Position numbers and translations under genes: made by a program. DNA of 64,000 nucleotides from Ulota crispa (taxonomy: Eukaryota > Streptophyta > Bryopsida > Orthotrichales > Orthotrichaceae): assembly GCA_963920765.1 (NCBI GenBank), contig OY987248.1:14418539-14482538 (forward strand), given 5' to 3'. Of this stretch, positions 1 to 64,000 are shown one piece after another (positions within the stretch are counted from its first letter, which is position 1; every line of letters begins with the position of its first letter). Below the pieces are notes generated by a model. The model searched no databases and was not told the DNA's origin. It was given only the letters and a program-made list of their open reading frames with translations.

Positions 1-220
1 GGTGATGATTGTGTTGGTGCCACAAGCGGAGGCCGTTGTGGAGGCACGGCAGCACATTGCGGGAGAGGAGTCACCGGAGGAGGAGGAGGCGGAAAAGAAG
101 GATCACGACGGGGTTGAGAAGGAATTGCTTCGTGCAGCAGCTGCTGCTGCTGCTGCTGTTGCTGTTGCTGCTCTGGGTCTATGTCCGGCATCTCAACTTC
201 GATAATCTGTACGAGTCCCG
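1..220 (+). other. GC-rich possible exon at window edge (frame ambiguous)
   Basis: This stretch is GC-rich and holds a CAG/CTG-type triplet run (about 138-174) giving either poly-Ala or poly-Leu. Read in frame 3 it gives an Arg-rich segment, then a Leu run ending in WVYVRHLNFDNLYESR, which resembles the cytoplasmic tail and signal anchor of a type II membrane protein. A possible donor (CCGG|gtacaagg) follows near 219. Frame 2 has a real ATG at 5 but reads an acidic/Ala peptide that stops at 205. I cannot decide the frame, and the start may lie outside the window. No family is recognised. Confidence 0.25.
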
Positions 221-1313
221 GGTACAAGGAAGAAGTGCCACACTGCATTAATAACTGGCCTCAGATTGGAAACCCTAAAAACTCAAAGGAATGTCTCAGT
301 TTAGAAATTGAAGGACATTTTGACTTGCCAGTGTTATGCATATTTTACGTTACATATTGTCAACTAGGGTTCTGGAATGGACTGTAATATTCTCTACAAA
401 AAAATTCCGAGACTTCAATTCACTCGTCATGCAATCCCTCGGTACTTCTAAGATAATTGGTAAGATTAAGTATTAACTAAAATTTCCTAAGCGAGATACT
501 GTTACAATCATTTAGCCAAGATGATCCTGTCTACATGTTTACCCTCTACGGGCTCATAAGCCTGCCAGCTTTGTCATTGGCCATGGAGAAGGTGGCGAGT
601 TTTACAATGTGGACCGTAAAGGCCACCTGAAAAGTATAAACATAGAAATGCCATCCTCTTCAACCATGAGACCGCAGTCAAGCTGAAAATTGGTACACCA
701 TTAATTTAAGGTGATCTAGTCTCCAAGTCCCTGACATGGAAAGTTATGATTACGACTAACCTTGATCTTTTCAAAATTTGCATGATAAACACTTGCATTC
801 GATAACTGTTCTGATTCAAATTCCATGCTATCCAACATGTTATCATCAACTCCAAGATCTGCAATATAGTTCCCAATCGTTTATTGATTTTGATCAGTGA
901 TAAAGAATAGCAGCAACCCTCAAACGCTGTACACTCTAGATATGCAAGCTTTAAGAGAGTTTGAAGTAAAGGATTCAGAAAATTTTAAAGAACCCACAAG
1001 CAACAATCGAGAGGGTTCGAAAACTATCGACGCCGTTTATTTTGAGAGAGGAATTAAACCATGACTTCTGAACGATACTCGACATTGAAAGGTTGAATTT
1101 GAGACAGTACCTTCACCTGTCGATCCACCCAGAGAACAATTGTAGGGCAACACTTCAACCGGAGGTGTCCAAACTTCAGAAATTGAAGCATCCCTGCCAA
1201 CAATTTAATGCTTAAGTCAAAACCTCACATCAAACAAGTTGCTTACTTACGAATGGCCATGAATCGACCTTTCTGAGAAACTAAATCGCAAGGCAAAATG
1301 TGAAGGAAATATC
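221..1313. other. Intergenic, nothing recognised
   Basis: AT-rich DNA with no convincing coding exon or repeat. It lies downstream of the stop codon of the minus-strand coiled-coil gene and probably holds its 3' UTR near 1000-1313. Confidence 0.5.
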
Positions 1314-4300
1314 TCACATTCGTCCGTCCGAATATTCCTGCAAGTGAGAAACCGTATTTTCAAGTTCAGAATTCCTTTTGTTGATTTCTTCGTATTCTTG
1401 CTTCAGAGCCTCGTAGTCTTCTTCCAGCCTGACAGATTCAACTCACCCCCATCAAGGTAAGCGCCACCTACTACTCTTGTAGAATAAAAATCTTTTTTCA
1501 ACTTAATATTATTAACTTCACATAACAGCATCAGACACAACGTTTCAGTGATACGATGAGAAATAGGACCCCAAGGAAGGAGGATAAAATTATCACCGAG
1601 AATCTTTATCTCATCGAAACCACAAAGGATGAGAGTCCTTCACCTTTGAATGTCCTGAAGAGCTTGCTGATATTCGTTGTTCCTTTCACTGAGCGCAATA
1701 TCCTTACTTTTTAAAGACCTTTGTAGCTCACGTATGCGTTTCTGCATCCTGTGCATTATCCCTTCTTTGTCGTCTACGTCCTGTTAATTTTGTTACATCC
1801 AGAGTTGCATCTAACCAGTGAGAACCCGTTGCCGCTAAGGAAACTTTATAACCGCGACATTGAAAGACTGACGAACTGGAAAGTTAAAAAGACAGCGATA
1901 TAAAATTCAGCTACATTATGAACAACCCTGCAGTGATCACAAATGTTTGGAGTTCCATCTGGAGATATGAGCCTGTAAAAATAGGCAATGAAGTATTCTG
2001 AATTCTGAGAATCGCTAAATAATGTTTTACTCAGACTTCAAACTCGCTTTCCTGCCTAAAGCCTGCAGATGCGGCAATGAAATTGATGTGATAAATTCAG
2101 AGGCAACTTACTTTCAAGACACCTTCTTGAACATTGCTGAAGTCGTCTTTCAACTCCGTCAATTTCTGTACAGCAAAAGAACGGGAACGCAAAAATAGCT
2201 CAATGTTACTAACTTCACAGTTTTTCCTTTGAAATTCATAAATACCAGCTGGTGGCTAAGGACCAAAGATCTCGTGTAATTTTTGCAATTCAAGGATGAG
2301 TCAGAATTCACAAGTAAGCATTTTCGACTGCCAAAGACTAAAATCGAATAAAGAAACCAACTGTGTTAGCTTTAGAAGTGCACTGCAGCATCTGATCAAT
2401 ATCTACAATCTCATGTTGTAAATTACCCTCAATTCAGATTGCCGATGTCCTCTTTCAGGATGGGAGTTGCGAGAAGCTTCATTCCCAACGGTTTTATGCT
2501 GGTGAAGAATCTCAGACAATCTCTGAAGGCACAAGAGAGCGTCAGTATCAGAAGACCGAAACAAACGAGCTTGACCAACATCTAACCTGGTTAATTGAAA
2601 TCTGGCCAAAAACGTTGGAGGAGAATTTGGAGCACCTTTTCGACAAGAGCCTTTTCCTCTTCCACCTTTTCTCTAGACAAAGATTGTGCTTCTCGGTCTG
2701 CCCGTTCTCTGCAAAATCAGCACGAATTTGATTTCAAGCTACTACACCATTGCGACTATGCTACGGTTTACCACAATTTCCAGAATTGAGATACTGAAGA
2801 ACCATGGTCTGGGTGAGTGATTCCGTGACCAATACAGTCCCATACATGCAGCTTCAGTGCAGTAATCCCTATGAGTTGGAGACATCGTGCAAGGAAGAGG
2901 AAACTTTTAGAGACACTCAACAAGCCAGACACATCCCGAAGTTGACAGCCATACCGTGCTAAAGCAGCCTGGAGTTGTTGCTCAGAGAGTTGCAACTCGG
3001 CAATGATGGAATCTCGCTTCCATAGTAAGGTTTTCAACTCATTGCTGTATTTGGACTGCGAATCAGCCACCTGTGAGCAGAAGGTGGCTATCAGGCACAA
3101 GAAGACTAGCACGCATTTTGGCATAATGGAGAAGCGCCCAATGCGAGCGATTGGTCCAGAGAAGATAACTTACACTGTACAAAGAATTATCAGCCTACTC
3201 AAAGAAATCCTGGAATTCGTTAAACAAAAAATTAGCATCCGAATGTAGCGCCCACAAGGTCAAGAATTTGTAACAAGAAGCAGGAACACTAACCTCTTCC
3301 TTCTCCAGGAGAGCTGCTTTTAAATCTTGAAACTTTCTACTCACTCTTTCCAGCTGCAAGGAAGAAAAATTCGACTCAATTGACAGCTATGTCTCAACGA
3401 CCCAAAAAATGGATTAAGAGAAAATGGCAGTAAATGGGGAAGTCCTCCAGGAGTTTCTACCTTACAACTCTGACATTTGCTCGCTCTAGTTCTTTAAACC
3501 CATGAGTAAAGTAATATAAGCGATATTTTGGCTGAAGAGTGCAAAACACTGAGCCTTGATTGGACGTAAAATAAACACTGGCGAAACTGGACATAAACAG
3601 GTATGATATTCACTGTGCATCAAATCACGAGTTTCCAACTAATCCGATCAATTTAAACTGACCTTTCGGCATTGATGGGCGCATAATTTCTCCTGTTCAT
3701 CTATATGGCGCTTCATCTTGGTAATGAGCTTTTGCTGCTCCACCAACTCCTGCACAAACTCTGCATTCTTCGCCTCCAAGACAGCTACTTTAAGATGTAC
3801 CTTCTCCGCTTTCGCATTCTGATAATAAAAACGGAAAAAAAATAAAGAGAGTTCTATTCTTGTAGCAGACTATTGACATCACCAGGGAACTTCACCCTCG
3901 TAAAGTGCTGTCGGTCGATACCACAAATGTTAACATGGACTGAGTTGCCCGCACATAGTATGAGAGACCAAAACAAACGCACGACAAGATTTAGATTTCT
4001 TAGTCGGTTTAGATACTCTGCTAGAAACAAGCCCGAGGTTTGTGTAAGACGAAGTTATGACTGAACCGTAGGGGGGGGGGGGGGGGGGGGGGGGGTTCGT
4101 TTTGGTCTGCGGATCAAGAAATCATGCTAACAAGCCACTTTTAGGAGGATTCTGGTGCTTGTCATGTAATACTGAGAGAAAGCCCTAGAAAATAAAAGCA
4201 TGATTTGCTGGAGCTGAGGAAAGTATATAGTGCCAATTGAAGATAAAGGCTAAGCAGTTCTTATATTCCTGACCTCCTCCTGTCTTTTTCTGAGCGCAAA

Positions 4301-5706
4301 TAAGTTCTCCTGGTTCTCCCTTTCTTGCCTGCAACCACATAATCAAACACCCCGAGCTCGAAGTTACATTACAACAGAGAAGGAAAAACAGAACGGCTCA
4401 TGAAAGTGCAATAATCAAGCAGGAAAATGAATGACACCGATCAGCAAGCTATGCTTTGGCACCAGCAGGAAGCTGCAAGTTCGAAAGAGATATATCTCAC
4501 TTTAAGAACATGGAAGCCTCAGCACGAAATATTCCAAACTGCTCCAGTATCAATTAGCGAAGATGTTACACGACGTCCACTGCGATGAGCGAAGAGGAAG
4601 AGAGACGATGATATTACCCTAAGTTGGAAGAAAAATGCTTCCCAATGTACTTTCAGAATCTACGATTCAGAATCAAAGTCATCAACGGACTTGGTTTCAT
4701 ATACAAGAACCGCGTATTCACAGATCTCACTGATAGTTCTGTGCACACAGCCTCAAACAGGATCAAGAGTCTTTCATGAACATTGACAGAGTATTAAAAA
4801 CCATCTGCTACTCTGAGGAGTGAGGACGTGAGGGAGAAACAAGGAGGACATCAATAAGTAAGTCATCATGCATGCAATTAGGAATGCAGGATTGCAGAAA
4901 TAAAACCTGTCAAGTTGAGATTCCTGATGTTCCAATTTTTTGTGAAGCTGCAATATAACTCGGTCTTTTGCCTGGAGAGCCTCCTCCCAATTGTGCCGCG
5001 CATCGGCTGCGCGATTGAGGACGTTGAGATGCTGCTCCCGAAGCTCCACAAGCTGCAGCTCTTTCTCACTCAAAGCCGCCCTTAAGTTTAATAACTGATG
5101 TCCAAGTGATTCGCGCTCACCACGACTATGACTCTTGACGAACTCTGGTGACATTTTAGCGATACCAGGGGTTGGCAAAAACTGTGGTAGCGTCTTGAAG
5201 TCCGGTGGCGTCCTCAGATCTGGAGGCGTCTTCAAATCTGGTGGCGTCTTCAACTTTGGAACCGCCTTTAACTCGGATTGCTGTCTGAGAAAATCTTGAG
5301 GCAATTTGGTGAACCTTGCCGGACAGCCATATCCACAGCCACTGCTGCCCGAGCTGTCCTCATCAACGGCAACTCCATTCCTGATGCCGGAATTCAGATC
5401 GTGCACATTTTTATTATACATACTTCGGCCACCATTTCGAAAATGGACTTTCCGTTGCTCCTGATCCTCTTCCTTCTCAGGATCTTTTAGTTTCACATTA
5501 CCTCCATTTTGAGGAGGCAGTCTTCGATATAAACGATCGCCATTGATCGGTTCAGCGCTATGCGCTGCCTGGGAACGTGCCCTGCGTAAGAATTCCACAT
5601 CGTACCCTCGATTGGCACCAGAGTATGAGCCAACCAGCTCAACGATACCGCTATCGGGGATGTTGCTGAAGAGCTTGCAGTAAACCTCACCATTGGAGGT
5701 AAACAT
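1314..5706 (-). CDS. Ten-exon coiled-coil protein, 553 aa, family not recognised
   Basis: Exons on the minus strand: 5706-4907, 4328-4274, 3818-3663, 3353-3294, 3070-2955, 2708-2636, 2522-2427, 2165-2112, 1780-1644, 1428-1314. All junctions are GT-AG and phases agree throughout, giving 553 aa that end in ...EYSDGRM. Residues 1-195 are low complexity and Gly/Pro/charged, with four TPPDL-like pentads at about 153-175 (KTPPDLKTPPDLRTPPDFKT). From about residue 198 to the end it is nearly continuous Glu/Lys/Gln/Leu-rich coiled coil, for example QERENQENLFALRKRQEE. No enzymatic motif or membrane segment is seen. A structural, cytoskeletal or centrosome/basal-body scaffold role is possible, but that is a guess from the shape alone. 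The start is the first ATG of the large first exon. Exon 6 could end at 2666 instead without changing phase. A decayed inverted copy of the promoter and exon 1 lies at 20764-22525. Confidence 0.75.
4071..4095 (+). repeat. 25-bp G homopolymer
   Basis: An uninterrupted run of 25 G (C on the gene strand) inside the intron between exons 2 and 3 of the coiled-coil gene. Its exact length may be a sequencing or assembly estimate. Confidence 0.85.
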
Positions 5707-6120
5707 GAGCAGCAGGAAGACGTCAACCTCTGATCAACTCGCACGTCACGATTGAGGTCTCATTTGCGCCTTATTATTAGCCTTGCACTTCCAAGCCAGT
5801 ATCTCCGATCTTACAACACCGTAATCACAAGCCATATCACAAATCCAATGCAACTTATTCAAATGTTCAAATCGCCAACACCTCGGCATGAAAGCTCCAA
5901 GACTTTCAATCAAGCTCCATTTTTCGTTCATTCGCATACATAACTTAACACCTCATTTCACACTCTACAAAGTATGTCAAATCAGTTCAATCTTTCAGAA
6001 TCCAATCATACACAAACGTAAACTAGCCCTAAACCCTCGGCAACGGTGTCTTTCTCGTCTTTCAAATGCGATCGAAAACTTGCTGCAACTTATTAAAGAA
6101 AGCTGAAAACGAAATAAAAT
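5707..6120 (-). promoter_or_regulatory. Upstream region of the coiled-coil gene (also present in the decayed copy)
   Basis: The 400 bp upstream of the ATG at 5706 are partly retained, in inverted orientation, at 20764-21110 and 21930-21995. Shared words include GAGTTGATCAGAGGTT next to the start codon and AGCTTTCTTTAATA at the far end. Promoter elements themselves are not defined; a 5' UTR and promoter role is inferred from position. Confidence 0.4.
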
Positions 6121-6510
6121 TTGAAATGCGGACATTCCTCTGTGATGCCTGCTCCGAATTAACTTAAAAGCACAACACCTGCGGTAGAATTCGCAGATGC
6201 GCTGGGCGCTGCAGTTGACGGGAAGAGCGCAGAATTATAACCGCTTTCAGCCGTTGCGGAAATGCAATCCGTCTGCCAATGGCACCGGCACTTCGAACCC
6301 TTCTGTTCATGTCCATTGGAACAGTTTCAGTCGGAGGTGATGAACCTTCCACCGTGCATTACCGTGTCGCACCCTATAGCCGTGCTCCAATAAGGTGCTT
6401 CGAGTTCGTGCGATGTTTGTTCTTGCTGCCGAAAGGGACTCAATCACCTATGCCCGGGAAGAACTGGCTACAGTACTGTACAAAGTCAGCCGCTTGAAAT
6501 GGCAAATAAT
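6121..6510. other. Intergenic with short open frames, nothing recognised
   Basis: GC content rises here. A 72-codon plus-strand frame (6279-6497, MAPALRTLLFMSIGTVSVGG at its start) could be a divergent first exon, with a possible donor CGGAG|gtgatg, but nothing downstream supports it. A minus-strand frame overlaps it. I recognise neither. Confidence 0.3.
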
Positions 6511-8683
6511 CGGGTTAACCCTTTAACCCCAGAATGCTCCTGCGGACACAATCTGTCCGCAGCGTTTTTTGAGAGGCTTGTACTGGAAAATCCTAAATGG
6601 CTTTGGGAAAACTTTGAACGACACAAGTGTAGGTCGTGAGGTTGGGAATTTATTAGAGTCTTGATACATGTAATCTGACGTGTCTTCAAAACAGCAATGG
6701 GAGAAAAGGGTGGATGGTTTGCTAGCAGGGGAGGACGTACTATGCCACGTCAAACGAAGAAGGCGGGTTCACATCTCACTCACCCGGAGAAAGTCCGTTG
6801 GAGGGGCAAGTCCATCCTTGGGGACATAGGGTTTCCCGCCAAGGGTTTTACTCTTTTTATACTCTTCTTGTTAAGCCCGCCTCCTTCCAGACATTCTTCA
6901 GCAATATACAATGTGCAATGGCGAGGACGCTAATTTGAACTTTGTGTCAAATTGCGTGGAGTCGTTGTCCGGATGCTTTGGATGCCATTTGGTAACTCAA
7001 GTTTGGCAGTGGAAATTTTGTGGGCAACGGAGACAATACTCTCAGCGATGTCAACGAAGCGCAGAGAAAGGCAGCGTTGGGGTCAAGTTCGTAATCCGTG
7101 GCCCAAAGATGGTGGTTTGCAATTGATGATTCCGAGTCGTGGGGTTAGTTGCACAATACTTTATTCCGTCACTTCCTCTACTACTTGTTATCTCTCTAGT
7201 CCAGCTTTCATACGGTCCTTCACACAATTTTAGTCTCCCGCGCCATGGCTTCTTTATGCTGTGATTCTACTTGCCAATTCCTTGTGTCTCAATTGCCACA
7301 AGCGTGCATCATTTGGTCATTGCTAGTGGACGTTGGGGCTAGTGAAGAACAGACGAAGCAGATTCTGCGGTGCCTAGATGACTAGCACCTACTGCCGCTT
7401 CCGCGCTGCGAGAAGATACACCATCTGCTAGAGGTAGTCAAAGCAAAGAATTTTTGGGTCTTTTTTTATAGCAACTTTGCATACATTCTTGAATGGAAGA
7501 AGCGGAGAGATTTTCTAGACGAGCTCTTTGACATTGTGGGGCAGCTTTGGCCAAATAGCAATGAGTCTCCAATTGTTGGCCGCGGGAGCAGCTTGAGAAG
7601 CAACCCAGGACTAGATTCTTCAGCGATCGCTTGCTTCCAAACGACGTCTCATACGGAGGGAGCAGCAACTGTTGAATGTCAGCCAGAACTTGGAGAAGCA
7701 AGGGGAAGAGGACTCCCTAGATTCAAGCCCCAAGTCCACGGAGGAGGCAATGCCAACAAGCCCAAAAGAGTTGTCGTTGCCAATGCGGCGCCCGCCTTCA
7801 ACATGCTCGAGGACGTTGTTTGTGGACGGAGAGATAGGCAACCACGAGAGGGATGGCGTTGCCACCCACACTCCAATGATAGCTTTGAGTCAACCGCAAG
7901 CTCCCCTCTCCACCGTTGCAGCAAGACACGAGAGTGCGCACGCAAACAAAGTGAAGATCATTGGTACAGGGCGAGGGAGGCAGAAGAGACGGGGAACAAC
8001 TGGGGCAACAAGAGGGCGCGCACAAGTGGAGGTGCAACAGGGGGGAAGCACAACCCCCCCACTCTCTAGAGGTGGAGGAGAGCCGATGCACCAAGGGGGG
8101 GGGAGGGGGACAAAGTTGGGGGAGTGGTGGTGGAAGGGGTCAGGAGGGAGCTAGGGGGTGGGCAAGACTATCATCAGAAATTGGAGGTCATTGTTGGGAG
8201 AAGAATGGTGGCGGCCATGGCGGTGGGGGGGTCGATAGGGGGAGAAAGCAAAAAAAACAAGCTCAGGAAACCAAAAATTGAAGGACAGAGTTGGATAATG
8301 GATCTACGCATTTGTTAACACCGCCCAGTTGGATCCGGCCACATTTTCATGTGGAGCCGCTGCAAACACCGCGACGGGTCTGGAGTTTCTCAAGAAGTGT
8401 GCACTTCCAAATGCTGGACAAATGCCATGGAATGCAAAGCCTCAAAATGGGGGTAGCCAGTGGAGATGAAGAGTTCTCCTCCGTCAACATAGACATGGCC
8501 CAAGCAATGAGAAGCTTTGTCGATTGTAAGGAGACCCCTAGCTTGGGATGTGATAGCACTAAGCGCCTTAGTATCTATTGAGAAGGTAAGCACCAAAGCC
8601 TAGACTCCATCAAATTCTATAGTCCACATAGAGTTTGTGATAGCAGTGACTGGTATAGCTTCTACTTAGATGCCAGAGGTTGC

Positions 8684-10779
8684 TTGCATGTTCAAGGTAG
8701 AGACGTTGCCAACTTGGCAGCGCTTGAGGCTACTGAGGATTGGATCGTCACTCACGTTTGGGTCTTGCAGCCTCTTTTTGGACTAAGTCCAGCAACGGGA
8801 TTAACAAATATGTTGTTGGGAGAAGTAATTAGAGAGTTCCAGAACGTCGTAACTGGAACAACCATGTGCAAGGTTGATTTTGGTGGGGGTATCGAAATGC
8901 AAGCTATCAAAAAGGATGACTACCAGTTGGCTACAGAAGAAGACATTTTTGCCGTTACTAGTCGTGTATTTGAGGGCAACAACACAACAAGCCAAGAACC
9001 CACCCAAGAAAGCACCTACACTCTAGACCTGCCAACTTATTTGGAGGCAACAGGGGGAGACAACACTGACAACGGGGAAGACCCAGACTGAGAAGCAGAT
9101 TTTGTAGACTAGCGAGGCAATTCTGACTTAGGTAATTTTGACTAGGAGGGCTCTGATTTTGGTAGTGAACCCAAGGTAGTGGAGAATACGATACTTTTGC
9201 AAGAAGATATAGATTTTGATATGTTGGAGTTTGAGCACCGTTATGCTCCTCAGCACTGGGAAGACATATCGGGGACCCTTCTGTCCAGTCAATTTCCGTT
9301 TGTAGGACAGCCCGCAAGGCCCGCACATCGCCACAATTGGCATCCCTTAGGCGTCCATGCATTCTTCGAACCCTATTGGCCAACTGATACAATGATGAAA
9401 GTTTGTACTGAAACTAATCGATAAGCATGCCAACCTAGCTATGCAGATGCCACAAAAACTAGCGGTGGTGTGACCTGGTACGATGTGTCACCAAAGGAGA
9501 TCAGATGCTGGTTTGGAATTTGCATTCTCATGGGTCTCAAAAAGCTTCCCAATATCTAGCTCTATTGGGATCACAAAAACTTCTTTGGCTGCCCACTTGT
9601 GAGAACAGCCATGCATAGAGCATGCTTTGAGAGTCTCTATAGAAATATCCATTTAGTAGACAACTCCTTCCTCATCACAGATAAGAAAATGTTGATTACA
9701 ATAAAATTGCTAAAGTGCGTTGGTTATTGGAGGGATTCATTCTGGTTTCTAAGAGGCTCTACAATTGTGAGCTCTGCGTTTGTGTTGATGAAATCATGAT
9801 ACCATATCATGGAAGGCGCTGTAATATAAAACAATACATGAAGAATAAGCTAGTCCAGTATGGGATTAAAGTATGGTGCTATGCTAATTCCAAGTCCAAA
9901 TATGTGTATGACCTCCAAGTCTATGCTGGACGTAAAGGTGCAAAGTCCAAAAAGGATCTAGGTCTAAAAGTTGTTATAGCGCTTGTGTCTGATTTGAAAG
10001 GTTTAGGTCATGTCGTAGTGATGGACCATTTTTTCTATTCACCTCGCTTGTTTCTTGAGTTGCTACAGCAGGGTTTCCTTGCAACAAGGATGGTTATGCC
10101 AAAAAGGCTCGGCATGCCACTAGCCCTTGTAGCTTACTCACAAACTCATGGTGAATGTGGGGGACTAATTGTGAAGATGCACATGCCTCGCCAAATGGCA
10201 GCAATAGTTTGGTTTGACGCCATTCCGGTTTACCTTCTCAGTACTTCAGTGGATCCCATGGGGCAAGGATCACTGTGCCAAAGGTGGGTTAGTGGTAAAG
10301 GTTGCCAGGAATATCCCACATCACCCATACTCCTAGAGTATCAAGAAATGATGCAAGAGGTCAATCTGGTTGATCAATGCTGCATGGAATACTTGGCCCA
10401 ACTTAGATCGCATAAATGGTGGCACAGACTCCTCCTATTCATACTAGATACTAGTTTGGACAATGCATATGTTCTTTACAAGGACCATGCAATTTGCTCC
10501 CATGAGCGGGTGATGACTAAAGTAGCATTCCATTATCAGATTTCCGCTTGGTTGTACCAACCTCAAGTGCGTCCAGGCCGCATTGCAGCCTCTTTCTCCT
10601 GACTTGATCACGGTATCCATTACTCGGCTAGACATGTGAAGTTGCGGCGTGAGTGCATTATCTGTGGGCATAAGCAAATCCGGTATTGTCCTGGTTGCGC
10701 TAGCAAGTATATGTGTGAAGGTTCTTGCTTCATCAAAGTACACACTATCTCTAAGTACGCAGCGAAGGTATTGAGGTGA
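8684..10779 (+). pseudogene. piggyBac-family transposase relic (DDE_Tnp_1_7 type)
   Basis: Three stretches align by eye with the piggyBac transposase order. An acidic N-terminal part (8684-9180) is followed by the pre-catalytic part (9179-9715: PYWPTDTMMKVCTETNR, then WFGICILMGLKKLPNI), then the catalytic core and C-terminal part (9715-10779). The core shows VDEIMIPYHGR, VVMDHFFYSPRLFLELL, VWFDAIPVYLLST and VNLVDQCCMEY, which supply the catalytic Asp positions. Late residues form a Cys-rich domain (ECIICGHKQIRYCPGCASKY) like the zinc-binding tail that binds piggyBac ends. It is inactive as read: stops interrupt the frame at about 9089, 9110, 9144, 9422, 9558 and 10600, and the frame changes near 9715-9740. 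As a plain cut-and-paste DNA transposase it would move DNA in the nucleus. Confidence 0.85.
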
Positions 10780-11910
10780 TCATGTGCCGCAAGTCATCCT
10801 CCTCAGGACAAATACAGCATTGAAAGTTTGGCCCCTTAGCTTCAGCCAGCTAAAAACCTCGATGACCACCTTAACGGCAATTTTGATGCAGGGAGTATTT
10901 GGTATCTAGTCTGGGTTGCATCTGATGAGCAACAATGAAGTAGTGACTTGGTCGTGCTCTTCTTGTTTTTTTTCTGTTGATAGTGATCTCTTAGTTTTGG
11001 ATGTGCTTTCCAATGTTCAAATTTTGTGGAACATAGCAAGTAGTGGAGTACTGAGCTAGTTGTGGTTGTCTCTTGCTTTTTGTTGTCAATAGTGACTTGT
11101 TACTGTTGAGTGCTGCTTTCTTGAACTAAAATTTTGTAATACGTAGCAAACACAGATGAACTCAACCAATTGTGCTCTTTTCTATTCATTTTTGTCAATA
11201 TTGCATTCTTAGTTTTGTTTGTGGTTATTGTAGTTGAACTTCTGCAGGTTGTAGCAAACAATGCAAATTGATGCCATGTTCACAAGTGTGCGGGTGGCAG
11301 CGGCAATGAATACGCTGGAGACCTTGATGACTACGGTTCTATTTTCTGCAATTGTATTTCTTAGTTGTCATGGTGTATGGCCTGTGATTACCACTGGTTG
11401 TTTATCTCCTTGCATTGAACCCTTTGAATTTGCACATTACCTTGACTATGGTCATTGCTAGGAGAGGAGGTAGCAAAGACCTCCTTGAGGGAGCACAACG
11501 CAAGTTAGCAAATTCCGCAAAAAACAGTTGGTCCAAACACCACCATGGACTTTCCCTCCATCGACCTTGTTGGCCGGACAGGTCCATCACAAGGTTTTTG
11601 TGCTAGTTTTGTACTTACGGACCCTTGCCACGCAGGCTTTTGTTAGACCGTACCCGCCCATGGACCGGGTCACCCCATTGTGTCTATTTTATGAACATTC
11701 TATCTAATTGCACTGCTAGATTAGCTTTGTTTTTGTCCATAAGTTAGCCATGATGCCTAGGTGGGCATGTATCGTTCCGATCAGCGTTTGGAAATTTTCA
11801 CATTTTCTAGCAAATTATATGGTTCTTTTACTGCTTACTAAACATATTTGATACCTTATGCTCATGAATGAGTTAGTGCACCTCATGTTGAATGTTTTAC
11901 AAATTTTTTT

Positions 11911-12093
11911 TTGGAAAGTGTAAGGGACGTTGGGAAGTTTAGAGTTCCGTTGCTAGCCCAAGAATTTGGTTGCACAACTGACCTCTGGAACCCTCAAGAG
12001 TGCAACTTCACGCTGCAGAAGGAATATTTTGACGATCAACGTGTACGTACACTAGTACAATCCATCGTTATTTTCCAAGAAAAACAAAACTAA
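11911..12093 (+). other. Short open frame, unassigned
   Basis: Sixty codons with a non-random look (EFGCTTDLWNPQECNFTLQK) lie just left of the TTAA element. It has no ATG start of its own and no recognised family. It may be a relic exon or part of the piggyBac element's flank. Confidence 0.2.
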
Positions 12094-12243
12094 AAATTTA
12101 CAGGCCCTTGCCTGATAAACCTACTTCAAATTCCTACGGTTTGATTTCCATTAACCAACCGTTTTGCACCCTATTAAATTAAAATTTTGATGGCCCCCCA
12201 TCTAAGGATAGGAAGGACTCGAAATCCCAGGGTTGTTTTGGGG

Positions 12244-13147
12244 TTAAATACCACACACATTTTCACAAAATCCATTAGAAATCAAGGTAGTAAACTTGGA
12301 TGTGCATTTGAATCAATTAGAGACCCAAATTCAATAATCCAACCGTACATATGAGAAGTAGCTTGTTTACTATACAGCATCAAAATTTCAACTAGATCTA
12401 CCATTGAAGGTGAAATACTATAATGATTGAGTGAGTTGTAGATGGAAAATCTCTAGTTTTTGTGCTTGTGTGGTTTAGGATCTTACTACATCAAACAAGC
12501 TTTGTTTGAGAAGAGCCTTATATATCTAGAAAGCAGAGTTTCTCACCTTTCCAATGAGACTAATTTCACACAAAATGGATAAAAATAGCAATCACAAGGT
12601 GTAACTAAGTGGACAAAAAGGGTCAAAAATCCCACTTTATTTGCAACCCAAAAATAATTTTACAAGAAACTTAATAAATGCTATGGAAAATCCAATTGGT
12701 GAAAACAATAAAGAATTGGCCTTAAATGTAGGACAACAATTTTTTAAGATGAAAAAATAGCACCATTTCAATAGATCTTCAAATATTACAATTACACTAC
12801 TACCATATAGAGAAACAATACAAGCGTATTTCTTGAGCAATTTGAAATTTTTTAGGAGCGCACAATCAAAATTTGACATTCTTCTTGGATGTTTGATGTA
12901 TTGCGTTGTTGCTTTGATCCATCTTTGACCACATACGGATACGTATTACGAGACCTTGCCATATAAACATCACTATTTATCAACTCACATGCTTGATTTC
13001 ATTGTTTTTTATTTGGTTGGATGCAAAATTCTTGTGAGCACAAGCCTTCTTCAAGACCGGTTTCCAAATTGTTGAACAATTTTACTCTATAAGCCAAAAG
13101 CCACTCTCCCAAACCAAAATATGGTTTGGTGGTCTCTAAAGGGTTAA
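12244..13147 (-). mobile_element. TTAA-bounded non-autonomous element, copy A (~0.9 kb)
   Basis: It starts near TTAAATACCACACACA and ends CTCTAAAGGGTTAA. It matches, in inverted orientation, copy B at 30744-31658 over its whole length; shared words include ATATGGTTTGGT/ACCATATTTTGG and CACACACATTTTC. Termini of the TTAACCCTTTARAGA type and the TTAA target suggest a piggyBac-mobilised element (inference). It has no intact ORF. Confidence 0.6.
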
Positions 13148-13376
13148 CCCCTGAACAGCACAAAAGCCCTTTGCGGCCGTATTTATGGCCATATGTATAG
13201 ACATATTTGAGCCTCTCTAAGGGCTTTCCAAATTTTTTTATGCACCCATCACATACAATCCTTCAATATGTATGATTGTAACACTTAATTTCCAACTGAT
13301 TCAAACTTTTGAATACTAGTTGCAACTGTATTTGGTACCTTATCTCCAGAGCCCAAGGGCCCTTTAGGGGATAAAT
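13144..13376 (+). mobile_element. Short TTAA/CCCC-ended MITE
   Basis: It runs from TTAACCCCTGAACAGC to CCCTTTAGGGGATAA, sharing its left TTAA with copy A. The right TTAA is decayed. It belongs to the same general TTAACCCCT-ended group as the elements at 30237, 52415, 53065 and 60613. Confidence 0.45.
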
Positions 13377-13436
13377 TCTAAGACTATCGGGAAAAAACCC
13401 CGACCACATTTTCCAAATAAATTAAGGGAATTGATA

Positions 13437-13825
13437 TGTGTACCACACCCTTTGAACTACTATATCACACCCCAAGATAAGTTTTAGATTTCTACTTTCA
13501 TAAAGCTAAATTTGAGATTTGGAATTCAAATTTGGACTTAGAGACCATGATTTAGTCTAGAACCATAAAAAATAATTGCAATTCAACAACACTCAATGAA
13601 AAAGTTTAGTTAGGGAGAAAAGTGTTACTTTTACTTTTGTTTGTAAAAAAAGATAAGCTTTTTCATTGGGAGTTGTTGAATTGCAACTTTTTTATGGTTC
13701 TAGACTAAATCATAGTTTCTAAGTCCAAATCTGAATTTAAAATTCTCAAATTCAACTTTTTTATTGTTGAAATCTAAAATTTATCCCAAAGGTGTGGTAC
13801 ACTAATTCAAAGGGTGTGGTACACA
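13437..13825. mobile_element. 389-bp foldback element with 20-bp perfect terminal inverted repeats
   Basis: It begins TGTGTACCACACCCTTTGAA and ends with its exact reverse complement. The arms continue inward as a long imperfect palindrome (about 185 bp each), including TTCTAGACTAAATCAT and its complement around the centre near 13620. It has no coding capacity and could form a long hairpin if transcribed. Confidence 0.8.
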
Positions 13826-13944
13826 TACCAATACCCATAAATTAAATATCATTTTACTAAAACCACAATAAAACCTCAATGATCTTTGTAAGATCATACC
13901 TTAACCTCTGTAATATCATATCTCCAATCCAATATTATCATATA

Positions 13945-14150
13945 AGGTAGGGGCACCCATAAGCGTTAGTTTAAGTGTTTTGAACATGATGATTGTTAAT
14001 AAACATCTAACAAATTATAGGATCCTATTAGGAACAGAAAAAAAAATAGGTTTGCACTTTTGAATGTATTTTTTGGATATTGTGAGAATAAGTTGTGAAT
14101 TTTTAAAGAGCAAATTGCCATTGCACCTATAACCAACAATTAACATCAAA
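13945..14150 (+). mobile_element. Truncated copy of the AGGT...ACACCCATAAGC MITE
   Basis: It begins TA-AGGTAGGGGCACCCATAAGC and continues with the same interior as the complete copy at 58400-58718 (GAACATGATGA, AAATTATAGGATC, GTGAGAATAAGTTGTGAA). The right end is lost. Confidence 0.65.
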
Positions 14151-15098
14151 TTTGACATTTTTGCATTTGGACTTGTAATCATGCACTTAACCGGTTAACC
14201 CTTATGATGATCAAAACATGTATTGACAATAATGATATTTATTTATTTATTAACATTTAATTAATGTATGTAAGTAAGTGCCATCTTATCTTATTTAAAG
14301 ATTTATTATAAAATTTATCAAGTAATAATTTATCAAGTGATCAAATGAACTAATTGTTACGTACAAAAAAATCAAGTCTTGTGCATACATTAGATCAAAC
14401 CTTATACATCAGGATCAATCATGGAGACATTGCCAATAATTAATTTTGGCTTACTTTGTATAAAGACAAAGTGCAAATATTCATTTTGTGTTTTTCTGAC
14501 TAAGGTTTCATGTTCACATATTGTATATGCAAATTTCATGACCTTATAGCATTGCAAGATTTTTCAAAGTATGATTTACACCTCCAATTCATTTGAAAAT
14601 TCTCCCACACTTACCTAACTTGGTCTTCTACATGGGAAAAAAAAAACCTCAGCTTTGCGTAAAGAAATTTTTTGATATAGGAGGTGTTAAAAGCTTCTAA
14701 AATTTTTGGGGAGCAAGGAAAAAACTCTTTATTTCACTTTAGATGTCAATATGTCACTCCTCTACATCTAGAATGAGCTATTTTTTTTCACACAAGCACC
14801 TCCCATAGTCTAGGGCAAGATCCTACACTAGGATTTCCAAAAAAAACATGTTTTCCTACCTTTCTACTCATTCTCCCAAAAGTGGCAATTTTGAGTGACT
14901 TTCACAAAAAAAAGGGCTTAAGCCTTTAGGGTTAAGAGTTGACTATAGATTGGCCCTCTTTGATAATTGGTTTGGTATGTTGTAAAAGATTATTAATATG
15001 TAACATAGAATTATCTACTCTACTCTTTTTAGAGTGTTGAGGAAATTAATCTAATTTTGATAACCATTTGAAAGCATGGTTTTGTTTAAAATATTAAT
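14151..15098. other. AT-rich intergenic, nothing recognised
   Basis: Very AT-rich with several A-runs. No exon, tRNA or clear terminal repeat was seen. Confidence 0.5.
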
Positions 15099-15413
15099 GG
15101 AGGAATTACAAATAGGGGCACAAAAATGAAAAATATCACAAATAGGGGCATACTTTCAAAAAAATTACAAATAGGGGCACAATTTCAAAAACATTGTAAA
15201 TTCTTGTAAAATTTTGGTTTGGACATTGGCTGACATCACATTAAATGTTACCTAACCTTCAAAAATTCAAAAATTTAAAAGGCCTCTCCAAATCTAGCCT
15301 GAATAAGGAAATTTTAGTAAAAGGGACTTGAAATTGTGCCCCTATGTGTAATTATTTTGAAATTGTGCCCCTATCTATAATATTTTTCATTTTTTGTGTC
15401 CCTAATTGTAACT
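15099..15413. mobile_element. Foldback MITE of the AATTACAAATAGGGGC family, copy 1
   Basis: Its left arm carries three direct copies of ACAAATAGGGGCA and its right arm the inverted forms (TGCCCCTATGTGTAATT, TGCCCCTATCTATAATA). The centre contains TTTGGACATTGGCTGA. Related copies are at 18598-19006, 42013-42420 and 50651-51466. Confidence 0.65.
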
Positions 15414-15531
15414 TGTGTTTACAATCAACTAGAATTGGTTCATTTGAGATTTTGAGTTCAATTGGTGGATGTAGTTATAGATACAAGAATAGATTTAAAT
15501 GAGCTACGGTCTTTACTTTGTACACATACAG

Positions 15532-15603
15532 GGACCTTCATGGAAACAAGCTGAATGGCAGTATTTTACCAGATTTTCAGAAATTAACCAACCTTACAAG
15601 CTT
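15532..15603 (+). pseudogene. Orphan 72-nt LRR exon of a plant LRR protein
   Basis: A strong acceptor (ACACATACAG) and donor (CTT|GTGAGT) bracket exactly 72 nt, the usual length of one leucine-rich-repeat exon in plant LRR receptor genes. The translation, read with one leading nucleotide, contains DLHGNKLNGSILPDF then QKLTNLTSL, a good LxxNxLxGxIP-type repeat. No neighbouring LRR, kinase or transmembrane exon was seen on either side. It is therefore either a leftover of a lost gene, an exon carried by a transposon, or part of a gene with very long introns. Confidence 0.6.
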
Positions 15604-15689
15604 GTGAGTGTACCAATCTTCAAGCAACTACGTTCCATGTAGTCCAGAACACTGCAAAGCAAATCCCTATACTAAACATGTGTTTGAGC

Positions 15690-16025
15690 TTTAATTTACG
15701 CCGTTGTGCTACTGGAACTTGCACAATCGGCCCGACCCCGTCGTTGTTGATGCCGCTGCTGCTTGTGCAATCCCCCTGCCTCAACGCTGCTTGAACTTGT
15801 ACAATTGGCTTGGGCCCCGTCGCTGTCCATGCCACTGCTGCTTGCACAATCCCCCGACCCCAACCCTGCTGGAATTTGCAAGATTGGCCTCGGCCCCATT
15901 GCTATCCATGCTGCTGATGCCTGCACAATTGGCCCCGGCTTTGATTCTGCTGGAATTTGCATGATTGGCCACTGCCACGTCACTGCTTGCGCCATTGGTC
16001 CTAGCCCCGACATTGCTGCCATGAT
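15690..16025. repeat. GC-rich ~80-bp tandem repeat (about 4 units)
   Basis: Units share the order GCTGCTTG(T/C)(G/A)CAAT, CTGCTGGAATTTGCA, ATTGGCC and GGCCCC. The array is far more GC-rich than its surroundings, and because the unit is near a multiple of three minus one, it opens long frames on both strands. These look like repeat artefacts, not proteins. It starts 87 bp after the orphan LRR exon. Confidence 0.65.
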
Positions 16026-16239
16026 GTTTGTCCGAGGCTGGTTCGCGATTAGGTATATTTTGTATCTCAGCCTTGATTTGGAGAAGTTTTTTGTTGTACT
16101 GACATTCAATCAGGACCGCTCTCCATAGCGGTTTGCCATCGTATTCTTGTTGTTTAATTTCTGCTTCAATTAGGTGCTTGCTATCAGTGACGGATTTTTG
16201 TTGTAACTTATTTTTGAGGTATTTGGCCTGCCACTATGG

Positions 16240-16328
16240 GGAAACCATGGTCAAATTGACAAAAAAACGTGACCTAATTTACATTTACTGTAGATTAGGT
16301 CACAATTTTTTGTCAATTCGACCATGGC
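16240..16328. repeat. Palindromic hairpin (~40-bp arms)
   Basis: The left arm is ACCATGGTCAAATTGACAAA ... CGTGACCTAAT and the right arm ATTAGGTCAC ... TTTGTCAATTCGACCATGG. Its flank (CCACTATGGGGAAACCATGG ... CACGGGGAGTGCAC) recurs inverted at about 17683-17722 without the hairpin, so the hairpin looks inserted. Confidence 0.65.
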
Positions 16329-16339
16329 ACGGGGAGTGC

Positions 16340-17178
16340 ACTCCTTTTCTTTTATTGTACACATGCAATCAAATGAAGGGTTATTATAATTGCCTTGGTC
16401 CTAAATTTTTGACATGGCTTTATAAAAAGTAAGCATCATTGAAATGGATGCGGGCTCTTTATAAATAAAGAAGGGTAGGGCATAATAATGAGAATTATAA
16501 ATTTTTTGGTTGTACAATAGCCTTGCCAATATTCAAAAAACAAAATCTACACTTTTACTGGATATATTTTAATTTTTAATGGTTAGCTAAAGTATCCCAT
16601 ATTTTGAGTATGACAAGTATCCCATGTTTTGAGTATGACAAAGTATCCCATGTTTGATCCATGTCCAAGTATTCAATGTCAGTTGTATTCAGCAGTAGCT
16701 TAGGGTCATAAGGTTAATAAATGAAGTACAATTAATGATACAAGATTGGACATGTGGATGAAGCTTCCGTTGATGTTCATGTACAGGCTTGTGGCTTATG
16801 CTTAGGATTTGCTTGGAGCTTGAGGGTTGGGTCGTGCTTTAGCAACTCCCGCTTGCATGCTTGCATGTTTTGTGATTTTGATTTCATGATTTATCTCAAA
16901 TTCTGCAACAACACTTTTTGTTCACGCGAGGTTTCTGGACTTTGTAAGGGTTCAAGTGCAATGCGATCTCTATCCACAAGTTCATTTCCCATGCTTTCTT
17001 TGATTTCCTTGCATGCTCAACTTAAAAGGGGCATTAGGAGAAATTTAGCCCTCTAGAGGGCCCTTATGAATCCTTGCCCAATGTGCATATAGAGAAAATT
17101 TTAGAGGTCAAATCTGACCTCTGTCACGCAGTCAAATCATATGACACATTGTACAAACCAATAAAAATTAAATTAAAA

Positions 17179-17180
<2 letters not shown>
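16340..17180. other. Intergenic, nothing recognised
   Basis: AT-rich. It includes three imperfect direct copies of AGTATCCCAT(G/A)TTTTGAGTATGACA at about 16590-16660. The 100-codon frame at 16754-17056 has no recognisable domain. Confidence 0.4.
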
Positions 17181-17185
<5 letters not shown>

Positions 17186-17209
<24 letters not shown>

Positions 17210-17212
17210 TAT
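17186..17212. repeat. (TA)n microsatellite
   Basis: A run of about 13 TA dinucleotides follows an A-tract. Confidence 0.85.
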
Positions 17213-18597
17213 ACTATTTTTTCTTACCTCCTTTATGTAGCGGGCACACATTCATAAGGGCCTTCTAGAGGGCTTAAAATTTTGCTAATGTTTGCGATTG
17301 AAGTGGAATGGGTTTCACTACTTTTCCTTCATCCTATATTGAATTTACAAATATGCTTTTAGGTATACTATATGCTTTTCCATGCTTTTTGTTTCCTCTC
17401 AAATTCTTGTTTGAAGTATTATGTGATTAATTAAAATTTATGTTTTGAAGTGTTTGATCTTTGATTCCATGTGTGTAATTTGGTTTGTGTCATTGTGTAT
17501 CTATAAAGAATATAGGGTATACAAAAATATCATAAGAACTTGATTCAAATGAAGCTTAGAATACATGAAATTGTCAAATTTTAGAAATTTAGGTAAATAT
17601 AGCCCTATAGAAATTTTAAAAAATTACCTACATAGGCCCCATTTTATAAGGGCTTCAACGCACGCTACCCACAAATATCATGTATAGTGCACTCCCCGTG
17701 GACCATGGTTTTCCCATAGTGTGCCTATGCAACTTTTTCACAACCTTGGCCTGGTGCAATTCTGCATGTTTGGCTTCCCTTGCCCGCGCGCGTTTGTTCT
17801 CCATTGCCTCAAGGTACAAGGGTAAAGGTATGCTTCTGAAACCCGTACAAAAATAAATTAGAGATTTAAAGAGATTTCTACTTGGCATTTCACAACAAGT
17901 GGATATCCCCATACATGCTCAAACTGGAAATTGAAATTGGGAATTATAGAGGAAAGTTAGAATCCCAAATGCATTATCAAGAAGTGAATTCAAATAAATT
18001 AGAAACTCACAATTATAGTAATCGATTCCTCTCTGCAACGTCTTGACCTCTCCGCGATGCCGTTGCAATATTCATACACTTCCTGTGCGCAACGTCTCGA
18101 CCTCTCCACAATGTTGCTGCAATATGTGTACACCTCCTGCGCGCACTTCTAATGAGATGAGGAGGTTTGTCAATTTCCCAAAGAATCAAGACGGCAAGTT
18201 CATAAAATTAAGACTTACGACATGAAAGATTTACAACAGCTAGTTACATCACAAAGCTCAATTAGCTCAAAGAAGTTGGGAGACAAACCTCAGGATATCA
18301 AACACTCATGAAATGCACAGCATTACTTGAGAATGTACTCAAATCAAATCACAGGGAGAGTTTACCATCCCGCCAAGCAGCTTGAATTCAAATACAAGGT
18401 GGATTGGGGGAGTGGTTTTGAGCACGTTCTTGAGCGCCTTCAAAATCCAAAGCTCTCACTTCAATTGACCAATGACGGGGAGTAACTTATTGGCATATAG
18501 TTACAAGCTAGCCGATTGATTTTAAGAGTTGCCAAATTGAATTTAAAAGCTTAGGAAAAAACCAACCATTTAAGATGAAAAAAGGAGAATATTTTTG
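17213..18597. other. Intergenic, nothing recognised
   Basis: Mostly AT-rich. A direct repeat around CAACGTCT(C/T)GACCTCTCC(A/G)C with GCAATAT follows at 18030-18145. No gene was recognised. Confidence 0.4.
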
Positions 18598-19006
18598 GGG
18601 AAATTACAAATGGGGGCATGAAAGTGAAAAAGATTACAAATAAGGGCACAATTTCAAAATAATTACAAATAGGGGTGCAATTTCAAAATAATGTGTAATT
18701 TTTTGTAATTTTTTAATATTTGGACATTGGTTGATTTAGATATATCACATCAAATGTTAGCTAACCTCCAAAAAACTTAGAGGTCTTTCTAAAAATTGCC
18801 ATCCCTTTTACAAAACTTTTTTTATTTAGGCTTGCTTTGGAGAGGCCTTTAAGTTTTTTAGAACAATAGCTACCATTTGATGTGACATATCTAAATCAAC
18901 CAATGTCCAAACCAAAAAAACTTATAAAAATTTACAAATTATTTTAAAACTGCGCCCCATTTGTTTTTATTTTGAAATCATGCCCCTATTTGTAATATCT
19001 TTCATT
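18598..19006. mobile_element. Foldback MITE of the AATTACAAATAGGGGC family, copy 2
   Basis: The ends are GGGGAAATTACAAATGGGGG and the inverted ATGCCCCTATTTGTAAT. The arms meet in a central palindrome around 18780-18860 (AGAGGTCTTTCTAAAA; TTTGGAGAGGCCTTTAA). Confidence 0.7.
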
Positions 19007-19453
19007 TAATTGAGTATTTTTATATAAAGTGTCTTAGTGATGGAAGTGACTTCACAACAAGACGTTCTAATTTGGTTGCGTAGGAAGTGGTTCTGAAAAG
19101 AACATCAACATTTAGATTCAAATTTAGCCAATTCACTATGTTTTACTTTAGTGTTAAAAAAAATAGTTCTTTTACTTTTGATATTTTTAAATGGGCACAA
19201 AAAAGTGTAGACCATATGGTTCTATTTATATTCAAAGTAAAATGCTTACAAAAAGTTTATCTATAAAATAAGGATTAACAACAACTCTTGATCTATTTTT
19301 ATGTAATCATTTTTGAGTTGTTTTTGTATATATAGTAGCATAGTATTTTTATTGTTATTGTGATAGTGTTTACTATTGAAGTCTTTAAATCATTGTGTGT
19401 TCCCTTTCATTTTTGCTACAATAACATTAGTGATATCTATAAGACTTTTAATA

Positions 19454-20686
19454 ATGGAGAGGAAATCATGGCTAATTTTGTGTCTTACTTTATTAATACT
19501 TTTAATCTTGTTTCCAACTCTTTTGTTTAACTTCAAAACATCCACATGCTTGTATTTTAGATTTCCTCCAAATGAAGAGGCTTCTATAACAAAAGTTGTG
19601 GAAGATATTGCAGTGGAAGACGTTGTGGATTCACTAGCATTGCCAAGATTTGCGTATTTGATTTCCAAGAGTTCTAGAGATGGGATGCGAATTCAGAGAA
19701 CTTCACAAGCAATTTACCATCCACAAAACTATTATATATTGCACTTGAATCTAAAAGCTCCTCCTTTAGAGAGAGCAAATCTAAGTGACTATATATTAAA
19801 TGATCCTATTTTTCTCAAGTACGGAAACGTATTGACAGTTGAAGAAGCCAATCAAGTGACGTATCAAGGTCCTACAATGGTTACAGAAACTCTCCATGGA
19901 GCAGCAATACTACTACACAAATTCAAAGATTGGGATTGGTTCATCAATTTGAGCGCTTCAGACTATCCATTGGTAACGCAAGACAACTTATTGCAAGCTT
20001 TTTCAAATGTGCCCTGTGGAGTGAACTTCAATGAACACACTAGTCGTTTAGGATGGAAATTCGATGCCAAGGCAAAACCCGTTTTTATAAATCCAGCATT
20101 ATACTTGGACGTGCAACATGGGAATATCATGGAGACACGGTATCATCAACAAATCCCAACCAAGTTCAAATTATTCACAAGGTCTGCGTGGATGGTACTA
20201 TCAAGGTCCTTTGTGGAGTACACAATCATTGGGTGGGACAACCTACCTCACACCTTGCTCATGTACTACGCCAACTTTATTTCATCTCTTGAGGGGTATT
20301 TCCACACACTCATTTGCAACAGTGGTGAATTTCAAAACACCTTAGTGAACCATGACATGCACTACATAGCATGGGATTCTCCACCTCGGCAACATCCAAT
20401 GACGTTGAGGGTGGCGCATTTTGACAAGATGGTTCATAGCAACGCTCCATTTGCTCGGAAGTTTGCTGAAAACAATCCCATATTGACATTGATTGATGAG
20501 CAGTTGTTAGGATGGTCTCTAGGGAATTTCACTCCCGGTGGATGGTGTGTTGGAGGTGAAGCAAATCCATGTAATGTGACAAGGAAATCATCTCTTCTGA
20601 GACCTGGTGTAGGTGTGCAAAGATTGCAAACCTTACTAGAGCCTTTGTTGCAAGAGCCCCAATTTTGCTCTCAACAGTGTACATAA
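19454..20686 (+). CDS. Family-14 glycosyltransferase (GlcAT14-like, core-2/I-branching type), intronless
   Basis: 410 aa from the ATG at 19454; the open frame extends upstream without another ATG. Residues 5-25 form a Leu/Ile-rich signal anchor (WLILCLTLLILLILFPTLLF), giving a type II Golgi membrane topology. The catalytic domain shows PRFAYLISKSSRD (64-76), IYHPQNYYILHLN (87-99), the family hallmark DWDWFINLSASDYPL (159-173) and a C-terminal region with GGWCVGG and several Cys. Plant members of this family transfer glucuronic acid to arabinogalactan-protein side chains (family knowledge). Length and motif order match the family, so it is probably functional. Plant relatives commonly have several introns, so the single exon suggests a retrocopy (inference). 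It lies 78 bp upstream of the decayed coiled-coil-gene copy. Confidence 0.9.
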   Translation: MERKSWLILCLTLLILLILFPTLLFNFKTSTCLYFRFPPNEEASITKVVEDIAVEDVVDSLALPRFAYLISKSSRDGMRIQRTSQAIYHPQNYYILHLNLKAPPLERANLSDYILNDPIFLKYGNVLTVEEANQVTYQGPTMVTETLHGAAILLHKFKDWDWFINLSASDYPLVTQDNLLQAFSNVPCGVNFNEHTSRLGWKFDAKAKPVFINPALYLDVQHGNIMETRYHQQIPTKFKLFTRSAWMVLSRSFVEYTIIGWDNLPHTLLMYYANFISSLEGYFHTLICNSGEFQNTLVNHDMHYIAWDSPPRQHPMTLRVAHFDKMVHSNAPFARKFAENNPILTLIDEQLLGWSLGNFTPGGWCVGGEANPCNVTRKSSLLRPGVGVQRLQTLLEPLLQEPQFCSQQCT

Positions 20687-20763
20687 GTGTAAATCATGAG
20701 CAAGTTCAAATTACTTACAAAACTTTACTAGCAAAATAGTTTTATTGCACTATTGCATATTTA

Positions 20764-22525
20764 ATTTTTAGCTTTCTTTAATACAACAAGTTTTTGGTCG
20801 CACTTGAGGGACAAGGAAGGCATTGTTGCCGAGGGTTTGGGGCTTGTCTTTGCGTATGCTATGTTTGTGTATGATTGGATTTTGAAAGATTGAGCTAATT
20901 TGACATTCTTTGTAGAGTGTGAAGTGAGGTGTTATGTACGCAAATGAACAAAAAATGGAGCTTGATTGAAAGTCTTGGAGCTTTAAGGCCAAGGTGTTGG
21001 TAATTTGAACATTTGAATGCACTAGATTTGTGATAAGGCTTCTAACGACGATGTTGTAAGATCGGAGATACTAGCTTGGAAGTGCAATGCTAGGGTGGAA
21101 GCACTCATAGCCAACAATGCCTCATATCCAATCAATAGGGTGTGTTATTTCTAATCCCATCGAGGATAGGTGCTTTGGAATGCATTCTTTTGTCTTTTTC
21201 AAGGTTGGAACCACTAAAATCATGCCGCGTGTTTCTAAGTGGAGTAGGAGGTAATGAGCAAAAATAGATTGGCTACTATTGGAATTGCATTAGTTTAGCC
21301 CTTAAAAGACCGCTAGGTGGCCGTGGCCTGCCCACAATGTACGTTCAATAGTACTTATTCTATAGCTTCAACAATGTTTTGGTTGATGGGCACCAATAGT
21401 ATTGCTTCTAAAAGTTTCAAAAGTCAATAGTGCATGCCGACCTCATGAAAATTGCAATAAGGGTAGCTTGGAACCTAACACCATGATTTTGAATTTTCTC
21501 ACAATTTGGGTTACCTAAAATATGAGCATATTTGATAAGATGGTTTTTTGCCTTCTATGATGGATCATGTGTTTACGGTCACTTTGGAAATAAAAAACAG
21601 ATGAAAAACAACTTTTTTTTGTTGTACAAATCTTTTTTTTAGGGCCAAAGGACAATAATCGTCCTCATGGGGATTTAGGGGTTAGAGGTTAGCACTAGGT
21701 TCAAAGCACTTTTTGACTCCCAAAATCCACAATAATTTCAGTTTTTGCAGATAAAAAATATGAAAATTTCACAATCCAATATTTCTTACCTTCCTACACG
21801 GGGAAAAAATATTTGTCACCTCAAAGCCTTTGTAGTTTGTTGAAAAAAATATTTGTCACCTCAAAGCCTTTGTAGTTTGTTGAAGAATTGCTTAAGTTAT
21901 TGGGTATGGGTGCTTCCACCTTAATAAGGCCGGCCGACCTCAATCGAGATGTGTGAGTTGATCAGAGGTTATCTTCCTGCTCCTCATGTTTACCAAGTAT
22001 GATTTTTATTTTTAGCACAAGAGGCTAAAAACATTGCTAAAAAGCTGAAATTTCAAATTTAACTCTAAAAAATTTACATTTTTTATCTGCATGAAAGTTT
22101 TGTTAACGATCCTGCGAATTTAGCCAGTTTAAACTTTAAAGTACATTGATGGAGAGGCTTACTGCAAGCTCTTCAGCATCATCCCCGATGAGTGATATCG
22201 TTGAGCTGGTTGGCTCATATTCCAGTGCCAATCGAGGGTACGATGTGGAATTCTTACGCAGGGCACGTTCCCAGGCAGCGCATAGCGCTGAACCGATCAA
22301 TGGCGATCGTTTATATCGAAGACTGCCTCCTCAAAATGGAGGTAATGCGAAACTAAAATATCCTGAGAAGGAAGAGGATCAAGAGCAACGGAAATTCCAG
22401 TTTCGGAATGGCGGCAGAAGTATATAATAATAAAAAAAAACACGACCTGAATTCCGGCATCAGGAATGGAGTTGCCGTTGATGAGGACAGCTCGGGCAGC
22501 AGTGCCTGTGGATATGGCGGTTCAT
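20764..22525 (+). pseudogene. Decayed inverted copy of the promoter and exon 1 of the coiled-coil gene
   Basis: 20764-21110 matches the far upstream region of the gene at 1314-5706 (about 5780-6110, inverted). 21930-21995 matches the bases around its start codon. 22141-22525 matches exon 1, with VELVGSYSSANRGYDVEFL and RRLPPQNGGN readable on the plus strand. Two blocks interrupt it: about 21110-21930 (holding a TTAA/TTAG-ended element) and about 21996-22140. The frame is lost after about 95 codons, and nothing of exons 2-10 was seen. It is a genomic rather than mRNA-derived copy, because promoter DNA is included. Confidence 0.85.
21295..21685. mobile_element. piggyBac-type MITE inside the decayed gene copy
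   Basis: It is bounded by TTAG at both ends, with left end TTAGCCCTTAAAAGACC and right end GGACAATAATCGTCC...TTAGGGGTTAG. The GGAC...GTCC subterminal stem resembles the MITE at 52415-52756. TTAG instead of TTAA may be decay or a variant target. Confidence 0.45.
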
Positions 22526-22990
22526 GTTCCAAATACGGATAGGAGAAGGGGAAGGCTCTCCTAAATCTCACTTACCCTGCGAACATCACACAACTTGGAA
22601 CCATGTCATTTATCAACGCAGTTTATAATCAATCGCAGCTTTGTCAAGGAAGAGGTGCCAGTAATTTGACAGAAACCAAGAGTGATTTACCTGTCTGCTC
22701 CTGAGCCATTGTTACGAACATACAATTGCACGGGTCATATGGACACAGACAAGCAGCATTGGTGATCCATCTTCGTAGCATCTGTTTAGAGTACTTGTCG
22801 AACACAATGATATTTGACATCTGACAGGAAAACGTGAGATCAATGATGCATTCAACTCCTCTTCAATTGTCTGAAACCCTGTTCAAATGGGCAGTAGTAA
22901 AACTATTCGAGGTGGCATGGAACCATGTAAATTGAAAAAAGAACTCTCTTATTTTTCTTTTGCCGTAGGTAAAACTTCTGCCAACTTAAC
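22526..22990. other. Spacer, nothing recognised
   Basis: It lies between the decayed gene copy and the aldolase stop codon, and probably contains the aldolase 3' UTR. Confidence 0.4.
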
Positions 22991-25900
22991 TTATGCAGAT
23001 TTAGTGTCATCTCTGGCCTTCTGGATGTCTGCAAGAGCACTGTCGCGAAGAAGAACGACATCAGTCGCACCTGAGACCATGTGGTATCCGAGCTTCAACA
23101 GCTTTGAGGGAGGATCGTCGCTTGTTGCGAATCCGGCTAGGAACACTCCTGAAGATTTCAAAGTGGTCTCCACTTCCCTGTAAGAAGTAGCCATGCCGAA
23201 ACCTCCCATGTGAGTAAGAAACATCTTGTTAGAGTAGTTACACCAAACGCAAATAGACGGTTCGTATCCTTAGGACGAGCTAGAGCACTAAATACAAATA
23301 ACTATAAATTCTTACCTGAGCAACATTGATGGTCTCTTATCATCAGGCAATCGCAACAAGCCCATGTCAGAACGCAGATCAAGAGGTCCCATTTGAATAC
23401 AATCAACACCATCCACAGCAGCAATTTCAGCTATATTGTCGACCGCTTGCTGAGATTCTAACTGCAAACCATTGCTTACAAGTGTCAACATCCAAACACG
23501 TAAAGAAAACATGGGCAACAACTTCCACTTGTCAACTTGCAATGAATTCACATCCTTTTCCACCATTTAATTTAACTCCTTGATTTTGAACAAGTGAACT
23601 AAATGTGTCTATACCAAAGATTTGAAGTAATATAGTTGCCTACACCAAATAATTAGCAGGAGTTAGCTCATTTGAAAGTGCGGGCGCAGAATAGGTTACT
23701 CAATTTCTAACCAGCTAATGGAACTTAAGACTTCAGTTAGGTAATTTGAGCTACTTAGTTGGTACGCGTACAAGATATAACATCGACGATACCTACACCT
23801 ACCGCACTTGTAAATTCTCTGGTTTTCCATAAAAGTATGGTGCATCAATATCAAAGTTCACCGTGGTTGAAACACTGCAAACCGCCTCTGTCTAGAAACA
23901 AATAGCAGCAGATATAACATCTAAGTTCCTAATAAAATTTGAAGGGGAATTTTAGATTTGAAGCATTTCATGTACCTGGCACATAATGAGAAGATCATCC
24001 TCACACCGGCTCAAATAGGTAGGGTCAAGTCCATATCGAGCAGCTCGAACAATAGGAAAAGCAGCACCCCTTATACCTGCTGGAGGGTAGCGACACGATC
24101 TTACTGCATCCCTAGCAGCACTTGCATCATTGATCATAGGAAACATGATGCCTGCAGGCCCCAGGTCCAAAGCTTTCTTCGCCCAAACAGGATCGTTGAC
24201 AGGGATGCGTATGATGGCCGGCGTTCCAGTAGAAGCCAGAGCCTGAAGGATAGGCACAGCTGCCATAGTATCTCCAGGACCATGTTCCAAATCCACCACC
24301 ACAAAGTCGTACCCCGCCCAACCGAGAATCTCCGCCACAACTGTCGAAAAACTCACAGAAAAGGCTCCGTAGAGCTGTTCGCCTTTGTGGAGCCTCTCTT
24401 TCAGTGTACTACTCTGTCCCTGTACATTATCCAAAGATGATTTCAGTTGCTTGAGCTTTTCTAAGGCAAGCTTCAAACTTCAACAACCGTCTCACCTTCA
24501 TACCCTTGGTAGCAAGCGATGTAAGCATGATTTGGCTAAATGTCCATGGCCATTGACCTTTCAGTGGAAAGAAGGTTGTCCACTCTTGCTTATAATGGTC
24601 CACAATATCCCCGTATAAAATTGCAAAAGAAATTCATCCATGGCTAAATAAAGAGTTTATCTAAACAAATTTGGCTCAAACGTACGCGATGTGATCTGTC
24701 CAAATCTCTATACCGGTATTAATCACCTAAATTCATTCTTCCACGTGTTAGTCAAAATGCTACAAATGATGCAAAACAGCATTTTCTACCTTACCTTCTT
24801 AACATCAAAGCACTCAAGAACAAGAAATAATTATAGTAACATCATCTCCTCTAATATCACATCCTTTCATCTCTAACTGAACCTTACGAAACATGCCTCA
24901 AGCCAAAAACTCAATCTACACTCGTTATACCTCAAAAAGCTACAAACACCAAATAACACTAAATTTACATGCAGCACTGTTTGTCGCAACGTAATAAATT
25001 CGAGAGGAACCTAGGCTGTATTAACGAGGTCTGGAAGTACTGGATCGCTTGCTTTGAATATTAGGGCTGGAGAACAATCCAGGCTTTTCATCAAACAGAA
25101 CACACTCAACGTCCATACTAGTGCACTCCATTTGAGAAACACGTAAGCTCGTCGCAAGGAACATTTTCAAGTACGCAGTACTGGCGAAGGCAGCATCTAA
25201 GAAAGCAGATACGTTTTGATCGAATACGCCTCGGCCTAGTCTATTCCGGCTACAAGTCTTGCAATACAATAATCGCTACTAGGAATCAGATGGAAACAGA
25301 TACAATTGCTGAGGTAACTAAACGATTTACTAAGGCTTTGAACATAAGCTCGTCGCAAGAAACATTTTCATGAACGCAGTACTGGCGAAGGTGCTGTAGC
25401 ATCTAAGAAAGCAGATACGTTTTGATCGCATACGTCTCGTCCTAGTCTATTCCGGCTACTAATCGTGCAGCACAATAATCGCCATTCGAAATCAAATGGA
25501 AACAGATACAATTGCTGAGGTACCTAAACGATTTACCGAGGCTTTGGACATAATCTTGTTGCGAGAAGCATTCATTGCTGAGGTAACTAAACGATTTACC
25601 AAGGCTTTGAACATAACCTCGTTGCGAGAAGCATTCGGCTACTAATCGTGCAGCACAATAATCGTCATTACAAATCAAATGGAAACAGATACAATTGCTG
25701 AGGTACCTAAACGATTTACCAAGGCTTTAGACATAATCCAGTTGCGAGAAGCATTTTCACGAACGCAGTACTGGCGGAGGCAGCACCTAAGAAAGCAGAT
25801 ACGTTTTGATCGCATACTTCTCGGCCTAGTCCATCCCGGCTACTAAACTTGCAGTATAATAATCGCCATTACAAATCAAATAGAAACGGACACAATTGCT

Positions 25901-26606
25901 GAGGTAACTAACGATTTCCCAAGGCATTGGACATAATCTCGTTACGAGAAGCATTCGGCTACTAAACTTGCAGCACAATAATCGTCATTACAAATCAAAT
26001 GGAAACAGATACAATTGCTGAGGTAACTAAACGATTTACCAAGGCTTTGAACATAATCTCGTTGCGAGAAGCATTTTAAAATACGAGGCAGCACTTAAGC
26101 AAGCAGATACGTTTTGATCGCATACGTCTCGCCCTAGTCTATTCCGGCTACTAATCTTGCAGCACAATAATCGTCATTACGGAAATAGATGCAATTGACG
26201 ATTTACCGAGGTTTTGGACATAATCTCGTTGCGAGAAGCATATTCAAGTACGCAGCGATCGCATACGTCTCGCCCTAGTCTATTCCGGCTACTAATCGTG
26301 CAGCACAACAATCGTCATTACAAATCAAATGGAAACAGATACAATTGACGATTTTACCGATGCTTTGGTGGCCATAGTCGCCGATGCTGCTGCTGCTGAT
26401 GCAAGAACAGGGCGTCTCCTTGACTGCTTCGTCCACGAGCAATTGGAGCTGCCACTCCAAGGTCGAGTTGAGCTAGTGTGAGTGCGACGGGGGAACGATC
26501 GCAGAGACGAGGAAGGGAGAGAAAGCAAGGCTGCAGAGGGCGGGGTAGACGAGGAGGAAAGCAGTCGAAGCGCATCTGCGGTAGCCGTGCGCATGGCTGC
26601 CCACAT
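22991..26606 (-). CDS. HpcH/HpaI-family class II aldolase with organelle-type presequence, 358 aa
   Basis: Exons: 26606-26358, 24470-23976, 23461-23316, 23177-22991. All introns are GT-AG and phases agree. Residues 1-83 are Ser/Ala/Arg-rich with no acidic start, a typical plastid or mitochondrial targeting peptide. The catalytic barrel shows VVVDLEHGPGD (active-site His), AIIRIPVNDP (Arg), GIMFPMI, CQLESQQAV (metal-binding Glu), MGPLDLRSDMG (metal-binding Asp) and LGYHMVSGATD near the end. The family performs Mg2+/Mn2+-dependent retro-aldol cleavage of 4-hydroxy-2-oxo acids, or related C-C cleavage giving pyruvate; the plant substrate is uncertain. Total length agrees with plant relatives. 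The join of exon 1 to exon 2 rests on phase and composition only. Intron 1 (about 1.9 kb) is largely a tandem array built from the exon 1 donor region. Confidence 0.88.
25130..26357 (-). repeat. Tandem array of the aldolase splice-donor region in intron 1
   Basis: About eight units, in a long form near 200 bp and a short form near 110 bp. On the gene strand each has CAAAGCCTTG|GTAAATCG or a variant, then CAATTGTATCTGTTTCC and ATTATTGTGCTGCA. The first unit is the genuine exon 1 donor (AAAGCATCG|GTAAAATCG at 26358). Seven decayed copies sit further into the intron near 26205, 26030, 25910, 25710, 25590, 25530 and 25320; all but the one near 25910 keep the GT. Confidence 0.8.
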
Positions 26607-27146
26607 CGTAAGTTACCAAGTTTATTTCCGAGTAGTGGAGGCTTAGAAGAATGGTGTTCTTGGCGTCGGGCACTTCGCGATGCGAGAGGGAAACAAAAGA
26701 GACGCGCAAAAGTGTGCCAGTGTGGTAAGGTATGTACACCCAAATCCGAGCGCTCCCTAATGCCGCACTTTACACTCACCATACGGTAGGGGCTTCAAAC
26801 ATAAGTTTCTCACTTCACAAGGTCCCAGCTCATTAGCAAATTATTTTTGTTCACTTGCATGTTCAAAAATAAGTTAAGAGACACTTGTGAGTTTGCAGTT
26901 AGGGTTTTGAGCACAAGTTGGGGATCTAAGTGTCTTAAACACTTATGAGAATGAGCTAGGCAAAAGTGAGTTTCTAAAATTCACTCCTAACTTGAATCAT
27001 GTTAGGAGTGAATTCCAGAAGGGACCCACCTCACCGTTCACTATTGAATTCACTGAGGTGAATCACAACGTGAGTCACTTAGAAAATTTGATGTTTGAAG
27101 CCCCCTAATGCATACACTCTTGAACTCAATGTGGAGTTGTGAAAGC
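26607..27146. other. Aldolase upstream region and repeat remnants
   Basis: It holds the promoter side of the aldolase. At 26727 a TA-AGGTATGTACACCC terminus begins, matching the ends of the MITE at 58400-58718, with an opposite-facing terminus (GGGTGTACATACCTTA) at about 27770-27786. The two may bound one composite element. Two near copies of GTGAATTC...CACTC lie at 26960-27085. Confidence 0.4.
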
Positions 27147-27148
27147 TA

Positions 27149-27474
27149 AGGTAGGAGGCTCTAATTGGGCTCAAGCTTTAAAATGGATCACCTTCTCAAA
27201 TGTACTGTTGTTGTACATGTTATCTTCCATAGGCTTCAACAATGTACATGTGATGTACATTTGAGGAGGTTATCCATTTTAGAGCCCTATGTCATTTCAA
27301 CTACAAAATTTCATAACCAATTCCACAAAGCTCCAAAATATATGAAATAACTTAGGTTAGATGCCCATTCCTCTTGTCTTTCATGGAAATTTTATTGAAA
27401 AATATTTCAAGAAGTTTCACCTCTCCAAAATTTAGTTTTAGCCCTTAGATGATCCATTCATGAGCCTCCTACCT
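27149..27474. mobile_element. MITE with AGGTAGGAGGCTC inverted ends and TA duplication, copy 1
   Basis: Perfect 13-bp terminal inverted repeats (AGGTAGGAGGCTC...GAGCCTCCTACCT) are flanked by TA on both sides, pointing to the Tc1/mariner group by target-site type. An inner hairpin at about 27177-27284 has arms TAAAATGGATCACCTTCTCA and its near complement. Confidence 0.8.
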
Positions 27475-29079
27475 TACTTGCACAAGCAAGTCCTGTCACA
27501 TGTCTATTGCAAAGCTGATTGGGGAGGGTTGGGATTAGGACCACCAAGTGTTGTTATAGGAGCACATCCAAGCAATTTTTGGGTTAATCTAGAGTTGCTT
27601 TTAGGGACCTTATGAGCTATAAATTTTTCCTTTAATACAAAATATTCTACAATACTTTTTCCAACAAAATTGATGTTCCATGGTAGCTTGTAGAAAGGCA
27701 AACCCTACAGATTTTTTCCCCAAATTTTCCAAGATCTTGCGGTACCCTAAACCCTTAAATGCTCAAGTATGGGTGTACATACCTTACTTGAGTCGGTTGC
27801 CCTTCTAGAGTCTTCCTTTACTCCCCCAAACCACTTCAACCCTGTGAACTTATGATATGTATTTAACGGGCCCCTAAATTCTCAAGGCACCAAATTTGGG
27901 TGTTCAATAAAGTTGTTGAAGGTATGGATCTGACTAGTTTGTTTCTTTGTTCTTTGGAGAAGCAACGGTCTAAAGCTAGCTTCAATATTCAATTTTAATA
28001 TCCTTTATACTAAATTCCAATTGATTTTGATGGAATCTAAGTTGCAAGCATAGCTCTTGCGCACCAAAAAGTGTGATGAACAGTGTCACCAAAAAGCCTA
28101 TGACAAGTTGCCACATTGGAAAAAATAAATGAAACTTGTTGAAAGTAGAGATTTGATGATTTTGTTTCTTTGCTTTTTGGAGAAGTTACGGTTTTAAAGT
28201 AGCTTCAATGCTCAATTTTAATATCCTTCATACTACATTTTGATTGTTTTTGGTGGAAGCTAAATTGCAAATGTAGCTCTTGCGCATCAATGTATAGTGT
28301 CAAAAACAAGCCTATGGCAAGTTGCCACATAGAGAAAAACAAATAGCAAGCTAAGAATAAAAAAGAAGATCTCCCTTGGGCACTCCCCTAGGCAATGAGG
28401 GCCCTTCTTTTAAAATTTCATTATCTAATAAAATTCAAATGTGTTTTTGGGCTAATTTCACTTGGAGTGTTTTTGTTATGCAAACAAAAATTTGTCTACC
28501 ACTAAATTCATTTTCAATCCTAACAATACTTGGTCAGTATTTGGAGCTCAAAAATCTCTTTGTGTTAGGTGGCAACTCTTCAATAGCTGCATTGCAAGCT
28601 CATTTGTGAAACAATAGTCATGGATTTGGAAAGGGGATAATCAATTTTGATTTATTTTCAATTTTGTACACAAAAGTTGCCATTTTTGCATTAGAATATT
28701 TGGGCAGCTCCACAAAAACCAAAAATTCCATACTCATCCACATTCAATCAAAAATATCTTAAAATCCACATGACTATTTTGAACCCTTTTTTTCTGGGGG
28801 GCATCATTTAGAAGCCTTGAAGTTTAAGATCTTGCATTTACAATTTTGTTTCAATGCTTAATAATGATATCACAACAACAATTCAAAATTTTCAAAATTG
28901 CCTCCTAAAAAGAAGAAATTTATCCTTAGGCATTTAGAGGGTAAGGAACCCATATCCATGTAGTCATACTTCAAAATCTTATTCTCTATATGGTCCACTT
29001 TGCCAACATTTAGCCATAACTCTCCCAATGTTCAGTCATCATTGTGTCATTGATTAACACTTTGCCACCACTTTGCTAA
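27475..29079. other. Intergenic, nothing recognised
   Basis: AT-rich. A diverged direct repeat of about 190 bp occurs at about 27920-28130 and 28130-28340, sharing TGTTTCTTTG, GCTTCAATATTCAATTTTAATATCCTT and AGCTCTTGCGCA. No coding sequence was recognised. Confidence 0.45.
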
Positions 29080-29350
29080 CATTTTGCCAGCACTTTGCCT
29101 ACTTTTTGCCAGCACTTTGCTAACAATTTTCTAACATTTTGCCAGCACTTTGCCTACTTTTTGCCAGCACTTTGCTAACAATTTTCTAACATTTTGCCAG
29201 CACTTTGCCTACTTTTTGCCAGCACTTTGCTAACAATTTTCTAACATTTTGCCAGCATTTAACCACCATTTTGTCAACATTTAGCCTTCACCTTGCCAAC
29301 ATTAAGCCACCATTTTGTCAACATTTAGCCACCACCTTGCCACCATTTTG
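29060..29350. repeat. Tandem repeat on TTTGCCAGCACTTTGC / TTTGCCAACATTTAGCC
   Basis: About three near-identical units of about 58 bp (29085-29260; ACATTTTGCCAGCACTTTGC then CTACTTTTTGCCAGC) pass into shorter, looser copies up to 29350. The frame 29205-29408 across it is a repeat artefact. Confidence 0.75.
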
Positions 29351-30013
29351 CCAACATTTAACCCCTAAACACCAAAATGATCCTCACATGATTTCACATG
29401 CCGTTTAAGGTATTGGATTTAATTTTTTGGCCTTAGTATAAACTACAATTATCAAGGTACTCAAGTGGTCCATGCAAGTGGAGTAATGGCAAGGCAAGCC
29501 AAGCCATATGTGATACAAGTGCCTCAAGAGTCTTAATTGTGTGAAACACCATATATTAGGCGTGGTGGCAAGCAATGTCTTACAAGCTACAGTTGATCAA
29601 TACTCATTGCAAGCTTCCTTGTATGTGTTTTGTCTGTGGTAGTGGGAAATTTGCCAACAAGGTACCAAAATTGGTATTTTACCATCACATGTTGTTTGAT
29701 CAAATGTTATAATCTCCCATCTCCCATGGTCCATTGTTTTCAAAATTTGCAAACCATTTTCTAAATAGGTGTTCTACTATTTTCAATGGTCCTTTTTGTG
29801 GATCATCCAATTGACTGAGATACAATGCATTTAGGTCTCCTTTCAATAACGCCACATGTGATTATGTGATTATGTATTAGTAAAGTCTAACTTTTGGTGA
29901 ATATCGAGAGTGGGTTTGATTGAATGTTCCAACATGCAAAAGTTTGCAATGAACTCAAAATGCATTTGAGGATGTAAAAAAAGTTACATTGATTTCGAAG
30001 TGCAAGACTATCC

Positions 30014-30094
30014 GTCAGCTGCAGGATTTGAACCTGCGCGGGGAAACCCCAGTAGATTTCGAGTCTACCGCCTTAACCACTCGGCCAAACTGAC
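30014..30094 (-). tRNA. tRNA-Ser (anticodon CGA)
   Basis: 81 nt with acceptor stem GTCAGTT/AGCTGAC, D-arm GCCGAGTGGTTAAGGC, anticodon loop CTCGAAA (CGA), an extended class II variable arm (TGGGGTTTCCCC) and T-arm GCAGGTTCAAATCCTGC. There is no intron and no encoded CCA. The A and B box promoters are intact. It decodes UCG. Confidence 0.95.
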
Positions 30095-30104
30095 AATCGG
30101 CACC

Positions 30105-30176
30105 GACCATGCTGGGGATCGAACCCAGAATCTCTAGCTCCGTAGGCTAGCGCCTTATCCATTGGGCCACACGGTC
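30105..30176 (-). tRNA. tRNA-Arg (anticodon ACG)
   Basis: 72 nt with acceptor stem GACCGTG/CATGGTC, D-arm GCCCAATGGATAAGGC, anticodon stem CTAGC/GCTAG with loop CTACGGA (ACG, read as ICG after editing) and T-arm CTGGGTTCGATCCCCAG. It is only 10 bp upstream of the tRNA-Ser on the same strand. Confidence 0.95.
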
Positions 30177-30236
30177 AGAGGTGCATGGGTATACCTGCGA
30201 AACAGAAGTTTTTGTATTGTAATTTACAAGGGCCAT

Positions 30237-30602
30237 TTAACCCCTAACCGTGCAAGAGGACGAAAATCGTTCTTTCAGTGCCAAAAACACACCCCAAGGG
30301 TGGAGAAATATTTTTTTTCAAATATTTTTTCTTGAAAGTGGTCAGAGAGATGTGCCATATCATTGAATGCTAAAAGTAGCTGTTTTCAATGCCTTCATAT
30401 TTTTTAAAACACCAATTTGTAAAGAGATGTACAAGGTCCGTGCTGCCCTTTTTGCGAGGGCAGGATACACTATTGACTTTTTTTTCTTTTGAGGAGAATA
30501 TTATCTCTCTTGTACACATGCCACAGGCTGTTTGCTGCCCATGAACAGTGCACACTCTCCTAGGCTGAGCCACGGGTTCAGGGCTAGTCCTTTAAGGGTT
30601 AA
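30237..30602. mobile_element. piggyBac-type MITE with TTAA at both ends, copy 1
   Basis: TTAACCCCTAACCGTGC at the left and TCCTTTAAGGGTTAA at the right, with a GAGGACG...CGTTC stem next to the left end. No ORF of its own. It starts 60 bp from the tRNA-Arg 5' end. Confidence 0.65.
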
Positions 30603-30743
30603 GGGCCAAAGCTGAAGAAACTATACTCTTTTGCAACAAAACAAGGGTATGTTCACACTTGGTGTTAGGAGGAGTATAAGCAATATGAATACAGTTGAAA
30701 GGTGTGTTCAAATGCATCAAATTTTCCTTTGCTACTACCACTC

Positions 30744-31658
30744 TTAACCTTTTAGAGACCACCGAACCATATTTTGGTTCGAGAGAGTAGTTTTTGGCCT
30801 ATAGAGTAAAATTGCTCAACAATTCGGAAAATGGTCTTGAAAAACGCTTGTGATCACAAGAATTTTGCATCCAACCCAAAAAACGACAATAGAATCGCAT
30901 ATGGAAGTTGATAAATAATGGTGTTTATACATCATGGCCTCAAAATACTTATCCATATTTGGTCAAAGATGGATCAAAGCAACAACACAATACATAAAAC
31001 ATCCAAGAAGAATGCCATATTTCAATTGCGCAATCTTAAAAAACCTCAAATTGCTCAAGGAATACGCTTGTATTGTTTCTCTATATGGTAGTTGTACAAT
31101 TATATTATTTGAGAATCCATTGAAAGGATGCTAGCAATTTATTTAAAAAAAAGTTCATCCTATATTTGAGGCCAATTCTTGATTGCTTTCACTAATTGGA
31201 TTTTTCGTAACAATTATCAATTTTTTTGTAGAACCGTTTTATGGTAGCAAAGAAAATGGGATTTTCGACCCTTTTTGACCACTTAGCTACACCTTGTGAT
31301 TGCTATTTTTGTCTAATTTGAGTGAAACTAGTCTTGTTGAAAAGGTGGGAAACTCTGCTTTTTAGAAATGTGAGACTTTTCTCAATCAAACCTTGCATGA
31401 AGCACTAACATTCAAAACCACACAAGCATGAAAAACTAGAGATTCTCCATATACGGCTCACTCAATCATTATAATATTTCACCTCCAATGGTAGATCTAG
31501 CTGAAATTTTGATACATTGCAAAAAACAAGGTGCCCTTCACATTTGTACGGTTGGATTATTCAAATTGGGTCCATATTTGTGTCAAATGCACATCTAATC
31601 TTATTGCCCCGGTTTCTATTGGATTTTGAGAAAATGTGTGTGATCTTTAAAGGGTTGA
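30744..31658 (+). mobile_element. TTAA-bounded non-autonomous element, copy B (~0.9 kb)
   Basis: Left end TTAACCTTTTAGAGACCACC and right end TGATCTTTAAAGGGTTGA, giving terminal repeats of the TTAACCCTTTARAGA type. It is an inverted relative of copy A at 12244-13147. The short frames shared by the two (a segment like LKLLKEYACIVSLYGS) have no recognisable function. Confidence 0.65.
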
Positions 31659-31659
31659 C

Positions 31660-32646
31660 ACCAAGTGTGAGCATACCCTAATCTCTCTTGTTACGAAATC
31701 CAAGACCACTCCTAACTCTAACTTGTAATGAAAGTAAGCTCTACCACAAATTAATTTGTTATTGCTTTGTTTTCTATGAAAAAGTTAATTTTAATGGTCA
31801 AGTATTTCCCAAGTTGTTTCGGATAGTGTAGAGCTTTTGATTAGTGCCATTTATGCACACTAAGTTGGGGGTGAATTATGTTTAATTAGTAAGTAGGGTT
31901 TTGGTCACGATTTTTGGTTGTCCCTCACGTAGGGACTTCGAGGCTCAAGTTTTGCAATACAACATTCTTTACAGAATCCCTAATTAGGTCACGTGCTACT
32001 AAAATCTCCTCAAATTTTTTTGGCCATTTGAATCACACCGTTAGAGATAGTATTCAAATGTTCAGGAATCGATTTGAACTACTTTATTGTTGCGCTTGGC
32101 AAATTCCCTTATTTCTTGGACTAGTGTAGGTTAATATTATTGAAAGAGGATGTTGTAGTTGAACTAATTTGTGTAGTATAATAAAAAATCAAAGTCAAAA
32201 TCAAAATAGAATTGCAATATGCGCTTGAAATAACGCAAGCAACAACGTCAACAAAATTGTAACTTGCATCATCATTGCCATTTGGAGAAAATAAAAGATT
32301 GCCATGGAACCACAAAACGCACATGTTTGTTTACAAAAACCTTGTAAAATTTGACAATTTTGAAACGGCATCTAATTGCAAAAAACTATATATCTACGTA
32401 TTGAGTTTAATGAATAATTTCAAAAAAATGAAAGTCTATTTATCTCCAAGCTTGTCTTCAGTTAGACAATTAAATAAAAAGAATCAAAAAACATACATCT
32501 AGTAAGTAATGTCGGTTATTCTTTAGTTGTTTGAACAAATTTAGAGAAAAAAAACTATAATTTTTTCAATCTTTGAAAAGTTTATAGCAAATGAAACTCG
32601 ACTATGTTTTATCAAAATTTTGAACATGGAATTGTCGACAAAATAG
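31660..32646. other. Upstream flank of the EF-hand gene
   Basis: The first exon(s) of the EF-hand gene should lie here or further upstream, but I could not place an ATG exon in the right phase. A donor-like CTA|GTAAGTAA occurs near 32498 at the end of an open frame, with a phase that does not fit. Confidence 0.3.
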
Positions 32647-35600
32647 GCAACATTGCAAAAGTTGACCGTGGCAAGTTGGTTGCGTGCCCATGGAAAATTT
32701 GTGCGCCCGGAATTGTCAAGACAACAAAGACAAGAATTAAAAGAATGTTTTGAACTTATTGATGCGGATGGATCCGGTATGTATCAATAGGTTTTATAAG
32801 CAAATCTTTAAAAACACAAAAATTTGTAACATTTTGCCTAACATGATAAAGTACCTCATATTCAAAAAATAAAAACTATGTATTAAAACAAACAAAAAAA
32901 TAAGATTTAGAAGTTTTTCCCCAATCAATGGCCAATCTCTATTTGCCGTACAACAAAAGTGAGTTGTTCCTCCTCGAATGTTTGATTCTAAAAAATGTGC
33001 ATGATGTTGAAATGTTTCTTAATTACCATAGCCTTGTATGGTTCAAACTTGCCTTCATAGTCCTAAATTAGCTGAATATGACAAATTTAATTGGTTATGT
33101 GTTGCTAGCTTCAAATTTGTAACCATTTGAATTTATTTTATATATATATACCCTTGTTGGGATACAAGAGATCCTTTGTGAGGAACTTGGGTGCTTAATA
33201 TTTGATTACTCTTAATACAATGTAGAGTAAGCTTCAGCATCAATGGGGAGTATTACAATCAATGTTCTCCAATTTCAATAAAAACAGAAGGATATCCCCT
33301 TTGAAAAACGTGGCCTAAACAATTGGTTCACAATGAACGCCATATTTGTTAACTTGGGAAAGAACCTCAATTTTAGGACTTATAAGTTTTTCATTTTTAC
33401 TAGTTTGTAGGTAGTTTAGAGTGAAATTTATCATGTTTTCTTTCAAGACCTTACATCACTAATGAAATATTTTGAAGGAATAATGAAAAAACTCACTTTC
33501 AATCACCAAAGTAATATTACAAATGCAAAATTTAATATCTCAAAATCCATTTTGAGAAAGTGTTCTTCCCAAATCAACAAATATTGTGTTAATGACTATA
33601 GTTGAGTCATCTAATGATTATTGTGGACATTTGCAATCATTAGGAATTAGTAGTGACTTAGTTTTTTAAGACATGTCTTTTCTTGTAGGAATCGATTCCT
33701 AACTTGGTGTATAATGTTATGTTTGTTTTGTAAAAGCCCAAATTTTTAAGATTTTTATGTGAGAACTGCAAAGCCCATTTTTTTTAAAATTTGTTTATAA
33801 AACTTGCAGGAGCAATTGATGCTTCGGAGATGCTGACTGCATTTAATGTATTGGGAATGCATGCAAAAAAGGCAGAAGTGGAGGCCATGATTTCTGAGGT
33901 TGATGCTGATGACTCGGGTGAGGTAACTATTTAATGCATTTTTTCTTTCTTTCGTTGACAGAAAAGAAAATTATTTTAAAAGTAAAAAGCTCTGCAAGAA
34001 ACTTAAGCATAATATGTTGCAAACTTTAGTGAAAGATGTTGCAAAACTCGTACAAGATATCTAGAGTTAATATTTATTCAAGAAAGTATTGAATAGGGTT
34101 TCCATTTTCCTTTTCTTTAAAATCATCATGATTTTTGTTGAGTATAGTTGACAATGGACAAAATTCTAGGTTTTGTTAATACATATACATACATGTATAT
34201 TTTTGGGAGCATTGTATGAAAGAACTATGAGTTTCTCAAAAATCGATTGTTAGTGTATTTCAAAATCACCTAAAACTTTCCATGTTCAAAGAATGTGCAA
34301 ATTGGCAATAATCTACAGAAATCAACTTTGCAATCAAATAAATGTTATATTTTACTTATTTTTTATTATAACAATTTTATAAGTGATTACTAGCAAAAAC
34401 ATAAAAATGAAAAGAAAAGAAGGAATTATAGTCAACATTGTTTTGTTGATTTGAATGTCTTAATTTGGATACTTTGAAAATAATTGTGTTGATTAGGACA
34501 TGCTCATGTTGATTAGGATGATTTGGTTTGGGCTTTGTTTTCTACTAGTGAATTTCCTCCTCAGTACCATTAATTGAAATGTCTTTATCTTTAATTAAAG
34601 TTTCTAATGTTTTTGTAAAATATTTAGTGTTATATAGGTAGAATACCCAGAGTTTGTACAAATTATGACAACCAAATTGGATCAAAGACAAGATCAACCT
34701 ACATATTCTACTTCACCAGGTTTGTTCTTCCATTATGCCAAGTAAAAAAGATAATGTTTTTGTATTGTAACTGCACTACTATACTTCATCTTTGTAAAGC
34801 GGATATTTTGAATTTAAGACAGGTGATTATAATTAGCCTAACTATTTTATTTTTTTCTTTCTCAAAGATAAACATGATTTCATGAAATGTTCTTGAGTAT
34901 GAAGTTTCAATAAATAAAATGTACCCTAAACACCTAGTTCACAATGATTGCAACGCTCACAACTATTATAACTGAGTTATTTTGTAGTCATTGTGAACAT
35001 TTGCAGTTATTGTGGATCAATTTTTTAGAACATGCTTTTCTTGTAATATTTTAAGAAATATTATGAAGACTATTTGTTTAAATATTTTAGGATGTTTTAA
35101 TCAATTAATAGTTCATCAAGCACAACATTCTTCATTAACAACTTGAATGTAAATGTGGCTGTAACAGCGAAGGCTCCAAAGCAACAAACACTTCCATTTC
35201 CCCTTTTGGCACGAGCCTATAGGAGAAAAAAGGTAATTGTTGCATATTTAGGTTTCTTTCTATAATTTATCCTACAATAGGCTTATTGAAGATTTTTTTA
35301 AAGCAATAATATCATTGAATGGATAATTATGAAATCTATAGTAGACAAATAAGCTTAATTTCTTGCACATTTTTGTTATAGTTGTGATTCTTTGAAACAT
35401 TACACATATTAGTAATTTTAAAATTAGGGTTTTTGAATATTAGTATCATTTTTATTGATTTATTGATATTTTTAATGTTTCTTTGTGTCTTTGTTTTTTT
35501 CTAATTTGTCACATGCAAAAGAAAAAGGGTTCATGTAGTTGATGGAAGCAGTTATGGGAGGGGATAAAGCAAGCCAAGAGAGATTGCAAGCAAGAGCAGA

Positions 35601-38600
35601 TGCTGCTGAAGTAGAAAGGCAAGCCCTGAGAAATGAAGCTGCTAGTCAAAAGGATGTACGTCCTTTTAATATATTCATTATAAGTTCAAACTACTATAGA
35701 ACAAAATTAGATGACAAAAAGAATTACATCATGTTTAAAAAAAATTAAACATAAGTATTGACTAATAAATAAAAAGTATCCAATTTTCCTTTGGACAAAA
35801 TCAAATTTAATTGGGTTTCAAACACTTTAACGTCTCGTGGAGACAGTAGCTGTGTTGTCATATAACTGGCATTTGCTTCCACCAAGAAGTTTGAATTTTG
35901 GATCTCAAATAGCCCTCTCATTGATTTATATTCCAACTGTTTTGTTGATCTCAAATGTAGAGAAGGTATGGATCTATTCCAAATACAAGAAAATTACCTT
36001 GTGTTGTACTAACCGCAAAGGATCTTTCAAACATTCAAGGTTGTAGAATAACAAGTTTGCTGTTAAAAAAGCTAAACTAATTGTTTGATTTTTTTTTGTT
36101 TGAACAAATTGCAGAATATCAAAAAAATTCAAGGCAACACATTCACCGATTTAGCTAGTCAGGTTTGTATAAAGTTTATTCATTTACGTTCACAACAATT
36201 TTAGACATAAGTTAGATATCTCAAAAAAGCTTGAAGTAAATTCCTATGCTAGTTTTATGTACACTAAATAATGCATTTAGGATTTTAGATTATCTTAACC
36301 ATTAGGTTCCCTTACCTTGAAAAGTTACCACATGCCTCATTGCTTGATCACTTGGAGGTGCACAGGACTCTTTAGATTACTAGGATTTCACATGATTTAC
36401 GACCTACACAACACTAATTTGTTCCTTAGCAACATTGTGGTTGTTGCCATATCCTTATTTTTGTCAAATCTTGTTTATTGCAGTAATTATTAATGAAAAG
36501 TATTGTAGTAATAGTAAATACATGTATATTGTAAAATGTCAAGAAATGTGTGTGGTGCAACCTAAATGCACTATTTAGTGTAGTTTTTAAGCATGTATAC
36601 TAGCTTAGTATTTACTATAAATTTTTATTTTTATTTCGTCTTAGGATAATGTCCATTTACTTAACACCGCACATATTGAAATCATTTATTTTGCACAAAA
36701 AATAGAATTGCAAAACATGCTTAGATTTCAATGTGAGTCGTAAAAATAACCATATTTAATTTGTAGCTTACGTGTAAAAGTTCTAACACAGTTTTCATTC
36801 CTTTACATGTGTTTAGACTTGCAGAGAATTAGAAAAGCAGCACGGCTTAAGAAAACTGATTACAATAAAATACCAGCAAGTGGTAATGTTTACAACGCCC
36901 CTTCCATTTTTAAATTTTAGAAACAATAAACACACAATTATAAACACAATATACACATATCTCTTCACTTGTATTATAGATACAAGACACTAGAAGAAAA
37001 ACAAGGATAAACAACTGTCACAAATTGTAATGACTAGGCCACTATTATTGTCTTGCAATTGCATAAGCAATAGCACAATAATTGTACAACTAGATTGTAG
37101 TTGTGTAAATGTTGTGCAGTTGCAAGGCAATTATGGTTACCTAGTCATTGCAATTTATGGCAGTCATTTATTCTTGTTTTTCTTCTAGTGAGAGTTCATA
37201 GAAAAAAAATCTCAAATATAAATGTTTATGAATCTAAGCACTAGTCTTTGGCTCTTCGTTGGGTCCCCTTCAACTATGAAAGGATTTTAAAAAAAATCTC
37301 TAATATAACACCTAATTATAGTTTTTTATGACATTTGCAATTGTTAGGAATGAGATATTTATTTTTGTTTTTCTTCTAGTATCAAAAATTGCACAAATTC
37401 CCTCAAACCATAATTTTCAAGGGTTTTTTATGTTGTGCACGCCAAGCCACTTCCTTCTCCCTTTTGTGTGCATGGTACTTCTTTCTTGTTTTGCATGCAC
37501 ACAAAAAATAAAAAAGAAGTAGCATGCACACAAAAAAGGAAAAAGAAATAGCATGCACATCAAAACAAATACTCCCTCCATCCCAAAATGATCTTCATGT
37601 TACACAACATGTTATAGATTAAGCTAAAAAAGAACCATTTTGCATTTTCAAAGTGTGGTTTCAAAGTGCTTGAAAATTGAATTTTTGAGGCATTTTTGTA
37701 GAGCACTGGTGGCCGCTCACTTGAGGGCATGGGATTGGTTAGCATGCCCATGGTTTTGGACTATGTACAAGTGTCACTATCTCCTTCTCTCCTTTAACAA
37801 GAAGATCATTTTGGGACACTAAATAAAGATCAATAGGAAGATCATTTTGGGACCGAGGGAGTACTTGAAAATTATTATTCAAAAATACTTGTACAACTTC
37901 TGAAAAACCAAGGACATCTATACAAATATTGCAAACTTTAAGGACACACATTAAAATTTTCCCTACATATATTTATAACTATACACACATGTACATAACA
38001 TATATACAATTCATTATTAAAATTAATTGGTGTGTTGTAGTAATAAATTTGCCAATTAACAAGATTCCCAAGGACCATTGATACTAAAATTATAAAATGA
38101 CAACGTCCCAAAGTTTAGGTACACCATTATCTCCCCAAGTGGTAGAACATATGGATGAGGATGTAAAAAATGTGTTAGTCAACATCCATCAACGTGCTTC
38201 TCAACGTCGTTCTATAATGCAAGCTACTCGTACATCAAAGTTGGATGCATCCTCTACATCAAAGGCAAATGAACCACCCAAATCACAAGCCTCACCTACA
38301 AAGAATAGAGAAGAAATTAAAATGCAAGGTTACAGCTTTAAGCACAAAAACATAAGTTACTCATTCATTTGTTAAAGATTAAAGACTCACAAATTTTAGA
38401 TAATTTGGTTGGCCATATGTTATAAAATACAATTTGCATAGCACAAAATTTTAGAGTCATTTATCAAAATCATTAAAATGTGTTCCAAGAGTTGACCCAA
38501 ACAAGATACTTCACAAGTTATTTTAATTGGTGTAAGATTTTGAATAGTGCATGACCTCTTTACACTAATTTGGGTGAATATTCCCTAATTAGTATGAAAT

Positions 38601-41600
38601 TGTGGATTGCTTCCTATTTGTGTTCTTCAAAAATGATCTTGGCCACAACCTTTCACTATCTCTCGAGTTTCAAGAAGCATTGTAATGCAGCATCCTTCAC
38701 AATCTCTAGTTGAGCTACATACTAACATAATCTCCTTGGAATTTTGGTCACTTGAGTCACTCTTTTCAAAACAGTATTTTAATAGTGTAGCTCCCAATAT
38801 ATTGAACCACTCTGAATTACATTGAATTACATTGAATTACTTTATTAGTGCCCATTGCTAATTCAAATTAGTGCAAACTAGCTCTATAATTGCAATGTGC
38901 AATAATTGAAATAACTTGTGTAATCCTCACATTAAGTATTCAGGAATAATAAGAACAATACAAGTTTCCAACTAAGTAATTTTGTTTCAAAAATCTTAAT
39001 TATATAGTATACTAAGATATGGTAAAAAAATCTAGAAAATATATATTATTATGGATATGTTATACTTTAAGTAAATTATTCATGGTATAAGTTGGAAAGT
39101 TATTATTGTTAATTGTGTTCTGTTAGGAAACTGTTTTGACTTCAAGTGTTACGTTTTAAATTGGATTAAATTTAAGCTATACTTTTACCTTTTGAATATT
39201 TTTGTATACAGATGATGTGAAAGAAGTATTGAAATACATCAAAGAAGAGGAAGTTGCGCCTCAGTCTCCCGGAACTCTTTCTCCAAATGCAAGTCCATGC
39301 TCTATTATCAATTATAAAGAAGAGTTTAAAAAACTTGTAGAATTTCAAAACAAAGTATGAAGCTGCATCACAAGTGTTACTTTTACTCATATACTGTATA
39401 AGTGTGTAAAACCATCAAAACTCTGCTTGCTCAATTGAATCTCCCTATAACTTTTTAAAGGTTTCGACCAACTATATATATGTAACAAGGAGATTCTTTG
39501 AAATTTCTTTGTCATTATCTTTTAAATGCATTAAATTTCTACAATATTCTACCAATACTGCAAAAAAAAGAACAATCTTTACCCATACATAATGTTTAGC
39601 ATATGGATTAACAATGTTCCAAGTTATTCTATACTAGAAAAATCAAATAATCAAATAGTATAAACACAAATATGTATTGGGTAATTGTTTTCTTAGAACC
39701 AATTATTGGTACACTGCGTAGAGCCAATTGTGCACTGATAACCAATTCTAAGAAAACAATTACCAGACATAACCAGTTCTGATTAATAAAAGCGAGTTAC
39801 TAAGTGACACATCAAGAAGACTTTGCTTATGGATGAGATTCATCTTTGGGAACGTCACATCATTACCTAGTTGGCATCTCATAATTGGAATTTGTTTTTG
39901 AATTGTTCATAATTGTTTTCTTTGCTGATTATTGCTTTTGAACTACTCTTCCAAGAGCTAATCTCTTAGCAACAAGTTAGCAAAATTGTTAAAGAAATTA
40001 GTTATGTAAATATAAATAATGTTCATAGTTAACTTAGGAAACTGATAAATGTACACCATGTGCTTGTTATATGTACACCACAAGGATCAAATTGACCAAT
40101 TAGCAGCAAGCCCTCTCTAAGCCCTCCCTAAGCCCTCTCTAAGCCCTCCCTAAGCCCTCTCTAAGCCCTCCCTAAGCCCTCCCTAAGCCCTCTCTAAGCC
40201 CTCCCTAAGCCCTCTCTAAGCCCTCCCTAAGCCCTCTCTAAGCCCTCCCTAAGCCCTCTCTAAGCCCTCCCTAAGCCCTCTCTAAGCCCTCCCTAAGCCC
40301 TCTCTAAGCCCTCCCTAAGCCCTCTCTAAGCCCTCCCTAAGCCCTCCCTCTACTCTCCAATCTCCACTCTTTCCTTCCCTCCATCTTACACTTAGTTTAC
40401 TAGACACACATTGATGTGGGGCTAGGGTGGAAGAGCTCAATTTTTTATAAATAAAGGTAAACCAAATTTTTGCCCACGTGTTTTAGCCCCTTATTTTGGA
40501 GTTGTTCAATTATAATTGGGGTATTTGAATCCAAGCGTGAATTCAAAAATTTCAAAATTAATCTCTTAATGGTAAGTATTTAAACTCTTACACTTTTGGC
40601 AAGTACAAAATCAAAGCTTTTCTACCTTGACCCCAAATTGACATATGTGTAGTAGACCAAACCAAGTAGGGAGGTCTAAGGGGAGGGTCAAGAGCAATGT
40701 CCACGGAGGTTTTTAAAAAAATTAGGTACATTCTCTTTTGTGCTCCACTTGGTTTATTTTTATTTTTATTTTTATTAGTCATAGTCTAGACAAGTACTTT
40801 TTGGTCGGCCAATAACCTTTGTTTTTTTGTTTCACTCAGTGGATTTTCTAAGTTTAGAAAATTGGATCGGTTGAAATATGAATTTCAATGTATTACATCA
40901 TATTTCTTTTTTTTACAAATGCAGCAAATAAATTCATCTTTTGCTTACCATGTGCATGGCAATATGGCATAGCAAAGTAAGGCAATGATCAAAACAACAA
41001 CTTGTCAAGTTACCCCTAATCAATGCAAACTTCTTTATACTTTAAAAAGATTTATTTTTGACTTTTGTTACTTAAAAATCTTTGGCTCAATTTGAACTAG
41101 GTCAAGTTTCACACTCTCACGGTCACCTACGGTCACCCACTCACCCTCTCATTTACTCACCCACTCACCCACTCACTTATCCACCCATTCACCCACTCAC
41201 CAACATGGCCACCTCACCCATGTTTCTTCTTTTTATTTTTATTTTTGAATTTTTAGCATTGTTTAACTGCTAGTGAAATATAAAAATCATTTGTTTATTA
41301 TTTAGAAGGTTGGAAAATTTTCCTATCATGAAAAAGTTTATAGTTTGATTTCCCATAATTTCAAATTTCATTCGGCCCATTCTCTCTTTTACAAGTGCAT
41401 GTTTGGCTAAATTTCCTAAGGGTGAAATTATCGTTTGGTTGATTTCCTAAAACCATGCTTTTATGGTTGGAAGTAAATCCAACAACTTTCATTTTATTTT
41501 GACAATTCCCAAAAAAGTTGGCTACCTTGTAACTAAAAGTTGGTTCTCCATAGACACTAGTTGAAAGGATAAAGGGAGCGCTATCTAATTGGTTGATTTG

Positions 41601-42787
41601 ACCCCTCAATCTACATACATCCCATGTACAGACATTGATTCCCTGAAACTACAATGTAAAGAGTGGAATGTCCATCTATCTCATGATGTAATGACTAAGC
41701 ATAGGTTGTTTATCTCATGATACACTTCTCTATTAATATTACAATTCTATTAGAGAGGGGGAAGGGAGAGAAACGGCACCTCAAGGGAGGGTGAAAGTCA
41801 TTGAATTTTTTTTCTAAAATCTCTTTTATAAGTTTGAAATCCTTTATTATGAAGTATTACCCAAAATTTGAAATTTCATGAAGGGAGAGGGAGAGGAAAA
41901 GACACATAAGAAAATTTGAGGAGGGGAGAGAGAGAAAATGGTAGGGAAAGGGAGAGTGAAATATAACACAAAAAAGCAACATAATGTGTGCAAGCATACT
42001 TGTTTATGTTAAGGGGAAAATATAGGTAGGGGCATGAAAATGGAGAATATTAGAGATAAGAGCACAATTTCAAAAGAACTACAAATAGGGGAATAGTTTC
42101 AAAATGATTTGTAAATTTTTGTAAGATTTTTTGGTTTATACATTGGCTGATTTAAATATATCACACTAAATGTCAGCTAACTTCTAAAAGTTTAGAGGTC
42201 TCTCCAAAAATTGCCATCAATTTACTAAAATTTCTCTATTTACTCTTGATTTGAAGATGCCTCTAAATTTTTTGGAAGCTCAACCAATGTCCAAACCAAA
42301 AAATTTACAAAAATTTACAAATCATTCTAAAAATGTGCCCCAATTTGTAATTATTTTAAAACTATGCCCCTATCTGTAATATTTATTTCTTGTTTTCATG
42401 CCCCTATTTGTAATTTCCTCTTATATCAATATGCCTAATTGTTTTTTACACTACAATCATGAAGATCTTAACACCTCATTTTGTGGAATACATATTTATA
42501 TGATGTAGGTGAAACACAAACCAGTAATGGAACAACAAATTCTTCATCTCAAAGCATTAAAATCACTTCACGACTATTTCAAAGAAAACAAAACAAAATA
42601 CAAAGGTGATGCTCTTCTAGAAGCTTCGAAGCCTTTCATTCCTCCACTCTCTCCATCAGCAGCCATATTCAATCCCCCACAACAACAACCACAACGTCCA
42701 AAATCAAGTCATGATCAGATAAAAGCTCACATGAAAGCTCGACCTCAATCAAGTTTAGGAGAGACTTCAAGGCCTAGATGGCACTAA
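32647..42787 (+). CDS. EF-hand pair + basic/IQ-like + coiled-coil protein; 5' end missing from model
   Basis: Exons: 32647-32776, 33810-33922, 34638-34719, 35168-35232, 35539-35655, 36115-36162, 36825-36882, 38119-38328, 39212-39354, 42509-42787. Introns are GT-AG, phases agree, and 414 aa are readable, ending ...TSRPRWH. Residues 23-90 form a centrin/calmodulin-like EF-hand pair: DADGSGAIDASE and DADDSGEVEYPE are complete 12-residue Ca2+ loops. ARAYRRKKLMEAVMGG follows, a basic helix that could bind calmodulin, then Glu/Arg-rich helical stretches and Pro/Ser-rich segments with TPLSP and SPGTLSP. The first exon is in frame with an upstream stop and has no Met, so at least one upstream exon is missing. 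A Ca2+-regulated cytoskeletal or flagellar role is inferred only from the centrin-like module. The last intron exceeds 3 kb. Confidence 0.75.
33545..33695. mobile_element. Short TAGT/CACTA-ended repeat in an intron (with copies at 34915 and 43012)
   Basis: Three related stretches (33545-33695, 34915-35055, 43012-43152) share GAGTCATCTAAT...ATTGTG(G/C)ACA, TTGCA(A/G)T and AAA(C/A)ATG...TTTTCTTGTA. The copy at 43012 starts CACTATAGGAGAAA and ends GGCAGTG, suggesting decayed CACTA-type MITEs. Confidence 0.45.
35829..36035. mobile_element. Diverged relative of the TTAA MITE at 53065, in an intron
   Basis: It shares ATATAACTG(G/A)CATTTG, TTTTGTTGAT(C/T)TCAAATGTA and TACAAGAAAA with 53090-53290 in the same order. 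TTAA ends are not clear here. Confidence 0.45.
36988..37190. mobile_element. CACTA-type MITE, 203 bp, with 3-bp target duplication
   Basis: Termini CACTAGAAGAAAAACAAG and its complement at the right end, with AGA directly repeated outside (36985-36987 and 37191-37193). The CACTA start, near-match to plant CACTAcAAGAAAA ends and 3-bp duplication fit the CMC/EnSpm group. It sits in the intron before exon 38119-38328. Confidence 0.85.
37572..37861. mobile_element. Stowaway-like MITE (CTCCCTCC ends, TA duplication)
   Basis: Ends CTCCCTCCATCCCAAAATGA and TCATTTTGGGACCGAGGGAG, flanked by TA on each side (37570-37571, 37862-37863). This is the classic plant Stowaway (Tc1/mariner) signature. It is intronic in the EF-hand gene. 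Confidence 0.88.
40108..40350. repeat. 11-bp minisatellite (TAAGCCCTCYC), about 22 units
   Basis: Near-perfect alternation of TAAGCCCTCTC and TAAGCCCTCCC, so the higher-order unit is 22 bp. It lies in the 3.15-kb last intron of the EF-hand gene. CCCTAAGCCCT resembles the plant telomere word CCCTAAA, but the array is not a true telomere repeat. Confidence 0.95.
42013..42420. mobile_element. Foldback MITE of the AATTACAAATAGGGGC family, copy 3
   Basis: It begins GGGGCATGAAAATGGAGAAT and ends with the inverted CATGCCCCTATTTGTAAT. The central palindrome carries AGAGGTCTCTCCAAAA. It ends about 90 bp before the last exon of the EF-hand gene, within reach of its branch-point region. Confidence 0.7.
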
Positions 42788-44501
42788 CTATCGAATGACA
42801 AGTGCAAATGATGCGAACAACAATACCAAATTTTGGAACTGTATACTACTCTACCTTGTTTAGAATTATGTTGCAAAAATTGCATACTTATTGAGCTATA
42901 CAGAATATAAGAAGAATCAGTATCTATATTATAAAATATGGATTGTTTATTTGTCATGTGGTATTCAAACTTCTCTATTAACACCAAAAGTTCAAGATTA
43001 TGTATTATCACTATAGGAGAAACTTGTCCTAAATGATTAATCCACAATGATTGCAAATGTTTGCTATGATTATAATTGAGTCATCTAATAGTCATTGTGC
43101 ACACTTGTAGTTATTGTGACCAATAGTTAAAAACATGTTTTTTGGCAGTGTATAAAGCATCAAATGTCAAGAATTGAATGTCAAACATTGGATGAAATTC
43201 AAAAGGGGAGAGGGAGATACAAAAAGAGGGAAGGTGAAAACTCACTATAAAGTCACAAAAAATTAAGAGAAAAACAATGCAAAGTGCGTGCAAAGCTTGG
43301 TACAAGGCATACATATATGATATAAATTGTTGCTTCCTTTCTAACCAAGCAACCATTACCCTTTTAACTCATTTATTGTGTAAAAAAAAATACAAACACT
43401 TCTACCTATGCACGGCACTTGATAAGATTTACATTATGTTGCTTATGTGTTGCTTATATACTTTTACTGACTTGGTAAATAAATATGCTTGAAAAATAAT
43501 TTGAAAAAGCCCACACTTTCAATTTAGCTTAAGGTTCCAAAGGTGAACAAGAGGTAACCATATGCTACATGAGGCTTTGCCTTTGTATTACCAAGCACTT
43601 TTTTAAGTAAGGTACGTACTCAAACTTCTCTTGATGCAAAGCCCCATCCTGACGGGGTAGAGCCTATGTGATAACTTGTGTTCTGATATTACAAAATATT
43701 TGGCTATTTCAAACACACAAAAATTAGCAACTAAACAATCTTTGAAGTTTTATTTCCAAAATTGTATTTCCCATGGAATAGACTTTTATGTAGTGCACAT
43801 GCCTTGGGGGCAATGAATAAAAGGGACTTTGGTGTACCAACAATGTACTTGTAGTATACTAACAAAGACCACCGTTGCACACTAACATTGATAAGCTCAA
43901 ATTCCAAAGCTACATTTGGAGGGCTCTCCAACTCAAAGTCCCCAGCCTTACATGCAAAATGCCTATCAAGTTGTCAAAAAATTAATCAAAGTAGAATATA
44001 AAATACACAGTAGCTTGAATCTAAATTTGAAGGGCCCTAGCTCGACAATTTACATTTCGTTCATCTAGGTAGCGTGTCAGACCCTCCCAGTGCAATTTAA
44101 AAGACGCTCTAATGCCCTAAACCTGCAATGTAGGCACCCCTTCCAACCCCTCATATTCTTTCAAATGCATTCTTCAAGCCAAAGCCATTTGCAATTTGGT
44201 TACATGACCATAGAGCCTAAATCACTTCAGAGATGCACGCCAGGAACAAAGATAAAACCAGTTCATGTACTTCGTGATAAGTAAAGATTGATGGGGTAGC
44301 CTAACGAGAAGCACTCCCGTTGACTGTTTTTATTTTTCGTTTTGACACCACCTGCGTGCCCTCCCAGAAATGGAGAGTTTTGGGAGGGACACAGGTGCAT
44401 TGGCTGAATTTCTGACATGGTGGCCTCATGGTGGCCTCATGAGGCCTAAAAAAAGAATGGGCAGTTCTGAAGGAATCATGTACATACCGCTAATACAGAT
44501 A
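42788..44501. other. Intergenic between convergent genes, nothing recognised
   Basis: It holds the 3' flank of the EF-hand gene and the small CACTA-like repeat at 43012-43152. No further exon was recognised. Confidence 0.45.
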
Positions 44502-44816
44502 AGGTAGGAGGCTCATGAATGGAGCATCTAAGGGCTGGAACTGAATATTGGGTAGGTGAAACTTCTTGGAATGTTTTTCAGTAAATACAAGAAGAATTGG
44601 CATCTAACCCAGGTTGTTTCATATTTTTTGGAACTTTGCGGAATTAGTTATGAAATTTTGAAGTGGAAAGGCCATAGGGCTCTAAAATGGAGCACCTCCT
44701 CAAATGTACATCAAACGTACATTGTTGAAGGGCTATGAAAAACAACATGTACAAACAGAGTACATTTGAGGAGGTGCTCCAGTTTAGAGCCCGCTCCGAA
44801 TTAGAGCCTCCTACCT
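44502..44816. mobile_element. MITE with AGGTAGGAGGCTC ends, copy 2
   Basis: Left AGGTAGGAGGCTCATGAATG and right GAGCCTCCTACCT. TA is present at the left but decayed to CA at the right. The inner hairpin at about 44688-44788 (GGAGCACCTCCTCAAATGTAC and complement) corresponds to that of copy 1. Confidence 0.8.
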
Positions 44817-45034
44817 CAGGTCACTTTTACAAAAAGACTGAGGTGCGTGCCACCTGAAAGTCGTGATACCTCCTCAAACAAAAGCACCTCAAATTTGCCG
44901 CAATGCATGGTTGAGCACGTTCAGCACTATGACTAATAATTTACACTATGAAGCACCACTCTCATCCTGTGTTGTCTTCAAGAATGTTCAGAAAGATGAA
45001 TACCGTAATGTACAAGAATTACCTTGTAATGCTA

Positions 45035-48000
45035 TCATACAATGTTCAGCATAGAGAGCAGCTTCTTTTTTTCTTCAGACCGTCTCCAGATCTCCCGGGT
45101 CCGCTTGCGCCTCCTGAATTTGGTCCGTCGATTTAGCCATCTCGTGTAACTACGGCCTTGCTTGCAAACAATGAAGTCGTTCAGGTCGTCGAAATTTTCA
45201 GATGTCTTCTCAAGTAACAACACCTCGGCCACGAAAGGGTTACCCTCGGCCTCCGTAGGAATCTCCGAGGTTGTATCGTCTGCTCTCTGCCTACATTTGC
45301 GAATGGGCCTAGCTTCACGAGTTCTTGCAACCTCGGCTTCGTCTGCAGGTTTTCTACAAGAAGCACGTGGAAGTGGATTAACAAAACAAACTTCAAAGAT
45401 CAGCACATGGAAGTGGATTAACAACAAACTTCAAAGATCAGCACATGGAAGTGGATTAACAACAAACTTCAAAGATCGGTAGCAATAACAAGCCAATCAG
45501 TGGATCAAGTGCTTCAGTCAAGAGCACAGCCAAATACCAACCTCTCTGGAGAGTCAGTAGGAGGCTTTGTTGGACAACTTCGCTGTTTCATCAACCTTTG
45601 AAGGATAGGCAATGTTGAGGGCCGCAGTTGCTGTTTTTCCAAACTAGTATTTACAGGGCACGGCTGATGCTCTGCAGGTTCTTTATCTTCATCTTGACTC
45701 TGTTGCCGTTCAACATCTGCAAGGCGTGGTTGGAATTCTCTCTCATCTGGACTCGGCTGCTCTTCCAAGAATTGCATGCCATGATCAAAATTCTCCTCCC
45801 CGAAATTCCTGGAGGATCGATTAACACAACATAGTGAGCTGTCAATGCAAAATAAGAGGAAATTGAAATACTATAAACAACAAACCATTCCATGTTATAA
45901 CAATAAACCATTCCATTGTTTCATTCCGAGAGTTATTCAAGTTCAAAGATCTGCAAGAACCTTCAAGATGTAGCGAACAAAATGGTAATAAAAGACACCT
46001 GTCAACTACAACTTCTTGCGGAGTATTCGGTCTTTTCCTGGCAATCCGCCTCTTGTTTGCGGGGATATATTCACGCCAGTCATTTGTAGAAAATACTTTG
46101 TCCATATATTCACAGAAATCGTTCAAAAATTTACTGATTTGTAAAATGATTGAAACAGCATTGGCACCTAAGATCTGCAAGAGAAAAACAATAAATGAAA
46201 GCTTGAGAATTCAACATCTTTGAACGTACCAAGTCTACTTCACAATTTCCTAAATCTTAAGAAGATTATACAAAGAGTTCGCTAATGCGCTTCAGACACA
46301 ACCCCCTGGAACCTGTTTGAACAAATCTTACTCACAGATTAAGGTCTTCTAATCTGTAAGACAGGATTGGAGCACTGTAGAGCACCAATCATCTTCACGG
46401 TATGCTGTGTGGATCCTAGAAATAATAGGTCATGGTAAGCTGGTGTATATTGTAAAGAGCCACAACAAACTCTATACATCCAGAGCACAGGAACAACGAA
46501 GAATAAGCTGATGTAACAAACATCCCCTAATTGCTATGGAGACACGCTCTGACCTTTTAGCAACAAGAGAATTTACCTCTAGAAGATCCGGTTCTTCGAG
46601 AAACCCCTGTAATAAACTGATGACCTTTCTTGCATAACAACCAGGTGATGTTTTCAACTCGTTCTCTTCTGTCCAGGTTCTCTTTTGTCCACACTTGTGA
46701 ACGACTACTTGAGGATTTGACGTGGGATTCCTCCAACAGTTCTCCATTAGCAGAGAAATCAGCAACGATTCTAACAGTTCTAGGTACTCTCGTAACCTGT
46801 TATCAGAAATAGTAGTTTCAGCTTCATAATAGAGCATGTCTGTGAAAAACACCAGCACGTGCCCTACACTGCCTGCCGCTGTGACGTCCCCAGCACAAGG
46901 CAAACATTTATGAAAAGAGCCGATGAGACCCAGCCAAACGTCATCAATATCCTCGTTCGTCATATTAGCTGTTAGGTTGTCTTGAAAGGTTACCTCCATT
47001 GATCGAACTTTCTCCGTAACGAAATTCAAAGCTGAACGCATCAAGTGAAGCACATCAGCAATCAAGGTTGAGTGATCTTCTTCCCATACTGGTGTATTGT
47101 ACAGTTCTTTACCACAAAAATGAGTCCCGGATGAGCGTTCTATATTACCATCTAAATATCCGGACTTGAGGATACGATCAGTCTCTTGTCCAGGTTCGTG
47201 CCCTTGAATTTGCCCTTGATCATGGCAACATGTTTGATCGATACACTCTTCCAGCCCTTTCCGCAGTGTAGCATCATTCAACATTGACTCCAACGCGGCC
47301 TCGCATTCTTGATTCATCCGACCTCGGTGGCGCACGTAGTTCCAGAGACAAGAGGCCAGTAAAGTATTTGATACAGCAGCAGATGGTTGAGGATCATCAT
47401 TCAAATTACTGCTGCAGTTTGCGAGATGCGGTGCAGAAGCAAATTTCATATATAAAGAGACTGCCCTCTCAAGAACTGAAGAAACAAGCCACAAAGAAAC
47501 TTGCCGGCTGAGAGGATCCGACATATGATTTGTATTGAACTTACAGCGTTCAACGGTGTTGATATAACCTGAGATTGGGAATCGAGAGAACCATGTTTTT
47601 TGATGTTCCGCCTTCACTAGAGAGTGCAAGTTCTCTGGAGTGCACGTCGAATCTTCCAAAGCTTGAGAGACTACTCTAGTAACGTGCGACAATAAATACC
47701 GTGGCGCATTGGCAGTGATAACTCTGTCAAGTAACATCACTGCTGACTGTAAGCTCAGTTCACAGGCTCGTGTTCTTGGTTCATGCGGTCCTTTAGGCGC
47801 TTGGGTAGATATCATCACATGTGCAAGTATAGCCTCAAACATAAGCCGAGATGAACTCTGATTTCCCTCTTCTAAGTTGCCATCTCGTAGTAGAAGCAAA
47901 TGAGTCTTGGAACGGCACAGTAACTCATCGACGAACACCTGTGGAAAACAAGACCTCAACCGAAATCAGAAAGAGCTCATTTAACGCTGAGATAAGTTGT

Positions 48001-49725
48001 CAACACCAACCCGCCTCATCCACTCTTTAAACATGTTTTCAATTGATGTTCATCAAATTGGTACGATTAACATAAAACATTGCATTCTCTCAAGAGGAGT
48101 TCTCCTCAACCCTAAATAATAGATTTGTAGAGCCTTCAATAGATGATCAAATATCCAATAAGACAAAATTCCACGATCATGACTAAAACATCAAAATATG
48201 ACGAACAAAGCATAGGTGAATAGTCGTACCTCTAGCAAAGTGCAAAGCAATGGAGCTCTGTACGATACGATGTCAGACGCATCCTCGTCAGATGAATAAA
48301 CTTTGGTGGGGAGTAAGCAAGGTTCCTTAGGTGAACAAAGCTTCTGCAAAAGGTTATCCAGGCCTACTCCCATGGAATTTCGCAAACCAGTGTCAAAAAG
48401 CTCAATCAAAGGCAGCAACCTAATGCAGCAACGTAAAGTGAGAGCAGTCACTTTAAGTCCTTGAAGAGTCGAGGGGAAGGCACCGTGGTTTTCAGCAAGC
48501 TTCTCATTTCCAGCAGAAAAAAAGGGAATACAACGAGCAAGCTCCAGAAAAAGGACGTCATGCAAGGCCACCAGATCATCGTAGTTGATATAGACCTCTT
48601 TATCCCCCACGACGGCAGGCAAGGAAGCATGGTCTGTTGATGTAGGCGATGGATACTTGAACGAGGCCGCAGATGAAGAAAGAAAATAACAGAGGTGCTT
48701 AAGAACATCCGCCTTGAACTCCTGTGGTAAGCCAGACACATTTGCAAAACCAAGTGCATTCAGTAAGCGTCATTTTAAGGTATGTACACCCATAAGCGTC
48801 AAACTAAGGGTTTTGAACATGATGAGTATAGCAAATTATAGGATCCTATTAGGAACAGAAAAACAATGAGTTTGCACTTTTGAATGTATTATTTGGATAA
48901 TAAGTTGTGAATTTTTGAAGAGAAAAATGCCATTGCACCCATAAACACTATTAAGATTTCATGTTCAAATATTGTACATCCTTTTCATTACATCTATTCA
49001 CTTCCACAGATTTTCCAAAATTTCAGAGGTCACGGTTATGGGGACAGTGGTGCTTAAGGGAGTACATATCGATCACAGGTGCAGCTTCAACATTAACCTC
49101 CAAAACATTAACATCCAGGACATAAAACACAAGCTTTCCTGATAATCTAAGGAGAAACCTAACCTGGCTTAATCTCAAATATGCATAAACACGATTTTTT
49201 TCTCTCAGAAAGGAACTTTTCAAATAAAGCCCTTCAATACTCCGATGACCTTTTTAGCTTCCGAGAACATGCTAGTTTCTTGCCACTAACAATCAATATC
49301 GTTATAAACAACATTAACATCCAGGACATAAAACACAAGCTTTCCTGATAATCTAAGAACAAGCCTAACCTGGCTTAATCTCTAACATGCATAAACACGA
49401 CTTTTTTCTCTCCGAAAGGAACTTTTCAAATAAAGCCTTTCCATTCTCCGATGATCTTTTTAGATTCCGAGAACATGCTAATTTTTCTGCCACTAACAAT
49501 CAATATCGATATAAACAAGATGAGCAATAGGATTTTGTGTCCATTACGACCACGTACCGATTCCGCAACACGTAAAACGTCGACGAATTTCCTTAAAGAG
49601 GTGAAATCCTCAAACGACGAGACACGAACTCCAACTCCAACTCCTGGCACCTTCGTTTTAACGCCTTGTATCCACGGCTCCGTATGAGGATGCAATGTCC
49701 GAACCCCGCCATCATCCATTCCCAT
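45035..49725 (-). CDS. Unrecognised six-exon 927-aa protein, probably nuclear
   Basis: Exons: 49725-49558, 48721-48230, 47938-46577, 46174-45999, 45808-45542, 45353-45035, all GT-AG and in phase. Residues 1-56 come from exon 1. About 57-675 are a Leu/Cys-rich, mostly helical region without obvious repeats, of the sort seen in HEAT/ARM-like scaffolds. About 735-820 are acidic/Gln-rich and look disordered. The last 105 aa are strongly basic, with DLNDFIVCKQGRSYTRWLNR followed by an Arg/Lys-rich stretch that could be a nuclear signal or nucleic-acid-binding tail. No enzyme motif or membrane segment was seen. A chromatin, DNA-repair or cell-cycle scaffold is a guess only. The exon 1 to exon 2 join is the weakest, because a MITE lies in that intron 55 bp from the acceptor. 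Confidence 0.75.
45361..45480. repeat. Three ~39-bp tandem repeats beside the last exon of the 927-aa gene
   Basis: Units of AGCAC(A/G)TGGAAGTGGATTAA then CAAACTTCAAAGATC. They lie in the last intron, starting 8 bp before the 3' splice site of exon 45353-45035, so the branch-point/polypyrimidine region is repeated. Confidence 0.85.
48778..49068 (+). mobile_element. AGGT...ACACCCATAAGC MITE in intron 1 of the 927-aa gene
   Basis: Left end TA-AGGTATGTACACCCATAAGC; the right end is decayed (GGTGCTTAAGGGAGTACATA). The interior matches the complete copy at 58400-58718. The element ends 55 bp from the exon 2 acceptor. Confidence 0.8.
49105..49515. repeat. Direct tandem duplication, two ~206-bp units
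   Basis: 49105-49310 and 49311-49515 share ACATTAACATCCAGGACATA at their starts, TTTCCTGATAATCTAAG and CACTAACAATCAATATCG at their ends. It lies in intron 1 of the 927-aa gene, close to the exon 1 donor. Confidence 0.9.
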
Positions 49726-49788
49726 TCTTGTTGTTGCCGGAGCTACATCGTCCTACAAATTCATACTACTAAAATCATAATTCCCTCT

Positions 49789-50018
49789 GTAATATCACTA
49801 TCTGCACCTTTGTAATATCACTATCTGCACCTTTGTAATATCACATACTGCCTCCAATTCCTGCAGTCAAAGCTCAAGACCTTCAAATCATGTCATATAC
49901 CGATCACCCTCTGTAATATCACTATCTGCACCTTTGTGATATCACATACTGCTTCCAAGCCTCCAATTCCTGCAGTCAAAGCTCAAGACCTTCGAATCGT
50001 ATCATATACCGGTCACAT
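49789..50018. repeat. Tandem repeats upstream of the 927-aa gene start
   Basis: Units begin CCCTCTGTAATATCACTATC, with an inner TGCACCTTTGTAATATCAC doublet and CCAATTCCTGCAGTCAAAGC. Two full units of about 110-115 bp lie in the presumed promoter or 5' UTR, 60-290 bp upstream of the ATG at 49725. Confidence 0.85.
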
Positions 50019-50650
50019 TCCTTAAGTAGTTGCCAGAACTATTCGGATGTCAATAATCAGAATTGCACGAATTCAAAACACACGATATTTGGAAACAGAC
50101 AAAGCTCTCGCGTGAAGAACTAAGTGCAGACACACCACCAGCGATACGATATTCTTTTAAGGACGATAGGCATTTTATTATTAAAAAAAAAGATTACAAT
50201 GCAAGACGGCAATGCTCAATGTTTTTGCTGTGTTCAAAGGCTTCGCAGTTCCAATGCAATGCGCTCGAACTAAGACACGAGCAAACCCTGAGAAGAGGCA
50301 CCTGGACAAATGCAGGAATGGCAGCGGGAGAATGCATACCGAGCTGGAAGCGAGTTGGCCAACATCGCTCCGTTGTAAGGCGGAGGAGCAGCGAGGAAAT
50401 GTAACTTAGAGTGTGAGAAAAAAAAGACGAGGGAGGAAGAGCGATGGGGAGAGCTGGTGCGATACCGCAACACTAATGCTGTGACATTAGCGGGGAGCAG
50501 ATTAGGGTTTCGGGGACGGGGACGGGGACAGAGAAGACAGCATCGGTGGCTGCGAAGGGCTCACTGTTTATTGCACATAAGCTTATGGAGAAGTATACAA
50601 GTCGATCAACAACAACGATAACAATGAGTGTCAACAAACAAAGAATTAGG
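50019..50650. other. GC-richer island, no gene assigned
   Basis: GC content rises at about 50240-50560. GGGACGGGGACGGGGACAGA and, on the minus strand, GAAACCCTAATC (a common plant 5' UTR word) suggest a former or unrecognised gene start. Frames on both strands are short, without ATG-led recognisable proteins. Confidence 0.35.
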
Positions 50651-51466
50651 GGAAATTACAAATAGGGGCGTGAAAATGAAAAATATTCCATGTAGATTAC
50701 AAATAGGGACATGAAAATAAAAAACATTTCATGGAGATTGTAGATTATAAATAGGGGCATGAAAATGAAAAATATTACAGATAGGGGCATGTAAATGAAA
50801 AATAAATATTACAGGTGGATTATAGATAGGGGTATGAAAATGAAAAATATTTTAGGTGGATTACAAATAGGGCATGAAAATGAAAAATAATCTAGGTAAA
50901 TTACAAATAGGGATATGAAAACAAAAAATATTTTAGGTAGATAATAAATGGGGAAATGAAAATGAAAAATATTTCAAGTAGATTACAAATAGGGGCATGA
51001 AAACAAAAAATATTTCAAGTAGATTATAAATGGGGAAATGAAAATGAAAAACATTACATGTGTTTTACAAAGGGGCATGCAAATGAAAAATATTACAACA
51101 AATACAGGCACAAGTTCAAAATAATTTGTAAATTTTAGTAATTTTTTGGTTTGGATATCAGTTGATTTAAATGTATCTCAGTAAATGTTAGCTAACTTTC
51201 AAAAATATTAGAGGTCTTTCCAAAAATTATCATCCTCTTTAATAAAATTTCTTTATTTAGGCTTGATTAGGAGAGGCCTTTAAGTTTTTTGGAAGTTAGC
51301 TAACATTTAATGTGATATATCTAAATCAACCAATGTTCAAACCAAAAAAGATAAAAAATTTAATGAATCATTTTGAAATTGTGCTTCCTATTTGCAATTA
51401 ATTTGAAACAGTGCTCCTATTTGTGATATTTTTCATTTTCGTGCCCCTATTTTATAATTTCCCCAA
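50651..51466. mobile_element. AATTACAAATAGGGGC foldback element, copy 4, with expanded tandem subrepeats
   Basis: The left arm has about ten to twelve units of about 36 bp (ATTACAAATAGGGGCATGAA then AATGAAAAATATT). The right arm has only the basic inverted end (TGCCCCTATTTTATAATTTC). This makes it about twice the size of the copies at 18598 and 42013. Confidence 0.75.
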
Positions 51467-52414
51467 AAAAATAATGTGACTATAAAGTGAAAAATATGTT
51501 ATGTGAAGCATCAATAATGCACAGAATGTTGGCAAGCAAGATCAATAAATAAATTGGTTGAGATACGACATAAACTATTCACTCGATAATCTTCATTTTT
51601 AATAAGTCATTAATTCAACAAACAAGTGTCGTATTTTTTTTCTTTAAACATACAAATAGCTTTACAATGAAACTTTGTGATTTTTTTCATAAGACTATGA
51701 AGTGACCAAAATAATAATTGACAAATGATGCTTTTGAAGAAAAAACAATTCAATAATTGTCAAAATCATTAGTGACTAAGAAACCGAACTTTGATAATTT
51801 ATCTATTTTGGTACCACCATTTAGTCAACAGCACTGTAAAATTTGCAATTTTGTGGATCATTGCCTAAAAGCTCTAGTTATCCTCCCGTTCTATTGTTTG
51901 AAAGGATGAGAAATATCTTTTTTAACTAACAAACATTGGACCTTGTAAAATTTGATACCAATGAGAGCATTTTTTCATACAAGTTAATCCATAGACATTT
52001 TCTAGAAGAAGAAAAAAAACATAAAAAATAAAAATGACCATTAAAATTATATAAATAAAAAACTGTAACATTTGTTGTCCCACCCCAAAGTCTTGCAATC
52101 GCGAATAAAAATAACCTACTTCCTTTAAAAAAATCATTACTAGAGGCAAGTGTGGTCTCTCTTACAAAAACTTTCTACTTCAAAGTGTGGCTAAGATTTG
52201 ATAGCTCTTGCCAATGACCTTAAATGGACAATTTGAAAAATTCAAATTAATGATACAAATTAAAGTGAAACTTTGAAAGGCCAAATGCGTCGTTGTTCCA
52301 ACGCCTTATAATGCATTCCAATGGCCTCTAGGCCTTCCAACAAGTTCTGATGACCCTAAGAGCATCCCTGCAACCCTGCATTTACCAAGGTCATTTCAAG
52401 TCCTCTTTGTTCAT
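51467..52414. other. AT-rich intergenic, nothing recognised
   Basis: No exon, RNA gene or terminal repeat was recognised. Confidence 0.5.
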
Positions 52415-52756
52415 TTAACCCCTAAACCTCTAGAAGGACGTTTTTCGTCCTTTGCTTCTGAAAAAACATTTTGCACGGCAGAAGAAAGTAGATTTTCATT
52501 TGATTTTTTCCCATAAGTGATTGTAAACACATGCTCCATCAAGGTAAAAAATAACTTCATCAAATATACTCATATTTTTAAACTATCCAAATTGTGAGCC
52601 CTTCCTATAATTTTTGTGAGATCAACATGTACTGTTCACTTTTGGAGTTAGTTGGGCACTTGTTGCACCAATCATAGTTCTAAGATCCTTGAAAATCACT
52701 ATAGAAGTCACTGTAGTGGGCTGGCCATGGGGATGAGCCTGACATTTAAGGGTTAA
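52415..52756. mobile_element. piggyBac-type MITE with TTAA at both ends, copy 2
   Basis: TTAACCCCTAAACCTCTAG at the left and TTTAAGGGTTAA at the right, with stem AGGACGTTTTTCGTCCT 15 bp inside the left end. The same layout occurs at 60613-60967. Confidence 0.75.
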
Positions 52757-53064
52757 AAGAGGATGCTCACTTGTATCCCTAAGAGTGCAACTAGCTAAAT
52801 ATACTTTCAACCAATTACAAGTCAAGGAATTTGCAAAAGCAATTTGTAAGTTATGACAACTTGCTAATCCCAAGAGGAAATATAGCTTGTAGAGATCCCA
52901 TTCAAATATGGCTAATTTAAAGGGGAAGAAAAAAGTAAAACTAACATATACTAGAATTGATTGCTTATCATCCAAAAATCAAATGAGCTTGAACATTTGG
53001 AGGGTTGTAGGAGATGCTTTAAGCCTTCTAATACCCTGCATCCAAACGGCCCTTTCAATGGCCT

Positions 53065-53307
53065 TTAACCCTTAAAGGACAAGGTTACTATAATACGTAG
53101 TATGTATGATGTTGTATAACTGACATTTGTTACCAACAAAAAGTTTTAATTTAGGATCTTGATTACCTCATTAGAACAACATTGATTTATAGTCTAACAT
53201 TTTTGTTGATTTCAAATGTAATAAAGGTATACATACACTTCAAATACAAGAAAAAATACACCATATTGTACTGGTTGCAAAGGGCTGCCTCGTCCTTTAG
53301 GGGTTAA
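53065..53307. mobile_element. piggyBac-type MITE with TTAA at both ends, 243 bp
   Basis: TTAACCCTTAAAGGAC...and...GTCCTTTAGGGGTTAA. A diverged relative sits in an intron of the EF-hand gene (35829-36035). Confidence 0.75.
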
Positions 53308-53654
53308 TGATTTTTCAATACCTAACTTCACTTTCATTCCCTCCCGATACTTGTAATGTACCCAAAAACCTCGATGAAAACTTACCATTTTCTGGTAGTT
53401 TTTAATAGTTTCAAGCTTCGTGTCTCTCAATGAGCAATTATTAGTTTCAGATTTCAATTATTTTATTTTCATGTTTATTATTACAACTATCGTTTCGTCA
53501 CCTTTTTATAACATCTTTTTTGAAGTTGAAACAATATGAACATCTTCGTCTTTCAAACAACATTCCTCTACGTAACAATCCTCATTCTCAAGAAGCGCCC
53601 CACAAAAACTTAGCTCAAAACAGTCTTATTACCAACCTGGTTGGTTGCAACATA

Positions 53655-54244
53655 CTCCCCCTGTCCCATTATAAAGCTCCAAAAAACTTCCATGAGGGAT
53701 TAACTGAATTTTTAGTCTTTTTAGTCATTATGCTAATGACAAATACATTCTAGAATCAATATATCATCTATCAAATATCTGCAAAATTTCAAGTTTTTAA
53801 ATTGTCATTTAGATATCCAAATTCCATGTAAAAAGTATCATAATTGTGCATAGTTTATGAAGGCTGCCAACTCCTCATTGTTTTAGTCTTTTTACTATTG
53901 ACACATGTGTTCTAGAATCAATATACCATCTACCAAATGTGAGCAAAATCTCCAACTTTGATGTACGCCGTTTGGGCACCCAAATTCCATGCAAAAATTA
54001 CCATATTTGTACATGTTGCTAGCTCCTCATTATTGATGATTTCAAGATTAGTAGCAACAATGATACCTCATATGGGCAAGACCAAGCTTGTTAGGAGAGG
54101 AATGCTCTTTAATTGCTTAACTTACCCTCCTGAGATCATTGAACATGACAAAAACTTTTCAGCAATTGAAATTAGCAAAAGGGAGCTTTTTAATGGGACA
54201 AGAACTATGCCTAATTTGGGGCTTTATATTGGGACAAGAGGGAG
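53655..54244 (+). mobile_element. Stowaway/mariner-type MITE, long form (~590 bp)
   Basis: Ends CTCCCCCTGTCCCATTATAA and TATTGGGACAAGAGGGAG, flanked by TA (53653-53654, 54245-54246). Its interior matches, in inverted orientation, the element at 56162-56571 (ATCATTGAACATGACAAA; CACCCAAATTCCATG). Confidence 0.8.
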
Positions 54245-54246
54245 TA

Positions 54247-55984
54247 GGAAATAAGCAAAACGTCTTCCAGTCTCTACAAGAAAACAGTGCAAAGCAAAAA
54301 AAAAAACAAGCGCAAAATATGAGCAAACCATCGAAAACAAGAGAAAAGCCATTCAGAAACGAAGAAAGGCATCCAATCGGTTTAGGGTTTTAGAGGTAAA
54401 ACAGTCAATTTGAACCTATACCCCATATAGTGTTTTTCAGACTTTGAATCTTTCTTGGTATGAATTGACTTCCAGGTCAAGTTTCAAATATGAGTAAGGT
54501 AGAGTGCTCTAATTGCAACCCTTTCAAATAAAGTGTTTCATAGGTAGCTCAGGAATGGATGTGAAGTGGTCCTTGAATGAACCCCATAAAGTCATAAAAG
54601 AAAAGGTGTAGTTTATTGCAAGAGTTAATCATACTCCTTGATTTCTCCTCATCTCTTCACAAGTTACAAAGGGACAATTTATGGGAGACCTAAGTCACAA
54701 ATAAGCGTCTACTACAAAAAAAAAAAAACGAAAAACTTTGAAAACTCATCAACAATTCAATAATGCTTCAAAAAAATATGATAAAAATTGTGTTACATTT
54801 AGCATCCATTTCTCTTTGTCTGAAAATTAGACAAAAAACCTCTTGGCTTGAAAAGCCCATGAAAAGGCAGACCAGCCCGTAGAGTGACCGTTTTAGAGCA
54901 TACTACCTTAAACCCAAGTCTTGACCACAATGCCATCCCAATGTATTAACACCAAAATGTCCAAGAAGTTCTTTAGGGCCTTTCAAAATGATCCAGGATT
55001 TAGAACTTCCGCATTAGTGTAAACCAGTAAGTTCGAATTTTTCCAATTTTCAGCTCTCGACTAATCAAGTTCGTTCCGAGATTTCAATAGGATAAGGCGT
55101 GGGACATACTTTGAACTGCCCCTGAACCCTGTGACCTATTCTGACAACCACTACCAAAAAGCTCGGTAGATTTTCAGTACGTAAGGTTTTAATCACTCGT
55201 CAGAATAAGGACAAGCTACCTCTGAAGTATGTGGGATGGAACGCCCCAAAAGGAACAAGTATTCTCAACAATACGTAAGCTTACCTAGAACTAATGTCAC
55301 ACGACTCATATTGCAAGCTTTGAATTCGGATCACACAGAAACTATTAATCAGAATAGATCCACGTGATGCCATCGTTGAAGTGACCTACAGACTGAAATT
55401 TAATATGGTACGATGAAGGCTTGGAGTTACTTAGCTATTCAAAGCTCACAATTGAATATGCACAAGTGACCTTCAGTCTCAAACTGAGAACGAAAAATTC
55501 CTCAGTCAAAAATGGTGTATAAATGGGAAAAAACACAACAAAGCCGGTTTGCTACAATTTCCAATGCGCACAGCAGAGGACAACTCGAATGTTTGTGACT
55601 TACTCACAGGACCCTGCAAATTGCCATCAACAACAACTGAGTCACAAGTTTAAAAGAAACACGCCAAATTCTGACAGAATATTGCAATAGTCAATCTAGT
55701 ACAAACCCTAACTATTCCTGAACAATGCAAAAAAAGAAGACACAAAGCCTTGTTGGAGAGAGACTAGAGCACTAAGGTGCCACTTGCTAAGGCCGTAATT
55801 CGCAGCACATTCCGATAACAAGCCTTCAGGTGAAAAACTGGGGATAAAATGATATAAAATAAGTTACCTTGAATCTACAACAGTTGTTAACACAAGCTCT
55901 GTAGCAATAATGGTTATAGGATTATAAGCATTACGCTATCAAGTGATCAGAATACTGAACGACAGTGAAACTTTCTCTCAAAAA
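54247..55984. other. Intergenic, no gene recognised
   Basis: GC is a little higher than elsewhere after 54900 and a few splice-like sites occur (minus strand, near 55600), but no coherent protein emerged. 55860-55984 is duplicated at 56576-56700, flanking the MITE at 56162. Confidence 0.4.
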
Positions 55985-57760
55985 ATTGCACAAAAAAATG
56001 GTAACCCGATTGCATCTTGCCCACTTGAGGCCTACTGTGATTTCGTAGAGCACAAAGTTTTAGAGTTTTGACCTAACCCTAAAATAGCAAGAAAGGAGCA
56101 GTACCTGCAGGCATTCTAAGCTTTCTCCCTCCTGAGCTTTCCGAGTTGCACAAAAAAAATACTACTTCTGTCCCTCTAAAAACGTCCAAATCAGACATAT
56201 TTCTTGTACCACTAAAAAGCTCCCTTTTGTTGATTTCAAACGCTGAGAAAGCGTTTGTCATGTTCAATGATCTCACAAGGGCAAGAGAGCATTCCTCTCA
56301 TAGCAAGCTTGGCCTAATTGCCCATATGAGGTACCTTGTTACTACTAATCTTTCAATCATCAATGATGAGGAGCTGGCAGCATGCACAAATATGGTACTT
56401 TTTACATGGAATTTGGGTGCCCAAATGGCAACATAAAAGCTGGAGATTTTGCATACGTTTGGTAGATGGTATTATTGATTCTAGAATGCATGTGTCATTA
56501 GCACAAAGATTATAAACACAGTTCATCCTTCGCAAGGAAGCTTTTTGGACGTTTCAGGGAGACAGAGGGAGTATTAGACAAGTCACCTTAGATCTACAAC
56601 AGATGTTAACACAAGCTCTGTAGCAGTAATGGTTATGGATTATAAGCATTACGCTATCAAGTGATCAGAATACTGAACGGCAGTGTCAATTTCTCTCAAA
56701 AAATAGCACAACAAAAAAGACTCGACTGCATCCTGTCCACTTGCCACCTGTTGTGATTTCCTAGAGCACAAAGCTTTAGAATTTTGACCTAACATTAAAA
56801 TAGTAAGAGAGATGCAGTACCTGCAAGCATTCTAAAAATTTCTCCCTCCGAAGCTTTCCGAGTTGCACACATAAAGAAATATTCGACTACATCTTGCCCA
56901 CTTGCGACCTATTGTGATTTCCTAGAGCACAAAGCTTTCGAGTTTTGACCTAACCCTAAAATAGTAAGAAAGTAGCAGTACCTGCAGGCATTCTAAGCCT
57001 TCTCTCTCCCGAGCTTTCCGAGTTGCACAAAAATATATATTCGACTGCATCTTGTCCACTTGCGACCTACTGTAATTTCCTAGAGCACAAAGCTATAGAG
57101 CTTTGACCTACCCTTTAATAGCAAGAAATTCTAAGCCTCCTCTCTCCTGAGCTTTCCGACTTGCACAAAAAATAAATATTCGACTGCATCTTGTCCACTT
57201 GCGACCTATTGTGATTTTCTAAAGCACAAAGCTTTAGAGCTTTGACCTAACCCTAAAATATCAATAAATCTACGCTTTCTCCCTTCTGAGCTTTCCGAGT
57301 TGCACAAAAAATAAAAATTCGACTTCGTCTTGTCCACTTGCGACCTGTTGTGATTTCCTACAGCACAAAAGCTTAAGAGTTTTGACCTAACCCTAAAATA
57401 GTAAGAAAGGAGCAGCAGGCATTCTAAGCTTTCTCCTTCATGAGCTTTTCCGAGTTGCACAATAAAATAAAAAAACGCCTGCATCTTATCCACTTGTAGC
57501 CTATTGTGATTTCCTAGAGCACAAAGCTTTACACTTTTGACCTAAACCTAAAATAGCAAGAAATTCTAAGCTTTCTCCTTCTTGAGCTTTCCGAGTTGCA
57601 CAAAAAAAAAAATGTATTAGACTGCATCTTGTCTACTTGCCACCTATTGTGCTTTCCCAGAGCACAAGGCCTTAGTGTTTTGACCTAACCCTAAAATAGC
57701 AAGAAAGCAGCAGTACCTGCAGGCATTCTAAGCTTTTTCCCGCCTGAGCTTTCCGAGTTC
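55985..57760 (-). repeat. Tandem array of the eL14 gene's last codons and 3' flank
   Basis: About eight units of 130-150 bp. On the gene strand each carries AACTCGGAAAGCTC then GGAGAAAGCTTAGAAT, the codons for ..LGKLRREKA and stop, followed by GCCTGCAGGTACTGC, TTAGGGTTAGGTCAAAA and GCTCTAGGAAATCACAATAG. Unit ends fall at about 56150, 56870, 57030, 57165, 57305, 57460, 57605 and the gene itself at 57760. One unit was split off by the MITE at 56162-56571. The copies lack the rest of the ORF. Confidence 0.85.
56162..56571 (-). mobile_element. Stowaway/mariner-type MITE inserted into the eL14 3' array
   Basis: Ends CTACTTCTGTCCCTC and GGGAGACAGAGGGAG with TA at each side (56160-56161, 56572-56573). 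It is an inverted relative of 53655-54244, shorter. It separates two copies of an about 295-bp duplicated block, so it postdates or accompanied that duplication. Confidence 0.8.
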
Positions 57761-58129
57761 TCTACGAACAATGGAGCTCCTCTTCACACGCGCCACCATG
57801 ACCTTGAACCGGTCGAAGTCGTTCAAACTGGCCCGCTTCGTCCGGACAGCAAGCTTGCGGCCCCAGGCGCTGTTCTCCCATTTGCTATACACTTCACCCT
57901 TTTCGATAGCCTCTGTGAGCGTCTTCTTGTTCGGCATCCTCGGAACTTCAATCACAGTATCGGTGAGCGACAATCGCTTGAAGTTGATCTGCGTCCTGAC
58001 CATGTCGGGGGTGTCGATGAGTGCCCTGTTTTGGTCAATCACGTCCACGATGACGACCAGCTTGCCGTACTGTGGCCCGTAGTTGATCAGAGCAACGCGC
58101 CCGATCTCGACAAACCTGCGGAACACCAT
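57728..58129 (-). CDS. RPL14: 60S ribosomal protein eL14, intronless, 133 aa
   Basis: The start is chosen at [18 protein letters not shown], which aligns with the plant eL14 N-terminus; the open frame runs 20 codons further upstream without matching. Residues 1-60 are the KOW/SH3-like rRNA-binding domain ([18 protein letters not shown]), then FKRLSLTD and the helical [20 protein letters not shown]. It ends GKLRREKA at the normal plant length. It is a structural protein of the large cytosolic ribosomal subunit. Plant RPL14 genes commonly contain introns, so a single exon suggests a retrocopy or intron loss (inference). The 3' end is tandemly copied downstream, and a MITE sits about 270 bp upstream of the ATG. 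Confidence 0.95.
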
Positions 58130-58399
58130 GGCGAGAGTTGCTGCTATGGCTTGGGCTGAGACGGGTCTACAACGGCGAATTCGTTGCAAAAGAAATTCCT
58201 GAGTCGCAAGGTCCTCCGATTTTACAACTCTCGAAGTCTGGTCAGAGCGCCAAAACTCAGGTCCTCATTTGATATCCCCTTCCCAAATTCCAGATCCGTA
58301 ACTCAGGTCATCATTTGATATCCCCTTCCCAATCCCAGGTCCCTAGCTCAGGTCTCAAGCCTCCTGATCACGGCAGCAGGCTCGATCTCCCGCACCATA

Positions 58400-58718
58400 A
58401 GGTACAGTATATACACCCATAAGCGTCAAACTAAGGGTTTTGAACATGATGAGTATCAATAAACAGCTAGCAAATTATAGGATCTATTTAGGACCAGAAA
58501 AATAATGAGTTTGCACTTTCAAATGTATTATTTGGATATTGTGAGAATAAGTTGTGAATTTTTAAAGAGCAAATTGCCATTGCACCTATAACCACTATTA
58601 AGATTTCATGTTCACATGTTGTTCATCCTTGTCATTACATCTATTGACTTCCACAGATTTTCCAAGATTTCAGAGGTGACAGTTATGGGGACAGTGGTGC
58701 TTATGGGTGTACACACCT
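58400..58718 (+). mobile_element. Complete AGGT...ACACCCATAAGC MITE, 319 bp
   Basis: Left AGGTACAGTATATACACCCA and right TGGGTGTACACACCT, flanked by TA (58398-58399, 58719-58720). It lies in the upstream region of the eL14 gene. Other copies are at 13945 and 48778, with ends alone near 26727 and 27786. Confidence 0.85.
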
Positions 58719-58720
58719 TA

Positions 58721-59207
58721 CGTCGCAAGGTTTTTTTTAGGCTTTAAAAAGCTAGAAAGCTACAAAAAATTAATTCAAGCTTCACGCCTATACAAAAAAA
58801 TGATGAAAAAATAGCATCTTGGTGCCAGATGTTCTCCAACATTTCAAATCTAGATGCTTGCTAAGCTTTAAAAAAAAAAAATGTTGTTGATTGTAGCCAG
58901 TCAATTAGGAACTTAGGTAGAAAACAAAATGATATTCACACCGTGTGGAGTTGTATCATTTGAAAATCAAGCCACCCTTAAGTTTCTTTGCGATAATGTC
59001 TCTTTTGTTATAAATTTATGGGTTTTGTAACCCATATTTTCAACAAATTCATTCTTGCAACACCAATTTTTGATTTTAGAAAAAATTGGTCACAATCAGC
59101 AAGCTCATAATGTAAACACTTCCAACCTAATTTTGCACTTAAAAAAATCTTGTTTGACCATATCTACATCACAAAAATTTGCCATACGGCCTGAGAAGCT
59201 ATTGGTC

Positions 59208-59266
<59 letters not shown>

Positions 59267-59576
59267 AATACGTTGATGTGGGGCCAGGGTGGTGGAAAGC
59301 TCTAATTTCTCATCAGCCAGAAATTCTAATTGTAAAAGTTTAGATATTTACCAAGCAGGATATTGAATTCAGGACTTTTGAATTCACATTTGTATTCAGA
59401 GACCCTCATTTGCGTGTGAACCCTAGAGGAGAATTCTATTGAACAATGCCAAAATGTGAACGGAGAATTCTATTGAACAGCGCCAAAATAGGAGGCATAT
59501 TATTATTTACACCTTTGTTTATAAAAAAAAAGCAACAAATATTCACCCTACCCCCACATTGACCATATATACAATA
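58721..59576. other. Intergenic with a 55-A tract
   Basis: No gene was recognised. A short word shared with 40411-40440 (TTGATGTGGGGC(C/T)AGGGTGG) follows the A-tract, marking a dispersed repeat. Confidence 0.45.
59209..59263 (+). repeat. 55-bp A homopolymer
   Basis: Uninterrupted A run. It could be the tail of a retroposed transcript or a slippage tract. I saw no clear parent sequence upstream and no target duplication. Confidence 0.85.
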
Positions 59577-59880
59577 AGGTAAGAGGCTCATAAACTGATT
59601 GGGATGTAAAACTGATCATGGCCTAGAGTTACATTTTTCTTTCTTTCATGTACCAAGTATGTACATTTCAAGGGGTGATTGATTTTAATGACTACTGCGT
59701 TTGAATTTCAAAAACACTAATTCCACAAAAGTCCAAATAATATGAAATAGCTTTGGTTAGATGCAAATTCCTTTTTTTTTTTCCTACTAACTAAAATTTA
59801 CTAAAAATTGTTTCAAGCAGTTTAGCTTCTCCAAAATGGCAAACAACTCTTAGATGCGTGATTTAATGAGCATCCTATCT
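59577..59880. mobile_element. MITE with AGGTARGAGGCTC ends, copy 3
   Basis: Left AGGTAAGAGGCTCATAAA and right AATGAGCATCCTATCT, with TA on both sides. It is more diverged than copies at 27149 and 44502; the inner hairpin is reduced. Confidence 0.75.
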
Positions 59881-60612
59881 TAGATCAGCCATGGCAGTTG
59901 GCAAATAGGCCGCACATGTAGTCAATCCGCGTACTGTAGTGTTCGGAAGAACCGGCATTTATTGCTTTGTAAGCTAGTTGAATTTGCAAGAAAAATCAGT
60001 TAGAATTTTGAAAGTATCAAGTAAAAATCAGTCAAAATTTTCTAAATATTAATCATAGCAGTAAATTACAATGTAAATATAAGAAATATCAATTCTACGT
60101 CCGTGAAAAGTAACTGAAAATGGGAAATGCTTCTATCTAGTGAAGCTAAAATTTCTCCCCAAATTCCGAATCAAAGGAATGTTTTTTAGTCAGCAGGGGG
60201 CTTGCCTATATTTTTCCTTATTTTCTATCAGAAATTTATGTTACAGGAAATGCTAGATCTTGAGAATTTATCATTATAGATCAGTTTCAGATTTTTTTTG
60301 AATTTCAGATTTGGACTGATTCAACACATTATGACAATTTATTGTAAATTAGGTAACTTGAACAATTAAAATATAGAGCCAAATGTTTTATTTTATTTTG
60401 GTTTTTGTTGGTAAAAAAGATGAAAGCTTTCCACCTTGGAATATTCTAAGAAGGAAAGAAAGCATTTGAAGAAAAATTGAGGTAGGCCCTATCACCCCTA
60501 TGACTACCAAAATAACATACCTGCAGTTGACTCTAATGCAAGGCTTCAAATCAATAGTGTTAGGCACCTGAAAAAGCTGATGTGGGACAGACTCATCAAC
60601 AAGGCACGCTTT

Positions 60613-60967
60613 TTAACCCCTAAATGTCAGCACGGACAAAAACGTTTGTTGCCTCTGAAAAAAAACTCTGAATCTTAGAAAAAGACAGATTTTGATTTGA
60701 TTTTTTTCAAAAGTAATCATAAAAGCGTAGTGCATCATGGAAGGCAAAAAAATTCCTCTTGAGATACATTCATTTCATTTTGTAACCCAAATTGTAATAC
60801 ATGGTATTAGCTCCCGAGCTGCCTTTCTTGCAATTTTCATGAGAGCACCATGCACTCTTGACTTTTCCAACTTTTTGAAGCAACACTACTAGTGCCCATG
60901 TGCAAAATACTGTAAAATGCTACAGGCAAGGCAAGCCATGGTAATCCATCCGTCCTTTAAGGGTTAA
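60613..60967. mobile_element. piggyBac-type MITE with TTAA at both ends, copy 3
   Basis: TTAACCCCTAAATGTCAGC and CCGTCCTTTAAGGGTTAA, with interior like 52415-52756 (GATTTGATTTTTT, ATGGTATTAGCTC...CACCATGCA). Confidence 0.75.
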
Positions 60968-60995
60968 TGCCTTCCTAGATCCCGCCTCATCCAAG

Positions 60996-61132
60996 CAGGG
61001 CATTTTTTTTAGAGAATCAGCTCTCACCAGATTTGAAAATAGAGAAGCTCATTGGTTAATATAACCCGAGATGCACAATGACTGGGCGGCTCTGTCGCCA
61101 ACTAGCAACAGATCGCCAAAAAAAATGCCCTG
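60996..61132. mobile_element. hAT-type MITE, 137 bp, with perfect 8-bp target duplication
   Basis: Perfect 15-bp terminal inverted repeats CAGGGCATTTTTTTT...AAAAAAAATGCCCTG, flanked by CATCCAAG on both sides (60988-60995 and 61133-61140). The CAGGG start and 8-bp duplication are diagnostic of hAT elements. Perfect ends and duplication point to a recent insertion. Confidence 0.93.
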
Positions 61133-61330
61133 CATCCAAGCCTCCCAAATTGTACAAATTTTATTAGCATAGCCCTAAAACCATTCTCACAAATGTTCTC
61201 ATTCAAAACGTCATATGCATTTGTTAATAATTTTTCTGTACAGAGGCTGCAACACAAATGTAACATTAGGAATGATTCACAAATAAAAGTTATTGAAGTT
61301 TTAATTTTCTTTTCCTAATCAAATCACTGT

Positions 61331-62312
61331 TTAAACCCCAAAAGATCTACGGACTTCCCATACTATCATAGCAAATTGATCTTATGAAAGTTATTTTAAC
61401 ACCTAAATGACCTAGCAAAATTCACCAAAAACTCTTCAAAACTGTCATTTCTAGAGCATCAATCAAATTTGAAAACAAAAACATTTTTATGCATATGTAA
61501 TCAAAGGATCTTGTAAAAGAATGGTTTTAGAAGATGTGGGAAAAAACTTTAGAGTTTTCCACCACGTGGAGTGGAAGTTAAAATGGTTTGAATATTCAAA
61601 AACATCATGTAAAAAACTAGGCAGCTACCCTTGGGAAGGTGAAATTCTTAAGGGAAAAAGCCATGTGGGTGGTGCTTCTCTAAATTCCTTATTCCACCTA
61701 AGTAAAGTACATGTCAAAAATGTTTCAAATCATTTGGAACTGTATAACATATGGAAAAAAATTAGTAAGTAAAAAGAAGTAGAGAATGATTCAAAACACT
61801 AAATGGTTAAGAATCTAATTGTGAAAATGAAAATGCCAATCCCAATGGTCATAATGTTGTCATAAACAATCTTCATCCTTTGGTTTTGTTTTTTCCCAAA
61901 ATATTGAAAATTGAGTAAAACAAAGGACTTCAAAGTTTATTTTGGAGTAGGGAATCCATAACTGCCCGCAAACTAAAAATTCTCATAACTTTCATCTTAT
62001 TAATCAAAATGGAACGACTCAAAGCTTCCTACATTCACATAAATCTCTTGAACCAATTTTTTTTTTAAAACTGGAAAAAGTGATTATTAAACATCTACCC
62101 AAGCTGCCCGACAAGTTTTAAAAAACAACATATTAGGCCATAACTTTTTATTCATAGCTCCAAATGTTATGAAATTTTGTGCATATGAAAGATAAACCTT
62201 GTCCCCACATTCCATCAAAATTTCAGCCTAAAATATGAAAAGCTCCAACCACAGGTACTTGCCCAAAAGCACTATATTTCTAAAAAAGAGGGTCTGGTTC
62301 TTTAGGGGTTAA
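61331..62312. mobile_element. Possible TTAA-bounded non-autonomous element (~980 bp)
   Basis: TTAAACCCCAAAAGATC at the left and TTCTTTAGGGGTTAA at the right are inverted relatives of the TTAACCCCTAAAGA type. The internal 83-codon frame (61521-61772) has no recognised domain. Confidence 0.45.
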
Positions 62313-62535
62313 TGAGAAATTTTGATATCAATAATTAGTTATAACCCTATGGTGTTAGTAGAAAATATTTCATCTTATATTTAGTACTCCGAATCTGACA
62401 AGATTAGTCATTTCTTCATTTAGCTTCTATTTTTGAAGAAGCTCAGTATTTTATGATGAATTTGAGGTTTTGAATTCAAAGTCAAATTTTGGCAAGGTGT
62501 TACAGTCGTAGTACACCCAACTATTGATGGGTGGT

Positions 62536-64000
62536 TTAACCCCTGAGCGCGCAGGCCATATCCACCAAAATCATGGTTTTTGGAGACCGATAACTTTGAT
62601 GCATCTAGGGTCCGTGAAATTTTTCAAAAATTTCAACTAAAAGTCGGTTACTCAAAAGTATGTTTGGTTGAACATTGTTTGAGATAGGTTTTTGCCTTTT
62701 TGCATTTAGGGAAAGCGGTCAATTTCCTTTGGTACCGAATTTTAAGAGGCTAAATTTCCTTTTGTCTTATGTGCGGATTGGCTGATTTTTCTTTCATGTG
62801 GGATATGAATCAACTAAATTTCCTTCTATATTTAACTTAAATCAGCCAAAACCCTCAAAAAGATTTCAAAAATAACAAAAACATGTACATATATAAAATC
62901 AATAAAAAATGTAATGTCTATAGCAAAAGTTGAATCTAGAAACTCCTCATTAGTTGAGGACAAAATACTTAGCTTTACTAATGTACAAAGCTCACATTTG
63001 CAATTTAAAGAAATCCTACTTGCCGGAAGAGAGAGATAGAGAGATTACTTTGTGGCACTTATTTGCAAATGGTATCATGAATAGGCTAAAATGAAATCAC
63101 CTAGTGGTTTAAAGGCGGGAATAGGTCAAGAGCCTTTGCAACTCTAGGCTCCAGTGGCTGGCCTTGAAGTATTGAACTTATACTACCATTGATGATTAGC
63201 TATCCTTGATTTTGTCAACTGAAATACGGACATATCCTTTGAAGATCCTCTAAATTCCGATTTCTAATATTTTCTTTCGGTCAATTTCCTACCCATCTTG
63301 AAAAAGAGCAGATAATTTTCCTTCGTGTTTTTTTATTAACCGGTTAGTTTCCGTCTTATTTCATTACCTTTGGTTTTATAGTCTAACGACTTGAATTTGA
63401 ACTAGCCAAATCTCAATCTTAGTCGGCTGATCTTACACTAGGGGTCGGTTCTTCCCAAACCTTGGATGCATTGTATCTCGGTCAATTGGATGATCCACAA
63501 AAAATGACCATTGAAAGTAGTGGAACACCTACTTAGCAAATGGCTTGCAAATTTTGGGAACAATTCATTGCGGGAGATGGGAGATTATAATATTTGATCA
63601 AACAACTTGTGATGACAAAACTTCATTTTTTGGTAGGTAGTTGCTATTTGATGATTTTTACAAAATTCTATAAGCTTTGGATTCATCTCAAATTTTGTGA
63701 GCACTAAGATTAGATGTGAATGCACACACTTGTAAATTACCAAAGATTGCACTTCTTTTTATGTCAAGTTTTAGGGCTTCAAATTGCTAATGCACGAAAA
63801 ACAATGACTGGCACAATTGGTGACAGCTGCCATAATAAGGGTTTAGAACATGCTTGAACCCTTGCCAACAACTTTCCCGCTACCACAAAGCTTGCACAAG
63901 GAAGGTTGCATGGGATGTTGACCAGTTGTAGCATGTAAAACGTTGCTTGCTAAACCGCCTCCGTTGCCCCATATGGTGTTTTACCAAATCAAATCTCTTG
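62536..64000. other. AT-rich DNA to window end, nothing recognised
   Basis: A TTAACCCCTGAGCGCGCAGG terminus at 62536 suggests another piggyBac-type element whose other end I did not find. A stretch near 63470-63610 (GTATCTCGGTCAATTGGATG, ACCATTGAAAGTAGT, GGGAGATGGGAGATTATAA) repeats, inverted, one at about 29700-29830. No gene was seen. Confidence 0.4.

Follow-up and report, generated by a model that had tools for sequence, protein, structure and literature searches.

The first intron of an aldolase gene contains a tandem array of eight units that begins inside exon 1 and repeats the exon edge together with its presumed 5′ splice junction. The array lies in a 64-kb window, the whole stretch of DNA that was analysed. 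By its gene content the window may come from a plant, perhaps a liverwort. The array probably arose when a segment starting just within exon 1 was duplicated locally in tandem, and the copied junctions would then be passengers that leave the mRNA unaltered.

Aldolase gene model

The aldolase gene is located on the minus strand, and its exon 2 matched the HpcH/HpaI aldolase family (Pfam PF03328, E 3e-20). A search of the genome (275 Mb in 157 contigs) with the PF03328 profile matched this gene alone, as two exon matches, a count that is a lower bound. The exons and the presumed donor are as follows.

26358..26606 (-), exon 1, coding part; 249 nt, 83 codons, ending in phase 0, supported by an open frame that continues in frame into exon 2
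26357..26358 (-), presumed genuine 5′ splice junction, TCG|GTAAAA; donor matrix score 0.11
23976..24470 (-), exon 2, HpcH/HpaI aldolase domain; acceptor 24470 (GAAG|CTTGCC) or 24419 (ACAG|GGACAG)
24496..24528 (-), possible alternative first exon, ATG...AAG|GTGAGA; donor matrix score 5.15, in frame with 24419

The exon 1 product is N-terminal, rich in Ser, Arg and Ala, and ends with the residues MATKAS; judged by eye, it may be a transit-peptide-like N-terminus, and no Pfam match to exon 1 was found. The presumed donor has 26358 as its final exon base, in the context TCG|GTAAAATC. Both acceptors, 24470 and 24419, are in frame with exon 1 and have an equal score of 0.6 on an acceptor matrix built from 20 introns, with references scored leave-one-out; five of the 20 references scored lower, and six of 129 AGs between 26340 and 24381 scored higher. 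The gene model thus appears frame-coherent, yet its donor and both acceptors look weak by score, and neither the dominance of 26358 nor the intron 1 model seems assured. Donor 26358 may be weak by sequence, may be helped by its context, or may be one of several first-exon ends in use. The stretch 24528-24496 encodes MLTSLATKGMK and is separated from acceptor 24419 by a 76-nt intron; with its strong donor and this short intron, it could be a better candidate for a short form than the array copies.

Downstream of the aldolase gene, a piece of DNA is duplicated about 16 kb away (22140-22427 and 4774-5733); the two places lie on opposite strands and share the translated stretch IVELVGSYS.ANRGYDVEFLRRARSQAAHSAEPINGDRLYRRLPPQNGGN. 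Elsewhere in the window, an open frame at 9685-10602 (+) matched the DDE_Tnp_1_7 transposase family (E 3e-36), which we take to be a PiggyBac-like element, and two adjoining tRNA genes were found at 30013-30176 (-).

Array structure and junction copies

The array and its junction copies, scored with the donor matrix, are listed below.

25141..26368 (-), tandem array of eight units, the exon-bearing one among them, and a partial end; 11 nt in exon 1, remainder in intron 1
26206..26207 (-), junction copy 1, TCG|GTAAAT; score 1.80
26039..26040 (-), junction copy 2, TTG|GTAAAT; score 1.18
25919..25920 (-), junction copy 3, TTG|GGAAAT; GT lost, dead as a donor
25719..25720 (-), junction copy 4, TTG|GTAAAT; score 1.18
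25599..25600 (-), junction copy 5, TTG|GTAAAT, in a shortened unit of 63 nt; score 1.18
25536..25537 (-), junction copy 6, TCG|GTAAAT; score 1.80
25330..25331 (-), junction copy 7, TTA|GTAAAT; score -2.26

Tandem Repeats Finder placed the array at 25144-25942, and self-comparison widened it to 25141-26368. An earlier note on this DNA had given its span as 25130..26358; the array itself was confirmed, and the upper end of that span was slightly short, since self-comparison reaches 26368. The units stand head to tail and measure 63-206 nt from junction to junction. The copies are 82-94% identical among themselves and 69-78% identical to the exon-bearing unit, except for the short unit U5, which shows 45% identity to it over 51 aligned columns. 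Internal deletions are common to several units.

Seven junction copies follow 26358, with their last "exon" bases at 26207, 26040, 25920, 25720, 25600, 25537 and 25331. GT is kept in six of them and reads GG at 25920, which agrees with the earlier count of about seven decayed copies, six with GT. The context CCTTG|GTAAATCG ascribed to the GT copies holds for three of the six, the others reading CCTCG (two) or CCTTA (one).

That the splice junction lies inside the repeated unit was borne out by self-comparison, in which the array covers 11 nt of exon 1, so that the unit holds sequence from both sides of the boundary. A free local alignment of the last 60 nt of exon 1 against the 60 nt before each copy gave no p value below 0.05 for any of the seven copies (best 0.07). 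Extension anchored at the junction gave an exon-side match of 9-11 nt, and among 1500 random GT sites of the window 3, 13, 9, 16, 6, 0 and 50 matched as well (copies 26207 to 25331, in order). Because of this anchored match and the comparison with random GT sites, the junction is placed within the unit: by sequence comparison, the intron part of the repeat is unmistakable, but it includes little of the exon. A little further upstream, both the exon (ATGGCCACC) and the copies (ATGTCC) have an ATG, which suggests that the homology may extend to about 18 nt with a 3-nt gap.

A genome search with the unit found no other place, at the sensitivity of that search and with common words skipped, and a dispersed element was rejected. 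An assembly artefact would likewise be improbable, as the differences of 6-18% among the copies argue against it.

Donor strength

The donor matrix was built from 22 introns of the same genome and scored leave-one-out, the references ranging from -3.4 to 6.1. In six chaperonin genes, 30 neighbouring exon pairs were considered: 15 had a single GT-AG solution (14 used and one dropped for a distant offset), four had several solutions, of which the one with the T-rich acceptor was taken, five had none, and six were skipped for large gaps. The resulting 18 chaperonin introns were joined by aldolase introns 2 and 3 and by the donor-like site that follows the stop codon in each of two RPL14 paralogues. 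The score leaves out positions +1 and +2, which makes the value of 1.18 printed for the GG copy at 25920 meaningless. Chaperonin and RPL14 genes form inverted pairs whose members score identically (C2:31186942-31195084, C3:11352599-11372209 and C10:13797833-13806038); recent palindromic duplications, or else an effect of the assembly, may account for this.

The presumed donor scored 0.11, with three of the 22 reference donors lower. Among the GT copies, two scored 1.80, three 1.18 and one -2.26, so that five of six exceeded the presumed donor; among all GT sites in the window, these five rank at the 92nd-94th percentile, and eight of the 22 reference donors lie below 1.18. Pairing energies with the start of the U1 RNA, read from this genome, were -5.5 for 26358, -5.3 to -5.5 for the five better copies and -2.7 for 25331, with references at -3.5 to -12.3. 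Between 26357 and 24426 there are 139 GT sites (26358 counted), of which 16 score at least as high as 26358: the donor itself, five copies and ten others. Seven of these ten score above all of the copies, led by 24795 (6.31) and 24496 (5.15).

By these scores, five of the six GT copies would be weak donors but no weaker than the presumed one. The suggestion that the copies are potential donors therefore stands in this respect: they do not score far below background, and five of the six GT copies lie above the presumed donor. Unit by unit, the picture is mixed: five GT copies reached 1.18-1.80, one fell to -2.26, and one unit is without GT.

Consequences of copy use

Read from the ATG at 26606 and on past 26358, the frame runs for 93 codons before it reaches a stop at 26325-26327, upstream of every copy. 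Since this stop precedes all of them, use of any copy as the exon 1 donor would give the same truncated peptide. The earlier proposal that the copies could change the length of the N-terminal exon does not hold for the coding part, and a longer N-terminal coding exon is excluded by this in-frame stop.

The ATG 15 nt before the junction is kept in all seven copies, and the six GT copies are in frame with exon 2 at 24419 (e.g. MSKAS...). A transcript start inside the array could yield a short form, and these frames would be relevant in that case alone. Mean pairwise identity in blocks of 15 columns (columns present in at least five copies) was 0.80-0.96, with an overall value of 0.88. The donor block (columns 30-44) ranked second of eight at 0.93, its neighbour on the intron side reached 0.96, a block free of splice signals had 0.92, and the two exon-side blocks had 0.87. 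The junction, by this measure, seems to show no distinct sign of better conservation than its surroundings. A protein-level role of the copies was rejected, as the ATG stretch falls in blocks (0.87 and 0.93) whose conservation does not stand out from the rest.

Tandem arrays elsewhere in the window and genome

A second array of the same kind was detected in an RPL14 gene (PF01929, E 3e-28; gene end 57728).

56706..57759 (-), second array of the same kind, seven units; Tandem Repeats Finder and self-comparison

Unit 1 of the RPL14 array contains 43 nt of exon, including the last codons and the stop codon, up to a donor-like CAG|GTACTG (4.03). In the RPL14 paralogues on contigs C6 and C10, a donor-like site follows closely on the stop codon, and a real intron may start at CAG|GTACTG, as inferred from these paralogues. 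The donor-like site is kept in two of the six copies; in the alignment, deletions of 19-20 nt remove it from three others, and the remaining one lacks CAGGTA. The strong RPL14 site is lost in four of six copies and the weak aldolase GT kept in six of seven. Self-comparison of the two RPL14 paralogues on C6 and C10 (1.6 kb each) showed no tandem cluster; a fourth RPL14 place, on C10, was outside this comparison.

In two genes of the window, therefore, an array starts within an exon and duplicates the end of that exon, donor included. Counted by self-comparison regardless of exon overlap, there were 10 tandem clusters in the 64-kb window, 18 in 10 of 20 random loci (200 kb), and none in eight gene regions (24 kb in total). 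The long-period arrays of random loci L016 and L032 were looked at for open frames only. Within the window, a two-copy tandem repeat with a 206-nt period and 92% matches (49104-49518) was also observed; a gene that weakly matched DUF7812 lies about 1 kb away.

The earlier description of tandem duplication of a splice site as unusual is weakened, because RPL14 in the same window has an array of the same kind and tandem duplications occur in 10 of 20 random loci; the absence of clusters from the eight gene regions speaks in its favour. Two exon-end arrays in one window, set against zero clusters in these regions, may be more than passive chance. A broader proposal is that arrays starting in an exon, by a few tens of bases or less, and repeating its 5′ junction form a recurrent class here (two genes about 30 kb apart) and tune expression by supplying first introns or UTR introns with surplus weak donors and with enhancement motifs, the losses in RPL14 looking as if strong decoys were purged; we regard this as improbable.

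Alternative explanations

Two alternatives would give the copies a role in splicing. As working donors, they would compete with 26358 and divert transcripts to early-stop forms, lowering or tuning the targeted isoform. This is conceivable for five of the six GT copies, which score 1.18-1.80 against 0.11 and have U1 pairing energies like that of 26358; it nevertheless appears unlikely, as all of them are weak against the 22 references, seven non-copy GT sites in the intron outscore every copy, and the donor block is without distinct conservation. In recursive splicing, the copies would regenerate donors and the intron would be removed stepwise. A recursive splice site has an AG immediately followed by a donor GT. 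The donors are indeed repeated and weak acceptor-like AGs exist in some units, e.g. 25180 (2.8) and 25770 (1.0), but AG directly before GT was found in none of the seven copies and the intron is shorter than 2 kb. We therefore rejected the copies as recursive 5′ splice sites, a role that the earlier note had raised, and regard stepwise removal as extremely improbable.

The array could also multiply a signal for intron-mediated enhancement near the transcription start, since full units can carry TTNGATYTG and CGATT, the latter being an enhancement-associated word. CGATT is present 10 times against 0.72 expected by length, and four of the 10 TTNGATYTG matches of the window lie in the aldolase array, all in sense.

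25671..26329 (-), TTNGATYTG, four sense copies (26329, 25999, 25880, 25679), 277-927 nt from the ATG

In Arabidopsis, mRNA increases as a linear function of the number of TTNGATYTG copies, up to 20 copies or more, and the motif is effective within roughly the first transcribed kb (PMC6760150). The aldolase intron resembles enhancement introns with multiple TTNGATYTG in that the motif recurs in sense close to where the first intron begins; it differs in that its copies are by-products of repeat growth and that the motif, defined in Arabidopsis, is known here from its presence. All four copies descend from one occurrence, the window total shows no excess (10 against 11.0 expected), and 35 of 2552 window stretches of 206 nt hold one in sense. 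In addition, four of the eight units have lost the motif or carry it cut, and columns 75-89, where most of it falls, form the block with the lowest conservation among the eight blocks (0.80). With these points against it, an enhancement role would be quite improbable.

Comparison with known systems

In the potato RdRp gene, as described in PMC4974935, one tandem duplication across the 3′ boundary of an intron led to a new intron; the same source cites the internal gene duplication of Gao and Lynch 2009. The aldolase array is similar in having one breakpoint in the exon and one in the adjoining intron, with spare splice signals (PMC4974935), and differs in that it has multiplied a 5′ boundary into eight units with no sign of a new intron. 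Intron gain by the AGGT model, as outlined in that paper (PMC4974935), was rejected; the model involves a duplicated AGGT, and AG|GT is present in none of the seven copies. In intron 6 of human TERT, an example of intronic minisatellite (VNTR) arrays, 38-bp tandem repeats more than 1 kb from the exon junctions are reported to act through RNA pairing. Both cases are tandem repeats within an intron of a coding gene (PMC3948165); unlike the human repeat as described there, the aldolase junction is part of the unit, and the aldolase array is known from sequence. Among the matches listed in the literature on duplicated donors or Marchantia intron repeats, no donor array was found, most subscription papers being outside this scope.

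Origin of the array

The ordinary explanation would be that a tandem array decaying within an intron has, by chance, an exon edge in its unit, as an example of a known process. Slippage or unequal exchange would have duplicated a segment locally, with the left breakpoint near the end of exon 1, 11 nt or more ahead of the junction, and the right one about 180 nt into intron 1. Later rounds and internal deletions would have produced the eight units, the exon edge and the donor being carried along in each new copy as passengers. Because the original junction stays closest to the exon and still joins exon 2 in frame, the mature mRNA would be unchanged and the intron longer. The copies would be decaying, weak spare donors, and any use of them would give minor transcripts with an early stop. 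We infer these breakpoints and this order of events from the array, and both the neutrality of the copies and the normal use of 26358 are likewise presumptive.

Signs of decay are present in the array, with one donor without GT, one reading TTA|GT and deletions in several units. The structure and divergence of the array, an exon overlap ending 11 nt from the junction and the lack of distinct conservation of the donor block are consistent with local duplication and passenger junctions, as are the absence of another genomic place for the unit at the sensitivity of the search, the stop ahead of every copy, the frequent tandem duplications, and the RPL14 array of the same anatomy with its two array-free paralogues. 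Against this origin may be counted the weakness of the presumed donor and of the in-frame acceptors, the two exon-end arrays in one window set against no cluster in the eight gene regions, and an exon homology that amounts to 11 nt and fails the free local test.

If the array did arise as a passive local duplication, it shows how an intron may be lengthened by copying its own 5′ junction while the mRNA is unchanged. The array would also give a naturally occurring set of almost identical donors that compete within a single gene, which bears on the question of position versus strength in donor choice.
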